This document shows positions 1-64,000 of a stretch of DNA of 64,000 nucleotides, one piece after another. The stretch comes from Tabrizicola sp. TH137 (lineage in GTDB: Bacteria; Pseudomonadota; Alphaproteobacteria; Rhodobacterales; Rhodobacteraceae): positions 310,001-374,000 of the forward strand of contig NZ_PKRQ01000003.1 of NCBI RefSeq assembly GCF_002855575.1. The letters run 5' to 3'. Each line of letters starts with the position of its first letter. Position 1 is the first letter of the stretch. Under the pieces are notes generated by a model. That model ran no database searches. It had not been told where the DNA came from and saw only the letters and a list, made by a program, of their open reading frames with translations. The position numbers were made by a program, and so were the translations under genes.

Positions 1-728
1 GGCGCCTCTTCGATCACCTTCTGGTTCCGGCGCTGGATCGAACATTCCCGTTCGTGCAGATAGACATAGTTGCCATGCTTGTCGGCCAGCACCTGAATCT
101 CGATATGCCGAGGCTGGGTCACGAATTTCTCGATGAAGATGCGGTCATCGCCAAAGCTCGCCGCCGCCTCGTTCTTGGACGACTGGAACCCCTCTGCCGC
201 CTCCTGATCGTTCCAGGCGATGCGCATCCCCTTGCCACCGCCGCCCGCCGATGCCTTGATCATCACCGGATAGCCGATCTGGCGGGATATTCTCACCGCC
301 TCCTCGCTGTCGGCGATCAGGCCCATATAGCCCGGCACGGTCGAAACCCCCGCCTCCTGCGCCAGTTTCTTCGAGGTGATCTTGTCCCCCATCGCCTCGA
401 TCGCCGGGCTGGGCGGGCCGATGAAGACGACGCCCTCCTTTTCCAGCGCCGCCGCGAAATCCATCCGCTCGGACAAGAAACCGTAACCGGGATGCACGGC
501 TTCGGCCCCCGTGGCGCGGATCGCCTCCATGATCTTGTCGATCACGATATAGGACTGGTTCGCCGGCGGCGGCCCGATATGCACCGCCTCATCCGCCATC
601 TTGACGTGCAGCGCATTGCGGTCGGCATCGGAATAGACGGCAACCGTCTGGATGCCCATCTTCCGCGCGGTCTTGATGACGCGGCAGGCAATCTCGCCCC
701 GGTTGGCGATCAGGATCTTCTTGAACAT
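1..728 (-). CDS. pccA: Propionyl-CoA carboxylase alpha subunit (biotin carboxylase part), partial
   Basis: The biotin-containing subunit of propionyl-CoA carboxylase carboxylates biotin with ATP and bicarbonate so that PccB can make methylmalonyl-CoA. Only the N-terminal 242 residues lie in the window; the gene runs off the left edge, so the carboxyltransferase-interaction and biotinyl domains are not visible. What is seen is a standard biotin carboxylase start ([18 protein letters not shown]), the [10 protein letters not shown] motif, the ATP-grasp glycine loop [13 protein letters not shown], and the [11 protein letters not shown] segment. The start at 728 is the only one that keeps the conserved N-terminus. 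It is probably in the same transcription unit as pccB, about 2 kb upstream on the same strand. Methylcrotonyl- or acetyl-CoA carboxylase is the alternative by sequence, but pccB and pccR nearby favour PccA. Confidence 0.93.
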
Positions 729-845
729 CTCTCTCCCCTTCCACCGCGCCCGGGCCGGGGCGCGGAAATGACAAGGGCCACCGGGGCGTGCTGCCCCGAT
801 GGCCCGTTGCGATGCGTGTCAGGCCGCCCGATGGCGGCCGTCAGA

Positions 846-1058
846 TCAGTAGCGGCGGCAGGGCGGCAGCCCCGGCAGACCGCAGGATGCGGCACCGGCA
901 AGCGCGCCAAGGGCCGCGCCCGCGACCATGTTTTCATCCATTGCGTCAGCAATGGCCGCCCCGGCGACGGCGCCGCCAAGGCCGCGCTCGGTCGGGGTGG
1001 ACATGCAGCCCGAAAGGGTGGTGGTCGCAAGGGCGAGAATGACAAGATACTTATGCAT
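846..1058 (-). CDS. Small glycine-zipper-like lipoprotein
   Basis: This 70-residue protein has a lipoprotein signal (MHKYLVILALATTTLSGC, Cys at residue 18). It is followed by a Gly/Ala-rich stretch (GLGGAVAGAAIADAMDENMVAGAALGALAGA, given here only as its character: repeated small residues at 3-4 spacing), which suggests a glycine-zipper membrane-associating segment. I chose the second in-frame ATG, at 1058, because it begins the signal peptide directly; the upstream ATG would add 17 residues and bury it. It lies between pccA and pccB on the same strand. The role is unknown; an envelope lipoprotein is the most that can be said. Confidence 0.7.
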   Translation of the reverse strand: MHKYLVILALATTTLSGCMSTPTERGLGGAVAGAAIADAMDENMVAGAALGALAGAASCGLPGLPPCRRY

Positions 1059-1410
1059 GGCTCGATGCCTCTCTGGGTTGTCGTTGCGGCATGTTCTACC
1101 GCATGCCACATATCATGAAAGAGGAAAGCGTCAGCTTCCAGCCTCCCCTCCACCGCATCGGCGGTTGTGCGCGCATCGGGCCGCGCCGGGAAAAGGCCCG
1201 GCCTGCCCCGCAGGGGCGAAGGCCGGGTAAAGGCGGAAGGGGTACAGTCACGGCAGTCTCTGCAAGGGCAGAGGCGGGGGCCAAGGGACCGGGACCCCGC
1301 ATGGGGGAAAGCCTGACCGAACGATCCTGCCGTGACAACGATCATCGCCGCCCTCTGTGACGGCTGTGCGAAACCCTGCCAGATGCGCGGAACGATCGGC
1401 GAATGCATGC
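1059..1410. other. Gene-free spacer in the pcc locus
   Basis: I see no convincing coding region in this 350-bp stretch. It contains several GC-rich inverted repeats, for example near 1185-1225 (GGCCGCGCCGGGAAAAGGCC and neighbouring GCCCGGCC/GGCCGGG segments). They could fold into an RNA structure or act as a terminator, but I do not recognise any RNA family in it. Confidence 0.4.
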
Positions 1411-1827
1411 CTACCTCTCGTCCTCGTCGTCGAAATCCCCGGTAAAATCATCGTCATCAAAGCCGAAATCGGGGGCATCGGCGGCGAAGATTTCGGGAAA
1501 GCTCGCTTCGGCGCGCTTGCGGTCGATCCTGAGCAGCGCGTCATAGGAACAGGGGTCGAACGGGTCTTCGGCCGGCACCACCTCGCGCCCGAAGAGCCAG
1601 CTCAGCCGCCCCGCATCCAGATTGCCCCGTTCAAAGGGCTCTTCCCCGAACTGCGCCCAAAGCGCCGCCATGAAGCCCTGATCGGCCATCCGGTCGGCAT
1701 GCTTGCGGTCCTTGAACCGCTCGCGCCGGACGATCTTGGTCGCGCCATCCTTCTTGTTGGCGCGGCGGATGGTGAACTGGAAATCTGTGCCGGGAAGGCG
1801 GCCCGGAAAGCCGCGATGTTTCAGCAT
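1411..1827 (-). CDS. Conserved hypothetical protein of the pcc locus
   Basis: This 138-residue protein has no recognised domain. The N-terminal third is basic (clusters of R and K, including KIVRRERFKDRKHAD) and the C-terminus is strongly acidic (a run of D/E ending in DDEDER). Such charge segregation suggests a soluble protein that binds nucleic acid or a protein partner. It sits between pccA and pccB on the same strand, where Rhodobacteraceae often carry a small unknown gene, so a link to the carboxylase is possible but unproven. Composition and third-position GC match the neighbouring genes, which supports it being real. Confidence 0.65.
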   Translation of the reverse strand: MLKHRGFPGRLPGTDFQFTIRRANKKDGATKIVRRERFKDRKHADRMADQGFMAALWAQFGEEPFERGNLDAGRLSWLFGREVVPAEDPFDPCSYDALLRIDRKRAEASFPEIFAADAPDFGFDDDDFTGDFDDEDER

Positions 1828-1950
1828 GGTCTGCCCCTGTCGATGCCAAGGGGCGCGTCATGGCCGATCAGACGCCCGGCGTCAAACCGGACGGCAGACA
1901 GAATAAGGGCGGGCCGGGGCGCATCCGCCCCGCAGGCCCGCCCAGATTCA

Positions 1951-2088
1951 TTACTTGTATTTGCCGGTGTAGGTGGGTTCGGTCGAAACCGGTTCTTCCA
2001 CGTAAACGACTTCTTCTTCCTTGGCGGCGCAAGCCGCGACAAAGGCGACCATGCAAAGGGCCAGCAGGGTCTTCGTGCTCTTCGACAT
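1951..2088 (-). CDS. Very small lipoprotein (45 residues)
   Basis: A short open frame, ATG at 2088 and TAA at 1951-1953. It encodes MSKSTKTLLALCMVAFVAAC and then about 25 polar residues with an acidic EEE segment and a KYK end. The N-terminus is a clear lipoprotein signal with the lipid Cys at residue 20 (VAAC). A purine-rich AGTAGAGG-like stretch lies just upstream of the start. It resembles the tiny envelope lipoproteins that Rhodobacteraceae carry near pcc genes. No function can be assigned. Confidence 0.7.
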   Translation of the reverse strand: MSKSTKTLLALCMVAFVAACAAKEEEVVYVEEPVSTEPTYTGKYK

Positions 2089-2302
2089 CCTCTACTCCTA
2101 TTTTCTTGGAGGGTCGGGTCTGACGACAAGCCGCCATCCCGCCCTCGATGCGAGGCATAGGCCGCTTGGGTTCGGCCTGAGGGCACCTTAGCGGAAAAAA
2201 CCGGGAAAGGACACGCAAGCGAAGCCAAGTTGTCGGCCTGTGGCACTGCTACATCACGCAAGGGCGCGGCGGCAAGAGGCTTGGCCATGGCATAGGCGGA
2301 CA

Positions 2303-2731
2303 TCAGAACATCTCCCACTGACAGGCGCCGTCCTCGATCCGGTAGGATTCGAAGTATTGCACCGCCTCGGGGGCTGCCTCGCCGAAGGGGACCGCGACAT
2401 CGGAAAGCGAGATGACGATCTGCGCGGGGGCAGGGCCGAACTCCGCCACCCGCGGCAGGGCATAGCTGTCGCAGAGATACTGCATCGCCTCGCTCGCCGC
2501 CTCGAATTCCAGCCCGCCACCGGGCGCGATGGCCGGGGTGACAAAGCGGAAGCGCAGCGCCATCCCCTCGGGCCCCGGCACGTTCCAGATGACGTCCTGA
2601 AGCACCGCCTCATGCCCGGAGGGCAGCACGACCACCTCGCCCGCGCCATCAACCACCTGCGGCCCCTCTTGCGCGGGGACCGGCAGCGCAAGCAGCGCGG
2701 CAAAAGGCAGGATCAGGACGGGGCGGCGCAT
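2303..2731 (-). CDS. DUF6497 family secreted protein
   Basis: A 142-residue exported protein: signal peptide MRRPVLILPFAALLALPVPA then the mature part. It contains the segments VVVLPSGHEAVLQDV, GPEGMALRFRFVTPAI, YLCDSYALPRVA and QIVISLSDVAVPFGEAAPEA, and ends in YRIEDGACQWEMF; this is the pattern I know as DUF6497 in Rhodobacteraceae. Two Cys residues (LCDSYALP and GACQWE) could form a disulfide. The start at 2731 was chosen because it begins the signal peptide; the longer frame adds 30 residues without sense. It lies 11 bp downstream of the pccB stop on the same strand and is probably co-transcribed. Function unknown. Confidence 0.75.
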   Translation of the reverse strand: MRRPVLILPFAALLALPVPAQEGPQVVDGAGEVVVLPSGHEAVLQDVIWNVPGPEGMALRFRFVTPAIAPGGGLEFEAASEAMQYLCDSYALPRVAEFGPAPAQIVISLSDVAVPFGEAAPEAVQYFESYRIEDGACQWEMF

Positions 2732-2741
2732 CTTCGGGCCT

Positions 2742-4274
2742 TCAGAGCGGGATGTTGTTGTGCTTCTTCCAGGGCGTTTCCTGCCGCTTGTTGCGCAGGC
2801 TGGCAAAGGCGCGGGCAACACGGCGGCGGGTGGAATGGGGCATGATCACCTCGTCGATGAAGCCCTTCTCGGCGGCAACAAAGGGATTGGCAAAGCGGTC
2901 CTCGTAATCCTTCACCCGCGCGGCGATCTTTTCCTTGTCGGACAATTCGCTGCGGTAAAGGATTTCCACCGCGCCCTTCGCGCCCATCACGGCCACCTCG
3001 GCGGTGGGCCAGGCATAGTTGAAATCGCCCCGCAGATGCTTGGACGACATCACGACATAGGCCCCGCCATAGGTCTTGCGCGTCAGAACCGTGACCTTCG
3101 GCACCGTCGCCTCGCCATAGGCAAACAGCAGCTTCGCGCCATGCTTGATGACGCCGGCATATTCCTGCCCCGTCCCCGGCAGGAAGCCCGGCACATCGAC
3201 CAGCGTCAGGATCGGGATCTCGAAAGCATCGCAGAAGCGCACGAAACGCGCGGCCTTGCGGCTGGCGTCGATATCGAGGCAACCCGCCAGAACCATCGGC
3301 TGGTTCGCCACCACGCCCACCGTCTGGCCTTCCAGCCGCACGAAACCGGTGATGATATTGCCCGCGAATTCCTTCTGGATCTCGAAGAAATCGCCCTCGT
3401 CGGCGATCTTCAGGATCAGTTCCTTCATGTCATAGGGCTGGTTCGGATTGTCCGGCACCAGCGTATCAAGGCTCATCTCCACCCGCGCCGGATCGTCGAA
3501 GAAGGGCCGCACCGGCGCCTTCTCGCGGTTGTTCAGTGGCAGGAAGTCGAACAGCCGCCGGGTTTCGGCGATCAGTTCCACGTCATTCTCATAGGCCCCG
3601 TCCGCCACCGAGGATTTCTTGGTATGGGTCGTGGCCCCGCCCAGTTCCTCGGCCGTCACATGCTCATTCGTCACGGTCTTCACCACGTCAGGACCGGTGA
3701 CGAACATGTAGGAGGAATCCTTCACCATGAAGATGAAGTCGGTCATCGCCGGGGAATAGACCGCCCCCCCGGCGCAAGGCCCCATGATGAGGCTGATCTG
3801 CGGCACCACGCCCGAGGCCATGATATTGCGCTGGAACACCTCGCCATAGGCGGCGAGCGAGGACACGCCCTCCTGAATCCGCGCCCCGCCCGAGTCGTTC
3901 ATCCCGATGACCGGCGCGCCGTTCTGGATGGCCATATCCATGATCTTGCAGATCTTCGCGGCATGGGTTTCCGACACCGAACCGCCCAGCACGGTGAAAT
4001 CCTGCGAAAAGACATAGACCATGCGGCCGTTGATCGTGCCCCAGCCGGTGACCACGCCGTCGCCGGGATGCTTCGTCTCTTCCATCCCGAAATCGGTGCA
4101 GCGGTGCTGCACGAACATGTCGAATTCCTCGAAGCTGCCCTCGTCCAGCAGCAGGTCGATCCGCTCCCGCGCCGTCAGCTTGCCCTTGGCATGCTGCGCC
4201 TCGACCCGGCGCGCACCGCCCCCGGCACGGGCCACGGCACGGCGGTCTTCCAGTTCTTGCAGGATATCCTTCAT
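2742..4274 (-). CDS. pccB: Propionyl-CoA carboxylase beta subunit (carboxyltransferase)
   Basis: PccB transfers the carboxyl group from biotin on PccA to propionyl-CoA, giving methylmalonyl-CoA; this feeds propionate and the ethylmalonyl-CoA pathway products into succinyl-CoA. The 510-residue length is normal. Visible hallmarks are the two crotonase-like carboxyltransferase halves: [14 protein letters not shown] and [16 protein letters not shown] in the N-terminal half, [18 protein letters not shown] and [10 protein letters not shown] in the C-terminal half, forming the two oxyanion-hole regions. The start [12 protein letters not shown] at 4274 matches the family; an upstream ATG would add 26 unrelated residues. 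The upstream region 4346-4394 carries TTTGCAAA-type boxes like those in the pccR promoter, so PccR control is inferred. Confidence 0.97.
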
Positions 4275-4345
4275 CGGCGCTCTCCCCCCGAATTTCGCGG
4301 GAACATAGCGGGGCGGGCGGGGCTGTCCAAAGGGAGTCTGGCATA

Positions 4346-4394
4346 TTTGCAAATTATTGGCAGATCACATACCGCAAATTGCGATACTGCAAAT
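4346..4394 (-). promoter_or_regulatory. Putative PccR operator upstream of pccB
   Basis: A perfect TTTGCAAA box lies at 4346-4353. At 4374-4394 there is a cluster of half-sites, GCAAATTGC (4374-4382) and CTGCAAAT (4387-4394). The same TTTGCAAA word occurs twice in the pccR promoter (6241-6248 and 6262-6269). From memory, PccR of Rhodobacter sphaeroides recognises TTTGCAAA boxes at pccB and its own gene. The site lies 70-120 bp upstream of the pccB start. Confidence 0.65.
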
Positions 4395-4570
4395 CACTCG
4401 CCTTCGCCACAGCGGCGCGCTAGAACCGCCCGGCGCAGCGCCCGCCCCTACCCAAGCCCTTCATTTTCTGTCCGGAAACATCCACGGATGGGTCCGGGGG
4501 GCCGTCGGCCCTCCCGGGGTCGCCCCCTCTGCGCGCCGCCCGAGACGAAGCCAGACCCAGCGAGGCCATC

Positions 4571-4924
4571 ATGTCGCAACTTCCCGTCCCCGTCGTCACC
4601 ATCGGCCTTCTGCTGGCCTCGAACATCTTCATGACCTTCGCCTGGTACGGGCATCTGAAATACAAATCCGCCTCGCTCGTACTGGTGATCCTTGCGAGCT
4701 GGCTCATCGCCCTGCCGGAATATGCGCTGCAAGTGCCCGCCAACCGCATCGGGCATGGCCATTTCTCGGCCGCCGAACTCAAGACGATACAGGAGGTCAT
4801 CACCCTGTCGGTCTTTGCCGTCTTCTCCGTCCTCTATCTGAAGGAACCGCTGGGATGGAACCATGCGCTGGGTTTCGGTTTCATCGCGCTGGGGGCCTTC
4901 TTCATCTTCCACAAATGGGCGTGA
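4571..4924 (+). CDS. DUF486 / DMT-superfamily small membrane protein
   Basis: A 117-residue integral membrane protein with four predicted helices (about residues 8-26, 35-53, 73-90 and 97-113). Family signatures are FMTFAWYGHLKYK near the N-terminus, LPEYALQVPANRIG in the second loop and LGFGFIALGAFFIFHKWA at the end, typical of DUF486, a short relative of the drug/metabolite transporter superfamily. The ATG follows ACCCAGCGAGGCCATC. It is followed closely by an MFS exporter gene on the same strand, and both may be expressed together. Substrate unknown. Confidence 0.85.
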   Translation: MSQLPVPVVTIGLLLASNIFMTFAWYGHLKYKSASLVLVILASWLIALPEYALQVPANRIGHGHFSAAELKTIQEVITLSVFAVFSVLYLKEPLGWNHALGFGFIALGAFFIFHKWA

Positions 4925-5005
4925 GCTGCACAGCCCCCACCGCACAGTCCCCTGTGCATCCCCGCCATGGACTTCCCTGCCGGTCCGGCGTAGCGCTGAC
5001 CCATC

Positions 5006-6217
5006 ATGACCGGCTCCCGCTTTCTTGACCGCCGCACGCCCCCCCATATTGCCACGCTCATCATGCTGGCGGGGCTGTCCGCGCTGACGATGAACATCTT
5101 CCTGCCGTCGCTGCCCGGCATGGCGGCATGGTTCGATGCGCCCTATGCCCTCATGCAGCTTTCGGTCGCGCTCTACCTCGCGCTTTCCGCCGTGTTGCAG
5201 ATCGTCATCGGCCCCGTGTCCGATCGGTTCGGGCGCCGCAAGGTGCTGCTCGTGTCGCTGGTCCTTTTCCTGATCGCCACCGTCGGAACGCTGATCGCCC
5301 CCGATGCCGCCACCTTCCTTGCCTTCCGCATGGCGCAGGCGGTCATCGCGGCCGGCATGGTGCTGTCCCGCGCCGTGGTGCGCGACATGGTGCCGGATGC
5401 GCAGGCGGCCAGCATGATCGGCTATGTCACCATGGGCATGTCGATCGTGCCAATGATCGGCCCGGTCATCGGCGGGGTGCTGGACGAACAGTTCGGCTGG
5501 CAAGCGAATTTCGCGCTGCTGCTGATCCTTGGCACCGCCACGCTGGCGCTGGTCTGGGTCGATCTGGGAGAAACCGCAACGCCGCGCCGCATCAGCCTGA
5601 TGCAGCAGATCCGCACCTATCCGGGCCTGCTGACCTCGCGCCGTTTCTGGGGCTATGTCGGCTGCGCGAGTTTCACCTCGGGCTCCTTCTTCGCCTATCT
5701 GGGCGGTGCGCCCTATGTCGGCAACGTGGTCTTCGGCCTGTCTTCCTCCGAGGTGGGCCTGCTCTTCGCCATCACCGCCGTCGGCTATGCAGCCGGCAAC
5801 TTTGTCGCCGGCCGTTTCTCCGTGCGCGTGGGCATGAACCGCATGGTGCTCTGGGGGACGCTGGTCTGCATCGCGGGCCTTGGCGCGCTGACGCTGGTCA
5901 CGCTGGCGGGCGTGCATTCCCCCTATGTCTTCTTCGGCTTCACCCTCGCCCTTGGCCTTGGCAACGGGATGACCCTGCCGAATGCCAATGCCGGGATGCT
6001 GTCGATCAAGCCCGAGCTTGCAGGCACCGCCTCGGGCCTTGGCGGGGCGATCCAGATCGGCGGCGGCGCGGCGCTGGCGGCACTGGCCGGGGCGCTGCTG
6101 ACCGAAGGCGCGACCGAGATGCCGCTGGTCCTCTTGATGCTGGCCTCTTCGGTCTGTGCGCTGTTCTCGATCCTCGCGGTGATCCGGCGGGCCAGGGCCC
6201 TCGGCCTTTCGGCCTGA
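5006..6217 (+). CDS. MFS drug-efflux transporter, Bcr/CflA type
   Basis: A 403-residue, twelve-helix major facilitator exporter. The sequence shows the Bcr/CflA-type start (PPHIATLIMLAGLSALTMNIF, then LPSLPGMAAWF), the loop 2-3 motif GPVSDRFGRRKVLL (MFS motif A) and the helix 5 antiporter motif region MIGPVIGGVLDEQFGWQANF (motif C-like GPxxGG). Such proteins use the proton gradient to export drugs, dipeptides or sulfonamides. The gene starts 81 bp after the DUF486 gene and ends 63 bp before pccR on the same strand. The specific substrate cannot be read from the sequence. Confidence 0.9.
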   Translation: MTGSRFLDRRTPPHIATLIMLAGLSALTMNIFLPSLPGMAAWFDAPYALMQLSVALYLALSAVLQIVIGPVSDRFGRRKVLLVSLVLFLIATVGTLIAPDAATFLAFRMAQAVIAAGMVLSRAVVRDMVPDAQAASMIGYVTMGMSIVPMIGPVIGGVLDEQFGWQANFALLLILGTATLALVWVDLGETATPRRISLMQQIRTYPGLLTSRRFWGYVGCASFTSGSFFAYLGGAPYVGNVVFGLSSSEVGLLFAITAVGYAAGNFVAGRFSVRVGMNRMVLWGTLVCIAGLGALTLVTLAGVHSPYVFFGFTLALGLGNGMTLPNANAGMLSIKPELAGTASGLGGAIQIGGGAALAALAGALLTEGATEMPLVLLMLASSVCALFSILAVIRRARALGLSA

Positions 6218-6227
6218 GGCCTCCCTC

Positions 6228-6275
6228 TTGACGCACCCCTTTTGCAAAGCGGATAACCCGCTTTGCAAACGGAGG
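6228..6275 (+). promoter_or_regulatory. pccR promoter with TTTGCAAA inverted-repeat operator
   Basis: A -35-like TTGACG (6228-6233) and a -10-like GATAAC (6252-6257) are separated by 18 bp. A perfect inverted repeat straddles the -10: TTTGCAAAGCGG (6241-6252), five central bases, CCGCTTTGCAAA (6258-6269). A GGAGG ribosome-binding site (6271-6275) stands 5 bp before the pccR ATG at 6281. The geometry, an operator covering the -10, argues for autorepression. Confidence 0.75.
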
Positions 6276-6280
6276 CCGCC

Positions 6281-7678
6281 ATGCCCACCCAGAAACTCTA
6301 TGCCGGGGCCAAGCTGCGCGAAATCCGCGCCCGCCTGTCGCTGACCCAGAAATCCTTTGCCGACAAGCTGGGCGTGTCCCTGCCCTATCTGAACCAGATG
6401 GAAAACAACCACCGCCCCGTCTCGGCCGCCGTGGTGCTGGCCCTGGCGCAGGAATTCGGGCTGGACGTGACCGAACTGACAGTTGGGGAATCCGAACGGC
6501 TTGTCTCGGACATGCGCGAGGCGCTGGCCGATCCCGTTTTCGCGCAGGCCGCCCCGCCGCTCGCCGATCTGCGCCTTGCCGCCTCCAATGCCCCCGCACT
6601 GGCCCGCGCCTTCCTCGACCTGCACCGCGCCTATCGGCAAAGCCATGAACGCCTCGCCTCGCTGGACGAGGCGCTGGGGCGCGAAGACGCCGCCCTGCGC
6701 CCCTCGCCCTGGGAAGAGGTGCGCGATTTCTTTCACTATTGCGACAATTACATCGACGCCGTGGACCGGGCAGCCGAACATTTCGCAGCCCCCGGAGGCG
6801 TGCTGTCCGACATTGCGCGCAGCGCCGCCGCCGCGCTGGAAAAGCGCGGCATCACGCTGGCCTTCACCGACCAGACCGAAACCCGCCGCTACGATCCGGC
6901 AAGCAAGCGGCTGACCCTGTCCAACCGCACCGCCGCCCCGACCCAGCGCTTCCAGTTGCTGCTCCAGGTGGCGCTTCTCACCCAGAACGACCTGATCGAG
7001 GCAACGCTCGACCTTGCCCGTTTCGCTACGCCCGAGGCGCGGGATATCGCCAAGATCGGGCTGGCCAATTACTTTGCCGGGGCGGCCCTCCTGCCCTATC
7101 GCGCCTTTCAGGCGGCGGCGCTGGAAACACGGCACGATCTGGAACGGCTGGCCGATCTTTTCGGCGCTTCCATCGAACAGGTGGCGCACCGGCTTTCCAC
7201 CCTGCAAAGGCCGGGCGCGAAGGGCATCCCCTTCTTCTTCGTCCGCGTCGATCAGGCCGGCACGATCACCAAGCGCCACTCCGCCACACGCCTGCAATTC
7301 GCCCGTTTCGGCGGGGCCTGTCCCCTGTGGAACGTCCATCGCGCCTTTGAAACGCCGGGCCAGTTCCTGCGCCAGCTTGCCGAAACCCCGGATGGCGTGC
7401 GCTATCTCTGCCTTGCGCGCGACGTGTCGAAACCCGGCGGGGCCTTCCTCGCCCCGGTCAAGCGCTATGCCATCGGTCTGGGCTGCGAGGTGCAGCATGC
7501 GGCGCAACTCGTTTATGCCGATGGGCTGGACCTCAAGGGCCATTTCGAACCGATCGGCATCTCCTGCCGCATCTGCGAACGCCCCGCCTGCCATCAACGG
7601 TCTGTCCCGCCGCTGGAACGCCGCCTGAAGGTGGACCCGGATCGTCGCGGCCTGCTGCCCTACGAGATCGCGGAATGA
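6281..7678 (+). CDS. pccR: Short-chain fatty acyl-CoA regulator (ScfR family), PccR-like
   Basis: A 465-residue XRE-family transcription factor. Residues about 8-65 form the helix-turn-helix (LREIRARLSLTQKSFADKLG, then VSLPYLNQMENNHRPVS). The middle part is the IrrE-like/DUF955-related region without an evident HExxH (helix QRFQLLLQVALLTQNDLIEAT and NYFAGAALLPYRAF). The C-terminal part matches the DUF2083 short-chain acyl-CoA sensing domain and includes Cys-containing motifs (GISCRICERPACHQRS). In R. sphaeroides PccR controls propionyl-CoA carboxylase; here the regulator is encoded 2 kb from pccB and both carry TTTGCAAA boxes. I start at 6281 because of the GGAGG site and the family N-terminus MPTQKLYAGAKLREIR. 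RamB and MccR-type paralogues are the alternatives. Confidence 0.88.
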   Translation: MPTQKLYAGAKLREIRARLSLTQKSFADKLGVSLPYLNQMENNHRPVSAAVVLALAQEFGLDVTELTVGESERLVSDMREALADPVFAQAAPPLADLRLAASNAPALARAFLDLHRAYRQSHERLASLDEALGREDAALRPSPWEEVRDFFHYCDNYIDAVDRAAEHFAAPGGVLSDIARSAAAALEKRGITLAFTDQTETRRYDPASKRLTLSNRTAAPTQRFQLLLQVALLTQNDLIEATLDLARFATPEARDIAKIGLANYFAGAALLPYRAFQAAALETRHDLERLADLFGASIEQVAHRLSTLQRPGAKGIPFFFVRVDQAGTITKRHSATRLQFARFGGACPLWNVHRAFETPGQFLRQLAETPDGVRYLCLARDVSKPGGAFLAPVKRYAIGLGCEVQHAAQLVYADGLDLKGHFEPIGISCRICERPACHQRSVPPLERRLKVDPDRRGLLPYEIAE

Positions 7679-7680
7679 CA

Positions 7681-7706
7681 CAGGCCCCGGATCGCGCCGG
7701 GGCCTG
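7681..7706 (+). terminator. Hairpin after pccR
   Basis: Perfect 10-bp stem CAGGCCCCGG (7681-7690) / CCGGGGCCTG (7697-7706) with loop ATCGCG, starting 3 bp after the pccR stop and just before the converging YdcH gene. There is no T-run, so it may act as a weak or factor-assisted bidirectional terminator. Confidence 0.55.
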
Positions 7707-7725
7707 CTCCGGGCCATCCCGGCTG

Positions 7726-7962
7726 TCAGACGGCCAGCATCCGCGAAATGTCGTCCTTCAGTTTCATCCTGGTCCGGCGCAACTCCGACTCATGTTCCGA
7801 CGACAACACGTCCAGCCGCGTCTCGGCCCGATGCACGGCACGGTTCACGGCGTGATATTCGTCCACCAACCGCGCGAAATGGGCATCCTTCGCCTTAAGC
7901 GCATGGATCGCCTGCACCTTTTCGGGGAAATCCTCGTAAAGGTCATGGGGGGTATTCGACAT
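7726..7962 (-). CDS. YdcH family (DUF465) small protein
   Basis: A 78-residue all-helical protein with the YdcH/DUF465 pattern: acidic amphipathic N-terminus (DLYEDFPE), then KVQAIHALKAKDAHFARLVDEY, then a long helix ending in ELRRTRMKLKDDISRML. In family members the residues F..L..EY and LK..L contact to form a coiled-coil hairpin. It is transcribed toward pccR with only 47 bp between stops. Function in the family is unknown. Confidence 0.88.
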   Translation of the reverse strand: MSNTPHDLYEDFPEKVQAIHALKAKDAHFARLVDEYHAVNRAVHRAETRLDVLSSEHESELRRTRMKLKDDISRMLAV

Positions 7963-8036
7963 GGGTCTTCTCCTTCGCGTCGTTTCGTCCCGACCTTAGG
8001 AAGGTTGCGGCAAGCCCGCCTTGACCTTGGTCAAGT

Positions 8037-8699
8037 TCAGCGCGCCGCGCGGCGAAAGCCTGCCGCCCGCGCCTCGGCCTCGGTGCAGAACCAGGCCTCT
8101 CCGGCCCGTTCATTGATGCGTGTCGCCTCGTAATCCGCCTGCCCCGGCAGGTGATAGATGCGCTTGCCGCTGCGCCCGATATTGCCCTTGATCACGCATT
8201 TGTCCGCAGGGATCGGATCGACGCCCCGCCCCTCGGCCCGGTACTGTTCCGGCTGCACATAGGTCGAGGTCCAGAGCCCCAGCCCCTCGGACCGCGCCGC
8301 CGCCTCGGCATTCACATAGCGGCCCGAATAGCGGCGATAGGCGATGGCCATGCCCTCGCGCACCATCAGCGCCGCGACATCCTCGCCCCCGGCTGTGCAG
8401 GTGGCCACGTTGCGGCCATAGCGGTCAATGTCCTGCACCGCGCAGGCCAGACGCTGGCGCCCGACAATCTCGGCCAGCCTGTCGCGCGCCGCCTGACCAC
8501 AGGCCCAGCGTCGCCCCGACTGGTCGCAGTGCTGATCAAGTTCCGGCGCGTCGATCCCGAAAAGCCGGACCTTCTGCCCTGCCACCTCCAGCGTGTCGCC
8601 ATCCACGGCACGGGCGCGGCCCGTCAACTCCATCGCCGGCGCCGCAAGCGGCAGCATCAGCGCCACCAGAACGAGAAGGGAACGAAACGTTAATGCCAT
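8037..8699 (-). CDS. Secreted thermonuclease-family protein with C-terminal sunset-like domain
   Basis: A 220-residue exported nuclease-like protein. A signal peptide (MALTFRSLLVLVALMLPLAAPA) is followed by an SNase fold: RARAVDGDTLEVAGQKVRLFGIDAPEL holds the Asp pair and Arg of the active site, and IDRYGRNVATC plus VREGMAIAYRRYSGRYV and AAARSEGLGLW complete it. Residues about 165-215 form a separate C-terminal module, CVIKGNI-GKRIYHLPGQADYEATRI-GEAWFCTEAEARAAGFRRA, of the kind I know as a sunset or Ada-like domain often appended to such nucleases. It is expected to be periplasmic or extracellular. A TTAA-N7-TTAA box (8742-8756) lies 43 bp upstream of the start. Confidence 0.88.
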   Translation of the reverse strand: MALTFRSLLVLVALMLPLAAPAMELTGRARAVDGDTLEVAGQKVRLFGIDAPELDQHCDQSGRRWACGQAARDRLAEIVGRQRLACAVQDIDRYGRNVATCTAGGEDVAALMVREGMAIAYRRYSGRYVNAEAAARSEGLGLWTSTYVQPEQYRAEGRGVDPIPADKCVIKGNIGRSGKRIYHLPGQADYEATRINERAGEAWFCTEAEARAAGFRRAAR

Positions 8700-8741
8700 A
8701 CCCCGATGTCCCCCGCGAAAGCGGCGAAATCAAGGTTAACA

Positions 8742-8756
8742 TTAACACTTCCTTAA
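8742..8756 (-). promoter_or_regulatory. CtrA-like binding box
   Basis: TTAA (8742-8745), seven bases, TTAA (8753-8756): an exact match to the alphaproteobacterial CtrA consensus TTAA-N7-TTAA, in an AT-rich island directly upstream of the nuclease gene (start at 8699). A further GTTAA at 8735-8739 and GGTTAA at 8759-8764 flank it. Confidence 0.5.
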
Positions 8757-8780
8757 TTGGTTAAGCACAAAGCGCGAACA

Positions 8781-10439
8781 TCACCGCTGCGCCGTGCGCC
8801 AGTTCGGGTTGATCCAGGGTTCCTGATTGGAGCGCGACAGCGGCGCGCGGCCCAGCAGGTGGTCGGCAGCCTTTTCCCCCACCATGATCGAGGGCGCATT
8901 CAGATTGCCGTTGGTCACCTGCGGAAAGATGGAACTGTCGGCCACGCGCAGCCCCTCCACCCCGATCACCCGGCATTCCGGATCGACCACGGCCATCGGA
9001 TCGTCGCGCCGCCCCATCCGGGCCGTGCCGCAGGGGTGATAGGCGCTTTCCACATGCTCGCGGATGAACTCGTCAAGCTGCGCATCCGTCTGCACGCCCG
9101 CGCCGGGCTGGATCTCGTGCTTCACGAATTCCGCCATCGCGGGCTGGGCGAAGATCTCGCGCGTGAGGCGGATGCAGGTGCGGAAATCCTCCCAGTCGTC
9201 GGGGTGGGACATGTAGTTGAACTGGATCCTCGGCGCGACGCGGGGATCGCCCGAGCGCAGCGTGACCGCCCCGCGCGACTTCGACCGCATCGGTCCCACA
9301 TGCGCCTGGAAGCCATGCCCTTCGGCACTGGCCTTGCCGTCATAGCGCACGGCGATGGGCAGGAAGTGATACTGGATATCCGGATACTCCACCCCGGGCT
9401 TCGACCGGATGAAGGCGCAGGCCTCGAACTGGTTCGACGCGCCCAGCCCCTTGCGGGTAAACAGCCACTGCGCCCCGATCACCGCCTTGCCCCAGAGGTT
9501 CCAGTATTTGTAAAGCGTGATGGGCTTCTTCGACGCGAATTGCAGGTAAAGCTCCAGATGATCCTGGAGGTTCGCCCCCACCCCGGGCCGATCCGCCACC
9601 ACCTCGACCCCATGCTCCCGCAGATGCGCCGCCGGACCGATGCCCGACAGCATCAGGATCTTCGGCGTGTTGATGGACGAGGCCGACACGACCACCTCAT
9701 AGCGCGCGGCGATCACCTCGATCCTTCCGCCGCGCTCCACCTCTACCCCTGTCGCCTTGCCGTTCTCGATCACCACGCGGCGGGCCAGGGCGCGGACAAC
9801 CTCCACATTCCCCTTCTTCATCGCGGGTTTCAGATAGGCATTGGCGGCAGACCAGCGTTGCCCGTTGAAGATCGTCGCCTCCATCGGGCCAAAGCCTTCC
9901 TGCTGCTGCCCGTTGTAATCGCGCGTCACCGGATAGCCCGCCTGTTCGCCCGACCGGATGAAGGCCTCGAACAAGGGATTCTCGCGCGGCCCCCGCGTCA
10001 CATGCAGCGGGCCGTTTGCGCCCCGCCAGGCCGGATCGCCGCCATCGCCCTGCCCGTGCCAGTTTTCCATCCGCTGGAAATAGGGCAGCACATCGGCATA
10101 GGCCCAGCCCTGCGCCCCCAGTTCGGCCCAGGTGTCGAAATCCCGCGCATGGCCGCGCACATAGACCATCCCGTTGATGCTTGACGACCCGCCGATCACC
10201 TTGCCGCGCGGCGTGGCCAGCACGCGCCCGCCCAGATGCGGCTCTGGCTCGGTATGAAAGCCCCAGTCATACATCGCCATGTTCATCGGATAGGACAGGG
10301 CGGCGGGCATCTGGATGAACGGCCCCGCATCCGTGCCGCCATGTTCGATCACGATCACCCGCGCCCCGGCCTCGCCCAGACGATAGGCCATGGCCGACCC
10401 GGCCGACCCCGCCCCGATGATCACGAAATCCGCCTGCAT
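8781..10439 (-). CDS. betA: Choline dehydrogenase
   Basis: A flavin-dependent GMC oxidoreductase that oxidises choline to betaine aldehyde at the membrane; 552 residues, normal for BetA. The N-terminus carries the FAD dinucleotide-binding loop [18 protein letters not shown] with the ribose-binding Glu at the end of the second strand (VIVIEHGG). Other GMC signatures are [40 protein letters not shown], and the C-terminal [12 protein letters not shown] active-site His segment with [18 protein letters not shown] start at 10439 (MQADFV) because the longer frame has a 22-residue unrelated extension. It is the last gene of the betI-betB-dehydratase-betA unit, 16 bp after the dehydratase. Confidence 0.96.
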
Positions 10440-10455
10440 GTCCCCGGCCCTTCCC

Positions 10456-11493
10456 TTAGCCCTGCATCCGTGCCGCCCGCGCAAGGCATTCGGCAAAGCG
10501 GTCAAAGGCGATGTTCCCGCCCGAGGCGATGACCAGCACCACCTTCCCCGCCACCGGCACCACGCCCGCCAGCACAGCCGCCAGCGCCACCGCCCCCGAC
10601 GGTTCCAGCACCAGCTTCAACTCCTCGAAGGCGCGCGCCATCGCGCGCACCACCGGCCCATCCCCGACCGACACGCCCTGAACACCGCCCGCCTGACAGG
10701 CCGCCAGCGTGGCAACCCCCGGCATCGGCGCCTGCAAGGCATCGCAGAGCGTGGGGCCGCCCGGCGCCGCGACCCTCGCTCCCGCCCGCAGGGACCGGCC
10801 CATGCCGTCATGCCCCTCCGGCTCCACGCCCCAGATCGCCACATCGGGATGCGCCGCCCGCACCGCGAGCGACACCCCGCCCATCAGGCCGCCGCCGCCC
10901 ACGGGGCTGGCCACCACCTCGGGCATCGCCCCAGCCTCGGCCATCTGGGCCAGCGCCTCCAGCGCCGTGGTCCCTTGCCCCGCCACAACATCCGCATCGT
11001 CGAAAGGATGCAGCAGCGTCAGACCCCGCGCCTCCGCCAGGTCCCGCGCCAGCGCCGCCGCCACCACCTCGCGCGGGGCGTCGCCATGATGCGACAGCAC
11101 CACCTCCGCCCCCAGCGCCTCGGTCGCGCGCCGCTTGCTGGCAGGCGCATCCACCGGCATCACGATGGTCACCGGGACTGAAAGTTCGCGCCCCGCCGCC
11201 GCCAGGCCTTGCGCGAAATTGCCCGATGAAAAGGCCACCACGCCCCGCGCCCGCGCCGCATCATCCAGTTGCATCAGCCGCCACAGCGCCCCGCGCAGCT
11301 TGAAGGACCCGGTCCGCTGCAACCCCTCCGCCTTCACGAAAAGCCGCGCCGCGCCGGACTCCTGCGCCAGCACCGGCGATTCAAGCAAAGGCGTCTCGCG
11401 CACGACATTGCGCACCCCCCGCAGGGCGGCGGCGATCCGGTCCGGCGACGGCAAATCGCCGGGGCGCAGAGAGGGCAGGTCAGTATGGGGCAT
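10456..11493 (-). CDS. PLP-dependent serine/threonine dehydratase-like enzyme
   Basis: A 345-residue fold-type II PLP enzyme. The PLP lysine lies in [12 protein letters not shown] (Lys about 65), the phosphate-binding and Asn loop in [11 protein letters not shown], and the glycine cradle in [13 protein letters not shown]; the end [13 protein letters not shown] matches catabolic threonine dehydratases. Such enzymes deaminate L-serine or L-threonine to pyruvate or 2-oxobutyrate. The start at 11493 overlaps the end of betB by 14 bp, so the two are translationally close and the gene belongs to the choline operon. Glycine betaine breakdown ends in glycine and serine, so serine deamination would finish the route; this is inference. 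An ectoine-utilisation dehydratase (EutB-like) is an alternative. Confidence 0.85.
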
Positions 11494-12934
11494 CCACCGG
11501 CCCCATGCCCACATAGACCGATTTCACCTGCGTATAATGCTCCACCGCCGCGCGCCCGTTCTCGCGCCCGACACCCGACATCTTGGACCCGCCGAACGGC
11601 CCTTCCACCGGCGTCAGGTTATAGGCGTTGATCCAGCAGGTTCCCGCCTCCAGCCGCGCAATCACCCGATGCGCCCGCGTCAGGTCCGCCGTGAACACCC
11701 CTGCCGCCAGACCGAATTCGGTGTCATTGGCCCGCGCGACGACCTCCTCCTCCGTCTCGAAATCCAGCACCGCCATCACCGGGCCGAACACCTCTTCCCG
11801 CGCCAGCTTCATGGCGTCGGTCACATCGGCAAAGACCGTGGGCTGCACGAAGAACCCCGTGTTCAGCGCCGCCCGGTCGCCACCGCAGACCAGCCGCGCG
11901 CCTTCCGCCTTGGCCGTGGCGATATAGCCCAGCACCTTTTCCATTTGCGCCGCACTGACCAGCGGCCCCATCTGCGTGGCAGGGTCCAGCGGATCGCCCA
12001 GGGTGATCCCGGCTGTCCGCGCGGCCAGCCGCTCAAGGAAACGCGCCTTGATCCCCTTCTGGACAAAGACCCGCGTGCCGTTGGAACAGACCTGCCCGGT
12101 GGAATAGAAATTCCCCAGCATGGCCGCCCCCACCGCATCCTCGACCGAGGCATCGTCAAAGACGATCAGGGGCGACTTGCCGCCCAGTTCCATCGTCACA
12201 TGCCGCACGCCATCCGCCGCCGCGGCATAGACCCGCCGCCCCGTCGGCACCGACCCGGTCAGCGATACCTTGGCCACGCGCGGATCGGTCACCAGCGCCG
12301 CCCCCACCGCGCCGCGCCCCTGCACCACGTTGAACAGCCCCGGCGGAAGCCCCGCCTCGACGAAGATTTCCGCCAGTTTCAGCGCACCAAGCGGCGTCAC
12401 CTCCGACGGCTTGAACACCATCGCATTGCCGAGCGACAGCGCCGGCGCCGCCTTCCAGCAGGCGATCTGGCTGGGATAGTTCCAGGCCCCGATGCCCACG
12501 CAAACCCCCAGCGGTTCCCGGATGGTATAAACAAAGTCGCGCCCCAGCGGGATCGTCTCGCCCGTCACCGTCGGCGCAAGCCCCGCGAACCATTCCAGAC
12601 TGTCCGCCCCGCTCGGCCAATCCGCGACCAGCGTCTCCTGAATCGGCTTGCCGGTATCCAGCGTTTCCAGCCGCGCCAGGTCATCGCCCCGGTCGCGGAT
12701 GATCTCGGCCGCGCGGCGCAGGATGCGCGCCCGCTCCACCGGTTTCATCGCCGCCCATGCGCCCTGCGCCCGGCGGGCCGAGGCCAGCGCCGCCTCCACC
12801 ACCGCCGCCGTCGCCTCATGGACGACCGCGATCACCTCGCCCGTGGCGGGATAGACCACCTCGACCGGCGCGCCCGCCTTGTCCTCCAGATAGGCGCCAT
12901 CGACGAAATGGCTGGCCTTGGGTTGCGCGATCAT
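11480..12934 (-). CDS. betB: Betaine aldehyde dehydrogenase
   Basis: An NAD(P)-dependent aldehyde dehydrogenase that turns betaine aldehyde into glycine betaine; 484 residues as expected. Signatures include [24 protein letters not shown] (coenzyme binding, cut here as a known ALDH segment around residues 145-165), the catalytic Glu in [14 protein letters not shown] and the catalytic Cys in [16 protein letters not shown]. The [21 protein letters not shown] segment near the C-terminus is typical of BetB. The start ATG at 12934 overlaps the betI stop by 4 bp (ATGA), indicating translational coupling with the repressor gene. Confidence 0.97.
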
Positions 12935-13515
12935 GCGGTCTTTCCCTTCAGTTGCACGTTCAGATAATCCAGCGCCGTCTGCACCGCCGCGCCCGCATCG
13001 GGCGGCCCGGATTTCAGCACCTCGCGCAGGTAAAGCCCGTCGATCAGCGCCCCCAGCCCTTCCGCGATCTCGGAGGCCCGCCCCCCGGCAAGCGGCCGCA
13101 GACAGGCCAGAAGATTGGACCGCAGCCGCCCCTGATAGATCGCCAGCAGCCGCTTCGCCTCTGGCACCGTCTGCGCCAGCACGTAGAAATTCAGCCAGGC
13201 CCCCACCACCTCGCGCCGGAAGTTCCCGGCGCTGAAGCTCGCCGCAAGGATGGCCCTGAGCCGCGCCTCCGGCCCCTCCGCCACCGCCAGCGCGCCCCGC
13301 ACCTCGGCCCCGTAAAGCGTCAGGACATGGCGCATCGCGGCCAGGAAAATCTCTTCCTTCGATCCGAAATAGTGATGCGCCAAGGCGCTCGACATGCCCG
13401 CGCGCTTGGCGATCTGGCTGACCGTGACATCCAGCGAGCCGACACGCCCGATCTCGCTGATCGTTGCTTTGACCAGCGCCGCCTTTCGGATAGGCTCCAT
13501 TCCAAGCTTCGGCAT
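12931..13515 (-). CDS. betI: TetR-family repressor BetI
   Basis: A 194-residue TetR-type regulator, first gene of the minus-strand bet operon. The helix-turn-helix lies in the N-terminal 50 residues ([31 protein letters not shown]), with the [13 protein letters not shown] recognition helix characteristic of BetI, and the C-terminal helices carry [20 protein letters not shown], also typical. BetI represses the bet genes and is relieved by choline. It is divergent from choX; the 94-bp space between them holds the palindrome TTGAC-TC-GTCAA at 13571-13582, a likely operator. Confidence 0.95.
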
Positions 13516-13570
13516 GTCCGGTTCGGCGTCCTGAGAAAATGCTTGCCAAACCGAATAAGCGTGAAGTCTA

Positions 13571-13582
13571 TTGACTCGTCAA
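13571..13582. promoter_or_regulatory. Putative BetI operator
   Basis: Perfect palindrome TTGAC-TC-GTCAA in the divergent betI/choX intergenic region, followed by a further TCAAC (13582-13586). Its position 27 bp before the choX start and 55 bp before the betI start suits control of both directions. Confidence 0.55.
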
Positions 13583-13609
13583 TCAACAAAAACCGACAGG
13601 GAGACTGCC

Positions 13610-14536
13610 ATGTTGAAATCCACCCTCCTCGCCGGCGTCGCGACGCTCGCGATGGCTGGTGCCGTCGCTGCCGAGGGCTGCGACACCGTGATCTTCTCGG
13701 ATGTGGGCTGGACCGACATCACCGCCACCACCGCCGCCACGACGCTGATCCTCGAAGCGCTGGGATACGAGACGGAAACCAAGGTCCTGTCGGTGCCGGT
13801 CACCTATACTGGCCTCGCGGAAGGCGATATCGACGTGTTCCTGGGCAACTGGATGCCCTCGATGGAGGCCGACATCGCCCCCTATCGCGACGCGGGCACC
13901 GTGGAAACCGTCCGCGCCAATCTGGAAGGCGCGAAATACACGCTGGCCACCAATGAACACGGCGCGGCGCTGGGCATCTCGGACTTCGCCAATATCAAGG
14001 ATCACAAGGACGCGCTCGGCGCACAGATCTATGGCATCGAACCCGGCAATGACGGCAACCGTCTGGTGCTGGAGGCGATCAACGCCCCCGAATTCGGGAT
14101 GGAGGGTTTCGAACTGGTCGAATCCTCGGAACAGGGGATGCTCGCCGAAGTCGCCAGCAAGACGGAATCGGGCGAACCCATCGTCTTCCTCGCCTGGGAA
14201 CCCCATCCGATGAACGCGAATTTCAAGCTGACCTACCTGACCGGGGGCGATGCGCTCTTCGGGCCGGATTTCGGCGGCGCGACCATCTATACCAACACCC
14301 GCAAGGGCTATGTCGCGGAATGCCCGAACACCGGCAAGCTGTTGCAAAACCTCGTCTTCACCCTGCCGATGGAGAACGAGATCATGGGCGCCATCCTGAA
14401 TGACGGCGCCGACCCGCGCGATGCCGCCAAGGCCTGGCTGGCGGCCAACCCGACGGTCTGGGAACCCTGGCTTGACGGCGTCACCACCAAGGATGGCGGC
14501 GACGCCAAGGCTGCCGTCACGGCCGCGCTCCAGTAA
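13610..14536 (+). CDS. choX: Choline ABC transporter substrate-binding protein
   Basis: A 308-residue periplasmic binding protein that captures choline for the ChoXWV importer. The signal peptide is MLKSTLLAGVATLAMAGAVAAEG with cleavage after AVAA. The mature start CDTVIFSDVGWTDITATTA matches ChoX of rhizobia and Rhodobacterales, and residues such as the Trp in LGNWMPSMEADIAPY and in VFLAWEPHPMN fit the aromatic cage for the quaternary amine. The start at 13610 has GGGAGA 6 bp upstream; a longer frame begins inside the operator. First gene of the plus-strand choXWV unit. Confidence 0.95.
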   Translation: MLKSTLLAGVATLAMAGAVAAEGCDTVIFSDVGWTDITATTAATTLILEALGYETETKVLSVPVTYTGLAEGDIDVFLGNWMPSMEADIAPYRDAGTVETVRANLEGAKYTLATNEHGAALGISDFANIKDHKDALGAQIYGIEPGNDGNRLVLEAINAPEFGMEGFELVESSEQGMLAEVASKTESGEPIVFLAWEPHPMNANFKLTYLTGGDALFGPDFGGATIYTNTRKGYVAECPNTGKLLQNLVFTLPMENEIMGAILNDGADPRDAAKAWLAANPTVWEPWLDGVTTKDGGDAKAAVTAALQ

Positions 14537-14561
14537 ACCGTTCCGCTCCGCGGCGGCAACC

Positions 14562-14611
14562 GGGGGCTTCGCGCCCCCGGACCCCCGCGGAGTATTTCCG
14601 CCAAGATGAAG
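14562..14611 (+). repeat. Terminator-like dispersed element, choX-choW gap
   Basis: GGGGGC (14562-14567), loop TTCGC, GCCCCC (14573-14578), followed by GGACCCCCGCGGAGTATTT and CCGCCAAGATGAAGG. The same architecture recurs at 60061-60110 and, inverted, at 63649-63715, 63862-63928, 38949-39002, 19996-20060 and partly at 4464-4500. It probably lowers choW/choV expression relative to choX. Confidence 0.6.
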
Positions 14612-14625
14612 GGGGAAGGCTGCGG

Positions 14626-15462
14626 ATGGAGTGGCTGACCGATTACAAGATCCCGGTGGGCAAGGCCGCGAAGGCCGTCTTCGACTGGATGAACACCCAT
14701 CTGGGCTCCCTCTTCGACGCGATCTCGCTGGTGATGGAGGCGATGATCGACGGCATCCTCTGGGTGCTTCAGACGCCCCATCCGCTGATCATCATCGCGG
14801 CCTTCCTCGGCCTGACATGGTATCTCCAACGGTCCTGGAAGGTCTGTCTCGGCGCGCTGATCGGCTTTCTCTTCATCCTCAACCAGGGCTATTGGGAAGA
14901 GACGACCGAAAGCCTGACCCTGATCCTCGCCGCCTGCGTCGTCTGCATGGGGCTTGGCGTGCCCATCGGCATCGCCGCCGCGCATCGCCCGCGCCTGTAC
15001 CGCGCGCTGGTGCCAGTCCTCGACCTGATGCAGACCCTGCCGACCTTCGTCTATCTGATCCCGGCCATCGTCTTCTTCGGCCTCGGCATGGTGCCGGGCC
15101 TGATCGCCACCGTGATCTTCGTCCTGCCCGCGCCCATCCGCCTGACGCATCTGGGCATCTCCACCACCCCGCAGGCCCTGCTGGAAGCCGCCACCGCCTT
15201 CGGCGCCACTCCGCGCCAAACCCTGTGGAAGGTGGAACTGCCCTGGGCGCTGCCGCAGATCATGGCCGGGCTGAACCAGACCATCATGCTCTCTCTTTCC
15301 ATGGTCGTGATCGCCGCGCTGGTCGGGGCCGATGGCCTTGGCGTGCCGGTGATCCGGGCGCTGAACTCGGTCAATACCTCGCTCGGCTTCGAATCCGGCT
15401 TCATCATCGTTGTGGTCGCCATCCTGCTTGACCGGATGCTGCGCATCGGAGGCAGCAGATGA
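14626..15462 (+). CDS. choW: Choline ABC transporter permease
   Basis: A 278-residue inner-membrane permease of the glycine betaine/choline (ProW) type. It has about six hydrophobic helices, beginning at about residue 50 (PLIIIAAFLGLTWYLQ). The binding-protein-dependent transport EAA loop is visible at EAATAFGATPRQTLWKVELP, followed by ALPQIMAGLNQTIMLSLSM, which is highly typical of this class. The stop overlaps the choV start (ATGA at 15459-15462). Works with ChoX and ChoV to import choline for the adjacent bet genes. Confidence 0.95.
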   Translation: MEWLTDYKIPVGKAAKAVFDWMNTHLGSLFDAISLVMEAMIDGILWVLQTPHPLIIIAAFLGLTWYLQRSWKVCLGALIGFLFILNQGYWEETTESLTLILAACVVCMGLGVPIGIAAAHRPRLYRALVPVLDLMQTLPTFVYLIPAIVFFGLGMVPGLIATVIFVLPAPIRLTHLGISTTPQALLEAATAFGATPRQTLWKVELPWALPQIMAGLNQTIMLSLSMVVIAALVGADGLGVPVIRALNSVNTSLGFESGFIIVVVAILLDRMLRIGGSR

Positions 15463-16517
15463 CCCGCATCAGCGACCCGAAAGACACGGCCGGTCTTGCC
15501 GTGCGGTTCGACAATGTCTCCATCGTCTTCGGTGACAATCCCCAGCGCGCCCTGCCCCTGATGGATGATGGCAAGACGCGGGCCGAGGTGCAGACGGCCA
15601 CCGGTCAGGTCCTTGGCGTGCATGATTGCAAGCTGGACGTGGCCGAGGGCGAAATCCTCGTCCTCATGGGCCTGTCCGGTTCGGGCAAGTCCACCCTCCT
15701 GCGCGCGGTCAACGGGCTCAATCCGGTCTGCCGGGGCGCGGTCTGGGTCTGGGACGGCAACGCTCAGGTCGATATCACCCATGCCGACCCCGCCACCCTG
15801 CGCCGGATGCGCCTGACCCGGATCGCCATGGTGTTTCAGCAATTCGGCCTCCTGCCCTGGCGCACGGTGCGCGAGAATGTGGGGCTTGGCCTCGAACTCG
15901 GCGGGATGCCAGAGAAAGACCGCCGCGCGCGGGTGGATGCGCAACTGGAACTCGTCAACCTCACCCATTGGGCCGAACGCAAGGTGGGCGAATTGTCGGG
16001 CGGCATGCAGCAAAGGGTCGGACTGGCCCGCGCTTTCGCGACAGAAGCGCCGATCCTCCTGATGGACGAACCGTTTTCGGCCCTTGATCCCTTGATCCGC
16101 GCCAAGTTGCAGGACGAACTCCTTGACTTGCAGGCCAAGCTGAAGCGCACGATCATCTTCGTCAGCCATGATCTGGACGAGGCGTTCAAGATCGGCAACC
16201 GCATCGCCCTGATGGAAGGGGGCCGCATCGTGCAATGCGGCACGGCGCGCGAGATCATCGCCAATCCGGTTTCGGATTACGTGGCCGAATTCGTGGCCCA
16301 TATGAACCCGCTGAGCGTGCTGACAGCACGCGACGTGATGGCGCGAGGCCATGCGGCGGCGGGCCATGCGGTGGATGCCGAAACACCGGTCCGCGCGGTG
16401 ATGGAAATGCTGCGCGATGGCGCCACCGAACTTTCGGTCACAGAGGGTGGCCAGCCCATCGGGGCGATCCGCGCCGCCGATGTCATGGCCCGCCTGATCA
16501 ACCCGCGCGGGGCCTGA
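15459..16517 (+). CDS. choV: Choline ABC transporter ATPase
   Basis: A 352-residue ATPase that energises choline import. Walker A is GLSGSGKSTLLRAVNGL, the Q-loop is VFQQFGLLPWRTV, the signature motif is ELSGGMQQRVGLARAFA, and Walker B is ILLMDEPFSALDPLIR, followed by the switch His in IFVSHDLDEA. The region after about residue 280 resembles a CBS-like regulatory tail (LTARDVMARGHAAAGHAV, then TELSVTEGGQPIGAIRAADVMARL), as in ProV. Overlaps choW by 4 bp. Confidence 0.96.
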   Translation: MTRISDPKDTAGLAVRFDNVSIVFGDNPQRALPLMDDGKTRAEVQTATGQVLGVHDCKLDVAEGEILVLMGLSGSGKSTLLRAVNGLNPVCRGAVWVWDGNAQVDITHADPATLRRMRLTRIAMVFQQFGLLPWRTVRENVGLGLELGGMPEKDRRARVDAQLELVNLTHWAERKVGELSGGMQQRVGLARAFATEAPILLMDEPFSALDPLIRAKLQDELLDLQAKLKRTIIFVSHDLDEAFKIGNRIALMEGGRIVQCGTAREIIANPVSDYVAEFVAHMNPLSVLTARDVMARGHAAAGHAVDAETPVRAVMEMLRDGATELSVTEGGQPIGAIRAADVMARLINPRGA

Positions 16518-16542
16518 TCCCCCGCGGGCCGGGACCACCGCC

Positions 16543-17172
16543 TCAGTCGATCACGCGCTCGAAATCCACCACGCCGAAATCGCCCGACAGGTCGCGCAGC
16601 GACAGGCGCGCGTCGTCGATGAATTCCAGGCCCCAGCAGGCATCCGCCCCCGGATCGTCGCCATGGCGATAAAGGCTGATCGCCATCCCGGCATAGACCA
16701 CCCCATCGGCACAGGCATCGCCCACCGACATCATGAACCGGTCCTGCTCCTCTTCCATCAGGATCTCGACCCAGTCCATGCCATAGATGCCGATGAGGAA
16801 GGGGTTCGCCTCGCCCACCGGCCGCCAGTCGCCCTGCATGGCTTGCAGATTGCCCTCGTAAAGGTCATCCGCCACCCGTTCCACCGCCTCAAGGTGCAGC
16901 GCGGCGGAACTGTCGCCGATCTCCGACAGCGTCCCGCGGAACTCCACTGCCGCCAGCATCGGCAGATCGGCCAGCATCGCCGCGCCCTGATCCGCCGCCA
17001 CGAAAAGATCGAACCCCGCCGCGTTCAGGAAACACCCTTCCTCGCCGCAGGCGATGAAATACCCCCGGCCCTCAAAGGGCTCCTGCGCAAGAGCAGGAAG
17101 CGGGGCAAGACCCGCCAGACCAAGAACAACCACCGAAAGACGCACCGCAAACCCCTGCACAACGCAACACAT
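16543..17172 (-). CDS. Secreted hypothetical protein
   Basis: A 209-residue protein with a signal peptide (MCCVVQGFAVRLSVVVLGLA, then APLPALA, cleavage near residue 29) and four further Cys residues (FIACGEEGCFLN, DACADG, ADACWGLEF) that may form periplasmic disulfides. The mature part is rich in acidic residues. No domain recognised. It converges on choV (25 bp between stops) and is followed upstream by topA on the same strand. A GTG 32 bp downstream could also be the start, but the ATG gives a normal signal peptide n-region. Confidence 0.6.
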   Translation of the reverse strand: MCCVVQGFAVRLSVVVLGLAGLAPLPALAQEPFEGRGYFIACGEEGCFLNAAGFDLFVAADQGAAMLADLPMLAAVEFRGTLSEIGDSSAALHLEAVERVADDLYEGNLQAMQGDWRPVGEANPFLIGIYGMDWVEILMEEEQDRFMMSVGDACADGVVYAGMAISLYRHGDDPGADACWGLEFIDDARLSLRDLSGDFGVVDFERVID

Positions 17173-17221
17173 GCCCCCTCCCTAGCAGAGGACGCGCGCC
17201 CTGTCGCCTATCCGCAAGGGA

Positions 17222-19843
17222 TCAGGCCTTGGCTGCCTTTGGCTTGGCAGCAGCTTTCGGCTTGGCAGCCGCCTTCGGCTTCGCGGCAGCTTTCGGCTTC
17301 GCGGCGGCCTTGGGCGCGGCGGCGGCCTTGGGCGCGGCGGCGGCCTTCGGCTTCGCCGCCTTCTTTCCCCCAGACTTTCCAGCCTTCTCAGCGATCAGGG
17401 CCAGCGCCTCGTCCAGTGTCACCGCCTCGGGCTCCACACCCTTGGGCAGGGTGGCATTCACCTTGGCCCATTTCACGTAAGGCCCGTATTTCCCGGGCAT
17501 CACCTGAACCTCGCCCCCATCGGGATGCGCACCCAGCACCCGCAGCGGGCCGACCGGGGCAGAAGCGCCGCGCCCCCGTGTCGCCTTCTGCGCCAGAACC
17601 TCGACCGCCCGGTTCATCCCGATGGTGAAGACCTCTTCCACATCCGGGATATTGGCATAGACCGGCCCATGTTTCACATAAGGCCCGAACCGCCCGATCC
17701 CCGCCTCCACCAGCACGCCATCCGCCGGATGCGGCCCGATGGGACGCGGCAGGGCCAGCAGTTGCACCGCCCGCTCCAGCGTCATCGACTCGGGGCTCCA
17801 CCCCTTTGGCAGGCTCGCCCGCGGCGGCTTGGGATTGGCCTCGCTCGCCTCGCCCTTCTGCACATAGGGGCCGAAACGGCCCGCCCGCAGGCTGATTGGC
17901 TGGCCATCCGCATCCTGCCCCAGCACCGTGCCATCGCCCGAGATCGCGCCCCCCTCATCCCCGCCGCCGATGGGGCGGGTATAGCGGCAGTCCGGGTAAT
18001 TCCCGCAACCGATGAAGGCCCCGCCCGACCGCGCCGTCTTCAGATGCAGCCGCCCGCTGCCACAGACCGGGCAGGATCGCGGATCGGACCCGTCCGCCCG
18101 CGCCGGGTAAAGATGCGGGGCAAGGAATTCGTCGATCTTGTCCAGCACCTCGCCGATCCGCAGATCGGCCGTCTCGGCAATCGCCGCGCTGAAATCCCGC
18201 CAGAAGCGCGACAGCACCTCCTTGTAATCCCGTTCCCCCGCCGACACGTCGTCAAGCTGCGTTTCCAGATCGGCGGTGAAGTCGAAATCGACATAGCGGC
18301 GGAAGTAATTGGTCAGAAAGGCCGTCACCAGCCGCCCCTTGTCTTCGGGGATCAGGCGGTTCTTGTCCTTGCGCACATATTCGCGGTCCTGGATCGTGCC
18401 GATGATGCTGGCATAGGTGGAGGGGCGGCCGATCCCCAGTTCTTCCATCCGCTTGACCAGCGTCGCCTCTGTATAGCGGGGCGGCGGCTGGGTGAAATGC
18501 TGCTCGGGCGTGACCCCGCTCTTTTCCACCCCTTCGCCCTGCATCACCTGCGGCAGGCGGCCTTCATCCTCATCCTCGTCGTCGCGGCCTTCGTCATAGA
18601 CGGCAAGGAACCCGTCGAACAGCACCACCTGCCCATTGGCCCGCAGCATCACCTCGCCATCCGCCGACCCGACATCGACCGATGTCCGCTCCAGCCGCGC
18701 CGCCGCCATCTGGCTGGCGATGGTCCGCTTCCAGATCAGTTCATAAAGCTTCTTCTGATCCGCCTCGACCAGGCGCAGCTTCTCGGGCCCCGCCGACATG
18801 TCGGTCGGGCGGATGCATTCATGCGCCTCCTGCGCGTTCTTGGCCTTGTTCTTGTACATGCGCGGGCTGTCCGGCACATAGGTCGGCCCGAAGCGGCGCT
18901 TGATCTCGTCCCGCGCGGCCATCACCGCCTCGGGTGCCATGTCGATGCCATCGGTCCGCATATAGGTGATGTGGCCCGCCTCATAGAGACGCTGCGCCGC
19001 GCTCATCGTCGCCTTGGCGCCCATGCCATATTTCCGGCTCGCCTCCTGCTGGAGGGTCGAGGTCATGAAGGGCGGCCAGGGGTTGCGCGTGGCGGGCTTC
19101 GCCTCGACCGATTTCACCGCCAGAGTTCGGGAAGTGACAGCCTTGACCGCCAACTCCGCCGCTTCCGCCGTCGGAATGTCGAATTTTGACAGTTTCTTTC
19201 CGCCCAGAACCGTGAGCGTGGCCTCGAACTCCTGCCCGCGCGGGGTGGTCAGCACGGCCTTCACCGTCCAGTATTCCTGCGCGCGGAAGGCCTCGATCTC
19301 CATCTCGCGTTCGACGATCAGGCGCAGGCAGACGGATTGCACCCGCCCCGCCGATTTCGCCCCCGGCAGTTTGCGCCACAGCACCGGCGACAGGGTGAAG
19401 CCCACCAGATAGTCCAGCGCGCGGCGGGCGAGATAGGCATCGACCAGCGCCTCATCCACCTCGCGCGGTTCCTTCATCGCCTTGGTCACCGCATCCTTGG
19501 TGATGGCGTTGAAGGTCACCCGCGCGACGGTCTTTCCCTTCTTGAGAGAGGAGGCCAGCGCCTCCTTCAGATGCCAGGAAATCGCCTCGCCCTCGCGATC
19601 GGGGTCGGTGGCAAGGATCAGCGTGTCGTCGGATTTGAGCGCCTCTGCAATCGCGCGCACATGTTTCTTCGACTCCGGCGCGACTTCCCATTCCATGCGG
19701 AAATCCTGCTCGGGATCGACGGACCCGTCCTTTGCCGGCAGGTCGCGCACATGGCCGTAAGAGGCCAGCACCGTGAAATCCGAACCCAGGTATTTGTTGA
19801 TCGTCTTCGCCTTGGCCGGACTTTCCACAACGACGACAGCCAT
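17222..19843 (-). CDS. topA: DNA topoisomerase I with Lys/Ala/Pro tail
   Basis: Type IA topoisomerase that relaxes negative supercoils; 873 residues. The Toprim domain begins AVVVVESPAKAKTINKYLG and has the acidic triad in ATDPDREGEAISWHL. The catalytic Tyr is in HITYMRTDGIDM. A Cys4 zinc finger (CPVCGSG, then CGNYPDCRY) is followed by topo C-terminal repeat modules (LRAGRFGPYVQKGE, GIGRFGPYVKHGP, MPGKYGPYVKWA). The last about 45 residues are a low-complexity tail of repeated AAKPKA/AAAPKA units resembling histone H1, expected to bind DNA non-specifically. I start at 19843 since MAVVVVESPAKAK is the family start. The 17229-17390 DNA is correspondingly repetitive. Confidence 0.97.
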   Translation of the reverse strand: MAVVVVESPAKAKTINKYLGSDFTVLASYGHVRDLPAKDGSVDPEQDFRMEWEVAPESKKHVRAIAEALKSDDTLILATDPDREGEAISWHLKEALASSLKKGKTVARVTFNAITKDAVTKAMKEPREVDEALVDAYLARRALDYLVGFTLSPVLWRKLPGAKSAGRVQSVCLRLIVEREMEIEAFRAQEYWTVKAVLTTPRGQEFEATLTVLGGKKLSKFDIPTAEAAELAVKAVTSRTLAVKSVEAKPATRNPWPPFMTSTLQQEASRKYGMGAKATMSAAQRLYEAGHITYMRTDGIDMAPEAVMAARDEIKRRFGPTYVPDSPRMYKNKAKNAQEAHECIRPTDMSAGPEKLRLVEADQKKLYELIWKRTIASQMAAARLERTSVDVGSADGEVMLRANGQVVLFDGFLAVYDEGRDDEDEDEGRLPQVMQGEGVEKSGVTPEQHFTQPPPRYTEATLVKRMEELGIGRPSTYASIIGTIQDREYVRKDKNRLIPEDKGRLVTAFLTNYFRRYVDFDFTADLETQLDDVSAGERDYKEVLSRFWRDFSAAIAETADLRIGEVLDKIDEFLAPHLYPARADGSDPRSCPVCGSGRLHLKTARSGGAFIGCGNYPDCRYTRPIGGGDEGGAISGDGTVLGQDADGQPISLRAGRFGPYVQKGEASEANPKPPRASLPKGWSPESMTLERAVQLLALPRPIGPHPADGVLVEAGIGRFGPYVKHGPVYANIPDVEEVFTIGMNRAVEVLAQKATRGRGASAPVGPLRVLGAHPDGGEVQVMPGKYGPYVKWAKVNATLPKGVEPEAVTLDEALALIAEKAGKSGGKKAAKPKAAAAPKAAAAPKAAAKPKAAAKPKAAAKPKAAAKPKAAKA
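17229..17345 (-). repeat. Coding tandem repeat in topA tail
   Basis: About eight degenerate 12-15-bp units (core GGCTTGGCAGC / GGCTTCGCGGC on the plus strand) encode the repeated A-A-K-P-K and A-A-A-P-K units at the C-terminus of TopA. Unit number is likely to vary between strains through slippage. Confidence 0.75.
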
Positions 19844-19995
19844 CAAAATTCCTTCCAAGAGGCCCCGAACAACAGCGCGGCACCATGTGGGCGAAGCGGC
19901 GCGCTTGTCAATGCAGCCAGATGCCTGGGGTCCGCCCGCCCTTCGACCGCCGTCGCCCCGCACCGCCGCCGCAGGAGGCGCCGCCCGGCTGCCCC

Positions 19996-20060
19996 CACTT
20001 TCTGTCCGGAAATATCCACAGGGGGTGAATGGGCCGCATGGCCCAGAGGGGGCGCGTGCG
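19996..20060 (-). repeat. Dispersed terminator-like element, inverted copy
   Basis: CACTTTCTGTCCGGAAATAT followed by CCACAGGGGGTGAATGGGCC and GCATGGCCCAGAGGGGGCG. It shares the block GGGGGTGAATGGGCCGCATG with the copy at 38949-39002. In the minus orientation it lies downstream of dprA. Confidence 0.65.
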
Positions 20061-20182
20061 CCCCCTAAACGCGGAGCCGGACGCGCGGCACGCGCGGGAG
20101 GCGACAGGAAAGGCCTGCGCGTCCCGCCCGCGGGGCGCGCTCCGCCGGATCACCGCAGGGCAAGGCTCACGCAGTTTGGCCC

Positions 20183-20327
20183 GGCGCAAGGTCAGACCGG
20201 CGCAAGGTCAGACCGGCGCAGGGTCAGGCCGGCGCGGGGTCAGGCCGGCGCGGGGTCAGGCCGGCGCGGGGAAAAAACCGGCCCGGGGTTAGGTCGGCAC
20301 TGGGTCAGACCGGCGCTGGGTCCGGCC
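20183..20327. repeat. Nine-unit 16-bp tandem repeat
   Basis: Units of 16 bp with consensus GGCGCRGGGTCAGRCC begin at 20183, 20199, 20215, 20231, 20247, 20263 (17 bp, with an A-run in place of TCAG), 20280, 20296 and 20312. Units 1 and 2 are identical and units 4 and 5 are identical, which points to recent slippage or duplication. Confidence 0.85.
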
Positions 20328-20474
20328 GGACACCGCTCTCGCCCCCTCCCTCCCCCGCCCGATCCCCCTGACCGAGTCGCCACCCGATCCTCCTGCGCAA
20401 GCCATCGCCCGAGTCGCCACCCGATCCCCCTGCCCAAGCCACTGCCCAAGCCGCCGCCCGATCCCGCACAGCCG

Positions 20475-21617
20475 TCACGCCCGCGACAGCATCCCCCCGG
20501 CCTGACGGCGCACCTGCCCCTCCATCTCCAGCGCCACCAGACCCCGCGCCACGGCTTCTGCCGGAAGGGCGAGGTCGCGAATCAGCTGATCCTCCGCCAC
20601 CGGGCTCGGCCCCAGCCGCGCCAGGATCTGCCCATGCAGCGCGGCCATATCCGCCAGCGGACGGCGCGGCGGCACCGGCCCCGGCAGGCTGTCGATCACC
20701 TCGGCCTCCTCCAGCTTCGCGGGTTCTGGCGCCGTCCCCAGCGCCTCCATCACATCCTCGACATGGCGCACAAGCACCGCCCCATCCCGGATCAGCAGGT
20801 TGCACCCCGCCGCCCGCGCATCGAAGGGATGGCCCGGCACCGCCATCACCTCGCGCCCCATGTCCAGCGCGTCCCGCGCCGTGATCAGCGATCCGGACCG
20901 CGCCGCCGCCTCCACCACGACAACCGCCCGCGCCAGCCCCGCGATGATCCGGTTGCGCAGCGGGAAATGCCGCGCCTGCGGCAGCAATCCCATCGGCTGT
21001 TCCGAAATCAGGCAGCCCGCCTCGGCGATCCGCCCGGCCAGCGCGGCATTCTCTTCGGGATAGACGACATCGACGCCACCGGCCATCACCGCCACCGTTC
21101 CCGTGGGCAAGGCCGCCTCATGCGCCTCGGCATCAATGCCGCGCGCAAGGCCCGACACCACCACCTGCCCTTCTGCACCCAGCCCCTGCGCCAGCCGCCG
21201 CGCCATCCGCAGGCCCAGCGACGACGCGTTCCGCGCCCCGACCATGGCCAGCATCGGCCGCGCCAGTAGCCCCGCATCGCCCCGCAGCCACAGGACCGGC
21301 GGCGCATCCGGCAATCCGGCCAGCAGATCGGGATAGACACCATCGCCCGGCACCACCATCCGCGCCCCGGCCAGCCGCGCCTGCGCCATCTCGTGGCGCG
21401 CCACCTCCACCGGGCAGGGGCTGTACTCCTCCACCCCCGCCGCCCGCGCCACATCGGGCAGCGCGGCAAGGGCCGCGGCCACCGACCCGTGTTCCGCCAC
21501 CAGCCGATGATAGGTCACCGCCCCCACCCGCCGCGACCGGATGAGTCGCAGCCGATCCACGGGATCATCCGCACCCGGGTCGCGGGGCACAGGCGCAGGC
21601 ATCGGAAAATCGCGCAT
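20475..21617 (-). CDS. dprA: DNA-processing protein DprA
   Basis: DprA loads RecA onto incoming single-stranded DNA during natural transformation. The N-terminal SAM-like part (DRLRLIRSRRVGAVTYHRLV) precedes the Rossmann-like core: GDAGLLARPMLAMVGARNAS, then SLGLRMARRLAQGL, VVSGLARGIDAEAHEAAL, VMAGGVDVVYPEENAAL, FPLRNRIIAGLARAVVVVEA and SLITARDALDMGREVMAVPG. All are typical. The final about 60 residues are the winged-helix domain (ILARLGPSPVAEDQLIRDLA). I start at 21617, which has AGAAGG 9 bp upstream; the ATG at 21650 would add 11 residues and cannot be excluded. No other competence gene is nearby. Confidence 0.94.
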   Translation of the reverse strand: MRDFPMPAPVPRDPGADDPVDRLRLIRSRRVGAVTYHRLVAEHGSVAAALAALPDVARAAGVEEYSPCPVEVARHEMAQARLAGARMVVPGDGVYPDLLAGLPDAPPVLWLRGDAGLLARPMLAMVGARNASSLGLRMARRLAQGLGAEGQVVVSGLARGIDAEAHEAALPTGTVAVMAGGVDVVYPEENAALAGRIAEAGCLISEQPMGLLPQARHFPLRNRIIAGLARAVVVVEAAARSGSLITARDALDMGREVMAVPGHPFDARAAGCNLLIRDGAVLVRHVEDVMEALGTAPEPAKLEEAEVIDSLPGPVPPRRPLADMAALHGQILARLGPSPVAEDQLIRDLALPAEAVARGLVALEMEGQVRRQAGGMLSRA

Positions 21618-21755
21618 CGGAACATACCTTCTGTCGTCCACGTCCCTCATTTTGCCCCAGCGAATCTTAAGGCCGGATTAAACGCGGCCAATCGTCGCCA
21701 AGGGACGGATTCCGCCGCCGCCCCGTCGCCTTCGTCATTGAAGCCCGCCGCAAAG

Positions 21756-21765
21756 TTTGATCAAA
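21756..21765. promoter_or_regulatory. Palindrome TTTGATCAAA upstream of gabT
   Basis: Perfect 10-bp palindrome about 50 bp before the gabT start in the divergent dprA/gabT region. It could be an operator; no regulator is identified. Confidence 0.3.
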
Positions 21766-21814
21766 TGCCCGGCAAATCAGGGTCCGCGCCGGACCCCATG
21801 GATGGAGCCTTGCC

Positions 21815-23092
21815 ATGCTGAACGCAGACGTCGCCCGCCGCCGGGATGAAGCCATCTCCCGCGGCGTGGGCATGATGACACAGATCTATGCCGATCGCGC
21901 GCTGAACGCGGAAATCTGGGATATCGAGGGCAACCGCTACATCGACTTCGCCGCCGGCATCGCCGTCGTGAATACCGGCCATTGCCACCCCAAGGTGATG
22001 GCGGCCGTCACCGCCCAGATGGCCAAGTTCACCCATACCTGCCATCAGGTCCTTCCCTATGAGAATTACATCCGCCTTGCCGAACGGCTGAACGCCGCCG
22101 TTCCGGGCGATTTCCAGAAGAAGACGATCTTCGTCACCACCGGGGCCGAGGCCTGCGAAAACGCGGTCAAGATCGCCCGCATCGCCACTGGCCGCAACGC
22201 CGTCATCGCCTTCGGCGGCGGCTTCCATGGCCGGACCTTCATGGGCATGTCCCTGACCGGCAAGGTCGAACCCTACAAGAAGGGCTTCGGCGCGATGATG
22301 CCCGATGTCTTCCACGTCCCCTTCCCGATGGGGCCGCATGGCATCTCGACCGAGGATTCGATGAAGGGCATCGAAAAGCTCTTCAAGGCCGATCTCGATC
22401 CGGCCCGCGTGGCCGCCATCATCTTCGAACCCGTGCAGGGCGAGGGTGGCTTCTACGAGGCCCCCACCGACCTTGTCCGCGCCATCCGCGCGCTCTGCGA
22501 CAAGCACGGCATCGTGATGATCGCCGATGAGGTGCAGACGGGCTTTGCCCGCACCGGCAATCTCTTCGCGATGCAGATGCATGGCGTCGCCGCCGACCTC
22601 ACCACCATGGCCAAGGGCCTTGCGGGCGGCCTGCCGCTCGCCGCCGTCACCGGCAAGGCCGAACTGATGGATGCGGCCAATCCCGGCGGCCTCGGCGGCA
22701 CCTATGCGGGCAACCCGCTGGGCATCGCCGCCTCGCACGCCGTCCTCGACGTGATCGAAGAGGAACAACTCTGCGCCCGTGCCAACGAACTTGGCTCGCG
22801 GCTGAAGCAGCGGCTGGAATCCATCCGCTCCACCACCCCGGAAATCAGCGATATCCGCGGTCCGGGCTTCATGGTGGCGGTGGAATTCGCCAATCCGGGC
22901 AACAAGGAACCCGATGCCGGCTTCACCGGGCGCGTGCGGATGGAGGCGCTGAAGCGCGGCCTGATCCTGCTCACCTGCGGCGTCTATGGCAACGTGATCC
23001 GTTTCCTCGCCCCCATCACCATCCCCGACGCGCATTTCGCCGAAGCGATGGACATCCTCGAAGAGGCCGTGGCCGCAGCGCGCCAAGGCTGA
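21815..23092 (+). CDS. gabT: 4-aminobutyrate aminotransferase
   Basis: A class III PLP aminotransferase that converts 4-aminobutyrate and 2-oxoglutarate to succinate semialdehyde and glutamate; 425 residues. Visible motifs are the PLP phosphate loop TTGAEACENAVKIAR, the aromatic stacking segment GGFHGRTFMGMSLTG, the Glu in FEPVQGEGGFYEAP, the Asp in IVMIADEVQTGFARTGNLFA and the PLP Lys in TTMAKGLAGGLPLAAV. The C-terminal LLTCGVYGNVIRFLAPITIP is typical of GabT rather than ornithine enzymes. GGATGGAG lies 7 bp before the ATG. No gabD is adjacent in the window. Confidence 0.94.
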   Translation: MLNADVARRRDEAISRGVGMMTQIYADRALNAEIWDIEGNRYIDFAAGIAVVNTGHCHPKVMAAVTAQMAKFTHTCHQVLPYENYIRLAERLNAAVPGDFQKKTIFVTTGAEACENAVKIARIATGRNAVIAFGGGFHGRTFMGMSLTGKVEPYKKGFGAMMPDVFHVPFPMGPHGISTEDSMKGIEKLFKADLDPARVAAIIFEPVQGEGGFYEAPTDLVRAIRALCDKHGIVMIADEVQTGFARTGNLFAMQMHGVAADLTTMAKGLAGGLPLAAVTGKAELMDAANPGGLGGTYAGNPLGIAASHAVLDVIEEEQLCARANELGSRLKQRLESIRSTTPEISDIRGPGFMVAVEFANPGNKEPDAGFTGRVRMEALKRGLILLTCGVYGNVIRFLAPITIPDAHFAEAMDILEEAVAAARQG

Positions 23093-23099
23093 TCGCGCA

Positions 23100-23176
23100 G
23101 GGGGGCAGGTCTGCCCCCCGTCGGATCGGTGCAGACGGAAAATGAGCGGGGCCGTTTCTTCTGGAACGGCCCTTTT
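23100..23176 (+). terminator. Two consecutive hairpins after gabT
   Basis: First, GGGGGGCAG (23100-23108) / CTGCCCCCC (23111-23119). Second, GGGCCGTT (23149-23156) / AACGGCCC (23165-23172) followed by TTTT, a classical intrinsic terminator ending 20 bp before bioM. Confidence 0.8.
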
Positions 23177-23196
23177 GCTTGAGTTAATCGCGGAAC

Positions 23197-23934
23197 ATGG
23201 CAGCAGCAGGCGCACAAGGGGAAAGCGGCATCGTCCTTCAGGGGGCGTCCTTCGCCATCCGCGGCATTCCTGTCCTGTCAGACCTGACCCTGACCCTCAC
23301 GGAACCGCGCATCGGCATTCTTGGCCGGAACGGATCGGGCAAGACCACGCTCCTGCGGCTGATGGCGGGGCTGATCACGCCCAGTTCCGGCACCGTCAGG
23401 GTCGAAGGGATCGACCCCGCCCGCGACCGCAAGGCCATGCTGACGCGCCTCGGCATCCTGTTCCAGAACCCCGACCAGCAGATCCTCTTTCCCACCGTGG
23501 CCGAGGAACTCGCCTTCGGCCTGCGCCAGCAAGGCCATGCCGACGCCGAGACAGCCGCCCGCGCGGCCCTCGCCGCCGAAGGCCGCGCGGAGTGGGCCGA
23601 CCGCCCTGTCAGCACCCTGTCGCAGGGGCAAAGGCAATGGCTCTGCCTGCTGGCCGTCCTCCTGATGAAACCCGGCACGATCCTTCTCGACGAACCCTTC
23701 GCCGCGCTCGACCTGCCCACCGCCGCCCGCCTCTCGCGCCGCCTTGCCGCCCTGCCGCAGCGACTGATCACCATCAGCCACGCCCCCGCCGCCCTGTCGG
23801 GCTGCGACCGCCTGCTCTGGCTGGAGGCCGGGCGTCTGCGCCTTGACGGCCCGCCCGATGCGGTGATCCCCGCCTTCACCGCCGAAATGGCAAGACTGGG
23901 AGAGGCCGATGCTGACCCTGACCTCCCCGGTTGA
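23197..23934 (+). CDS. bioM: Biotin ECF transporter ATPase BioM
   Basis: ATPase subunit of the energy-coupling-factor biotin transporter BioMNY; 245 residues. Walker A is GILGRNGSGKTTLLRLMAGL, Q-loop ILFQNPDQQILFPTVAEELAFG with the double Gln typical of ECF ATPases, signature STLSQGQRQWLCLLAVL, Walker B TILLDEPFAALDL and switch His ITISHAPAAL. The end overlaps the bioN start by 26 bp. The ribosome-binding site is weak. It follows a strong terminator, so the bio genes have their own promoter within about 20-90 bp; I see no BioR-type TTATMKATAA box there. Confidence 0.93.
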   Translation: MAAAGAQGESGIVLQGASFAIRGIPVLSDLTLTLTEPRIGILGRNGSGKTTLLRLMAGLITPSSGTVRVEGIDPARDRKAMLTRLGILFQNPDQQILFPTVAEELAFGLRQQGHADAETAARAALAAEGRAEWADRPVSTLSQGQRQWLCLLAVLLMKPGTILLDEPFAALDLPTAARLSRRLAALPQRLITISHAPAALSGCDRLLWLEAGRLRLDGPPDAVIPAFTAEMARLGEADADPDLPG

Positions 23935-24508
23935 CACACCGCTCCACCGCTGGCCCGCGGGCGTGAAACTCGCCGCCCTCTGCCTCTTCACCCTGCTCCT
24001 CTTCCGCCTGTCCGCCCCCCTGCCCCTCGCCGCCATTGCCATGGCGCTCGCGGGCCTCCACCTCGCCTTTGGCCGGGCCTTCGCGGCCGGAGCCCTGCGC
24101 CAGTTGCGCCCGCTCTGGCCTTTCCTGCTGATCCTCGCGCTCTGGCACGGCGTCACCGGCGATCTGTCCGGCGGGGTGGCCATCGCCCTGCGCCTGATCA
24201 CCGCCATGGCCGCCGCCAACCTTGTCACCATGACGACACGGCTGTCTGACATGCTCGCCGTGCTCGACCGCATCACCGCCCCCCTCGCCCGGATCGGCCT
24301 TCCCGCCCGCCGCCTGTCGCTTGCCATCGCGCTCGCCATCCGCTTCATCCCCGTCCTGTCAGAGCGGATCGAGGCGATCCGCAGCGCCTGGTCGGCCCGC
24401 AGCCCCCGCCCACCCGGCTGGCGCATCCTGGTTCCCGCCGCATTGGCGGCGCTGGACGAAGCGGATCATGTCGCCGAAGCCTTGCGCGCCCGGGGCGGCG
24501 CAGGCTAA
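23909..24508 (+). CDS. bioN: Biotin ECF transporter coupling protein BioN
   Basis: A 199-residue EcfT-type transmembrane subunit with about five hydrophobic helices, linking BioM to the substrate-binding BioY. The family's first segment, TPLHRWPAGVKLAALCLFTL, is clear. The ATPase-contacting helices are IGLPARRLSLAIALAIRFIP and ERIEAIRSAWSARSPRPPGW, in which the A-R-S motif (ARSPR) corresponds to the coupling A-R-x motif. It overlaps bioM by 26 bp and is followed by bioY after 28 bp. Confidence 0.92.
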   Translation: MLTLTSPVDTPLHRWPAGVKLAALCLFTLLLFRLSAPLPLAAIAMALAGLHLAFGRAFAAGALRQLRPLWPFLLILALWHGVTGDLSGGVAIALRLITAMAAANLVTMTTRLSDMLAVLDRITAPLARIGLPARRLSLAIALAIRFIPVLSERIEAIRSAWSARSPRPPGWRILVPAALAALDEADHVAEALRARGGAG

Positions 24509-24536
24509 ACCCGCAGGCCAGGATCAGGAGCCCGCC

Positions 24537-25079
24537 ATGGAACGCAGCCTTTCGCATATCGCCCTCTTCGCCGCGCTGATTGCGGTTCTGGGCTTCGTGC
24601 CGCAGATCATGCTGCCATTCGGCGTGCCGATCACCGCGCAATCGCTTGGCATCATGCTCTGCGGCACGGTGCTGGGGGCAAAGCGCGGGGCACTGGCGGT
24701 GTTGCTCTTCCTCGGCCTCGTGGCACTGGGCCTGCCGCTGCTTTCCGGCGGGCGCGGCGGTCTGGGCGTCTTTGCCTCGCCCACCGTCGGCTTCCTGATC
24801 GGCTTCCCCATCGCGGCCTTCGTCGCGGGTCTGGTGACCGAGAAGCTGAAACTCGCCATCCTGCCCGCCGCGGCCATCGCGGCCTTCCTCGGCGGGGTGG
24901 TCACGCTCTATGCCTTCGGCATCCCGGGCCTCGCGCTGATGCTGGGCAAGTCCTTGCCGGAGGCTGCCCTGATGGTCACCGCCTTCCTGCCCGGCGACCT
25001 GATCAAGGTCGTGCTTGCCGCGCTCATCACCCAGGGCATCGCGCGCATGCGCCCCGATGCGCTGCTCTCGCGCGCCTGA
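24537..25079 (+). CDS. bioY: Biotin transporter BioY
   Basis: The substrate-binding membrane component of the biotin transporter, 180 residues with six helices. The family motifs are seen: VPQIMLPFGVPITAQSLGIM, in which the V-P-I-T-A-Q-S/T segment is diagnostic, GAKRGALAVLLFLGLVALGLP with GLPLLSGGRGG, PTVGFLIGFPIAAF and LPGDLIKVVLA. The ATG at 24537 has CAGGAG 7 bp upstream. Last gene of bioMNY; the downstream palindrome at 25082-25111 separates it from the converging thiolase gene. Confidence 0.95.
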   Translation: MERSLSHIALFAALIAVLGFVPQIMLPFGVPITAQSLGIMLCGTVLGAKRGALAVLLFLGLVALGLPLLSGGRGGLGVFASPTVGFLIGFPIAAFVAGLVTEKLKLAILPAAAIAAFLGGVVTLYAFGIPGLALMLGKSLPEAALMVTAFLPGDLIKVVLAALITQGIARMRPDALLSRA

Positions 25080-25081
25080 CC

Positions 25082-25111
25082 CGTAGGATGGGCAATATTG
25101 CCCATCCTACG
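25082..25111. repeat. 30-bp perfect palindrome between bioY and thiolase gene
   Basis: CGTAGGATGGGCAAT (25082-25096) followed directly by its exact complement ATTGCCCATCCTACG (25097-25111). The stop codon of the thiolase gene lies inside it. A related palindrome, GTAGGATGGGCAATCCTGCC and CATCC, is at 31213-31239. Likely a bidirectional terminator or REP-type mobile palindrome. Confidence 0.8.
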
Positions 25112-26183
25112 CCTCCAACACCACCGCCGTCCCGATCCCCCCCGCCGAGGCGATGGCGGCCAGTCCCGCCCCTGCCTCCTGATCCTGAAACAGCCGCACC
25201 GCCAGCACGGCGCCCGAGGCGCCCACCGGATGCCCCCGCGCCAGCGCCCCGCCCTTCAGGTTCACCCGGGACGGATCCAGCCCCGCCCCCTCGACACAGG
25301 CGATGGCCTGCACGGCATAGGCCTCCATCACCTCCGCCCGCTCCAGCCTGCCTGCCGCCAGCCCCGCCGCCGCCAGCGCCTCGCCGATCGCGGCGACAGG
25401 TGCCAGACCCGGCTCCCAGGGCACGCCCCCCCGCGTGACGCCTGCCGCAATCCGGCAGGCCCGCCGCGCCCGGGCCGCGACACGTTCCGAAACGACCAGA
25501 ACAAAGGCCGCCCCATCCGCCGCCACCGCCGCATTGGCCGCCGTCACATCGCCACTGACCTGCCGCGCGCGCCCCGCCACCACAGGTGACAGGGCCCGCG
25601 CAAAGTCATCCCGCGCCAGACCCGCAACCGGCACGATCTCGCCCGACAGATCGGCATGCAGCGCCTTGCGATGGCTCTCCACAGCCCAGGCATCCGCCCT
25701 TGTGCGAGAGATGCACAACCTCCGGCCCAGCGCCTCTGCGGCTGCCGCCATCTCGGGATCGCGCTCCAGCCAGGGGGTAAAGGGGGCCTGCGCATAGGGG
25801 GCAGCCGCCCCCGGCATCCGCCGCTCCGGCGCCTGGGAATAGCTCTCCACGCCCCCCGCGACCACCACCTCCGCCAGGCCCGCCAGCACCAGCGCCCGCG
25901 CCAGCAGCAGTGCATCAAGGCCCCCCGCGCATTGCCGATCCACCGTCAGCCCCGCCACCCGCTCGGGCAGGCCCGCCGCCAGCGCGACCCGCCGCGCCAC
26001 ATTGCCCCCCGGCCCTATGGCGTTGGAAATGATGACCTCGTCCACCGCCCCGGGCTCCAGCCCGGCCGCCGCAAGCAGCGCCCCCACCACCGGCGCGGCC
26101 AGCGCCTCGACCGACAAGTCGCGGAAAGCCCCGCCACGCGGCACCACCGCCGTCCGCCGCGCCGCGATCACAAAGGCGCTCAT
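25107..26183 (-). CDS. Divergent thiolase-family protein
   Basis: A 358-residue thiolase-fold protein. The nucleophilic Cys is kept (VDRQCAGGLDALLLA, Cys about 85) and so is the His of GGALARGHPVGASGAV (His about 318). Two other expected active-site residues are changed: the Asn of NEAF is replaced in VMEAYAVQA, and the Cys of the C-terminal C-x-G-G-G-x-G motif is Ala in ASAGGIGTA (about residue 345). It therefore may not do ordinary acetyl-CoA condensation or cleavage. I start at 26183 (GGGGG 6 bp upstream) rather than 26189. It is the last gene of the aroQ-aldolase-ligase run and faces bioMNY. Bacillus YhfS, next to a ligase and a bioY, is the closest contextual analogue I can name. Confidence 0.85.
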   Translation of the reverse strand: MSAFVIAARRTAVVPRGGAFRDLSVEALAAPVVGALLAAAGLEPGAVDEVIISNAIGPGGNVARRVALAAGLPERVAGLTVDRQCAGGLDALLLARALVLAGLAEVVVAGGVESYSQAPERRMPGAAAPYAQAPFTPWLERDPEMAAAAEALGRRLCISRTRADAWAVESHRKALHADLSGEIVPVAGLARDDFARALSPVVAGRARQVSGDVTAANAAVAADGAAFVLVVSERVAARARRACRIAAGVTRGGVPWEPGLAPVAAIGEALAAAGLAAGRLERAEVMEAYAVQAIACVEGAGLDPSRVNLKGGALARGHPVGASGAVLAVRLFQDQEAGAGLAAIASAGGIGTAVVLEA

Positions 26184-26268
26184 GCCCATCCCCCGCAGAA
26201 AGGCCCCGCCCCGACATCCCGGCCCAAAGCCTCAAGGGACCGCCCCCCCCGCAGCACAGCCCGCCCCA

Positions 26269-27519
26269 TCATAGCCCCGCCTCTGCCGCGATCCGCGCGA
26301 GATCGGCCTTGCCCGAAGCCAGCTCCGGCCAGTCCGCGCGCCAGATCACCGCCTTGGGCGCCTTCAGCGCCCCCAGCCGCGCCCGCGCCGCGCGCAGGAT
26401 TGCCGCCTCCTGCGCCGGATCGCCCTGCACCACCGCCACCAGCACATGGCCCCGCATCAGATCGGCGCGTGGCAGCACCGCCACCCGCCGCACCCCCGGC
26501 AAAGCGGCCAGAAAGGCCTCGATCTCTTCGGGGAACACGTTCTGATCCGCCACTGTCAGCATCCGCCCGATGCGCCCGGCCAGGAAAAGCTCCCCCCGCT
26601 CCATCCAGCCCATCTCGCCGACCGAGAGCCAGCCCGCCCGCCGCAACGCAGGCATCCCCCGCCCCCCGGCATAGCGGTCGCAAAGATAGGGCGACCGCAC
26701 CCAGACCTCGCCCAGCCCGCCGGGCGCCAGCACCGCACCATCCGCCGCCCGGATTTCAACCTGCACGCCCGGATAGGGTCGCCCCACGCTGCCCTCCGCA
26801 GATCCGGCATCGGTCAGGGTGATGAAACTCGCCTCCGCCGCGCCATAGAATTCCCGCACCTCCGCCGCCGGGGCCAGCACGGCCAGCGCCGCCCGCAAGA
26901 GGACGTCCAGCTTCGACCCTCCGACAAGGACAACCCGCAGATCCGGCAAGCGCTGCCCCCCGGCCTCGGCGATCAGGCGCAATTGCGCGGGCGTGGCATA
27001 AAGCACGGCAACCTTTCGCGCCAGCAAGGCCGCCACCTGGGCATCCGGGCGCAGTCCGGCCAGAAGATGCACCTCCGCCCCGAGGCAGGCCCCTTCCAGC
27101 GCGCCGTAAAGCGACAGGGAATGCACCATCCGCCCCGGCACCGCGACCCGCACCCCCGGCCCGATCCCGAAGAGGCGCTGGTTCACGAGGAAACTCGCCC
27201 ACCAGCTGCGCTGACTGCGCCGGATGCGCCGTGGCACGCCCATGGAACCGGAGGTCAGCGTCTCGAAGACCGGGCGGGACCGCGGCCGCGCCCCGGCTTC
27301 CGGTGGCGCAAGGTCGGGGGCGCCGATACGGAAGGGCAGCCCGCAGGCGGCCCGGGCCAGCGCCGCCGCCACGGCCGCTCCGCAGGGGGATTCGGCGATG
27401 ATCGCCGAGGCCCCGGCGGGGACCGGCGCCGCTTCGCGCCCCTCCGGCCCGATCAGCCGGGCATCCGGGTGCCAGCGAAACCGATCCGGGATCGCCGCCG
27501 CCCGCACCACACCCCTCAC
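26269..27519 (-). CDS. Short AMP-dependent acyl-CoA synthetase-like enzyme
   Basis: A 416-residue adenylate-forming enzyme, shorter than the usual 500-550 residues because the N-terminal subdomain is reduced. The P-loop is FETLTSGSMGVPRRIRR (Met replaces the usual Thr, Arg the usual Lys), the A5 motif is EFYGAAEASF, the hinge region is SVGEMG-ERGELFLAGRIGRM, and the catalytic Lys is in ELASGKADLARI near the end. It should activate an acid as acyl-AMP and probably acyl-CoA. A GTG start at 27519 overlaps the aldolase stop by 4 bp (GTGA). Resembles Bacillus YhfT by size and context. The substrate is unknown; a pimelate-like acid is a speculation based on the bio neighbours. Confidence 0.82.
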   Translation of the reverse strand: MRGVVRAAAIPDRFRWHPDARLIGPEGREAAPVPAGASAIIAESPCGAAVAAALARAACGLPFRIGAPDLAPPEAGARPRSRPVFETLTSGSMGVPRRIRRSQRSWWASFLVNQRLFGIGPGVRVAVPGRMVHSLSLYGALEGACLGAEVHLLAGLRPDAQVAALLARKVAVLYATPAQLRLIAEAGGQRLPDLRVVLVGGSKLDVLLRAALAVLAPAAEVREFYGAAEASFITLTDAGSAEGSVGRPYPGVQVEIRAADGAVLAPGGLGEVWVRSPYLCDRYAGGRGMPALRRAGWLSVGEMGWMERGELFLAGRIGRMLTVADQNVFPEEIEAFLAALPGVRRVAVLPRADLMRGHVLVAVVQGDPAQEAAILRAARARLGALKAPKAVIWRADWPELASGKADLARIAAEAGL

Positions 27520-28283
27520 TCCGGACGAAACCGCGCCGCCAGCCCGCGCGCCGCCTGCGCCAGAAGGGCGATGTCCATGCCGACAGCCGTGAAACCGGTC
27601 CCCCAGTCGATGCAGCGCCGCGCGAATTCCGGGTCCAGCGTCAGGATTCCGGCAGGCTTGCCCGCGGCCCGGATCGCCCGGATCGCCCTCTCGATCGCCG
27701 CCACCACCTCGGGATGGCCGCTATTGCCGGCATGGCCCATGCTTGCTGCAAGGTCGGCCGGACCGATGAACAGCCCGTCCACCCCATCCACCGCCGCAAT
27801 CTCGGGGATCCGGTCCAGGGCATCGGCGGTTTCCACTTGCAGGATCAGGCACAGCTCCTCTTCCGCCCGCGCCGCATAGCCCGCGACCTGGCCGAAGAGC
27901 GTGGCCCGCGTCATCCCCGCAACCCCGCGGATGCCGCGCGGCGCATAGCGGATCGCCGCCACCGCCGCCCGCGCCTCCTCGGCATCCTGCACATAGGGGA
28001 TGATCAGCGTCTGCGCCCCGAGATCGAGCAGCCGCTTGATCAGCACCGGATCATTCGCCGCGGGCCGCACCACCGCATGGGTGCGATAGGGGGCCATCGC
28101 CTGCATCATCGCCAACGTGTCGGGAATATCGGTCACCGCATGTTCGGTGTCGATCACCACCCAGTCGAAACCGCAGGTCGCCAGCAGTTCCGAGGCCAGC
28201 GGACCGGGAAGCGAATTCCAAAGCCCGATCTGCTGCCGCCCCTCGCGCAGCGCCTTCTTAAACCGGTTCTGCGGCAGCATCAT
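27516..28283 (-). CDS. HpcH/HpaI family aldolase
   Basis: A 255-residue class II aldolase of the 2-keto-3-deoxy-acid type, which cleaves or forms 4-hydroxy-2-oxo acids with pyruvate. Characteristic segments are [20 protein letters not shown] with [12 protein letters not shown], the metal-binding Glu in [20 protein letters not shown], and [15 protein letters not shown] with the metal Asp. The C-terminal [20 protein letters not shown] is also typical. The start ATG at 28283 overlaps the aroQ stop (ATGA) and its stop overlaps the ligase start (GTGA), so four genes are translationally linked. Specific substrate unknown. Confidence 0.92.
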
Positions 28284-28720
28284 TTCGACACCAGCGTCTT
28301 CATCCGGCGCAGCGCCAGCAGATAGCCCTCGGTCCCGAAACCCGCGATCACGCCCTCGGCACGCAGGCTCACATAGGAATGGTGCCGGAAGGACTCGCGC
28401 TTGTGAATGTTGGAGATATGCACCTCCAGCACCGGCCCCTCGAAGGCATTCAGCGCATCGAGAATGGCGATGGAGGTATGGGTGAAGGCGCCGGGGTTGA
28501 TCACGATGCCCGCCCCGGCCCCCCGCGCCTCGTGGATCCAGTCGATGATCTGACCCTCGTGATTGGACTGGTGGAAGCGGATCGACAGACCCAGCTCCTC
28601 GGCCAGGGCACCGCAGGCCTCGGCCACGTCCTCCAGCGTCTCGCGCCCATAGATCTCGGGCTGGCGCAGGCCGAGCAGGTTCAGATTCGGGCCGTTCAGA
28701 AGGAAGATGGGCTTTGCCAC
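28280..28720 (-). CDS. aroQ: 3-dehydroquinate dehydratase, type II
   Basis: Dehydrates 3-dehydroquinate to 3-dehydroshikimate in the shikimate pathway; 146 residues, dodecameric in the family. Motifs seen: [20 protein letters not shown] with the catalytic Tyr, the loop Arg in this region (LGLRQPE), [31 protein letters not shown] and [21 protein letters not shown] (as [12 protein letters not shown] here) with the catalytic His. First gene of an overlapping minus-strand operon with the aldolase, the AMP ligase and the thiolase. Confidence 0.96.
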
Positions 28721-28806
28721 GTGTCGCGTTCCCCGGGTCGCTGTCGCGGGCGAGGTTAATGCGCCCCTGTCCGGGCCGCAACCGCGCCCGCCCCCCGCGC
28801 AGCCCC

Positions 28807-28932
28807 GAAAATTCTTCCTCCGAAGAATTTTCCCCGCAGGGGCCGGTCAACCGGCCCCCAAAACTCTTCTCCGAAGAGTTTTCCCCCGGCGCGCCAAGGC
28901 GCGCCCGAAAATTCTTCGTCGAAGAATTTTCG
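28807..28932. repeat. Cluster A: five stacked perfect hairpins, three of them AT-rich
   Basis: In order: GAAAATTCTTC/GAAGAATTTTC (28807-28832, loop CTCC); GGGGCCGGT/ACCGGCCCC (28839-28858); AAAACTCTTC/GAAGAGTTTT (28860-28882, loop TCC); GGCGCGCC/GGCGCGCC (28888-28905); CGAAAATTCTTC/GAAGAATTTTCG (28906-28932). They fill the space between metF and aroQ, both on the minus strand. The AT-rich ones are related to cluster B at 45479-45584. Confidence 0.85.
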
Positions 28933-29077
28933 CCTGTCGCGGATCAAAAACGGGCGCCCGGTCCCTGCGGGCGATCCGGTCCACCACCCTGCGGGAGCCG
29001 TGCAGGAGATGGCAGGCCGGATCGGAACCGGGCGCCCAGTCAGCCACTCCTCTGGGGACAGAGAAGTTCCAGAAGCC

Positions 29078-29944
29078 TCAGGCCACCTTCTCCAGCGCGA
29101 CCTCCGGGGTGATCCCCAGCGCGCGCACCACGGCCTGTGTCAGATGCGGGCGGTTCAGCGTGTAGAAATGCAGGTCCTCCACGCCGCCCTCGATCAGCCG
29201 CGCGCAAAGCGTGGTGCAATGGGTCAGCGCCAACAGGTCCTCGCGCCCGTCACGCGCCGCCACGCGGAAGGCCTCGTCCAGCGCGCCGGGCACATGCGCC
29301 CCGCAGCGGGCGGCAAATTTCTTCGCCCCGTCCCAGGAAATGATCGGCAGGATGCCCGGAATGATCGGCACGTCGATCCCTGCGGCCACACAGGCATCGC
29401 GGAAGCGGAAATAGGTATCGACGTTGAAGAAGAACTGGGTGATCGCGCTCGTCGCCCCCGCATCCACCTTGCGCTTCAGGTGTTCCACATCCGCCCCCGC
29501 AAAGCCCGCATCGGGATGCGGTTCGGGATAGGCGCCGACGCGGAGCTTGAACTTCCCCGTCTTCGCCAGCGCCTCCACCAACTCCACCGAAGAGGCAAAA
29601 CCCTCGGGATGGGCCGTGAACCGCTCCGCCCCTTTGGGCGCATCGCCGCGCAGCGCCACGATCTCGGTCACACCCGCCGCCGCATAGGCCTCGGCGATCT
29701 CCAGCGTCTCGGCCTTCGTCGCATCGACGCAGGTCAGATGCGCCGCGACATTCAGCCCGTAGTTGCGCCCGATCGCCCCCACCGCCTCATGCGTCAGCTT
29801 CCGCGTCGTCCCGCCCGCCCCATAGGTGACCGAAACGAAGGACGGCTTCAGCGGCGCCAGCATCTGCACCGTTTCCCACAGCCGGAAGGACGCATCCAGC
29901 GTCTGCGGCGGGAAGAACTCGAAGCTGATGCGCGGGGTCGTCAT
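29078..29944 (-). CDS. metF: 5,10-methylenetetrahydrofolate reductase
   Basis: Flavoprotein that reduces 5,10-methylene-THF to 5-methyl-THF for methionine synthesis; 288 residues. The TIM-barrel start ISFEFFPPQT holds the catalytic Glu of the FEFFPP motif. Other family segments are VTYGAGGTTRKLTHEAV, ALRGDAPKGAE, GAYPEPHPDAGFAGADV-HLKRKVDAGA and ITQFFFNVDTYFRFRDAC, which are textbook MetF. Start at 29944 (GAGG 8 bp upstream); the longer frame would add 12 residues into the regulatory region. Divergent from a LysR gene, so MetR-type control is likely. Confidence 0.96.
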   Translation of the reverse strand: MTTPRISFEFFPPQTLDASFRLWETVQMLAPLKPSFVSVTYGAGGTTRKLTHEAVGAIGRNYGLNVAAHLTCVDATKAETLEIAEAYAAAGVTEIVALRGDAPKGAERFTAHPEGFASSVELVEALAKTGKFKLRVGAYPEPHPDAGFAGADVEHLKRKVDAGATSAITQFFFNVDTYFRFRDACVAAGIDVPIIPGILPIISWDGAKKFAARCGAHVPGALDEAFRVAARDGREDLLALTHCTTLCARLIEGGVEDLHFYTLNRPHLTQAVVRALGITPEVALEKVA

Positions 29945-29971
29945 GGGAAACACCTCATCCTTGATGCCCCC

Positions 29972-30004
29972 TTGTCTCATATCGCGTCATGTGAGACAAA
30001 TTCA
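29972..30004. promoter_or_regulatory. Putative MetR site between metF and metR
   Basis: Inverted repeat TTGTCTCA (29972-29979), 12 bases, TGAGACAA (29992-29999). Overlapping its right arm, TGAGACAAATTCA (29992-30004) differs by one base from the MetR consensus TGAA-N5-TTCA. The 97-bp divergent region would serve both genes. Confidence 0.5.
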
Positions 30005-30041
30005 TAATACTCATCATCAACATGAATCCGTCGCATCATCC

Positions 30042-30947
30042 ATGCATCTCGAATTCCGCCATCTCCGCACCATCCGCGCCATCCATCAGGCCGGCGGCCT
30101 CGCCCGCGCGGCCGATATCCTGAACATGACGCAATCCGCCCTCTCCCATCAGGTGAAGGGGCTGGAAGATCAGGCGGGGATCGAGCTTTTCGTCCGCCGC
30201 TCCAAACCCATGCGGCTTTCGGCGGCGGGCCTCCGGATGCTGAAACTCGCCGAACGCATCCTGCCGGAAATCGACGCGCTGGAAGAGGAATTCCGCGCCC
30301 TGAAATCCGGCAAGACCGGGCGGCTGCACATCGCCATCGAATGCCATGCCTGTTTCGACTGGCTCTTTCCCGTCCTCGAACAGTTCCGCCACGCCTGGCC
30401 GGATGTCGATGTGGACATCCGCGCGGGCCTTGCCTTCGACGCCATCCCCGCCCTGCTGCGCGAGGAGGTGGATCTCGTGATCTCCTCCGATCCCCTCCGC
30501 CTCGACGGCGTGGTCTACAACCCGCTCTTTGACTATCACCCCACCTTCGTCGCCTCGAAGGACCACCCGCTCGCGAAGAAGGACTGGGTCGGGGCCGAGG
30601 ATTTCCGCGATGAAATCCTCATCACCTACCCCGTCGCCCGCGACAAGCTCGACATCTTCACCGAACTGCTGACACCGGCGAAGATCGAACCGCGCGGCCA
30701 GCGCCCGGTGGAACTGACGGCAGTGATCCTGATGCTGGTCGGCTCGAACCGCGGCGTGGCCGTGCTGCCCGACTGGGTGCTGCGCGACGTGCGCAGCCAT
30801 GCCGATTACATCACGCGGCCCTTGGGCCCCAAGACGATCACCCGCCGCCTCTATGCTGCAACGCGGGAAGAGGATGCCGCAAAACCCTTCATGGCGCATT
30901 TCCTGCGGCTGGGCCGCACGGAACCGGTCAAGCTGCAACGCCCGTAA
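30042..30947 (+). CDS. metR: LysR-family regulator, MetR-like
   Basis: A 301-residue LysR-type regulator. The N-terminal winged helix is MHLEFRHLRTIRAIHQAGGL with ARAADILNMTQSALSHQVKG and LEDQAGIELFVRRSKPMRLS; the effector domain begins near residue 90 (GRLHIAIECHACFDWLFPVL, where the ECHACFDWL segment is typical of MetR and would sense homocysteine). It is divergent from metF, exactly the classic metR/metF layout. I start at 30042 because the long upstream frame overlaps metF and its regulatory region. Confidence 0.92.
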   Translation: MHLEFRHLRTIRAIHQAGGLARAADILNMTQSALSHQVKGLEDQAGIELFVRRSKPMRLSAAGLRMLKLAERILPEIDALEEEFRALKSGKTGRLHIAIECHACFDWLFPVLEQFRHAWPDVDVDIRAGLAFDAIPALLREEVDLVISSDPLRLDGVVYNPLFDYHPTFVASKDHPLAKKDWVGAEDFRDEILITYPVARDKLDIFTELLTPAKIEPRGQRPVELTAVILMLVGSNRGVAVLPDWVLRDVRSHADYITRPLGPKTITRRLYAATREEDAAKPFMAHFLRLGRTEPVKLQRP

Positions 30948-31004
30948 ATCCGGGGCTCCCCGCCACGGCACCGCCGATAAATCGGGTCTCCCCGCGACCC
31001 AAAC

Positions 31005-31239
31005 ACCCGTTGGGCGGGGTTAACCCCGCCACGCCACCGCCCATCAATCGGCGCCCCCCGCCGCCGAAACACCCGTAGGGCGGGGTTCACCCCGCCACGG
31101 CACCGCCCGAAAAATCGGCGTCCCATACGCCACGCCACCGCCCAAAAATAGGCACCCCCGCCGCCGCAACGCCCGTAGGGCGGGGGTCTCCCCGCCACGC
31201 CACCGCCCTCCCCGGTAGGATGGGCAATCCTGCCCATCC
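31005..31239. repeat. REP-like palindrome array downstream of metR
   Basis: Three related units each begin CCCGTWGGGCGGGG and contain an 18-bp palindrome: GGCGGGGTTAACCCCGCC (31013-31030), GGCGGGGTTCACCCCGCC (31079-31096) and GGCGGGGGTCTCCCCGCC (31179-31196). Between them the phrase CCACGCCACCGCCC repeats. A fourth, different palindrome GTAGGATGGGCA/TGCCCATCC (31213-31239) ends the array. The whole 302-bp space 30948-31249 holds no gene. Confidence 0.75.
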
Positions 31240-31249
31240 CCCGCGCCCC

Positions 31250-31498
31250 TCACGCCCGCCAGACCTCCGCCCGTTCCCGCGCCAAGGTCGCCGCCTCCAC
31301 CTCCCCCAGCCGCCGCAAGGCGCCTTCCACCCCCGACCGCCGCACCTCCCGCTCCCAGACCCGCCGCGCGCTCTCTGCCGACCAGGGCAGCGCGGCCTCC
31401 TTCAGCCAGAGCCGCAGCGGCGCGGGCAGCGCGTCATGCGCCCGCATCGGGCAGCCGTGCCGCCACCGCGCCCTGGGCGACCGCAGGTTGCCGCTCAT
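31250..31498 (-). CDS. DUF6525 family small protein
   Basis: An 82-residue basic protein. The conserved pattern is [20 protein letters not shown], then [20 protein letters not shown], then [20 protein letters not shown] and [14 protein letters not shown] know this Rhodobacteraceae family as DUF6525. The ATG at 31498 overlaps the stop of the COG0523 GTPase (ATGA), so it is translated after it and probably shares its zinc-responsive promoter. Function unknown. The longer open frame overlapping the GTPase by 240 bp is out-of-frame shadow and was discarded. Confidence 0.75.
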
Positions 31499-32703
31499 GC
31501 CGCGCGCCACAGCGGGAAGGGATCGGCCATCGCCTCCCAGGCCTCGGGCGCGAATTCCGCCGCGGGCACCAGCGCCGCCTCCAGCGCGGCAAGGATCGCC
31601 GCTTGGTTCATTCCATGCCCGATGAAGACGATCTCCTGCCGCCGGTCGCCCCAGGGCTCCACCCACTGCGCCCGCACCGCCGCCAGCCCCTCGCCCCCCT
31701 GCGGCCAGCGCGCCTTCGGCACCGCAGCCCACCACCGTCCCAGCGGCGATACCGAAGACACCGCCCCTGCCAGCGAGAATTCCGCCGCCCAGTCGGGCCG
31801 CGTGGCCAGCCAGAAATGCCCCTTCGCCCGGATCACCCCCGGCAGATCGCCATTCAGCACCGCATGGATGCGCGCCGGATCAAAGGGCCGCCGCGCCCGG
31901 AAGACGAAGCTTTCGATCCCGTATTCCTCGCTCTCCGGCACATGCGAGGCGAAACCATAGAGTTCCTTCGCCCAAAGCGGATGCTCCGCCGCCTTGTCGA
32001 AGTCGAACAGCCCCGTCCCCATCACCGCGCGCAGGTCCACCGCACCGTGATCCACCTCGATCACCCGCGCATCCGGGTTCAGCGCCGCGATGATCTTGCG
32101 CGCCGCATCCACGCGCTCGGCCCCGGCATCCGACACCTTGTTCAGCACCACCACATTGGAAAACTCGATCTGCTCGGTCAGCAGATTGACCAGCGCGCGC
32201 CCGTCGCCCTCCGGCGTTTCCACCCGCGCGGCCAGGAAATCGTGGCTGGAGAAATCCTTCAGCAGGTTGATCGCATCAACCACCGTCACCATCGTATCCA
32301 GCCGCGCCACATCCGACAGGCTTTCCCCTTCCGCATCGCGGAAGTCAAAGGTCGCGGCCACCGGCAGGGGTTCCGAAATCCCGCTCGATTCGATCAGCAG
32401 ATGGTCAAAGCGCCCCGCCTCGGCCAGCTTCCGCACCTCGCTCAGCAGGTCGTCGCGCAGGGTGCAGCAGATGCAGCCATTGGTCATCTCGACCAGCTTC
32501 TCCTCCGCCTGATGCAGCTCCGCCCCCGCGCGGATCAGATCGGCGTCGATATTCACCTCGGCCATGTCATTGACGATCACGGCCACCCGCAGCCCCTGCC
32601 GGTTGTTCAGCACATGCGACAGAAGCGTGGTCTTCCCCGCCCCGAGGAACCCCGACAGGACGGTGACGGGAAGGCGGCTGTCTCTCTGAGCGGCAGATGG
32701 CAT
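31495..32703 (-). CDS. COG0523 (CobW/ZigA) GTP-dependent metallochaperone
   Basis: A 402-residue G3E GTPase that hands a metal, probably zinc, to client enzymes under starvation. Motifs: Walker [18 protein letters not shown], the metal-binding CxCC in [14 protein letters not shown], the Mg/switch Glu in [12 protein letters not shown], the guanine-specificity NKVSDAG and the C-terminal CobW_C domain ([20 protein letters not shown]). A Zur-box palindrome lies 16 bp upstream of the ATG, which points to the zinc branch rather than cobalamin (CobW). It is followed by the overlapping DUF6525 gene. Confidence 0.93.
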
Positions 32704-32718
32704 GGCAGCGACTCCATT

Positions 32719-32735
32719 ATGTTATACTATAACGT
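32719..32735 (-). promoter_or_regulatory. Putative Zur box
   Basis: ATGTTATACTATAACGT, with the perfect inverted repeat GTTATA-C-TATAAC at 32721-32733. This is the classic proteobacterial Zur operator core. It lies 16-32 bp upstream of the GTPase start, so it must overlap the transcription start or -10. Confidence 0.8.
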
Positions 32736-32889
32736 ATCTGCCGCAAAGCGGCGCCGCTTGTCCAGCCCCCCATCAACCGCCCCGGCAGCGCAGGGTGAAC
32801 GCCCCGGCAAGGCACCGCGCGTGACCACAGTTTGCTGCACAGTTCGCGGCACAGCAGGCACCACAACCGATTTCGGCCCCTGAAAGGAA

Positions 32890-35436
32890 TCAAGCTGTCC
32901 CGGCAAGGCCTTGGCCCGGCCGCATCGCACCCCGCGCCGCCCACCAGGCCGCCACTTTCCGCTGCCCGGCGGTCAACCCGATCCCCAGCGCGATGCCGCC
33001 CACAATCGACAGCGCCGAAAAGGCCCATCCCGGCAGCACATCCGCCCAACCCGCCATCACCACCTCGGGCAGCAGGCGATGGGTCAGGTAGATGAGATAG
33101 CTTGACGCCGCCACCGGCAGGATCGCCCCCCGCAGCCAGTCCGGGCAGGACAGGCGCGGCACGAACAGAAGCAGCGCCAGCACCCCGAAGATGCAGCCAT
33201 ATTTCAGCCAGGCCCCGTACCAGTTCCCGCCCAGCCAGGCGACCAGCGGCATCACCACCGCCGCCAGCCCCAGCACGATCCACTTCCGCCGCCGCGTATC
33301 CGCGCAACCGATCAGCCAGCCAAAGCAGGCCAGATAGGCCACCCAGGGCAGCGTGAACAGCTTCCGCCCCCCAAGGCCCAGCAGATCCGCCCCCCAAAGC
33401 CGCAGGGCCATCGCCCCCGCCAGCGCATAAAGCCCCGCCCGGAAAGGATTTTCCCGCACGACCCGCCGCACCCCGGGCAGCAGCGCCAGCCCCGCCAGCA
33501 GCAAAAGCATCTGCACCCAGACCTCGACGAACCAGTAAAGAAAGGGCAGCCGGTCATGGGTCACCGGATCGCCGATCCCGAAATTCGACACCAGCAACGC
33601 CGATCCCCAGGGCACCTGCCCCCAGGCGACAGAATAGCCGGTCAGGATCAGGTAATAGGGCAACAGCACCCGCCCCATCGGCCGGATCAGCGCCGCCCAA
33701 TCCCCGGCGGCAATCGCGGCGCGCTGGAACCGCGCCCACATCAGCCCCACCAGCACCACCATCGCCGCCGCACCGCCATAGACGGGCCACAGCGTCTCAT
33801 GCGTCACCACCACCGCGACAATGGCCCCGGCCCGCACCGCGATCTCGGTCGCAACACCCTGTTTTCCCGCGCCTTTCTCCATCCGCGCCAAGGCCGCGAC
33901 CGGCATCTCCTCCCATCCCTCCGGCACATGGCCCAGCGCCTTTTCCAGCGCCAGCACCAGTTCCACATGGCGCAGCGAATCCCCCGCCAATCCGGTGAAC
34001 GTGTCCCCCGGCCCGACTGGCAACGGATGAAAGCAGGCCCGGAAGGCGGCGGTCACGCCCGTCTCCGCCTCCGGCACCGCCACCCGCCCCAAGGCCGGGT
34101 AATCCACCTTGCCCGAGGCCAGCCGCGGCAGGGCCTCCACCGCAAAGGCATCGACATGCCGACGCATCACCCCCGCCACCTGCGCGGCCAGGTCCGCCAC
34201 ATCCGACGCCCGCTCCGCCCCTTCATAGGCCACGCGCAGCCCCTGGTCCCCGCCAAAGACCGCCACCCGCAGCCCGCGCTCGGCCAGCGCCGCCTCCACC
34301 GCGTCATGCCCGATCCGCACACCCGCGATCTTCGACATCCGCCGCTTGCGCCCGACGATCCGGTAAACCCCATCCGCCTCGCGCCGCGCGACATCCCCCG
34401 TGGCCAGCGCGCAAAGCGTTGATCCCAGGGCAAGATCAGACCGCGCGCTGGCGTAACCCATCATCACGTTCGGCCCGCGATACTCCAGTTCCCCTTCCTC
34501 CGCCTCCTCCCGCCCGCTCTCGTCGCGCAGCGTCAGATGCCCCCCCGGAACCGCAAAGCCGATGCACCCTGCCCGCGTCACCGCCATCTCCGCCGGAAGA
34601 CAGGCGATCCGCGCCACCGCCTCGGTCTGGCCATACATCGCATGGAACCGTCCGCCCCGCGCCGCCATGGCCTCGGCGAAGCGCCGCTGCACCGCAGGCG
34701 CCAACCCGCCCCCCGCCACGGCCAGGAAACGCAGGCCCGGCCAGGCCACATCCGCGAATCCCGCGCGGTCCAGCAGGTCATACCCCATCGGCACGGTCTG
34801 GATATTCGTCACCCCCAACGCCGCTGCGCGGTCAAGAAACCCTTCCGCCCGGATGCCGCCCTCGGCCAGCCAGACCGACGCCCCCGCCGCAAGATGCGAG
34901 GTCACGACCGACAGCCCGAAGGAATATTGCAAGGGCAGCACCAGCGCCGCCCGATCTGCCGCCGTGATCTCCAGCACCTCGGCAATCTGGGCCGCATTCG
35001 CCGCCACCGCCGCCGCCGACAGCCGCACAGCCTTGCCATGCCCCGTTGACCCCGAGGTCAGCATGAGCAGCGCCAGATCGGGATGCAACGGCCCCGCCCC
35101 ACGCCCGTCCAGCGTCAACCGCCAGCGCCCGCCCGCCAGTGCGAACACGGCTTCGGGCGCGAAATCCCGGCGGAACCGCTCCATCGCCGCGCTGTCGCCG
35201 GGCGGCAGCAGCGCCACCGCATGGCCCGCCGACCAGGCGCCCAGCAGCGCGGCGATGCTTTCGGCGCAGGTCACCGCCTCCAGCGCCACAAGCTTTCGCC
35301 CCGCCCCCAGCCGCCGCGCAAATCCTGTGGCCCGCTCTGCCAGCGCCGCCCGCGACACCTGCCTCCCATCCCCAAGGACCAGGGCCACCGCCTCGGGCGA
35401 CCCGGAGAGGAAAGAGGCAAGCGCAGCGAAGGACAT
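32890..35436 (-). CDS. Adenylation - carrier - membrane acyltransferase (AT3) fusion protein
   Basis: An 848-residue three-part enzyme. Residues 1-450 are an adenylate-forming domain: P-loop LTSGSTGHGKAV (about 127-137), YGQTEA (268), TGDVARR (346), GRKRRMSKIAGVRI (362) and catalytic Lys in LPRLASGKVDY (443). Residues 465-520 are a carrier domain with the phosphopantetheine Ser in LAGDSLRHVEL (Ser 487). Residues 530-835 hold about ten hydrophobic helices and begin with the R-X10-H signature of acyltransferase-3 proteins (Arg 535, His 546). The protein could activate an acid, hold it as a thioester and pass it through the membrane to an outer acceptor, like DltA-DltC-DltB in one chain. Substrate and acceptor are unknown. 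A CtrA-like box lies 51 bp upstream of the start. Confidence 0.85.
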   Translation of the reverse strand: MSFAALASFLSGSPEAVALVLGDGRQVSRAALAERATGFARRLGAGRKLVALEAVTCAESIAALLGAWSAGHAVALLPPGDSAAMERFRRDFAPEAVFALAGGRWRLTLDGRGAGPLHPDLALLMLTSGSTGHGKAVRLSAAAVAANAAQIAEVLEITAADRAALVLPLQYSFGLSVVTSHLAAGASVWLAEGGIRAEGFLDRAAALGVTNIQTVPMGYDLLDRAGFADVAWPGLRFLAVAGGGLAPAVQRRFAEAMAARGGRFHAMYGQTEAVARIACLPAEMAVTRAGCIGFAVPGGHLTLRDESGREEAEEGELEYRGPNVMMGYASARSDLALGSTLCALATGDVARREADGVYRIVGRKRRMSKIAGVRIGHDAVEAALAERGLRVAVFGGDQGLRVAYEGAERASDVADLAAQVAGVMRRHVDAFAVEALPRLASGKVDYPALGRVAVPEAETGVTAAFRACFHPLPVGPGDTFTGLAGDSLRHVELVLALEKALGHVPEGWEEMPVAALARMEKGAGKQGVATEIAVRAGAIVAVVVTHETLWPVYGGAAAMVVLVGLMWARFQRAAIAAGDWAALIRPMGRVLLPYYLILTGYSVAWGQVPWGSALLVSNFGIGDPVTHDRLPFLYWFVEVWVQMLLLLAGLALLPGVRRVVRENPFRAGLYALAGAMALRLWGADLLGLGGRKLFTLPWVAYLACFGWLIGCADTRRRKWIVLGLAAVVMPLVAWLGGNWYGAWLKYGCIFGVLALLLFVPRLSCPDWLRGAILPVAASSYLIYLTHRLLPEVVMAGWADVLPGWAFSALSIVGGIALGIGLTAGQRKVAAWWAARGAMRPGQGLAGTA

Positions 35437-35486
35437 GGCGGGATCACAGGGGATGAAGACCCCAACCCCTATGATATCCGACCTTT

Positions 35487-35515
35487 TTAATCAACTGTTA
35501 ATTTCCGACGGAAAT
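35487..35515 (-). promoter_or_regulatory. CtrA-like box and adjacent palindrome
   Basis: TTAA (35487-35490), seven bases, TTAA (35498-35501), an exact TTAA-N7-TTAA. Abutting it is ATTTCCG-A-CGGAAAT (35501-35515), a perfect 15-bp palindrome. Both lie in the 93-bp gap between the RTX gene and the fusion enzyme. Confidence 0.5.
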
Positions 35516-35529
35516 AATCGGAAAACGGA

Positions 35530-37098
35530 TCATTGCAGCTCGAAATCCGCCACCCGCAACGCGGTCACCCCGGTCAGCGTCGCCACCATCACCGCCGCCG
35601 CCTCCGTCCCCGTCCCATCGGCATCCCAGAAAAGCTGCCGGGTGGCCGTGTTGAAATAGAACCAGGACTCCCCGCTTCCCCCCGCAGACGTCCCGTTGCG
35701 GAACCGCAGCACCGTGTCCATCCCCTCGAAATTCACGGTGTTGAAGACGAAAGCATCCACCCCGCTGGCAAAATCCGTGATCGTGTCCCCGGCGGGGTTG
35801 CCGCCATCCCAGGTGTTGTAGAAGAACCGGTCCCGCCCCGACCCGCCCGTCAGGACATCCGCCCCCTCGCCGCCGACGATGCTGTCATTTCCGGCCCCGC
35901 CCGAAAGCGTGTCGCTGCCGAAATCCCCCTCCAGCCAGTTGGCCAGCCGGTTCCCGGTCATCCGGTCGCCCAGCGCGGTGCCATAAAGGTTCTCGATGCT
36001 GACCAGCGTCTCGACATTGCCGAACCCGTCATTCTGCACCTGCCCGCTGCTCCGCGACAGATCGACCACCGCGCCCGTCTCGACGGTCTCTTTCCAGAAC
36101 TCCATCGTATCCAAGCCCGCGCCCCCGTTGATCGAGTCCCTGCCATCCCCGCCGATGAACCAGTTGTCGGCCCCGTTCCCCGTGATCGCATCGCCAAAGC
36201 GCGTGCCGAACACCCCCTCGATGTTCAAGAGCGTGTCCTCCTGTCCCCATCCATCCCGGGCCACGCCTGTGGCAAGGTTGACGTTCACCCCGCGCAGCCC
36301 GCCAAAATCGGCATCCCGATCATAGCGCACGGTGTCATGCTCCCCGCCGCCGTCGATGGTGTCGCGCCCCTTCAACCCGGAAAAGCGCTCCGCTTCCGCC
36401 GATCCGGTGATCTGATCCGCGAAACGCGACCCTTCCACCCTTTCGACAGAGGTCAGCGTATCCGTGCCGCCCCAACTGTCTGTCGCCGTCCCCGTTTGAA
36501 GATTGACCACCGCCCCCCGGAAGGCCGTCCTGTCAAAGAAACTTTCCTGAAGCGAATAGGTGTCCCGGTCCGCTCCGCCGTCGATCACGTCATTTCCGGC
36601 ACCCGCATTGATCCAGTCAAAGCCCGCACCGCCAAAGATCGTGTCATTGCCGGGGTTCTGCCCGCCGATCAGGTCATCATCCGCATCGCTGCCAAGGATC
36701 CGGTCATCCCCCCGCAGCAGGGCTGTCCAGAAATCGAAGGCATCACCCGGCCGGTACTGCCCCCGATGCATCCAGCCCAGCCAGAGATGGTCCATCACCT
36801 CGGCCGGCAGGTCCAGCGATGTCGCCCGAAGCCAGGTGGCACCGCCGACCTTCACCGTCATCCCGGTCAAGCTGCCCTCGACCAGCCGCGCCCCATCCGG
36901 AAAGGTCCCGTCACTATAGGTCAGGCCCGTGCCGCTGAACCGGATCTCCACCGTGCCCCAATCCTCGGATTGCCAGGTCACGATGAAACTGCGCGACGTC
37001 CTCGAGACCGTCGTCCCACTGTCCAGAAAGTTCACGTCAAACAGGTCGGGCCAGTAAATTCCCCCGTTGCCGGGGTTCGAAATCGTCACGACAGCCAT
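35530..37098 (-). CDS. RTX (hemolysin-type calcium-binding) protein
   Basis: A 522-residue acidic repeat protein without an N-terminal signal peptide, as expected for type I secretion. The first 110 residues are unique (MAVVTISNPGNGGIYWPDLF, then TYSDGTFPDGARLVEGSL). Calcium-binding nonapeptides of the GGxGxDxhx type follow in several blocks: GGAGFDWINAGAGNDVIDGG, GGDGRDSINGGAGLDTMEF and SGGAGNDSIVGGEGADVLTG. Between them are longer repeats with VNLATG / VVNLQTGTATDSWGGTDTL and NVETLVSIENLYGTALGDRM. The last about 70 residues (DTITDFASGVDAFVFNTV to the LQ end) are the usual C-terminal secretion region. I start at 37098, which has GGGAG 8 bp upstream. No TolC/HlyB/HlyD genes are in the window. 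Confidence 0.9.
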   Translation of the reverse strand: MAVVTISNPGNGGIYWPDLFDVNFLDSGTTVSRTSRSFIVTWQSEDWGTVEIRFSGTGLTYSDGTFPDGARLVEGSLTGMTVKVGGATWLRATSLDLPAEVMDHLWLGWMHRGQYRPGDAFDFWTALLRGDDRILGSDADDDLIGGQNPGNDTIFGGAGFDWINAGAGNDVIDGGADRDTYSLQESFFDRTAFRGAVVNLQTGTATDSWGGTDTLTSVERVEGSRFADQITGSAEAERFSGLKGRDTIDGGGEHDTVRYDRDADFGGLRGVNVNLATGVARDGWGQEDTLLNIEGVFGTRFGDAITGNGADNWFIGGDGRDSINGGAGLDTMEFWKETVETGAVVDLSRSSGQVQNDGFGNVETLVSIENLYGTALGDRMTGNRLANWLEGDFGSDTLSGGAGNDSIVGGEGADVLTGGSGRDRFFYNTWDGGNPAGDTITDFASGVDAFVFNTVNFEGMDTVLRFRNGTSAGGSGESWFYFNTATRQLFWDADGTGTEAAAVMVATLTGVTALRVADFELQ

Positions 37099-37270
37099 CA
37101 CTCGCACTCCCAAAATCACCAAAGCCGACACAGATCACGGCCCCGTGATCCTGCCCCGAATCGCCCGTCTCAGGCAATGCCCGGGGTGGCGGCCCCCATC
37201 CCCCCTTCCCTTCCCGCCCGCCCGCGTGTAATGCCCCTGCCCTGACCCTTCCCTCCCCGGAGCCCCTGCA

Positions 37271-38059
37271 ATGCAAGGCAGCGCGAACCTCAACCTGATG
37301 ATCAAGGCCGCCCGCAAGGCAGGCCGCTCGCTCGTCAAGGACTTCCGCGAGGTCGAAAACCTTCAGGTCTCCGCCAAGGGTCCCGGCGATTTCGTCACCA
37401 AGGCCGACCGCGAGGCGGAACGGCTTATCCGGGACGAACTCATGGGCGGCCGCCCCTCCTATGGCTGGCTGGGCGAAGAGACCGGCACCCAGGACGGCCA
37501 GGACCCGACCCGCCGCTGGATCGTCGATCCGCTGGACGGAACCACGAACTTCCTGCACGGGATGCCGCATTGGGCCGTCTCCATCGCGCTGGAACACAAG
37601 GGCGAGATCGTCTCCGCCGTCGTCTATGACGCCGCCAAGGACGAAATGTTCTGGGCCGAAAAGGGCGCAGGCGCCTGGATGAACGACCGCCGCATCCGCG
37701 TCTCGGGCCGCCGCCATCTGCATGAGGCTGTCTTCGCCACGGGCATCCCCTACGGCGCCAAGGCCACGCTGCCCGCCATGCTCAAGGATCTCGCCCGGCT
37801 GATGCCCGCCACGGCCGGCGTGCGCCGCTGGGGCTCCGCCGCGCTCGACCTCGCCTATGTCGCCGCCGGACGCTTTGACGGCTTCTGGGAACGCGAATTG
37901 AAGGCCTGGGACATCGCCGCCGGCCTGCTTCTGGTGAAAGAGGCGGGCGGCTTCGTCACCGGCCTGCGCGAGGGCGATGACCCGCTGGAAAAGGGCGCGC
38001 TCATTGCCTGCAATGACGCCCTCTACACCCCCTTCGCCACGCTGCTGCGCGACGCCTGA
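37271..38059 (+). CDS. suhB: Inositol monophosphatase family protein (SuhB-like)
   Basis: A magnesium-dependent phosphatase of 262 residues. Metal-binding motifs are all present: YGWLGEETGTQ (the GEE motif), IVDPLDGTTNFLHGMPHWAV (DPxDGTTNF) and KAWDIAAGLLLVKEAGG (WDxAAG). It may dephosphorylate myo-inositol-1-phosphate or act as the ribosome/RNA-polymerase-associated SuhB; the sequence alone cannot decide. It diverges from the RTX gene (172 bp) and converges on the rhomboid gene (42 bp). Confidence 0.92.
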   Translation: MQGSANLNLMIKAARKAGRSLVKDFREVENLQVSAKGPGDFVTKADREAERLIRDELMGGRPSYGWLGEETGTQDGQDPTRRWIVDPLDGTTNFLHGMPHWAVSIALEHKGEIVSAVVYDAAKDEMFWAEKGAGAWMNDRRIRVSGRRHLHEAVFATGIPYGAKATLPAMLKDLARLMPATAGVRRWGSAALDLAYVAAGRFDGFWERELKAWDIAAGLLLVKEAGGFVTGLREGDDPLEKGALIACNDALYTPFATLLRDA

Positions 38060-38101
38060 CCGCCCGCCTGCACGGTCCCACCGCGCCCCTTCCGCACCCG
38101 T

Positions 38102-38869
38102 TCAGCGCGCATCCCATGGCCCCGGCCCGCCCCGCCTGACCCGGGGAATGCGGCTCTTCACCACCGCGTAATCCGCCACCGGATGCGGTGGCGCGCCATG
38201 CGTCCGCCCCCAATAGCCCGGCCCGCCCCGCCGCAGCCAGACCGGCACCGCCATGGCCAGCCCCGCGATGAACCCGCCCGCATGCGCCCAATAGGCCACC
38301 CCGCCCTGATCGGCCGCCGTGGCCCAGCCACTGCCCAACTGGATCGCGAACCATATCCCCAGCACGAGGAAGGCGGGAATCGGGATCACCCGGAAGAAGA
38401 CCACGAAGAAAAAGAACACATCCACCCGCGCCTTGGGGAACATCAACAGATAGCCCCCCATCACCCCGGCAATCGCGCCCGAAGCCCCCACCATCGGGAT
38501 CATGGACGCCGGATCGGCCAGATATTGCGCCCCCGCCGCCGCCACGCCGGAGGCAAGGTAAAAGAGAAGAAAGCCCAGATGGCCCATCTCCTCTTCCATA
38601 TTGTCACCAAAGACCCAGAGGAACAGCATGTTCCCCGCCAGATGCATCCAGCCGCCATGCAGGAACATCGAGGTGAGGAAGGTCAGATAGCCCTCGCCAT
38701 AGCTGATCCGCGCCGGCACCAGCCCCCAGACCATGTAGAACTGCCCCAGCGCCGCATCCGAAGCCAGCAGCGACCAGTAAAGCAGGAAGAACCCCACATT
38801 CGCCGCGATCAGGACGAAGGTCACATAGGGCACCCGCCCCGAGGGGTTGTGATCGCGGATCGGAAACAT
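38102..38869 (-). CDS. Rhomboid family intramembrane serine protease
   Basis: A 255-residue polytopic membrane protein. The catalytic Ser is in MVGASGAIAGVMGGYLLMFP (GxSG) and the catalytic His in VAYWAHAGGFIAGLAMA, the two residues of the rhomboid dyad; the WMHLAGNMLFLWVFGDNME segment holds the conserved H-x-x-G-N of helix 2. About six helices follow the N-terminus (MFPIRDHNPSGRVPYVTFVL). The start at 38869 is the family start; the longer frame runs into the dispersed repeat at 38949-39002. It would cleave single-pass membrane proteins within the bilayer. Substrate unknown. Confidence 0.92.
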   Translation of the reverse strand: MFPIRDHNPSGRVPYVTFVLIAANVGFFLLYWSLLASDAALGQFYMVWGLVPARISYGEGYLTFLTSMFLHGGWMHLAGNMLFLWVFGDNMEEEMGHLGFLLFYLASGVAAAGAQYLADPASMIPMVGASGAIAGVMGGYLLMFPKARVDVFFFFVVFFRVIPIPAFLVLGIWFAIQLGSGWATAADQGGVAYWAHAGGFIAGLAMAVPVWLRRGGPGYWGRTHGAPPHPVADYAVVKSRIPRVRRGGPGPWDAR

Positions 38870-38948
38870 CGCGAAAGGCTTGCCGAAGCCCGCCTCCCGG
38901 TCAAGGTCCCACGTCGCCCTCCAAAAACCGCCCCCACCCGGCAGCCGA

Positions 38949-39002
38949 CACTTTCTGTCTGAAAATATCCTCAGGGGGTGAATGGGCCGCATGGCCAAGA
39001 GT
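38949..39002 (-). repeat. Dispersed terminator-like element, inverted copy
   Basis: CACTTTCTGTCTGAAAATAT then CCTCAGGGGGTGAATGGGCC and GCATGGCCAAGAG. In minus orientation it lies 97 bp downstream of the putA stop and upstream of the rhomboid gene, so it probably ends the putA transcript. It is closest to the copy at 19996-20060. Confidence 0.65.
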
Positions 39003-39098
39003 GGGCGGAACGCCCCCTGCCCCGCCTTGGTCCGCGCGCAGGCGCGGGCCAAGGGAAAAAGGCTTGCCTGCGGGGGCGCCCGCCCCCGCAGGCTCCGC

Positions 39099-42000
39099 TC
39101 AATTCGCCTCGACCAGCAATTGGGCATTCCCGCCCGAGGCTGTCGTGTCGATGCAGACATGCCGCTCCAGCCGCGCATGGCCCCGGTCGGGCCTCCCGCC
39201 GATCAGCGGCAGGATCGGCCCCGTCCGCCCGGCCAGCGCCTGCGCATAGGGTCTCCCCGCCTCTGCCCCGCCCCACCAGACCGCCCCGGCAAAACCCGCC
39301 AGCCGCCCCAGCGCCGCAGGCTCCAGCGACGGCGCCTCCACCGCCACGCCGCCCAGCGCCCGGATCGCCGCCGCCTGGTCCGCCGCCGCCGCCGCCGTCG
39401 GCCCCAGACAGAGCACCGGCTCCCGCGCAACGCTGGTCAGCCGGTTCGACTCCCCCGTCGGCCCCGGCAGGTCATGGCTCATCGGCCCCGGCGCAGGCAC
39501 AGCCCCCGCCGCGCGCAGCGCCGCCGCCACCTCGGCCTCCGTCGCCGCGCGCCCGTCTCCGGCCACCTCGGCCACCTCCACCCGCGTAAAGCGCATCAGG
39601 TAATCCGGCCCCCCCGCCTTCGGCCCCGTCCCCGACAGCCCTTCGCCGCCAAAGGGCTGGCTGCCGACCACGGCGCCGATCTGGTTGCGGTTGACATAGG
39701 TATTGCCCACCCGCAGCCGCTCCACGATCCGCTGCACCCGGTCGTCGATCCGGGTATGCAGCCCAAAGGTCAGGCCGTAACCAGTCGCATTCACCGCCTC
39801 CACCACCCGGTCGATCTCATCGGCGCGGAAGGTGGCGACATGCAGCACCGGCCCGAAAATCTCGCGCGTCATCGCCGCGATCCCGTCCACCCGGATCACC
39901 GCAGGCCCCACGAAGGTTCCCGCCAAAGGCGCCGCCATCTCCTTCACCACGCGCCCCGCCGCCCGCGCCGCCGCCACATGGTCGCGGATCGTGCCAGCCG
40001 CCTCGGCGTCAATCACCGGCCCAACATCGGTGGTCAGATCCCACGGATCGCCCAAGGCCAGCTCATCCATCGCGCCCGACAGCATCTCCAGCACCGTCTC
40101 GGCCACATCCTCCTGCACGTAGAGGCAGCGCAGGGCCGAACATCTCTGTCCCGCCGACTGGAACGAGGACGCAAGGATATCCCGCACCGCCTGTTCCGGC
40201 AGCGCCGTCGAATCCACCAGCATCGCGTTCAACCCGCCCGTTTCCGCGATCAAGGGCGCGGTCGGGTCCAGATGGTCCGCCATCGCGCGGCGGATCATCA
40301 GCGCCGTCTCGGTGGACCCCGTGAAACAGACCCCACCCACGCGCGGGTCAGAGGTCAGCATCCGCCCCACCACCGGCCCCTCGCCGGGCAGAAGTTGCAG
40401 CGCCGTCACCGGCACCCCCGCCTTGTGCATCAGACCCACGGCGAAAGCCGCGATCAGCGGCGTCTGTTCCGCAGGCTTGGCCAGAACCGCATTGCCCGCC
40501 GCCAGTGCCGCCGCGATCTGCCCGGTGAAAATCGCCAGGGGGAAGTTCCAAGGCGAAATGCAGGTGAACACCCCCCGCGCCGGGGCCGTCAGCCCCGCCG
40601 CCCCATCGGCATAGTAGCGCAGGAAATCGACGGCCTCCCGCAACTCCGCCACCGCATCGGCCAGCGTCTTGCCCGCCTCCCGCGCCAAAAGCGCGAAGAT
40701 CGGCCCGAACTCCGCCTCATACAAATCCGCCACCCGGCGCAGCACCTCTGCCCGCTCCGGCACAGCCGCCGCCCAGGGTTCGGCCAGCCGCAGCGCCGTC
40801 TCCACGTCCGGCGCGCCCGCCTGCACCACATGCCCCACCAGATCGCCCGTCGCAGGGTTCCGCACCTCCACCCGCAGGCCCCCCGCAGGCCGCCCCGCAA
40901 TCATCGGCCCCGCCTCGAACCGCTGCGTGGCAAAGGGCGCGCGCGCGGCCTCGATCGCCGCCAGATGCCCCGCATCCGTCAGATCGAACCCCTTGGAATT
41001 CACCCGCGCGCCAAACAGCGCAGGCCCCGTCTTCAGCGCCGGATTGGCGACCGCCGCCATCCCCTCCATCGCCGTCAGGGGGCAGGCCGCCACCACCTCC
41101 GGCGGGACCTCGTCATTCACGATCTGGTTCACGAAGGACGAATTCGCCCCGTTCTCCAACAGCCGCCGCACCAGATAGGCCAGCAGGTCCCGATGCGCTC
41201 CCACCGGCGCATAGATGCGGCAGCGCGTCCCCTCATCCGTCAGCACCAGATCATGCAGCCGCTCGCCCATCCCGTGCAGCCGCTGGAATTCAAAGGCCCG
41301 CTTGTCCGCAGCCATCTCCAGGATCGCCGCCACCGTATGCGCGTTATGCGTGGCAAATTGCGGATAGATGCGGTCGGTCATCCCCAGCAATTTCCGCGCA
41401 TTGGCGATATAGCTCACATCCGTCGCCTGCTTGCGCGTGAAGACCGGGAAGGATGTCAGCCCCATCACCTGCGCCCGCTTCACCTCGGCATCCCAATAGG
41501 CGCCCTTCACCAACCGGACCATGATCTTCCGATCCAGCCGCGCGCTCAGCGCATAAAGCCAGTCGATCACCGCCCCGGCGCGACGGCCGTAAGCCTGCAC
41601 CACCACGCCGAACCCGTCCCAGCCCGCCAGCGAGGCATCCGACAGCACCGCCTCGATCACCTCCAGCGACAGCGCCAGCCGATCCGCCTCTTCCGCGTCG
41701 ATGTTGAAGCCCAGGCCCGCCGCCTTGGCCAGCCCCGCCAAGGCCCGCACACGCGGCACCAGTTCCGCCATGACCAGTGCCCGCTTGGCCACCTCATAGC
41801 GCGGATGCAGCGCCGACAGCTTCACCGAAATCCCCGGATTGGCGCGGATATCCGCGCCCTTCGCCGCCGCTGCAATCGCGGTGATCGCCTTGGAATAGGC
41901 CAGGTGATAGCGCCGCGCGTCCCCTTCCGTCCTCGCCGCCTCGCCCAGCATGTCATAGCTGTAGGTGTATCCCTTCGCCTCCAGCTCCGTCGCCCGCTTC

Positions 42001-42545
42001 ATCGCGGCCTCGATCGTCTCGCCCAGAACGAACTGCCGCCCCATCTCCTTCATCGCCTGCGCCACCGCGCGGCGGATCACCGGTTCGCCCAGCCGCTTCA
42101 CGGCGGCGCGCAAATGGCCCACCACCCCCGGCTCGCGATCCTCCAGCACCTTCCCGGTCAGCATCAGCGCCCAGGTGGACGCGTTCACCAGAGACGAGGC
42201 CGATTTCCCCAGATGCCGCCCCCAGTCGGAAGGCGCGATCTTGTCCTCGATCAACGCATCCATCGTCTCGGCATCCGGCACGCGCAGCAGCGCCTCGGCC
42301 AGACACATCAGCGCCACGCCCTCTTCGGTGGACAGCCCGTATTCGGCCAGGAAAACCTCCATCAGCCCCGGCTTCACGCTGTCACGGATGCGGCGCACCA
42401 GCCCCGCCCCGGCGGCGGTGATCCGCGCCCGCGCGGCATCGTCCAGCCCCGCCTCGGCGATCAAACGCCGCACCAGCGCCGCCTCATCGGCAAGGCTTTC
42501 CAGGGCGATCACGGACCAGGGTTCAGAAGGAATGTCGCGGGGCAT
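39099..42545 (-). CDS. putA: Bifunctional proline dehydrogenase / delta-1-pyrroline-5-carboxylate dehydrogenase
   Basis: Oxidises proline to glutamate in two channelled steps; 1148 residues. The N-terminal part (to about 470) is the FAD proline dehydrogenase barrel: SVKLSALHPRYE, KIMVRLVKGAYWDAEVKRAQ, VFTRKQATDVSYIANARKL, ATHNAHTVAAILEMA, RIYAPVGAHRDLLAYLVRRL. The second part is an aldehyde dehydrogenase with catalytic Glu in APLIAETGGLNAML and catalytic Cys in QSAGQRCSALRCLYVQED. A further about 100-residue C-terminal ALDH-like segment is present. It lacks the ribbon-helix-helix of E. coli PutA, so it cannot repress itself; the divergent Lrp-type gene takes the regulatory role. Confidence 0.97.
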   Translation of the reverse strand: MPRDIPSEPWSVIALESLADEAALVRRLIAEAGLDDAARARITAAGAGLVRRIRDSVKPGLMEVFLAEYGLSTEEGVALMCLAEALLRVPDAETMDALIEDKIAPSDWGRHLGKSASSLVNASTWALMLTGKVLEDREPGVVGHLRAAVKRLGEPVIRRAVAQAMKEMGRQFVLGETIEAAMKRATELEAKGYTYSYDMLGEAARTEGDARRYHLAYSKAITAIAAAAKGADIRANPGISVKLSALHPRYEVAKRALVMAELVPRVRALAGLAKAAGLGFNIDAEEADRLALSLEVIEAVLSDASLAGWDGFGVVVQAYGRRAGAVIDWLYALSARLDRKIMVRLVKGAYWDAEVKRAQVMGLTSFPVFTRKQATDVSYIANARKLLGMTDRIYPQFATHNAHTVAAILEMAADKRAFEFQRLHGMGERLHDLVLTDEGTRCRIYAPVGAHRDLLAYLVRRLLENGANSSFVNQIVNDEVPPEVVAACPLTAMEGMAAVANPALKTGPALFGARVNSKGFDLTDAGHLAAIEAARAPFATQRFEAGPMIAGRPAGGLRVEVRNPATGDLVGHVVQAGAPDVETALRLAEPWAAAVPERAEVLRRVADLYEAEFGPIFALLAREAGKTLADAVAELREAVDFLRYYADGAAGLTAPARGVFTCISPWNFPLAIFTGQIAAALAAGNAVLAKPAEQTPLIAAFAVGLMHKAGVPVTALQLLPGEGPVVGRMLTSDPRVGGVCFTGSTETALMIRRAMADHLDPTAPLIAETGGLNAMLVDSTALPEQAVRDILASSFQSAGQRCSALRCLYVQEDVAETVLEMLSGAMDELALGDPWDLTTDVGPVIDAEAAGTIRDHVAAARAAGRVVKEMAAPLAGTFVGPAVIRVDGIAAMTREIFGPVLHVATFRADEIDRVVEAVNATGYGLTFGLHTRIDDRVQRIVERLRVGNTYVNRNQIGAVVGSQPFGGEGLSGTGPKAGGPDYLMRFTRVEVAEVAGDGRAATEAEVAAALRAAGAVPAPGPMSHDLPGPTGESNRLTSVAREPVLCLGPTAAAAADQAAAIRALGGVAVEAPSLEPAALGRLAGFAGAVWWGGAEAGRPYAQALAGRTGPILPLIGGRPDRGHARLERHVCIDTTASGGNAQLLVEAN

Positions 42546-42649
42546 GGGCTTTTTCTCCGATTTGGCCTATGATACCGCAGGTTTGCCGGGTCTTTCTCCC
42601 GAAGATCATCTGAACCCATGTCGTTTCGCCTGCAATTCAGGGGCCATAC

Positions 42650-43111
42650 ATGCCGATTGAACGCGTCCCGCTCGACCGCTTTGACGAAGTGATCCTGCGC
42701 ATCCTCGCCACCGATGGCCGGATCAGCGCCACCGAACTCGGCCGCCGCATCGGCCTGTCCAAATCCCCCACCCAGGCGCGGCTGAAAAGGCTGGAAGACA
42801 GCGGAATCATCACGGGATATCGCGCCCTTCTCGACCCGATCCGCATGGGCCAGGCCCATGTCGCCTTCGTCGAAGTGCGCCTGTCCGACACCCGCGAAGC
42901 GGCGCTTCAGGCCTTCAACAAGGCCGTGCTGGCGGTGCCCGAGGTGGAGCAATGCCACATGATCGCCTCGCGCTTCGACTATCTGCTGAAGGTGCGCACC
43001 GCCGACATCCTGGATTACCGCCGCGTGCTGGCCGAACGAATCAGCGCCCTGCCGCATGTCGCCTCCACCTCCACCTATGTCGCGATGGAGGCGGTGAAGG
43101 AAAGCTTCTGA
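42650..43111 (+). CDS. putR: Lrp/AsnC-family regulator, PutR-like
   Basis: A 153-residue Lrp-type regulator. N-terminal helix-turn-helix: [20 protein letters not shown], then [29 protein letters not shown] split over residues 25-55; C-terminal RAM ligand domain with [40 protein letters not shown] and [20 protein letters not shown]. Its divergence from putA (104 bp between starts) matches PutR, the proline-responsive activator of alphaproteobacteria. The gene ends 16 bp before the tRNA-Leu. Confidence 0.92.
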
Positions 43112-43127
43112 TCCCCCCGTGCTCCCC

Positions 43128-43213
43128 TGGTACCCGCGGCCGGACTCGAACCGGCACGGCCTTTCGGCCTAGGGATTTTAAGTCCCCTGTGTCTACCATT
43201 CCACCACGCGGGC
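43128..43213 (-). tRNA. tRNA-Leu (anticodon UAA)
   Basis: Read on the minus strand it starts GCCCGCGTGGTGGAATGGTA at 43213 and ends in an encoded CCA at 43128-43130. The anticodon loop CTTAAAA places TAA at 43178-43180. A variable arm (GGCCGAAAGGCC) and the T-loop GGTTCGAGTCC are clear, so it is a class II tRNA. It decodes UUA and by wobble UUG, codons that are rare in this GC-rich DNA. Confidence 0.97.
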
Positions 43214-43337
43214 CGCGGGGACGCGCGCCTTGCTAGCAAGCCCGCCGCCCAAGGGAAAGCCCACGCTTCCCCGCCCCCCTTTGCGGCAGCGGCGCGTCCG
43301 GCCTATCCTGCCCCCCAAGGTGACCGGAGACGTCCAG

Positions 43338-44048
43338 ATGACCCGCAGCTTCCCCCTGCTCCTTTGCGCAACGCTCGCCCTGCACGCCCCGCTTCCGGCC
43401 ACGGCGCAGGACGGCGCGGCGGTAGCCCCCCCGCCGGGCATCACGCTTCCCCTTACCGCCCGCGGCAATGAACCCTTCTGGTCCGTCGAAGCCACGGTCG
43501 AAGGCCTCCGCCTGTCCGAACCCGAAGGCAAGGGCAGCCTCCGCATCCTGCCCTTCACGCAAGAGACGGAAGGCGACAGCCTGATCCTGATCACCAGCGA
43601 CTTCACCCTCCGCATCGACCCGCAGCTCTGCCGCGACAGCATGTCGGGGATGCCCCATCCCTATCGCGCCACCCTCACCCGCGCCTCGGCCGGGCTGAAC
43701 GGCTGCGCGGGCGACCCGGCCGCGCTCCTCGCGGGGGACTGGACCGTGACCCGCCTCGGCCCTGCCCCCCTTGCCGATGTCAGCGGCGTCATCCTTGCCT
43801 TCGCCGACGGGCAAGTGTCGGGCAATTCCGGCTGCAACCGCCTCACCGGCAGCTACAGCCTGACGGGCGAAAGCCTTTCCCTCGGCCCCATCGCCACCAC
43901 CCGCATGGCCTGCCCCGCCCCGCAGATGGAAACTGAACTGGCCGTGCTCGCCGCCCTCGCCTCCGTCACCGGCTTCGACATCGCCGAAGACGGCACCCTC
44001 CTCCTGACCTCCGGCGAAGGCATGGCAGCCCTCTCCGCCCGCCGCTGA
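43338..44048 (+). CDS. META-domain (HslJ-like) secreted protein with COG3650-type N-terminal domain
   Basis: A 236-residue exported protein. Signal peptide MTRSFPLLLCATLALHAPLP, cleavage after ATAQ. The first mature domain contains ARGNEPFWSVEATVEGLRLS, then CRDSMSGMPHPYRATLT and LNGCAGDP; this GNEPFW...C.D.MSG..YP pattern is that of COG3650-type membrane proteins. The second, from about residue 145, is a META domain: LLAGDWTVTRLGPAPLADVS, GQVSGNSGCNRLTGSYSLTG, LGPIATTRMACPAPQMETEL. In E. coli HslJ has been linked to stress and novobiocin resistance. Start at 43338 chosen for the signal peptide. Confidence 0.85.
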   Translation: MTRSFPLLLCATLALHAPLPATAQDGAAVAPPPGITLPLTARGNEPFWSVEATVEGLRLSEPEGKGSLRILPFTQETEGDSLILITSDFTLRIDPQLCRDSMSGMPHPYRATLTRASAGLNGCAGDPAALLAGDWTVTRLGPAPLADVSGVILAFADGQVSGNSGCNRLTGSYSLTGESLSLGPIATTRMACPAPQMETELAVLAALASVTGFDIAEDGTLLLTSGEGMAALSARR

Positions 44049-44132
44049 GGCCCGTGCCGCAGCGCGGCAATTGACACTCCCCGCGCCCCGGTTCCATATG
44101 ACGGGCGAGAATTTGCGGGGGAGACATCGCGC

Positions 44133-44836
44133 ATGAAAAAGGTCTATCCCAGCGCCGAAGCCGCGCTGGACGGCGTCCTCTTCGATGGCATGACCATCGC
44201 CTCGGGTGGCTTCGGCCTCTGCGGCATTCCCGAACTTCTGATCGCCGCGATCCGCAAGGCCGGGACGAAGGACCTCACCGTCGCCTCCAACAATGCGGGC
44301 GTCGATGGCTTTGGCCTCGGCATCCTCCTGGAAAGCCGTCAGGTGAAGAAGATGATCTCCTCCTATGTGGGCGAGAATGCCGAATTCATGCGGCAATACC
44401 TGTCGGGCGAGTTGGAGCTTGAATTCAACCCGCAAGGCACGCTGGCCGAACGCATGCGCGCCGGCGGCGCGGGCATCCCCGGCTTCTACACCCGCACCGG
44501 CGTCGGCACCGTCATCGCCGAGGGCAAGGAGCACAAGGACTTCGACGGCAAGACCTATATCCTCGAACGCTCCATCGTCGCGGACCTCTCCATCGTGAAG
44601 GCCTGGAAGGCCGACCCCTCGGGCAACCTCGTCTTCCGCAAGACCGCCCGCAACTTCAACCCGCCCGCCGCCACCTGCGGCAAGATCTGCGTGGTGGAGG
44701 TGGAAGAGATCGTGCCCCTGGGCGCGCTCGACCCCGACGCGATCCACCTGCCTGGCATCTATGTCCATCGCATCGTGCAGGGGCAGCACGAAAAGCGCAT
44801 CGAACAGCGCACCGTCCGGAAGAAGGAGAGCGTGTA

Positions 44837-44837
<1 letters not shown>
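44133..44837 (+). CDS. scoA: 3-oxoacid CoA-transferase subunit A
   Basis: Alpha subunit of succinyl-CoA:3-ketoacid CoA-transferase, which activates acetoacetate with succinyl-CoA; 234 residues. Family pattern: [60 protein letters not shown] and [20 protein letters not shown]. The gene overlaps scoB by one base (TAATG). The pair makes the enzyme for ketone-body or PHB-derived acetoacetate use. Confidence 0.95.
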
Positions 44838-45466
<629 letters not shown>

Positions 45467-45478
45467 CGCCGCGCATCA

Positions 45479-45584
45479 GCGAAGAATTTTCACCGAAAAT
45501 TCTTCGCCCCAGCCCCCCCCGAAAAATCTTCGTCCGAAGATTTTTCGCCCCTCACCCGCAAAATTTTCCTCCGAAAATTTTGCG
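45479..45584. repeat. Cluster B: three stacked AT-rich perfect hairpins
   Basis: GCGAAGAATTTTC/GAAAATTCTTCGC (45479-45507, loop ACC); CGAAAAATCTTCG/CGAAGATTTTTCG (45520-45547); CGCAAAATTTTC/GAAAATTTTGCG (45557-45584, loop CTCC). Stems of 12-13 bp without mismatch. Same family as cluster A at 28807-28932. They fill the scoB to GNAT gap. Confidence 0.88.
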
Positions 45585-45604
45585 CTTCCCGATCGGAGCA
45601 GGCC

Positions 45605-45892
45605 ATGACCCACGAGGTGCAGCGCGAACACGGGGCCAGCAAGGGCCGCTACGTCATCCGCCAGAACGGCGAAGAGGCGGAACTGACCTATTCCATCACC
45701 TCCCCCACGCTCATCATCGCCGATCACACCGGCGTGCCGGACAGTTTCCGGGGCACGGGCGCAGGTCTTGCGCTCGTCACCCGGATGGTGGCCGATGCGC
45801 GGGCGGAAGGGTTCAAGATCATGCCGCTCTGCCCCTTCGTGAACGCGCAGCGCAAGAAACATCCCGAATGGGCCGACGCCTTCGCCGTCTGA
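45605..45892 (+). CDS. Small GNAT-family N-acetyltransferase (COG2388 type)
   Basis: A 95-residue short acetyltransferase of the YidJ/Gtf-like COG2388 group. Seen: GRYVIRQNGEEAELTYSITS, IADHTGVPDSFRGTGAGLAL (acetyl-CoA loop with RGTGAG) and KIMPLCPFVNAQRKKHPEWA (the C-P-F-V-x-x-x-x-x-x-H-P-E-W end is diagnostic). The target is unknown. It lies just after hairpin cluster B, with a GGAGCA sequence 4 bp before its ATG. Confidence 0.88.
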   Translation: MTHEVQREHGASKGRYVIRQNGEEAELTYSITSPTLIIADHTGVPDSFRGTGAGLALVTRMVADARAEGFKIMPLCPFVNAQRKKHPEWADAFAV

Positions 45893-45921
45893 TCCCGAGA
45901 GGGCCCGCCCCCAGCCTCCGC

Positions 45922-46800
45922 CTACTGGCTGGCCTGTAGGATACGGAAGACGCAGGGATCGCTCACCACCACGGGCGGCGTGGCACAGAGCCCCTGCGCC
46001 ACCTGCCAGGCCGCCAGCACCTTCGGCACATAGTCCCGCGTCTCGGCATAGGGGGGCACACCGCGATTGGCGCGCACCGCCCCCTCGCCCGCATTATAGG
46101 CGGCCAGGACGAGGATCGGGTCGCGGTCGAATTCCTTCATCAGCCAGTCGAGATAGGCGATGCCGCCGCGGATGTTCTCTTCCGGGTCCAGCGCATCGCG
46201 CACGCCGAACCGCTCCGCCGTCGCGGGGATAAGCTGCATCAGGCCCTGTGCCCCTGCCGAACTGACGGCATCGGCCCGCCCCGCGCTTTCCACCGCCATC
46301 ACCGCCAGGGCCAGAGCGGGCGAAACCTCCGTGCCCACCGTCGCCATCAGCAGCGCCGTGCCATGGTCATCGGCCATCTTCTGCATCTGTTGCAGGCGCG
46401 GCGCGGTCACCGACTTTCCCTGCGGCCCCTGTGCCAGCGCCGCCATCGCGGCATCGAAACGCCCCGCCGCCTGATCCATGCCCGGCGGCACAAGGTCCCA
46501 GAACCAGCCATAGGTAGAGGCCGCGCCCGGCACCGGCCCCTGCGGCCGGTCTGCGGCCGCGACGCCCACCGGGGGCAGCGGCTCGGGTTCGCGCGGCGGT
46601 TCGGCCTTGGGCAGCGCCGCCAGTAGCCGCGCCTGCTCCGCCGGATCAATCTGCACGGTGATCCGCTGGCCCGGAAGGCCCTCCCCGACCTTGACGCGGC
46701 GGAAGGTGAAATCGCGCTCCGGCGACAGGCCCTCCGCAGCCGCGGGGGGAATCGCGGCAAGACTCGCCGCCATAGCCAGAACTGCTGCCCGGACGTGCAT
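45922..46800 (-). CDS. Lytic transglycosylase (SLT domain)
   Basis: A 292-residue exported murein lyase. Signal peptide MHVRAAVLAMAASLAAIPPA with cleavage near AAAEG. The SLT domain is in the C-terminal half: catalytic Glu in LALAVMAVESAGRADAVSSA, then GAQGLMQLIPATAERFGVRD, NIRGGIAYLDWLMKEFDRDP and LAAYNAGEGAVRANRGVPPY with AETRDYVPKVLAA. It could open peptidoglycan for the Tad pilus encoded divergently beside it, but such enzymes also do general cell-wall turnover. Start at 46800; the longer frame adds 34 residues before the signal. Confidence 0.9.
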   Translation of the reverse strand: MHVRAAVLAMAASLAAIPPAAAEGLSPERDFTFRRVKVGEGLPGQRITVQIDPAEQARLLAALPKAEPPREPEPLPPVGVAAADRPQGPVPGAASTYGWFWDLVPPGMDQAAGRFDAAMAALAQGPQGKSVTAPRLQQMQKMADDHGTALLMATVGTEVSPALALAVMAVESAGRADAVSSAGAQGLMQLIPATAERFGVRDALDPEENIRGGIAYLDWLMKEFDRDPILVLAAYNAGEGAVRANRGVPPYAETRDYVPKVLAAWQVAQGLCATPPVVVSDPCVFRILQASQ

Positions 46801-47144
46801 CTCTGACGGATGCCTTTCCTGTCTTTGCCTCTTGCAGGGAATCATGCACCAAAACGCCCCGTCTGGCCACTCCCCCCAGGGGGAACGTGGCAGAACGGCC
46901 AAGCTTTCACCTAAAGTGTTAATTTTTCAGGAGGATTTCAAATTTTTTCCGATGTTTTTCAATCCTCTGCGGCGCCGTGCAAGAAAATGCAAAGCCGATG
47001 CAAAAGCCCAAACTCGTCCAAACTGCCGCCACCGTTCGCAGGCCATATGTCCTCACACCGAACGGCAGACGGACGGACGATACGGACGGACGGAAACCGG
47101 GGCGGTTGGAACCAAGACCTGTAACGAGTAACGAGGAAACGACC
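46801..47144 (+). promoter_or_regulatory. Upstream region and leader of flp1
   Basis: No gene. It holds ACGTGGCAGAACGGCCAAG (46885-46903), an AT-rich part around 46910-46965 that probably has the promoter, and a 52-bp block (47020-47071, starting AACTGCCGCCACCGTTCGCA) that recurs before flp2 at 47598-47649. The flp1 leader is therefore long. Confidence 0.5.
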
Positions 47145-47324
47145 ATGAAACTGCTGAACCTCTTCAAATCCTTCAAGAACGACGAATCCGGCGCCGTGAC
47201 GGTTGACTGGGTCGTGCTGACCGCCGCCGTCGTCGCCCTGGCCATCGTGGTGGGTGGCACCGTCCGCGGCGCGATCACGTCGGAAGCCTCCGAAATCGCG
47301 GGCGAAATCACCAGCAGCAACTGA
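47145..47324 (+). CDS. flp: Flp-type pilin 1
   Basis: A 59-residue Tad pilin: MKLLNLFKSFKNDESG is the leader, processed by the CpaA-type prepilin peptidase after Gly 16, then AVTVDWVVLTAAVVALAIVV forms the hydrophobic helix. The usual Glu-Tyr pair after the cleavage site is Asp-Trp here. The mature pilin of about 43 residues would polymerise into the Flp fibre. Nearly the same protein is encoded by flp2. Hairpin at 47340-47374 follows. Confidence 0.9.
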   Translation: MKLLNLFKSFKNDESGAVTVDWVVLTAAVVALAIVVGGTVRGAITSEASEIAGEITSSN

Positions 47325-47725
47325 TCGGCCGTTGCGGGTCTTGTGCGGCCGGGCCCCCGGTCGGGCCGCACAAGGGGCGGGGCGCAGCATCCCTCCCCCC
47401 GCCCGCTTCCCCGCGACCGGCCCGATCCTGCGGTCATCCCCCGCGAAAACGTGGCAAAACCGCCAAAATTGCCACCCAACGGATATGTGTCACCGACGGA
47501 AGTATGGGTTCATTAAGATTGTTTAAAGCAATTTCAATGACTTAAGCCCCCATCCCCCGGAAATCCGCAGTTGACCGAAAATGCCCACCCGATTCCCAAC
47601 TGCCGCCACGATTCAGGGGCCATATGCCTCCATACCGAACGGAAGACGGCGCCCGGAAGAACGGACCGACAGACCCCGGCACGGTTGTGAGCAAGACCTG
47701 AAACCTGAACCAAGGGAAGACGACC
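47325..47725 (+). promoter_or_regulatory. flp1-flp2 spacer and flp2 leader
   Basis: After the hairpin comes ACGTGGCAAAACCGCCAA (47449-47466), the counterpart of the box before flp1, an AT-rich segment 47500-47545 including TTAAGATTGTTTAA (47513-47526) and the 52-bp leader block at 47598-47649. I infer a separate promoter for flp2. Confidence 0.5.
47340..47374 (+). terminator. Hairpin after flp1
   Basis: CTTGTGCGGCC (47340-47350) / GGCCGCACAAG (47364-47374), an 11-bp perfect stem with a 13-base loop, 16 bp after the stop. There is no T-run; it may protect the pilin mRNA or end it with Rho. Confidence 0.55.
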
Positions 47726-47920
47726 ATGAAACTGCTGAACATCTTCAAATCCTTCAAGAACGACGAATCGGGCGCCGTGACCGTTGACTGGGTCGTGCTG
47801 ACCGGTGCCGTCGTGGCCCTCGCCCTCGTGATCGGCACCACCGTCGGTGGCTCGATCTCGACCGCTGCCGGCAACATCGCCGAAGACGTCGTCGCAAACT
47901 CGGGCGGCGCCGAAGAGTGA
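47726..47920 (+). CDS. flp: Flp-type pilin 2
   Basis: A 64-residue paralogue of flp1: leader MKLLNIFKSFKNDESG, mature AVTVDWVVLTGAVVALALVI and a longer, acidic C-terminus (ANSGGAEE). It shares the leader peptide, cleavage site and even the 5-prime untranslated block with flp1, so the pair arose by a recent duplication of the whole transcription unit. AAGGGAAG lies 6-12 bp before the ATG. Confidence 0.9.
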   Translation: MKLLNIFKSFKNDESGAVTVDWVVLTGAVVALALVIGTTVGGSISTAAGNIAEDVVANSGGAEE

Positions 47921-47944
47921 TCGCGCCACTGGCATGATCGGCCA

Positions 47945-47970
47945 TGCGGCCAGGTTTCGGCCTGGCCGCA
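47945..47970 (+). terminator. Hairpin after flp2
   Basis: TGCGGCCAGG (47945-47954), loop TTTCGG, CCTGGCCGCA (47961-47970): a perfect 10-bp stem 25 bp after the flp2 stop. Confidence 0.55.
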
Positions 47971-48048
47971 GTCACAAGTAACGAGACGGACCGGTTTCGT
48001 TATTCAGGCGGTGCCCGGCCGCAAGGTCCGAAAAGCCGGAGTGCGAAC

Positions 48049-48243
48049 ATGACCGAAACGACACTGATCGACGAAGCGCGGAGCTTCCCGAAACAAGAGG
48101 ATGGCGCCGTAACGGTGGACTGGGTGGTGCTTGCCGCTGCCGTCGTTCTCCTGGCCATCCCGATCGGGATCACCGTTGGCAACTCCGTGGACACCTCCGC
48201 AACCGACATCGGTGAACGGGTGGTGGACGCGACAGACGACTGA
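48049..48243 (+). CDS. Flp-type pilin 3 (divergent)
   Basis: A 64-residue pilin-like protein. The leader differs from flp1 and flp2 (MTETTLIDEARSFPKQEDG), but the processing site and helix start are the same, G-AVTVDWVVLAAAVVLLAIPI, and it ends acidic (VVDATDD). It may be a minor pilin. The leader lacks the basic residues normal for prepilins apart from R and K, which is odd. I start at 48049; a longer frame begins in the flp2 hairpin. It is followed by cpaB after 73 bp. Confidence 0.82.
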   Translation: MTETTLIDEARSFPKQEDGAVTVDWVVLAAAVVLLAIPIGITVGNSVDTSATDIGERVVDATDD

Positions 48244-48316
48244 ATTCCTGCCGGTCCGCCCTCGGGCGCGACCGGCCCATTTGCCGTTCAAGGGCACAAA
48301 CAAAGGCAGAACCGAC

Positions 48317-49156
48317 ATGCGCATGATCTTCGGATTGGTCCTTATCGCCGGCATGGCCTTGGCCGGTTTCGCCGTCTTCATGGCCCAAGGCTATATCAAC
48401 CAGACGGAATCCGCCCTGGTGAAGGAACGCGAGTTCCGCCAGAAGGTCGGCGACCTCGTCGAAGTCTATGTCGTGACAGAGCGGCTCGATTTCGGCGATC
48501 CGCTCCTGAAGGAAAACGTCCGCACGATCTATTGGCAGGCCTCGGCGCTGCCCGAAGGCACTTTCTCGGACGAGGCCGAACTCTTCCCCCCGGGGCAGGA
48601 ACAGCCGCGCTATGCCCTGCGCCTGATGGAACCGTTCGAACCAATCCTGAAGGTCAAGGTGACCGAACCGGGCGAATCCGCAGGCCTCACCTCGCAGCTT
48701 GGTGAAGGCATGCGCGCCTTCGCGATCCGCGTCGATGCCTCTTCCGGCGTGTCGGGCTTCGTTTATCCGGGCAACTATGTCGATGTCTATTGGACCGGCA
48801 GCAATGGCATGACCGAAGTGACGAAACTGATCGAGACCGGCATCAACGTCATCGCCATCGACCAGACCGCCGCCGGGGCCGCCACCGGCGAGGCGACCAT
48901 CGCCCAGACCGTCACCGTCAAGGCCACGCCGGAACAGGTGGCCCGCCTCGCACAGGCCCAGGCAACGGGCCGCCTTGCCCTCTCGCTCGTGGGTCGCTCG
49001 GGCGAAACGATCGAAGGCCGGGTGGAAGTGGACAGCGACTCCCTCCTCGGGATCGAGACCGAGGAAGTGATCGAGGTCGAGGCCGAACGCGTCTGCACCA
49101 TCCGCAACCGCAAGGGCGGCGAAGTGGTGGAAATTCCGATCCCCTGCACGAACTGA
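48317..49156 (+). CDS. cpaB: Flp pilus assembly protein CpaB
   Basis: A 279-residue periplasmic protein thought to assist the secretin. N-terminal anchor MRMIFGLVLIAGMALAGFAV; SAF-type domain VEVYVVTERLDFGDPLLKEN; then the RcpC/CpaB core GEGMRAFAIRVDASSGVSGF with VYPGNYVDVYWTGS and VTVKATPEQVARLAQAQATG-RLALSLVGR. The C-terminal part is Glu-rich with two Cys residues (ERVCTIRNRKGGE and IPCTN), possibly paired. GCAGAACC lies before the ATG. Confidence 0.93.
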   Translation: MRMIFGLVLIAGMALAGFAVFMAQGYINQTESALVKEREFRQKVGDLVEVYVVTERLDFGDPLLKENVRTIYWQASALPEGTFSDEAELFPPGQEQPRYALRLMEPFEPILKVKVTEPGESAGLTSQLGEGMRAFAIRVDASSGVSGFVYPGNYVDVYWTGSNGMTEVTKLIETGINVIAIDQTAAGAATGEATIAQTVTVKATPEQVARLAQAQATGRLALSLVGRSGETIEGRVEVDSDSLLGIETEEVIEVEAERVCTIRNRKGGEVVEIPIPCTN

Positions 49157-49229
49157 GGCTGCGACAGAGCGGAGCACCCCAAAGGTCAGGCGACCACAGC
49201 CTGACAGCGCACAACTCCAGATAAGCTGC

Positions 49230-49266
49230 GGCCAGACCCACCGCATATGGTGGGTCTGGCCTTTTC
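49230..49266 (+). terminator. Strong intrinsic terminator after cpaB
   Basis: GGCCAGACCCACC (49230-49242), loop GCATAT, GGTGGGTCTGGCC (49249-49261) followed by TTTT. A 13-bp perfect stem. cpaC should therefore have its own promoter in the AT-richer segment 49270-49400. Confidence 0.88.
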
Positions 49267-49434
49267 AACACGCGACCAATGGTCGGGGCACCCCCCTGTG
49301 TTGCCAGTTATCCACATCAGGAGTTTCCGTTAAGGCAATGATTCTTGCAAAGAAACTGGTATTGAGGCATGTTAACGGTTGGAGCGGGCAGTAAGACCCG
49401 CGTCACGAGGTGTGATCGAAAGGGCAGGTCACCG

Positions 49435-50820
49435 ATGCAGATGCGAAAGCTGATGGCCGCCGGCGCAATGGGCGCCGCCTTGGCCTTCGTGCCTCCGGCC
49501 ATGTCCGGGGCAGAAGTGCTGCGGGTGGTTCAGGGCACGGCGTCCCAGGCGCTGGAAGTGCCGATGAACCGCGCCGTGGTTCTGGAAAGTGATGTTCCCT
49601 TCGCCGAACTCTCGATCGCCAATCCCGGCATCGCCGACATTTCCACCCTGTCCGACCGGTCGATCTATGTGTTGGGCAAGACGCCCGGCCGCACCACGCT
49701 GACGCTCCTGTCGGCCGAGGGCGAGCTGATCACCAATGTCGAGGTGCAGGTCGTCACCGACATCGCCGAATTCAAGGAACGGCTGAACCAGATCCTTCCG
49801 GGCGAAAAGATCGAGGTGCGCACCGCCAATGACGGCATCGTGCTCTCGGGCACCGTCTCCTCCACCGCCCGGCTCGCCCGCGCGCTGGACCTTGCAGAAC
49901 GCTACGCGCCCGACCGCGTGTCGAACCTGATGACGGTGGGCGGCACCCAGCAGGTGATGCTGAAGGTGCGCTTTGCGGAAATGCAGCGCTCGGTCGCCAA
50001 GAACCTGTCCTCCTCCATCGCCATCGGCGGCACCAATGACGCCGTCGAAACCGGCACCTGGCTGAACGGCGACAACGGGCTCAACAACCCGATCGAAGTG
50101 CGCGAGAATGTCGTCGGCGCGGGCCTTCTCGGCTTCACCACCGGCTCGCTGCAAATCGGCATCCTGCTCGAAGCGCTGGAAACCAAGGGGGTCGTCCGCA
50201 CGCTGGCCGAACCCAACCTGACCGCCCTTTCGGGGCAAGAGGCTTCCTTCCTCGCGGGCGGCGAATATCCCGTGCCCGTGTCGGATGACGGCACCATCAC
50301 CGTGGAATACAAACCCTTCGGGGTCGAGATGAAGTTCACCCCCACCGTGGTGGATGGCGATCTCATCAACCTGCAAATCGCCGCCGCCGTCTCGTCGGTG
50401 GACGGCACGGTCACGCAGGAAAGCAACGGCATCCAGCTCGCCGCCTTCAAACGCCGCGAAACCCAGACCACGGTCGAGATGCGCGATGGCGAAAGCTTTG
50501 CCATCGCGGGCCTCCTCCAGGACGACTTCCGCGACCTCAACGGCCAGATCCCGTGGCTCGGCGATATCCCGGTGCTCGGCACGCTGTTCCGCTCGGTCGA
50601 ATACCAGCAGTCGCAATCCGAACTGGTCATCATCGTCACCCCGCATCTCGTCACCCCCACGCGGGGCGAGGCGCTGGCGCTGCCGACAGACCGGGTCCGC
50701 CTGCCGACGGAACGTGAACTCTTCCTCTTCGGCGAAGTCGGCAAGGCCGCCACATCCGGGGCGGCGGGCGAAGTGGCCCGGCAGGACTTCACCGGCTCCT
50801 ACGGCTATGTGATGGAATGA
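49435..50820 (+). CDS. cpaC: Tad pilus secretin CpaC (RcpA)
   Basis: Outer-membrane secretin of the Tad system, 461 residues. Signal peptide MQMRKLMAAGAMGAALAFVP; N-terminal pilus-formation domain (MNRAVVLESDVPFAELSIAN, VLGKTPGRTTLTLL); BON-like domain (KERLNQILPGEKIEVRTAND-GIVLSGTV); and the secretin core (VMLKVRFAEMQRSVAKNLSS, LLEALETKGVVRTLAEPNLT, SGQEASFLAGGEYPVPV, VDGDLINLQIAAAVSSVD and ETQTTVEMRDGESFAIAGLL). The end LVIIVTPHLVTPTR is the classic secretin terminus. Its stop overlaps an ATG of the next gene. Confidence 0.95.
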   Translation: MQMRKLMAAGAMGAALAFVPPAMSGAEVLRVVQGTASQALEVPMNRAVVLESDVPFAELSIANPGIADISTLSDRSIYVLGKTPGRTTLTLLSAEGELITNVEVQVVTDIAEFKERLNQILPGEKIEVRTANDGIVLSGTVSSTARLARALDLAERYAPDRVSNLMTVGGTQQVMLKVRFAEMQRSVAKNLSSSIAIGGTNDAVETGTWLNGDNGLNNPIEVRENVVGAGLLGFTTGSLQIGILLEALETKGVVRTLAEPNLTALSGQEASFLAGGEYPVPVSDDGTITVEYKPFGVEMKFTPTVVDGDLINLQIAAAVSSVDGTVTQESNGIQLAAFKRRETQTTVEMRDGESFAIAGLLQDDFRDLNGQIPWLGDIPVLGTLFRSVEYQQSQSELVIIVTPHLVTPTRGEALALPTDRVRLPTERELFLFGEVGKAATSGAAGEVARQDFTGSYGYVME

Positions 50821-50831
50821 GGGGACAGGCC

Positions 50832-51503
50832 ATGAAGCCCACGCATCTTCTGTCCGCCCTCTCGCTTCTGGCCCTAGCGGCCTGCGGCAGCGAAATCATC
50901 GGGTCCAATGTCGATGAAGGCGGCTTCGGCAATTCCACGATGAACAACTTCATGGTGCAGACCGGGCAGATCAATCCGGTCCAGGCGCTCGGCGAACGGT
51001 TCGCCCGCGAAGTGCCGTCCACCATCACCTTCGCCTTCAACAGCGCGCAGCTCTCGCCCGAGGCGCGGGCCACGCTCGACCAGCAGGCCAACTTCATCCG
51101 GCAATTCCCGGAAGTCCGCTTCCGCGTCTATGGCCATACCGATGCCGTCGGCTCCGATGCCTACAACCGCCGCCTCGGCCAGCGCCGGGCCGAAGCCGTG
51201 GTCGCCTATTTCTCCAGCCGCGGCATCTCGCGCTCGCGGCTCGAGGCGCTGGTCTCCTATGGCGAAACCCAGCCGGTCATCCCCACCCCCGGCCCCGAAC
51301 AGCAGAACCGCCGCACGGTGACCGAGGTGTCGGGCTTCGTGCAGCGCCACCCCTCCGTTCTCGACGGCAAATATGCCGAAATCATCTTCCGCGAATACAT
51401 CGTCAGCGCCGAACCCACCCCCGTCCTGACGGCCGGAAGCGGTGGCAGCGGCGGTGGCGGGGAAGGCGGCGGCGCCGCCACCGGCGCAACCGGCGCGCCC
51501 TGA
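50832..51503 (+). CDS. OmpA-family lipoprotein in the CpaD position
   Basis: A 223-residue lipoprotein: signal MKPTHLLSALSLLALAAC with lipid Cys 18. Residues 65-165 form an OmpA C-terminal peptidoglycan-binding domain: STITFAFNSAQLSPEARATL, VYGHTDAVGSDAYNRRLGQR, RAEAVVAYFSSRGI and VSYGETQP-NRRTVTEV. The tail is a Gly/Ser-rich linker with no fold. It stands where caulobacters have CpaD, between cpaC and cpaE, so it may anchor the secretin to the cell wall. AGGGGA lies 8 bp before the ATG at 50832; an ATG at 50817 overlaps the cpaC stop and could be used instead. Confidence 0.88.
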   Translation: MKPTHLLSALSLLALAACGSEIIGSNVDEGGFGNSTMNNFMVQTGQINPVQALGERFAREVPSTITFAFNSAQLSPEARATLDQQANFIRQFPEVRFRVYGHTDAVGSDAYNRRLGQRRAEAVVAYFSSRGISRSRLEALVSYGETQPVIPTPGPEQQNRRTVTEVSGFVQRHPSVLDGKYAEIIFREYIVSAEPTPVLTAGSGGSGGGGEGGGAATGATGAP

Positions 51504-51814
51504 CGCGCCTCTGGCACAACCCTTGCACGAACCGGACAGGCTGCTGCGGCAGCCTGTTTCCGTTTCCGGCTGCGCCGCCCCTGGTCGGCTGCGAACACTT
51601 CCCTTTGCTGCCCGTATAAAGTCGCCAGATTTCAAACAATCTCGCGTTTCTAGCCCAAGAATCGCCACCATTCCCCTCCAGCTTTTCCCGTGACTGGGAA
51701 CAATCTCACGGCAATGCCCGTGCGGGGTCCCCCGGTGGCAATCGCCTTGCCCGGCCGCATGTGGTGGCGGGAGGCTTGCCCATCGGACCCCCGGCAAGGA
51801 AGGACGACTAGGCG
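51504..51814 (+). other. Spacer between OmpA-like gene and cpaE
   Basis: No gene seen. It has a terminator CAGGCTGC/GCAGCCTG with a TTT tail at 51537-51559, then an AT-richer segment (51600-51650) that may hold the cpaE promoter, and AAGGAAGG just before the cpaE start. Confidence 0.5.
51537..51559 (+). terminator. Hairpin after OmpA-like gene
   Basis: CAGGCTGC (51537-51544), loop TGCG, GCAGCCTG (51549-51556), then TTT. Likely intrinsic terminator. Confidence 0.65.
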
Positions 51815-53101
51815 ATGAACACCGCTGCCAACATGCTGCCCGATCCGGCGCCGATCCTGGCCTGCACCATCTCGCGGGACATCCAGAACTTCGATCTGCT
51901 GATCGACGACATGGAGCTCGAGATGGGCGAAAGCTGGGGCGACCTGACCTTCGAGGACGCCCAGGAATTCCTGACCCAGCCCGATGCGCAAAGCCTTGAA
52001 TTCGTTGCCATTGCCGTCAACAGCGAAGACGAAAGCGACCTGACCCGCATCACCGAGGTGATCAAGGCCGCGACCCTGCGCCAGATCAAGGTCATCCTCA
52101 TCGCCGACCGCATCAGCCCCGCGGGCCTGCATCAACTCCTGCGCCTCGGCGCCGATGACTTCGTCCCCTACCCGCTCCCCGATGGCGCGCTCAAGGAGGC
52201 GATCGAACGCATCCGCAAGCCGTCCGCCATCCCCATGCCGGCGACCCCTGCCACGGTCACCCATCTCCATGCCGTCCCCGACGCCGCCGCCCATGCGCCC
52301 AGCTTCAAGGCCAAGGGCGACCGCGACGGGGTGGTCCTGCCCGTCCATGGCCTGTCCGGCGGCTCGGGTGCCTCCACCTTCGCGGCCAATCTCGCCTGGG
52401 AACTGGCCACGATCGAAAAGACCAACGCCCCGCGCGTCTGCCTTCTGGACTTCGATTTCCAATACGGTTCGGTCGCGACCTATCTCGACCTGCCGCGCAA
52501 GGAAGCGGTGTTCGAACTGCTCTCCGACACCGCCGCCGCCGACAGCGACGCCTTCCTTCAGGCCATGCTGACCTATGGCGACAAGCTCTATGTCCTCACC
52601 GCACCTGCCGACATGCTGCCGCTCGACATCGTGACGCCCGAGGACATCGCCCGCATCATCGACATGGCGCAGTCGAATTTCGACTTCGTCATCATCGACA
52701 TGCCGAAAACCATCGTGGCCTGGACGGAAACCGTGCTCTCGCGCGCCCATGTCTACTTCGCCACGATGGACCTCGACCTTCGCTCCGCGCAGAACGTGCT
52801 GCGCCTCGTGCGGGCGCTGAAGGCCGAAACGCTGCCGCATGAAAAGCTCCGCTACATCCTGAACCGCGCGCCCAAATTCACCGACCTCTCTGCCAAGAGC
52901 CGGGTGAAGCGCATGTCGGAAAGCCTCGACATCCGTCTCGAGGTGCAGATCCCCGACGGCGGCGCACAGGTGACGCAGGCGAACGACCACGGGCATCCGC
53001 TGGCCATCAGCGCGCCCAAGAACCCGGTGCGCAAGGAGCTGCAAAAGCTTGCGCGCTCGCTCTTCGACCTCAACCGCGCCGTGGAAACCGGCCGGTCCTG
53101 A
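51815..53101 (+). CDS. cpaE: Tad pilus localisation ATPase CpaE (TadZ)
   Basis: A 428-residue MinD/ParA-like protein that places the Tad machine at the pole. The N-terminal half is a receiver-like domain (VKVILIADRISPAGLHQLLR, here IKVILIADRIS, then LGADDFVPYPLPDGAL). The ATPase half begins VLPVHGLSGGSGASTFAANL, a deviant Walker A without the signature Lys, as is usual in CpaE. Walker B-like FDFVIIDMPKTIVAWTETVL follows, and a dimerisation segment AKSRVKRMSESLDIRLEVQI. AAGGAAGGA lies 12 bp upstream of the ATG. Confidence 0.93.
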   Translation: MNTAANMLPDPAPILACTISRDIQNFDLLIDDMELEMGESWGDLTFEDAQEFLTQPDAQSLEFVAIAVNSEDESDLTRITEVIKAATLRQIKVILIADRISPAGLHQLLRLGADDFVPYPLPDGALKEAIERIRKPSAIPMPATPATVTHLHAVPDAAAHAPSFKAKGDRDGVVLPVHGLSGGSGASTFAANLAWELATIEKTNAPRVCLLDFDFQYGSVATYLDLPRKEAVFELLSDTAAADSDAFLQAMLTYGDKLYVLTAPADMLPLDIVTPEDIARIIDMAQSNFDFVIIDMPKTIVAWTETVLSRAHVYFATMDLDLRSAQNVLRLVRALKAETLPHEKLRYILNRAPKFTDLSAKSRVKRMSESLDIRLEVQIPDGGAQVTQANDHGHPLAISAPKNPVRKELQKLARSLFDLNRAVETGRS

Positions 53102-53143
53102 CCTCAAACCCGATAGGACTGCCTGGCCTGGGGGGCCTTCCTG

Positions 53144-54622
53144 ATGTTCTCACGTTTCAAGAAACCTGACGCTGCCGATCCCAAACCCGCCCTGCGCCCG
53201 GTGGCACCTCCCGCCGCCGCCGTGGCCGCGGCCACACCCGCGCCGAAACCCGCCGCGCCCGCCGCCGCCGCACCGCCCAAGGCGGTGCTTGGCGCACGTC
53301 CCGCCGCCGTCCCCGCCACGCCCGAAGCCGCCGCCGCGGACAAGGAGAAGAAGCGCAAGGAACGGCTGATGGAACTGAAGGTGGAGCTGCACAAGCGCCT
53401 CCTGGAAAACCTCAACCTCGCCGCGCTGGAACATGCCTCCGAATCCAGCCTGCGCACCGAGATCGCGGAAATCGCCTCCGAGGCGCTGTCGGAAATGTCC
53501 GTCGCCCTGAACAAGGACGACCGCGCCACCCTCAACCAGGAACTCTATGACGAGGTGATGGGCCTCGGCCCGCTCGAACCGCTCCTGAAGGACGAAACCG
53601 TCTCCGATATCCTGGTGAACGGCCCGCAGCGCATCTTCGTGGAACGTGGCGGCAAGCTGACGCTGACCGACATCACCTTCAAGGACGAACGCCACCTGTT
53701 GCGGATCATCGACAAGATCGTCTCCGCCGTGGGCCGCCGCGTCGATGAATCGAACCCCTATTGCGACGCCCGCCTTGCCGATGGCTCGCGCTTCAACTGC
53801 ATGGTGCCGCCGGTCGCGGTGGATGGCTCGCTCGTCTCGATCCGGAAATTCAAGAAGGACAAGCTCGGCATCGCCGATCTCGTCCGCTTCGGCGCCTTCA
53901 CCGAAGAGATGGCCGCCTATCTTCAGGCCGCCGTCTCCACCCGCCTCAACATCATCGTCTCGGGCGGCACGGGCTCGGGGAAGACCACCACGCTCAACGC
54001 CCTCTCCTCCTTCATCGACAACACCGAACGCGTGCTGACGATCGAGGATACCGCCGAACTCCAGCTTCAGCAGGTCCATGTGGGCCGCATGGAAAGCCGC
54101 CCGCCGAACGTCGAAGGCAAGGGCGCGGTGACCCAGCGCGACTGTCTGCGCAACGCGCTGCGGATGCGTCCCGACCGCATCATCGTGGGCGAAACCCGCG
54201 GCGAGGAAGTCATCGACATGCTTCAGGCCATGAACACCGGCCATGACGGGTCCATGACCACGATCCACGCCAACTCCGCCCGCGACGGCATCTCGCGTCT
54301 CGAAAACATGGTCGCCATGGCGGGCATCGACATGCCGATCAAGGCCGTCCGGTCGCAGATCGCCAGCGCCGTCAACCTGATCGTGCAGGCATCGCGCTTG
54401 CAGGATGGTTCGCGCCGCATGGTCTCCATCACCGAAATCACCGGCATGGAAGGCGAAGTCATCTCCATGCAGGAAATCTTCCGCTACGAAAGGCTCGGCG
54501 TCGAACCCTCGGGCAAGATCATCGGCCGTTTCAACGCCACCGGCGTGCGCTCGCACTATTCCGACCGCTTCCGCCAGTGGGGCTATGACCTGCCCGCCTC
54601 GATCTACGAACCGATCGTCTGA
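53144..54622 (+). CDS. cpaF: Tad pilus assembly ATPase CpaF (TadA)
   Basis: Hexameric secretion ATPase driving Flp pilus assembly, 492 residues. An Ala/Pro-rich N-terminus of about 65 residues precedes the conserved body: [55 protein letters not shown], Walker [21 protein letters not shown], Asp box [13 protein letters not shown], Walker [17 protein letters not shown] and His box [20 protein letters not shown]. Followed by tadB after 43 bp. Confidence 0.97.
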
Positions 54623-54665
54623 TCCGAACCCGCAACCCCCAATCTTCTGACCAGGTAGTCACAAC

Positions 54666-55634
54666 ATGGAATTCAGTGCCGCCCCGATCATCTATATCCT
54701 GATCTTCGTGGCCGTCGTCGTTCTGGTCGAGGGGCTCTATCTGACCGTCTTCGGCAAGTCGATCAGCCTCAACTCCAAGGTCAGCCGCCGCCTCGCGCTT
54801 CTGGAAAAGAACCAGAACCGCGAACAGGTGCTGGAACAGCTCCGCAAGGAAATGTCGCAGCACATGCATGCGCGCGGCATCCCGCTCTACAAGATCCTTG
54901 CCTCCAAGGCGCAGAAGGCCAACATCGCCTTCTCGCCCAAGCAGCTTGTCCTCATCATGGCCGTCCTGGCAGTGGTGGCCTATGTCGGCCTGACCTTCGC
55001 CACCCAGGCCGAAACCCCGGTCCGCATCGCGCTGGCCATCGGCATGGGCGTGGGCGGCGTCTATTTCTGGGTCTCCAAGAAGGCCAAGAAACGGATGATG
55101 CTGCTGGAGGAACAGCTTCCCGATGCCGTCGAACTGATGGTGCGCTCGCTGCGCGTGGGGCATCCCTTCTCGAACGCCGTCGCCATCGTGTCCAAGGAAG
55201 TGGCCGATCCGCTCGGCACCGAATTCGGCCTGATCGCCGACGAGGCGACCTATGGCCGCGACATCTCGGAAAGCCTCCGCGCCTTTGCCTCGCGGATGGA
55301 AAACCAGGACCTCCACTTCCTCGCCGTCGCCGTCTCGATCCAGCAGCAATCGGGGGGCAACCTTGCCGAAATCCTCGACGGTCTCGCCAAGGTGATCCGC
55401 GCCCGGTTCAAGCTCTTCCGCCGCGTCAAGGCCATCACGGCCGAGGCGAAATGGTCCGGCATGTTCCTGTCGGGCTTCCCGATCGCGGCGATCGTGCTGA
55501 TCCAGATGCTCAAGCCCGACTATTACGATGGCGTGCGCGAAACGCAGTATTTCGTTCCCGCTGCGCTCGTGGTCGTCGCCTTCCTCGTGGTCAACGTCAT
55601 CTTCATGAAGATGATGGTCAACATCAAGGTCTGA
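54666..55634 (+). CDS. tadB: Tad pilus membrane protein TadB
   Basis: Inner-membrane platform protein of type II secretion F-domain class, 322 residues. N-terminal helix at 5-28 (APIIYILIFVAVVVLVEGLY), two central helices around residues 98-135, the T2SSF cytoplasmic domain (LLEEQLPDAVELMVRSLRVG, SNAVAIVSKEVADPLGTEFG, RMENQDLHFLAVAVSIQQQS with GGNLAEILDGLAKVIRARF) and C-terminal helices. Works as a pair with TadC. Confidence 0.95.
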   Translation: MEFSAAPIIYILIFVAVVVLVEGLYLTVFGKSISLNSKVSRRLALLEKNQNREQVLEQLRKEMSQHMHARGIPLYKILASKAQKANIAFSPKQLVLIMAVLAVVAYVGLTFATQAETPVRIALAIGMGVGGVYFWVSKKAKKRMMLLEEQLPDAVELMVRSLRVGHPFSNAVAIVSKEVADPLGTEFGLIADEATYGRDISESLRAFASRMENQDLHFLAVAVSIQQQSGGNLAEILDGLAKVIRARFKLFRRVKAITAEAKWSGMFLSGFPIAAIVLIQMLKPDYYDGVRETQYFVPAALVVVAFLVVNVIFMKMMVNIKV

Positions 55635-55637
55635 CCC

Positions 55638-56618
55638 ATGATCGACTCCCTGAACGCCCTCATCATCGGCCATCTGGGGCCGCAGGGCCCGCTCCTGCTG
55701 GCAGGCGGTCTCGGCCTGATGCTCATCATCATCGCGCTGCCCTTCTTCCTGCGGCGCGAGGCCGAACCCTTCGACAAGCTCAAGAAAGAGGCCCGCAACC
55801 AGTCGCAGGCCCGCGACCGCGAGTCGCGCGAAGGCGCGCTGCGCCGCTCCGGCGACAAGTCCGACAAGCTGAACCGCTTCGCCCATTTCCTTGAACCGAA
55901 GGACAAGGAACAGATGTCGGCGGCGCGGCTCAAGATGCTGCGCGCCGGCTATCGCGGCAAGAATGCCGTCCGCATGTTCCACGCGATGCAGTTCCTGCTG
56001 GCTTTCGGGATGCTGATGCTCGGCGTGATCTACGCCTATCTCGTCAGCCGCTCGCAGCCGCTCGACATGCAGGGCATGGCCATGTCCACCCTGCTGCCCG
56101 CTGCCGCCGGCTATTACCTGCCCACCTACTGGGTGCAGCGCCGCCTCCAGACCCGCCAGCAGCTCATCACCGAAGGCTTCCCCGACGCGCTCGACATGAT
56201 GCTCGTCTGCGTCGAGGCGGGCCAGTCGCTCGACCAGTCCATCGCCCGCGTCGCCAAGGAGATCGGCCCCGCCTATCCGGACCTGGCCGAAGAGCTTGAA
56301 ATCGTCAGCCAGGAAACCCGCGCCGGCAAGGAACGCGTCACCGTGCTGCGCGACCTGTCCGAACGGGTCGGCCTGCCCGACATCACCTCCTTCGTCACCA
56401 CGATGATCCAGTCCGCCACCTTCGGTACCTCGATCGCCGAGGCCTTGCGTGTCTATTCCGCCGAAATGCGGGACAAACGCGTGATGCGCGCCGAAGAGAA
56501 GGCAAACACCTTGCCCACGAAGCTGACCCTCGGCACAATGTTCTTTACCGTCCCGCCGCTGATGGTGATCCTCATCGGACCCTCGCTGCATGGCGTCGTG
56601 AAGGCATTTGGAGGCTGA
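55638..56618 (+). CDS. tadC: Tad pilus membrane protein TadC
   Basis: Second T2SSF platform protein, 326 residues, starting 4 bases after the tadB stop. N-terminal helix (LLLAGGLGLMLIIIALPFFL), two central helices, then ITEGFPDALDMMLVCVEAGQ with SLDQSIARVAKEIG and RTNEPDI-type LPDITSFVTTMIQSATFGTS; C-terminal helix TMFFTVPPLMVILIGPSLHG. The stop lies within 8 bp of the next start. Confidence 0.95.
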   Translation: MIDSLNALIIGHLGPQGPLLLAGGLGLMLIIIALPFFLRREAEPFDKLKKEARNQSQARDRESREGALRRSGDKSDKLNRFAHFLEPKDKEQMSAARLKMLRAGYRGKNAVRMFHAMQFLLAFGMLMLGVIYAYLVSRSQPLDMQGMAMSTLLPAAAGYYLPTYWVQRRLQTRQQLITEGFPDALDMMLVCVEAGQSLDQSIARVAKEIGPAYPDLAEELEIVSQETRAGKERVTVLRDLSERVGLPDITSFVTTMIQSATFGTSIAEALRVYSAEMRDKRVMRAEEKANTLPTKLTLGTMFFTVPPLMVILIGPSLHGVVKAFGG

Positions 56619-56625
56619 CCGAAGG

Positions 56626-57192
56626 GTGCGACCGAAACTCTGGCCTGTTCTTGCAGCAGGCGCCCTGCTTCTGGCCGCCTGTCAATCGACGGGCGGCCGA
56701 ACCGCATCTGACGGGCTGACCCCGCCCGGCGTGGACCGCCGCGCCACCGGCGAGGACGGGCTCATCGTCGGCCATCGCCTGATGGATTCCGGCGAATATG
56801 AACTCGCCCTGCGCGCCTATATGCGCGCAGCGGGCGAGATCGGGGTGAATGCCGATGTCCTCTCCGCCATCGGCTCGGCCAACCTGCAACTCGGCCGCCT
56901 CGGTCAGGCCGAAACCATCCTCCGCCAGGCCGTCAAGGAAGACCCGACCTTCGTGCCCGCCCTCAACAACCTCGGCGTCGTGCTGATGGAACGCGGCAAA
57001 CCCGGCGAAGCCCGGCGCATCTTCCAGCAGGCCTTCGCGCTCGACAGTGGCCAAACGGACTCCATCCGCGAAAATCTGCGCCTCGCTATCGCCGAAAGCG
57101 AAACTTCGGTATATGATGGGCCGCAAGAAGAACCGAATTTTACCCTCGTGCGGCGGGGCCAGGGGCGTTTCGTCCTCCTCTCGCAGCTCTAG
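56626..57192 (+). CDS. tadD: Tad lipoprotein TadD (TPR)
   Basis: A 188-residue TPR lipoprotein, needed in other bacteria for secretin assembly. Signal peptide VRPKLWPVLAAGALLLAAC with lipid Cys, then TPRs: LMDSGEYELALRAYMRAAGE, SANLQLGRLGQAETILRQAV and LNNLGVVLMERGKPGEARRI. Two unusual starts are possible: GTG at 56626, which gives a clean signal peptide with GGAGG 11 bp before it, or TTG at 56608, which overlaps the tadC stop. I prefer GTG. The next gene is 36 bp downstream. Confidence 0.88.
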   Translation: MRPKLWPVLAAGALLLAACQSTGGRTASDGLTPPGVDRRATGEDGLIVGHRLMDSGEYELALRAYMRAAGEIGVNADVLSAIGSANLQLGRLGQAETILRQAVKEDPTFVPALNNLGVVLMERGKPGEARRIFQQAFALDSGQTDSIRENLRLAIAESETSVYDGPQEEPNFTLVRRGQGRFVLLSQL

Positions 57193-57228
57193 GGACCAAG
57201 AGGTCGAGCAGCAAAAGGACGCAGCAAC

Positions 57229-58074
57229 ATGCGCCACCCGGTCATCGTCGCCCTGTGCCTTGCAGGCACCGTGGGCCTTTCCGCCTGCAACAGAACCTCG
57301 GATGCCGAGGTGCAGCGCGCCATCCAGAGCGTCAACGTCATCGACGAGACGAACCTCAACGACATCATGCTCACCGTGGGCGACCCGAACGAGGCCGTGG
57401 CCTATTTCACCAAGGCCTCGACCGAGAACCCCGACCGCATCGACCTCAAGCGCGGCCTCGCCAAATCCCTGATCCGCGCGAACCGCCCCGCCGATGCCTC
57501 CACCGTCTGGGCCGCCGTCGCCGCCTCGCCCGAAGGCACGCTGGATGACCGCGTCTCGCTTGCCGATTCCTACATCCGCCAGAACGACTGGAAAAAGGCC
57601 GAGGCGGAACTGAACCGCATCCCGCCCACCCATGAAACCTTCGAACGCTACCGGCTCGAAGCCATGGTCGCCGACAGCAAGAAGGACTGGAAGAAGGCCG
57701 ACAGCTTCTATGAAACCGCCGCGGGCATGACCACCAAACCCGCCGGCGTCTATAACAACTGGGGCTTCTCCAAACTCTCGCGGCAGGATTTCGCCGGGGC
57801 CGAACGGCTGTTCGTGCAGGCCCTCACCTATGACGACAGCCTCTTCACCGCCAAGAACAACCTCGTCATGGCGCGCGGCGCGCAGCGGAAATACGACCTT
57901 CCCGTCATCCAGATGACCCAGACGGAAAAGGCCGAACTGCTCTACACCCTCGCCCTCACCGCCATCAAGAAGGGCGATGTCTCGGTGGGCAAGGCGCTGC
58001 TTCAGGACGCCATCTCCACCCACCCGCAGCATTTCGAGGCTGCCGTCCGCAGCCTTGCCGCGCTCGAGGCCTGA
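57229..58074 (+). CDS. Second TPR lipoprotein of the Tad cluster
   Basis: A 281-residue lipoprotein: signal MRHPVIVALCLAGTVGLSAC, lipid Cys 20. The rest is a run of TPR-like helices (NEAVAYFTKASTENPDRIDL, DDRVSLADSYIRQNDWKKAE, KKADSFYETAAGMTTKPAGV, NNWGFSKLSRQDFAGAERLF, ALTAIKKGDVSVGKALLQDA). It may cooperate with TadD in the periplasm. Alphaproteobacterial Tad clusters often have two such genes. It is followed 6 bp later by cpaA. Confidence 0.88.
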   Translation: MRHPVIVALCLAGTVGLSACNRTSDAEVQRAIQSVNVIDETNLNDIMLTVGDPNEAVAYFTKASTENPDRIDLKRGLAKSLIRANRPADASTVWAAVAASPEGTLDDRVSLADSYIRQNDWKKAEAELNRIPPTHETFERYRLEAMVADSKKDWKKADSFYETAAGMTTKPAGVYNNWGFSKLSRQDFAGAERLFVQALTYDDSLFTAKNNLVMARGAQRKYDLPVIQMTQTEKAELLYTLALTAIKKGDVSVGKALLQDAISTHPQHFEAAVRSLAALEA

Positions 58075-58080
58075 TCCGGC

Positions 58081-58587
58081 ATGATGACGACCGATCTGCC
58101 GCCCGTCTGGACGGCGCTGTGGTTCCTGGTTCCGGTCCTGCCGATCAGCCTCTGGGTCGCCTGGTCCGACATGAAATTCATGCGGATCCCCAATATCGCC
58201 GTGCTGACGCTGGCCGCCGCCTATGTCCTCTTCGGCCTGATCGCCCTGCCCTTCGACCTCTATCTCTGGGGCTATGCCCTGGGGGCCATCACGCTGGTCG
58301 CGGGCTTCCTCGCCTCCACCCTGCGGATGGTCGGCGCGGGGGATGCGAAATTCGCCGCCGCCATGGCGCCCTTCTTCGCAGGCAGCAGCCCCGGCCTCGT
58401 CTTCACCCTTTTCGGCGGCTGCCTGCTTGCCGCCTTCGCCGCCCATCGCCTGATGCGCGCCATCCCCGCCATGCGCCGCGCCACGCCCGATTGGGCAAGC
58501 TGGACGCATCGCAAATTCCCCATGGGCCTCGCCCTTGCGGGCGCGCTCAGTTTCTACTTTCTGCTCGGTCTCCTCATCTCTGCCTGA
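58081..58587 (+). CDS. cpaA: Prepilin peptidase CpaA (TadV)
   Basis: A 168-residue membrane aspartic protease that trims the Flp pilins. The two catalytic Asp motifs are seen in LWVAWSDMKFMRIPNIAVL and in LRMVGAGDAKFAAAMAPF (GxGD). About five hydrophobic helices. It lacks the N-terminal methylase domain of PilD, as TadV-type peptidases do. It should recognise the unusual G-AVTVDW site of the three pilins upstream. Confidence 0.93.
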   Translation: MMTTDLPPVWTALWFLVPVLPISLWVAWSDMKFMRIPNIAVLTLAAAYVLFGLIALPFDLYLWGYALGAITLVAGFLASTLRMVGAGDAKFAAAMAPFFAGSSPGLVFTLFGGCLLAAFAAHRLMRAIPAMRRATPDWASWTHRKFPMGLALAGALSFYFLLGLLISA

Positions 58588-58649
58588 ATTTCTCCACGAA
58601 TGGGGGATAATCCACCCGGGATGATGCCCAAGACCGGAGTCCCGCAGGC

Positions 58650-60029
58650 ATGACCGCCCAGACCGCCTCCCTCTCCTCCGCCCCCCTCCCGCAGGCCGCC
58701 ACGGCCGAGGCTCCCGTCCTGCACGCCCCCCCGGCCGGGGTCCCGGCCCCGCCGCAGCCCAAGACGCTGGCCGAAACCGGCCTCTCGCCCGTCCTGCTGC
58801 GCGACCTGCTGCTCAAGACCATGTTCCGCACGAACAAGGAACATATCTCCGATCTGTCGCGCGTGATCTGCCTTCCCGTGACCCTGATCCAGGAACTGAT
58901 CGACCTCGCCCGCAGCCAGCGCTATGTCGAGGCGACGGGGACACTCCACGCCACTTCCGGCAACGAAATGGGCTATCAGCTCACCGATGCCGGCAAGGCC
59001 CGCGCCCTCGATGCGCTGGCGCAGTCGGAATATTACGGCGCCGCCCCCGTGCCGCTGGAGGCCTACAAGGAACAGGTCAAGCGGCAGTCGATCCGCAACA
59101 TCACCCTGACCCGGCAGGAACTGCTCAAGGGGATGGGTCATCTCATCCTGCCCCCCGACCTGATCGACAATCTCGGCCCCGCCGTCACCTCCGGCCGGTC
59201 CATCCTGATGTATGGCCCACCCGGCAACGGGAAATCCTCGATCTCGAACGGCATCCGCGATGCGCTGGGTGACAAGATCTATGTCCCCCGCGCCATCGAA
59301 TATGCGGGCCAGATCATCACGGTCTATGACCCGATCGTCCATTCCGCTGCCGAAGAGCAGATGGACGATCCCAATTCCATCCGCCGGTCGGGCAACCGCT
59401 ACGATCCCCGCTACGTGCGCTGCGAACGCCCCACCGTCATCACCGGCGGCGAACTGACGCTCGACATGCTCGACCTGAAATACAACCCCACCGCCCGGAC
59501 CTACACCGCCTCCCTGCAACTCAAGGCCACCGGCGGCATCTTCATCATCGACGACCTCGGCCGCCAGGCCGAACCGCCGCAAAAGATCGTCAACCGCTGG
59601 ATCGTGCCGCTGGAAGAAAGCCGCGATATCCTGGCCCTGCAATCGGGCGAGAAATTCACCGTCCCCTTCGACACGCTGGTGATCTTCTCCACCAACTTCC
59701 ACCCGAACGAGATTTTCGACGGCGCGGCCCTGCGGCGGATCTTCTTCAAGATCAAGATCGACGGCCCGAGCCAGGAGAATTTCCTGAAGATCTTCGCCCT
59801 CGTCGCGCGCAAGAAGAAGATGCCGCTGGACGAAAAGGCGCTCGTCCATCTGCTGAAGGTCAAGTATCCGACCATCAACAACAACTACGCGAATTACCAG
59901 CCGGTCTATCTTATCGACCAGATGATCTCCATCTGCGAATTCGAGGGCATCCCCTACCAGATGACCCCCGACCTGATCGACCGCGCCTGGGCCAACATGT
60001 TCGTCCGCGACGAGAAGATCGCCAAGTAA
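58650..60029 (+). CDS. AAA ATPase closing the Tad cluster
   Basis: A 459-residue cytoplasmic AAA protein with no export signal. The first 45 residues are Ala/Pro-rich. Residues about 45-125 look like a winged helix (LSPVLLRDLLLKTMFRTNKE, HISDLSRVICLPVTLIQELI, GYQLTDAGKARALDAL). The ATPase follows: Walker A LMYGPPGNGKSSISNGIRDA, Walker B GGIFIIDDLGRQAEPPQKIV, sensor-1 TLVIFSTNFHPNEIF and an Arg-finger region AALRRIFFKIKIDGPS. It resembles MoxR-like or predicted ATPases often found near alphaproteobacterial Tad loci. Its target, perhaps pilus gene control or machine remodelling, is unknown. The gene starts 62 bp after cpaA. Confidence 0.82.
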   Translation: MTAQTASLSSAPLPQAATAEAPVLHAPPAGVPAPPQPKTLAETGLSPVLLRDLLLKTMFRTNKEHISDLSRVICLPVTLIQELIDLARSQRYVEATGTLHATSGNEMGYQLTDAGKARALDALAQSEYYGAAPVPLEAYKEQVKRQSIRNITLTRQELLKGMGHLILPPDLIDNLGPAVTSGRSILMYGPPGNGKSSISNGIRDALGDKIYVPRAIEYAGQIITVYDPIVHSAAEEQMDDPNSIRRSGNRYDPRYVRCERPTVITGGELTLDMLDLKYNPTARTYTASLQLKATGGIFIIDDLGRQAEPPQKIVNRWIVPLEESRDILALQSGEKFTVPFDTLVIFSTNFHPNEIFDGAALRRIFFKIKIDGPSQENFLKIFALVARKKKMPLDEKALVHLLKVKYPTINNNYANYQPVYLIDQMISICEFEGIPYQMTPDLIDRAWANMFVRDEKIAK

Positions 60030-60060
60030 TCCGCCTTGCGCGGGTTGAAACGGCAGGACC

Positions 60061-60110
60061 GGGGGTTTCACACCCCCGGACCCCCGTGGGATATTTTCAA
60101 ACAGATGAAA
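60061..60110 (+). repeat. Dispersed terminator-like element after the AAA ATPase
   Basis: GGGGGT (60061-60066), loop TTCAC, ACCCCC (60072-60077), then GGACCCCCGTGGGATATTTT and CAAACAGATGAAA. Same architecture as 14562-14611. It separates the Tad cluster from the converging folate gene, whose stop is at 60116. Confidence 0.65.
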
Positions 60111-60115
60111 TCAAC

Positions 60116-60667
60116 TCAGGGAAAGTGGCGGATGCCCGCCTCCGTCACGATCACGTCCAGCCGCTGATCGAAGTCATCAATCGGTACCTCCGGCACTTCC
60201 TGCGCCGCGAAGGCAAAGCCCACCGCCAGAACCGTATGCCGCGCCCGCAACCTCGCCAGCGTGCGGTCATAGAACCCCCCGCCATAGCCCAGCCGATAGC
60301 CCCGCGCATCAAAGGCCACGAGCGGGACAATCACCACCTCCGGCTCCACCCAGGCCCCCTCAGCCGGGATCAGCGCCCCGAACTCCCCCGCCACCATGGC
60401 GCAGCCCGGCGACCATTCGCGAAAGCGCAGCGCCTGCCCCGGCCCGAGGATCACCGGCACCCCCACCGGCCCCTGATGCGCCGCCATCGCCGCCATCGGG
60501 TCGATCTCGGTCCGCATCGCCATATATCCCGCAAGGGCCTTCCCCCGATGCGGGGCCAGCACATCGGCCAGCAGTTCCGCCGCCTGCCCCTGCCCCCTGG
60601 CAAAGGCCTCTTTCCGCGCCGCGAAAGCCGCCTTCCGCGCCGCCGCCTTCTCCGCCTCGATCGTCAT
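60116..60667 (-). CDS. 5-formyltetrahydrofolate cyclo-ligase
   Basis: Uses ATP to turn 5-formyl-THF into 5,10-methenyl-THF; 183 residues. Family end motif is clear: VIVPLVAFDARGYRLGYGGG with FYDRTLARLR, the phosphate-binding loop. Also KALAGYMAMRTEIDP for substrate binding near the middle. Start ATG at 60667 overlaps the mgtE stop by 4 bp, so it is coupled to mgtE; no functional link between the two is obvious. Confidence 0.93.
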   Translation of the reverse strand: MTIEAEKAAARKAAFAARKEAFARGQGQAAELLADVLAPHRGKALAGYMAMRTEIDPMAAMAAHQGPVGVPVILGPGQALRFREWSPGCAMVAGEFGALIPAEGAWVEPEVVIVPLVAFDARGYRLGYGGGFYDRTLARLRARHTVLAVGFAFAAQEVPEVPIDDFDQRLDVIVTEAGIRHFP

Positions 60668-62034
60668 ATCAGCACCAGCGTCGCCAGCCCGAGGAAAGCC
60701 AGGAACCCCATCACATCCGTCAGCGTCGTGACAAAGGTCCCCGAGGCCAGCGCCGGGTCCAGCCCCAGCCGTTCCAGCGTCAGCGGCACCAGAACACCCC
60801 CCAGCGCCGCCACGATCTGGTTCACCACCATCGCCATGGCCAGCACCCCCCCGATCCAGGGATCGCCAAAGATCGCCCATCCCGCCAGCCCGATGATCAC
60901 CGCCAGCGCCAGCCCGTTCAACGCCCCCGCCGCCAGTTCCCGCAGCACCACCCGCCGCGCATTGGCCGCCGTCAGGTCCCGCGTCGCCAGCGCCCGCACC
61001 GCCACGGCCAGCGACTGCGTCCCCGCAATCCCCCCCGTGGACGCGACAATCGGCATCAGCGCCGCCAGCGCCACGATGGCCGTGATCGTCGCCTCGAAGC
61101 GCGAGATGACGAAGGCCGAAATCGACGCCGTGAACAGGTTGACCACCAGCCAGGGCAACCGCTGCCGCACCGTGGCTAGGGGGCCGTCCAACACGCTCGC
61201 CTCCTCGCCCACGCCGGCCAGACGCAGCATGTCCTCCTCATGCTCCTCATCCAGCACGTTCATCGCATCGTCGATGGTGATGACGCCGACCAGCCGCCCC
61301 CCCGCATCCACCACAGGGCAGGAAATCAGGTGATACTGGTTGAAGATATAGGCGACCTCGGCCTCCTCCTCCGTCGCCTCCACCGTGCGGAAACTGTCCT
61401 CCACCAGATCCCGCAGAGCCACCTCGCGCCGCGCCGAGAGGATTCGCCCCAGCGTGACATAGCCCAGGGGCTTCATCCGCGGATCGACGAGGATCACGTG
61501 ATAGAACTGGTCGGGCAAGACCTCCGCCCCGCGCAGGAAATCAATCGCCTCGCCCACCGTCCAGTGTTCGGGTGCCACCACCACCTCGCGCTGCATCAGG
61601 CGGCCTGCCGACCCTTCCGGATAGGCCATCGCCTGTTCCACCGCCACCCGGTCGGCCATATCCAGCGCATCCAGGATGCGCCCCTGCGCCGGCGCCTCAA
61701 GGTCCTCAAGGATATCGACCACGTCATCGGTATCCAGATCGCGCACCGCCTCGGCCACCACCTCGGCAGGCAGGGCCGCGATCACCTCTTCGCGGATCGT
61801 CTCGTCGATCTCCGACAGAAGGTCGCCGCCGAACGCGCCGGAATAGAGCGCAAGGAACTCCCGCCGCTCCCCCGCGTCGATCTGTTCCAGAAAGTCGGCG
61901 ATATCGGCGGCATGCAGCGGCTCCACCAAGCCAAGGACAAGCGCCCGATCCCCAGCCGACACCGCCGCCCGGATCGCCTCCACGCGGGCATCGTCCAGTT
62001 CGATCTCTTCGACCGCTGCCTCGTTTTCCGCCAT
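60664..62034 (-). CDS. mgtE: Magnesium transporter MgtE
   Basis: Magnesium-gated Mg2+ channel, 456 residues. N-terminal MgtE_N helical domain (LHAADIADFLEQIDAGERRE), paired CBS domains (MQREVVVAPEHWTVGEAIDF, LGYVTLGRILSARREVALRD, ISCPVVDAGGRLVGVITIDD), plug helix region, and five C-terminal helices (AALMPIVASTGGIAGTQSLA is the pore motif, then VVNQIVAALGGVLVPLTLER). It lies divergent from guaD with 146 bp between starts. Confidence 0.95.
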   Translation of the reverse strand: MAENEAAVEEIELDDARVEAIRAAVSAGDRALVLGLVEPLHAADIADFLEQIDAGERREFLALYSGAFGGDLLSEIDETIREEVIAALPAEVVAEAVRDLDTDDVVDILEDLEAPAQGRILDALDMADRVAVEQAMAYPEGSAGRLMQREVVVAPEHWTVGEAIDFLRGAEVLPDQFYHVILVDPRMKPLGYVTLGRILSARREVALRDLVEDSFRTVEATEEEAEVAYIFNQYHLISCPVVDAGGRLVGVITIDDAMNVLDEEHEEDMLRLAGVGEEASVLDGPLATVRQRLPWLVVNLFTASISAFVISRFEATITAIVALAALMPIVASTGGIAGTQSLAVAVRALATRDLTAANARRVVLRELAAGALNGLALAVIIGLAGWAIFGDPWIGGVLAMAMVVNQIVAALGGVLVPLTLERLGLDPALASGTFVTTLTDVMGFLAFLGLATLVLI

Positions 62035-62180
62035 CCCGCACCCTGCCCGATTACCCCCAGCCTAGCGAAAGCTGTTTCTGCGAAACAGGGGGCATGGGGA
62101 AATTTACCCATGCGCCGAAAGACCATAGGTTTGCAAGCGATGCATGACGCGCCAAAAGCGGCGGGAACAAGGGGCAGCAG

Positions 62181-63476
62181 ATGGCCGATATTCTTCTGGG
62201 GCAGGTGCTCCGCTTCACCGCCGATCCCTTCGCGGCCGGCGAAACCGCCGCCCAGCACGAAAGCCATGGCGCCATCCTCATCGAAGGCGGCCGCATCACC
62301 GCGACCGGCCCCGCCGATGACCTGCGCCGCCGCCACCCGCAGGCGCGTATCCATGACTATGGCCGCAGCCTCATCACCGCAGGCTTCATCGACGCCCATG
62401 TCCACTACCCCCAGACCGCCATCATCGCCTCCTGGGGCAAGCGGCTGATCGACTGGCTGAACAGCTATACCTTCCCCGAAGAGATGCGGTTCAAGGATCC
62501 CGCCTATGCCGAGGTCATCGCCAACCGCTACCTCGACCTCGCCACCGCCCATGGCACCACCACCGTCTGCACCTATGCCACGATCCATCCCGCCAGCGTG
62601 GACGCCATCTTCACCGCCGCCCAGACCCGCGGCATGCGCCTCTATGCCGGCAAGACCTGCATGGACCGCAACGCCCCCGAAGGCCTGCGCGACACCGCCC
62701 GATCCGCCTATGACGACAGCAAGGCACTCCTGGAGAAATGGCACGGGGTGGGCCGCCTCTCCTATGTCATCACCCCCCGCTTCTCGCCCACCTCCACCCC
62801 GGAACAGCTTGCCGCGCTGGGCGCGCTCTGGCGCGAATATCCCGATTGCCTGATGCAGACCCACCTCTCCGAACAGACGGATGAGATCGACTGGGTCCGC
62901 GCCCTCTTCCCCCAGTCCCGCGACTATCTCGACACCTACGAGGCGCAGGGCCTCCTGCGCGAAGGCGCACTCTACGGCCACGCCATCCACCTGACCGACC
63001 GCGAACGCGCCCGCCTGATCGAGGCCGGGGCCAGCCTCGTCCATTGCCCCACCTCCAACAGCTTCATCGGCTCCGGCCTCTTCGACATGTCCCTCGCCCG
63101 GCAGCTCCGGGTGGGCCTTGCCACCGATACCGGCGGCGGGTCCTCCTTCTCCATGCTGCACACGATGGCCGCCGCCTATGAAATCGCCCAGTTGCGCGGG
63201 CAGGCGCTGCATCCCTCGCAACTGATCTGGCTCGCCACCGTCGGCTCCGCCCGCGCCCTCCACGCCGAAGACCGCATCGGCAACATCGCCCCCGGGATGG
63301 AAGCCGACCTGACGATCCTCGACCTCGCCTCCACCCCCGCCATCGCACAGGCCAGCGCGCGGGCCGAAACGCTCTGGGAGGCGCTCTTCCCCACCATCAT
63401 GATGGGCGATGACCGCGCAATAAGGTCCGTCTGGATCGGCGGCAAACCCCTGCGGCAACCCCTTGAACTAACCTAG
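62181..63476 (+). CDS. guaD: Guanine deaminase
   Basis: Zinc hydrolase that deaminates guanine to xanthine; 431 residues. Metal ligands: GFIDAHVHYPQTAIIASWGK (HxH), His in LPDC-like MQTHLSEQTDEIDWV, His in LREGALYGHAIHLTD and Asp in GLATDTGGGSSFSML. LNSYTFPEEMRFKDPAYAEV is specific for GuaD in the amidohydrolase family. GGGGCAGCAG precedes the ATG. No other purine genes lie in the window. Confidence 0.95.
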   Translation: MADILLGQVLRFTADPFAAGETAAQHESHGAILIEGGRITATGPADDLRRRHPQARIHDYGRSLITAGFIDAHVHYPQTAIIASWGKRLIDWLNSYTFPEEMRFKDPAYAEVIANRYLDLATAHGTTTVCTYATIHPASVDAIFTAAQTRGMRLYAGKTCMDRNAPEGLRDTARSAYDDSKALLEKWHGVGRLSYVITPRFSPTSTPEQLAALGALWREYPDCLMQTHLSEQTDEIDWVRALFPQSRDYLDTYEAQGLLREGALYGHAIHLTDRERARLIEAGASLVHCPTSNSFIGSGLFDMSLARQLRVGLATDTGGGSSFSMLHTMAAAYEIAQLRGQALHPSQLIWLATVGSARALHAEDRIGNIAPGMEADLTILDLASTPAIAQASARAETLWEALFPTIMMGDDRAIRSVWIGGKPLRQPLELT

Positions 63477-64000
63477 GGTTTAATTCCATCAGAAAGAACA
63501 ACTGAAGGTTATCCCCGCAGATCACCCGACCACCCCCTACCCGACCAGACCGCCCCCGCACCGCCCGACTCGTCCCGCCGTCCCGCCGCCCCGCCAAAAC
63601 CCATCGAAATTCCCTTAAACTCCAACCCTTTAACCTTAACGCCCCGCCCCATCTTCATCTTGGCGAAAAATACTCTCAGGGGGTGAATTGGCGCAAAGCG
63701 CCAAGAGGGGGCGGAACGCTCCTTTCCCTCTGCCCCACCAAGCGCGGCCTGTCCCCCACCCCCGCAAGCCGCCCCACCCCGGCCTCCGTCCAAGCCGCAG
63801 ATCACCGCCAGAACCCAAACACTTCCCCCAAACCCCAACCCATTAACCTTAACGCCCCGCCCCATCTTCATCTTGGCGAAAAATACTCTCAGGGGGTGAA
63901 ATGGCGCAAAGCGCCAAGAGGGGGCGGAACGACCCTTTCCTTCTGCCCCACCAAGCGCGGCCTGTCCCCCTCCCCCGAAAGCCGCCCCACCCCGGCCTCC
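63477..64000. other. Gene-free right end of the window
   Basis: No convincing coding region. It carries two copies of a long direct repeat (see the 213-bp repeat entry) and pyrimidine-rich DNA. Open frames here are GC-skew shadows that change with the repeat unit. Confidence 0.6.
63631..64000 (-). repeat. 213-bp-period direct repeat, two copies
   Basis: The block 63631-63787 recurs at 63844-64000 with period 213 and few differences, from TAACCTTAACGCCCCGCCCC to the CCCCGGCCTCC end. Each copy contains the dispersed element in minus orientation (63649-63715 and 63862-63928: CATCTTCATCTTGGCGAAAA, then ATACTCTCAGGGGGTGAA and GGCGCAAAGCGCC hairpin). The second copy ends exactly at the window edge, so more may follow. 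Confidence 0.85.

Follow-up and report, generated by a model that had tools for sequence, protein, structure and literature searches.

A candidate one-polypeptide enzyme of acyl activation and transmembrane acyl transfer with a predicted link to iron shortage

In the Dlt system (DltA, DltC, DltB, DltD), whose substrate is D-alanine, adenylation, carrier and membrane acyltransferase act in series toward an extracytoplasmic acceptor, and in AlmE-AlmF-AlmG, which puts glycine on Vibrio lipid A, an A domain and a carrier feed an envelope acyltransferase. The protein described here resembles both, but the Alm functions lie on separate proteins, with an amino acid substrate and another acyltransferase. 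The original prediction had set the protein beside Dlt; its statement that the Dlt functions reside on separate proteins stands, whereas its parallel between DltB and AT3 does not, DltB being an MBOAT protein structurally distinct from the AT3 fold (PMC12423673, available part), while the fused protein is one chain with an AT3-like part. In AT3 proteins, the acyl donor is thought to be acyl-CoA and not a carrier protein (PMC9558356, available part), and how that group crosses the membrane remains a matter of debate; the pore model could be put to a natural test in a family that brings its own fused carrier and an altered CoA site. VanT also joins an AT3 domain to a cytoplasmic enzyme (PMC12423673, available part), but there a serine racemase replaces the adenylation and carrier domains. 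A literature search, mainly of open papers, found no account of the architecture described here or of an iron link to it.

The gene lies in a 64,000-nucleotide stretch of Tabrizicola sp. TH137 DNA, called the window below. A single 848-aa ORF was confirmed (Table 1), and the three predicted domains lie in one polypeptide; the corresponding plus-strand frame contains three stops. Chance fusion or assembly error was rejected, as one full-length ORF is present at 76/80 loci. Query coverage is at least 80% in 80/92 plasmid records, many of which are near-identical Rhizobium or Leisingera plasmids, and the homologues there are mostly annotated as 'AMP-binding protein'. A defence system was rejected as well (PADLOC, 0 families). 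If the product is an iron ligand (see below), a function would be gained for a gene that many rhizobia, roseobacters and soil actinobacteria possess.

Table 1. Features of the fused gene and its upstream region (window positions).
Feature	Position	Strand	Basis
Whole gene, adenylation - carrier - AT3-like membrane protein, 848 aa	32890..35436	-	ORF, Pfam, alignment, AlphaFold2
Adenylation domain, ~residues 1-450	34087..35436	-	Pfam AMP-binding E 9.9e-39; Foldseek A-domain matches, best E 3.3e-23
Arg276 codon, code position 331 (Arg331 in VinN)	34609..34611	-	Arg in 102/105; alignment to 3wvn
Catalytic Lys443 codon	34108..34110	-	Lys in 105/105
Carrier domain, ~residues 455-520	33877..34074	-	PP-binding 12.3 bits, below cut-off; 7/15 relatives at E<=0.01
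Ser487 codon, presumed phosphopantetheine site	33976..33978	-	Ser in 105/105
AT3/TmAT-like membrane domain, ~residues 527-835	32932..33858	-	Model pLDDT 92.2; PF01757 in 77/86 fused domains; hhalign 97.7%
R-X10-H motif, Arg535 and His546	33799..33834	-	105/105; R or K plus H in 44/44 other AT3s
Degenerate RirA/Iron-Rhodo-like site, TGA-N9-TCG	35478..35494	-	TTGA-N9-TC in 19/31 relatives
18-bp element also present in the ferric-binding-protein gene promoter of this genome (FutA-type)	35504..35521	-	Pattern search, shuffles

The Pfam search agreed with the predicted domains in part. The AMP-binding profile was found in the window protein; the PP-binding score stayed below the cut-off of 20.8 bits, and Acyl_transf_3 (PF01757) gave no match, even for the domain alone at E ≤ 10. 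Among 15 relatives, at E ≤ 0.01, AMP-binding was found in 15, Acyl_transf_3 in 12 and PP-binding in seven. When the AT3 domains of nine close relatives were scanned alone, seven matched (E 3.3e-5 to 1.3e-7) and two did not, and two of the seven exceeded the curated cut-off; over all fused AT3 domains the count at E ≤ 0.01 is that given in Table 1. By profile, the membrane part is AT3-like in most of the family, the window protein itself being unmatched. AlphaFold2 gave confident folds for the full chain (pLDDT 90.6), while the arrangement of carrier and AT3 domain, which the prediction had hoped to read from such a model, is not fixed at a pTM of 0.65. For the AT3 part alone, the model (pTM 0.90) has helices that we read as consistent with ten membrane spans; Foldseek found no PDB match to it at E ≤ 0.001. 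Among viral models, six resembled the full chain at E ≤ 0.001; those with names are A-domain-type enzymes.

Residue conservation was taken from a single MAFFT alignment of 105 full-length sequences, namely the window protein and 104 of 110 loci; of the six loci left out, two are split, one is truncated and three have a broken frame, and thinning at ≥85% identity leaves 95 sequences. Lys443, Ser487, Arg535 and His546, proposed from the window sequence as the catalytic lysine, the carrier serine and the R-X10-H signature, are invariant, the two residues on which thioester transfer would depend (Ser487 and Lys443) included, and His786 is present in 104/105. In both relatives with split genes the AT3 gene directly adjoins the A-carrier gene; the A-carrier ORF matches PP-binding in one (L030, E 5.2e-5) and not in the other (L012). 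Together with the AT3-like part, the invariant residues and the two split loci agree with the proposal of a self-contained enzyme that activates, carries and transfers.

Of 47 mostly actinobacterial loci (L069-L115), 24 have an Fe-type SBP of a ferric-type ABC transporter next to the gene, and such an SBP was found at two of the 33 loci L036-L068; near the gene it was not found at the other 31 or at any of the 16 loci L020-L035. In L056 and L057, a ferric transporter of a different kind is divergent from the gene. One representative adjacent SBP has a ferric-binding protein as its best PDB match (E 3.6e-75). Chance linkage was rejected, since 7/8 linked genomes of 6.2-9.1 Mb contain exactly one such SBP (E ≤ 1e-20); in 8/8 the SBP coordinates are those of the copy adjacent to the fused gene. 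A 19-bp iron box, scored against what we take to be the DtxR/IdeR consensus, occurs with ≤4 mismatches in 29/50 actinobacterial-type loci, upstream of 17/27 transporter-linked and 12/23 unlinked genes, and in 0/54 other loci; single-base shuffles reached this level in 0/250 actinobacterial-type and 1/270 other promoters.

Among 31 deduplicated alpha-type promoters, mainly of rhizobia, the RirA operator TGA-N9-TCA lies upstream in 17, compared with 0-3 for other spacings and a mean of 0.7 (maximum 3) in shuffles. The form TTGA-N9-TC is found in 19 of the 31, the window gene included (other spacings ≤3/31); among the 12 relatives that most resemble the window gene, only two carry the exact operator. 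Near the window gene there is no iron transporter, and its promoter has no iron box (best, 8 mismatches). The pattern for its 18-bp element was written from the same two sites that it later found; it gave no third perfect site and none in the backward control, and 2 mismatches were reached by 0/300 shuffled promoter pairs. A 79%-matched relative (L036) is without the element and keeps TTGA-N9-TCGG.

Overall, predicted iron-type operators precede the gene in two lineages, and these putative switches and the iron-uptake neighbours suggest a role in coping with iron shortage, a link that is new and lies outside the original prediction. The explanation we narrowly favour is a one-polypeptide enzyme of acyl activation and transmembrane acyl transfer, induced by iron shortage in many bacteria. 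The cytoplasmic A domain would adenylate a small carboxylic acid, which would then be attached to the phosphopantetheine carried by Ser487; this arm, once loaded, would enter the AT3 pore at its cytoplasmic face, the usual docking place of CoA, and the AT3 domain would pass the acyl group to an extracytoplasmic acceptor. This acceptor should be a common one, because the alpha-type loci have no recurring neighbour beyond Sinorhizobium/Ensifer. Given this iron-uptake-like behaviour of the gene, its product would most likely aid the capture or holding of ferric iron for an FbpA/FutA-type importer. We infer the acid, the acceptor and the carrier dependence of this enzyme; the loaded small non-amino acid would be transferred across the membrane, perhaps to serve as an iron ligand. 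If so, this could explain ferric uptake in bacteria without a detected siderophore, of which S. fredii HH103 is an example (PMC6386902, available part). More tentatively, and with less expectation that it holds as a whole, the gene may be a horizontally mobile single-gene device for iron acquisition, in which one protein would, under iron starvation, activate an acid of central metabolism, hydroxy- or dicarboxylic, hold it on its own carrier and, through an AT3 pore suited to the carrier arm and not to CoA, fix it to the outside of the membrane or wall as a tethered ferric ligand for FbpA/FutA importers.

The neighbourhood of the gene bears on the role first proposed, the acylation of surface glycans. 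As had been noted for the window, no obvious acceptor pathway adjoins the gene, and none recurs in ten annotated regions; the survey of homologues found recurring ferric transport genes and iron-type operators instead, and surface-glycan acylation is therefore not supported as the main point. In a broader form, general acylation of envelope glycans or lipids with iron shortage as merely one inducing condition, like other envelope remodelling, this role is unlikely, yet it fares best among the rivals. AT3 proteins mostly acylate extracytoplasmic sugars (PMC9558356, available part), a common acceptor would suit the alpha-type loci, whose neighbours recur only at one common chromosomal place in Sinorhizobium/Ensifer, and single loci lie near glycosyltransferase and CDP-alcohol phosphatidyltransferase genes (L146) or lptD/lptF/lptG (L149); however, the adjacent ferric transporters and the operators in two lineages point to iron uptake itself. 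Membership in a larger biosynthetic cluster was rejected, as no precursor genes recur among the neighbour clusters listed. Synteny was compared by tblastn, tblastx being too noisy.

The A domain narrows the choice of acid. At code position 235, where the Dlt A domain has Asp, none of the 105 sequences does (Ser 52, Cys 50, and Ile, Ala and Gly one each). The Arg at code position 331 is common to the fused family and VinN-type enzymes, in which it accepts a second carboxylate (PMC12186527, available part); the role of VinN Arg331 is described in the available parts of PMC12186527 and PMC11253843. Unlike VinN-type enzymes, the fused proteins have Ser or Cys for the Asp of position 235 in 102/105, and their loop is not one residue shorter. 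We infer a small carboxylic acid without an alpha-amino group as substrate, probably with a second acidic or polar group. The presence of Arg276 in 102/105 and the lack of the amino-anchoring Asp, together with the iron-type operators and the ferric-ABC linkage, would also fit a minimal siderophore synthetase, in which a small amine or alcohol would receive the acyl group from the AT3 domain, so that a single protein makes and exports a diffusible chelator. This we consider improbable: FbpA/FutA importers take ferric iron, not siderophores, and neither a TonB receptor nor a siderophore esterase is listed for the ten annotated regions that contain a full-length homologue (for which the PLSDB gene tables are incomplete).

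Whether the membrane part would be fed by CoA or by the carrier was approached by comparison with 44 other AT3s, those of the 50 loci L160-L209 matched at 1e-8, drawn from the window's relatives and class, none actinobacterial, and including several long ORFs that are probably other AT3 fusions; both sets were unthinned. Like the AT3/TmAT superfamily (OafB, OatA, WecH, HGSNAT), the fused domains keep R-X10-H and the glycines of TMH2 and TMH6 (Gly564 and Gly706, 105/105). Unlike it, they are joined to an activating enzyme and a carrier and are without the first Arg of RXXR in TMH3 (41/44 other AT3s, 0/105 fused) and, with two exceptions, the TMH2 Phe (39/44, 2/105); RXXR nearby is found in 38/44 and 1/105. 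Residues such as the RXXR Arg and TMH2 Phe are placed in the acyl-CoA site in the available part of PMC12423673, and OafA loses activity when the RXXR arginines are changed (PMC7448272, available part). As judged from the alignment, then, the fused domains keep the Arg/His motif without some conserved CoA-site residues, and a carrier-fed membrane domain is supported. The rival in which the AT3 domain uses acyl-CoA in the ordinary way, the A-carrier part serves another enzyme and the fusion only co-localises them is very improbable: it would agree with the four residues kept in 105/105 (Arg535, His546, Gly564, Gly706), with acyl-CoA as donor for AT3s tested in vitro (PMC9558356, available part) and with the carrier-free fusion VanT (PMC12423673, available part), but not with the invariant Ser487, nor with the absence of the first RXXR Arg and the TMH2 Phe from almost every fused protein.

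It should be noted that the CoA contacts are not all gone. The TMH1 Arg and the second RXXR Arg have both been proposed to contact the CoA 3'-phosphate (PMC9833829, available part); the former is kept and the latter is found in 51/105 fused proteins. An Arg at 585 in 51/105 could be the RXXR arginine shifted by one, and in at least 43/105 an Asp or Glu at 531 could be a shifted TMH1 Asp. This partial retention slightly lowered our estimate for the iron-induced activation and transfer enzyme, which stays just above even. Three of the 44 other AT3s are likewise without the first RXXR Arg.

The proteins in which an AT3-like domain follows adenylation and carrier parts in the same chain share one architecture, invariant residues and altered AT3 motifs, and many have iron transporters as neighbours and iron-type operators upstream. 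We infer a scheme in which the adenylation domain would load a non-amino acid on the carrier and the AT3-like domain would take the acyl group from it and pass it to an acceptor in the envelope, the fused enzyme helping the cell to capture ferric iron.

The three-part architecture of the original prediction was borne out: the 848-aa ORF contains an AMP-binding domain (Pfam, E 9.9e-39), and its relatives have the corresponding domain matches. The window protein's own carrier match is weak (PP-binding, 12.3 bits, under the cut-off), and its polytopic C-terminal part has no Pfam match of its own, not even to PF01757 at E<=10. In AlphaFold2 models (full chain, 86-row alignment, pLDDT 90.6, pTM 0.65; membrane part alone, pLDDT 92.2, pTM 0.90), the individual domains are well modelled, whereas their relative placement, on which the carrier's access to the two active sites would depend, is not.

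The membrane part is AT3-like as predicted, though it is a divergent AT3/TmAT-like domain. Seven of nine close relatives match PF01757 across most of the profile (E 3.3e-5 to 1.3e-7), two of the nine being above the curated cut-off and two without a match; 77/86 fused domains match at E<=0.01, and a profile–profile comparison with 19 other AT3s gave 97.7%, E 2.2e-12. Foldseek found no match in the PDB at E<=0.001 for the model of this part alone. The window's genome has no PF01757 match at E<=1e-10 anywhere, so the genome may encode no AT3-type protein besides this divergent one.

Matches at E<=1e-30 occur in 15/295 genomes of the window's family, its own included, with two copies in two of the 15 and none in the second genome listed for the genus. 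A scan of named genomes gave at least 572 candidate stretches, and by title the best 80 of these belong mainly to Rhizobiales, Rhodobacterales and Actinobacteria, a few being Gammaproteobacteria or unclassed MAGs; among plasmids, 80/92 matching records, many near-identical, span 80% or more of the query. Full-length ORFs from 104/110 loci and the window protein formed an alignment of 105 sequences (95 distinct after thinning at 85% identity). Lys443, Ser487, Arg535 and His546, the residues named at the outset, are unchanged in 105/105, and His786 is present in 104/105. We found no description of the fused family or its iron link in searches of the open literature, which would miss subscription papers. 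In the closest relative (L036, Rhodobacter MAG) the sequence falls into two frames at about 10670-10740; it was kept uncorrected and left out of the counts. At L053, a second AMP-binding-type ORF (12497-14200, +) begins directly 3' of the fused gene.

Two split versions suggest that the adenylation–carrier part and the AT3 form a functional pair, because their separate AT3 ORFs adjoin the adenylation–carrier ORFs. In one (L012/L028) the AT3 ORF follows with a 17-base overlap, read stop to stop; in the other (L014/L030) it lies directly upstream. Both AT3 ORFs exceed the Pfam cut-off (34.9 and 92.6 bits). PP-binding matches the adenylation–carrier ORF of L030 but not its counterpart in L012, which does have the aligned Ser.

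Motif counts in a joint alignment of 105 fused domains and 44 other AT3s, the controls (RXXR, TMH3 motif)
Position	Other AT3s	Fused domains
TMH1 Arg	41 R + 3 K of 44	105/105
His of R-X10-H	44/44	105/105
Gly564	43/44	105/105
Trp635	44/44	102/105
Gly706	44/44	105/105
Tyr783	43/44	103/105
First Arg of RXXR	41/44	0/105
Whole RXXR	38/44	1/105
TMH2 Phe	39/44	2/105
Second Arg of RXXR	43/44	51/105
TMH1 Asp	25/44	no Asp among the 102/105 residues listed

Conserved AT3 residues are described as sitting in the acyl-CoA site, touching the adenosine and phospho-pantothenate parts (PMC12423673), and the OafA RXXR mutants R69A and R72A are reported to leave <=0.1% of the signal (PMC7448272). The losses in the fused domains fit a switch of donor from CoA to the carrier arm, since an arm attached to a carrier lacks the nucleotide of CoA and would have no use for these contacts; the pattern is support, not proof. 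Against a clear-cut switch, the TMH1 Arg and second RXXR Arg, proposed from OafB simulations as contacts of the CoA 3'-phosphate (PMC9833829), are kept in all and in half (51/105) of the fused domains, respectively. Moreover, two losses could be shifts, with Arg at 585 (51/105) as the RXXR equivalent and Asp/Glu at 531 (at least 43/105) as that of the TMH1 Asp, and the first RXXR Arg is also absent from 3/44 controls.

The substrate is probably a small acid that lacks an alpha-amino group and bears a second acidic or polar group. Where an alpha-amino-binding Asp would stand, the family has Ser (52/105) or Cys (50/105), and code position 331 is Arg in 102/105, as in VinN-type enzymes, where Arg331 is described as taking the second carboxylate (PMC12186527, PMC11253843). 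The best PDB sequence match is an oxalate-CoA ligase. At two pocket positions the window protein deviates from the consensus (214, Thr vs Gly in 85/105; 239, Ala vs Thr in 97/105), so its substrate may differ from that of the family. Related stand-alone adenylation domains are accompanied by acyl carrier protein and SDR genes in L155, L156 and L157; genes for acyl-protein synthetase and acyl-CoA reductase join them in L155 and L156, and L155 and L157 are part of polysaccharide loci. In the window, a thiolase-like ORF lies beside a 416-aa AMP-binding enzyme with AMP-binding_C (25107-27519, -); both also occur in L058.

Window gene and its flanking genes
Feature	Coordinates	Strand	Remark
Whole gene, one 848-aa ORF	32890-35436	-	single ORF, as originally predicted
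RTX calcium-binding repeat protein gene	35530-37131	-	directly upstream, 93 bases apart; also in L036
CobW-type GTPase gene (possible metallochaperone)	31495-32703	-	directly downstream; also in L036

The block IMPase–RTX–window gene–CobW–LysR–MetF is kept in L036. The absence of an obvious acceptor pathway nearby, noted originally, has a parallel in ten annotated regions of relatives, where the gene has no recurrent glycan or lipid pathway next to it, though L146 and L149 place it near some envelope genes. In an R. phaseoli plasmid, YcaO-like and TfuA-like genes lie downstream of the homologue (L151, 15784-17704).

The survey of homologue neighbourhoods proposed with the original prediction revealed iron transporters. 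A substrate-binding protein (SBP) of ferric type (FbpA/FutA) and a permease flank the gene on one side or the other, variously oriented, in 24/47 later-listed loci (L069-L115, mostly actinobacterial, with three Proteobacteria by title). The L074 SBP, the one of this type compared with the PDB, matches ferric-binding proteins best (E 3.6e-75). In 7/8 linked genomes an SBP of this type (E<=1e-20) is present exactly once, and the eighth has a full copy plus two partial matches; in 8/8 the best match is, by coordinates, the copy adjoining the gene. Such an SBP is absent near the gene in 16/16 family-search loci (L020-L035) and in 31/33 first-listed loci (L036-L068); in the remaining two, the rhizobial L056 and L057, the gene is divergent from a different ferric-type transporter, whose SBP in L056 matches a putative iron-binding protein (E 4.4e-138). 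Among ten annotated plasmid regions, the ferric transporter stands beside the gene in all three from Actinobacteria (R. fascians D188, M. chubuense NBB4, R. opacus B4) and in none of the seven from Alphaproteobacteria or related groups; another ABC transporter lies near it in Rhodobacter sp. CZR27 and a zinc ABC transporter in Leisingera sp. S132.

With what we take to be the DtxR/IdeR consensus, an iron box within 4 mismatches was found upstream of 17/27 transporter-linked, 12/23 unlinked and 0/54 other genes (single-base shuffles: 0/250 for the linked and unlinked groups, 1/270 for the other group). Nine of the ten linked genes without their own box have one upstream of the SBP, and 12/15 SBP promoters examined have one within 4 mismatches, a count without a shuffle baseline.

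TGA-N9-TCA, described as the RirA/IRO operator (PMC6386902, PMC8822346), occurs within 150 bases upstream in 17/31 deduplicated relatives that share 40% or more identity with the window protein (22/38 before deduplication), against at most 3 for other spacings of 4-15, 0 for the region -350 to -200, and a mean of 0.7 (maximum 3) in shuffles. The carriers are mainly rhizobial, and in most the site includes TTGAC, resembling a -35 box. Of the window protein's 12 nearest relatives by similarity, only two have it (L147, L005). The Iron-Rhodo-box of Rhodobacteraceae is described as resembling the RirA box and, in R. sphaeroides, as a binding site of IscR (PMC4618611). The window gene's promoter has only TGA-N9-TCG, at -58, and the FutA-type ferric-binding-protein gene of its genome (52% to the L056 SBP; located on a different contig) has no TGA-N9-TCA in its promoter. 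The two promoters have in common an 18-bp stretch (at -85 and -84) that differs between them at two positions (0/300 shuffled pairs reached this); with both variable positions open, the pattern matches perfectly at two places in 4.66 Mb, the same two promoters, and with two mismatches at one more. We give this element little weight because the pattern was derived from the two sites it then found, and the element is missing from the close relative L036. The iron link is strong for the family and weaker for the window gene itself. A further hint of iron, outside the fused family, comes from an adenylation-only relative on an R. leguminosarum plasmid (L158, 1-9344), which has a TonB-dependent siderophore receptor and an iron-siderophore binding protein in its vicinity.
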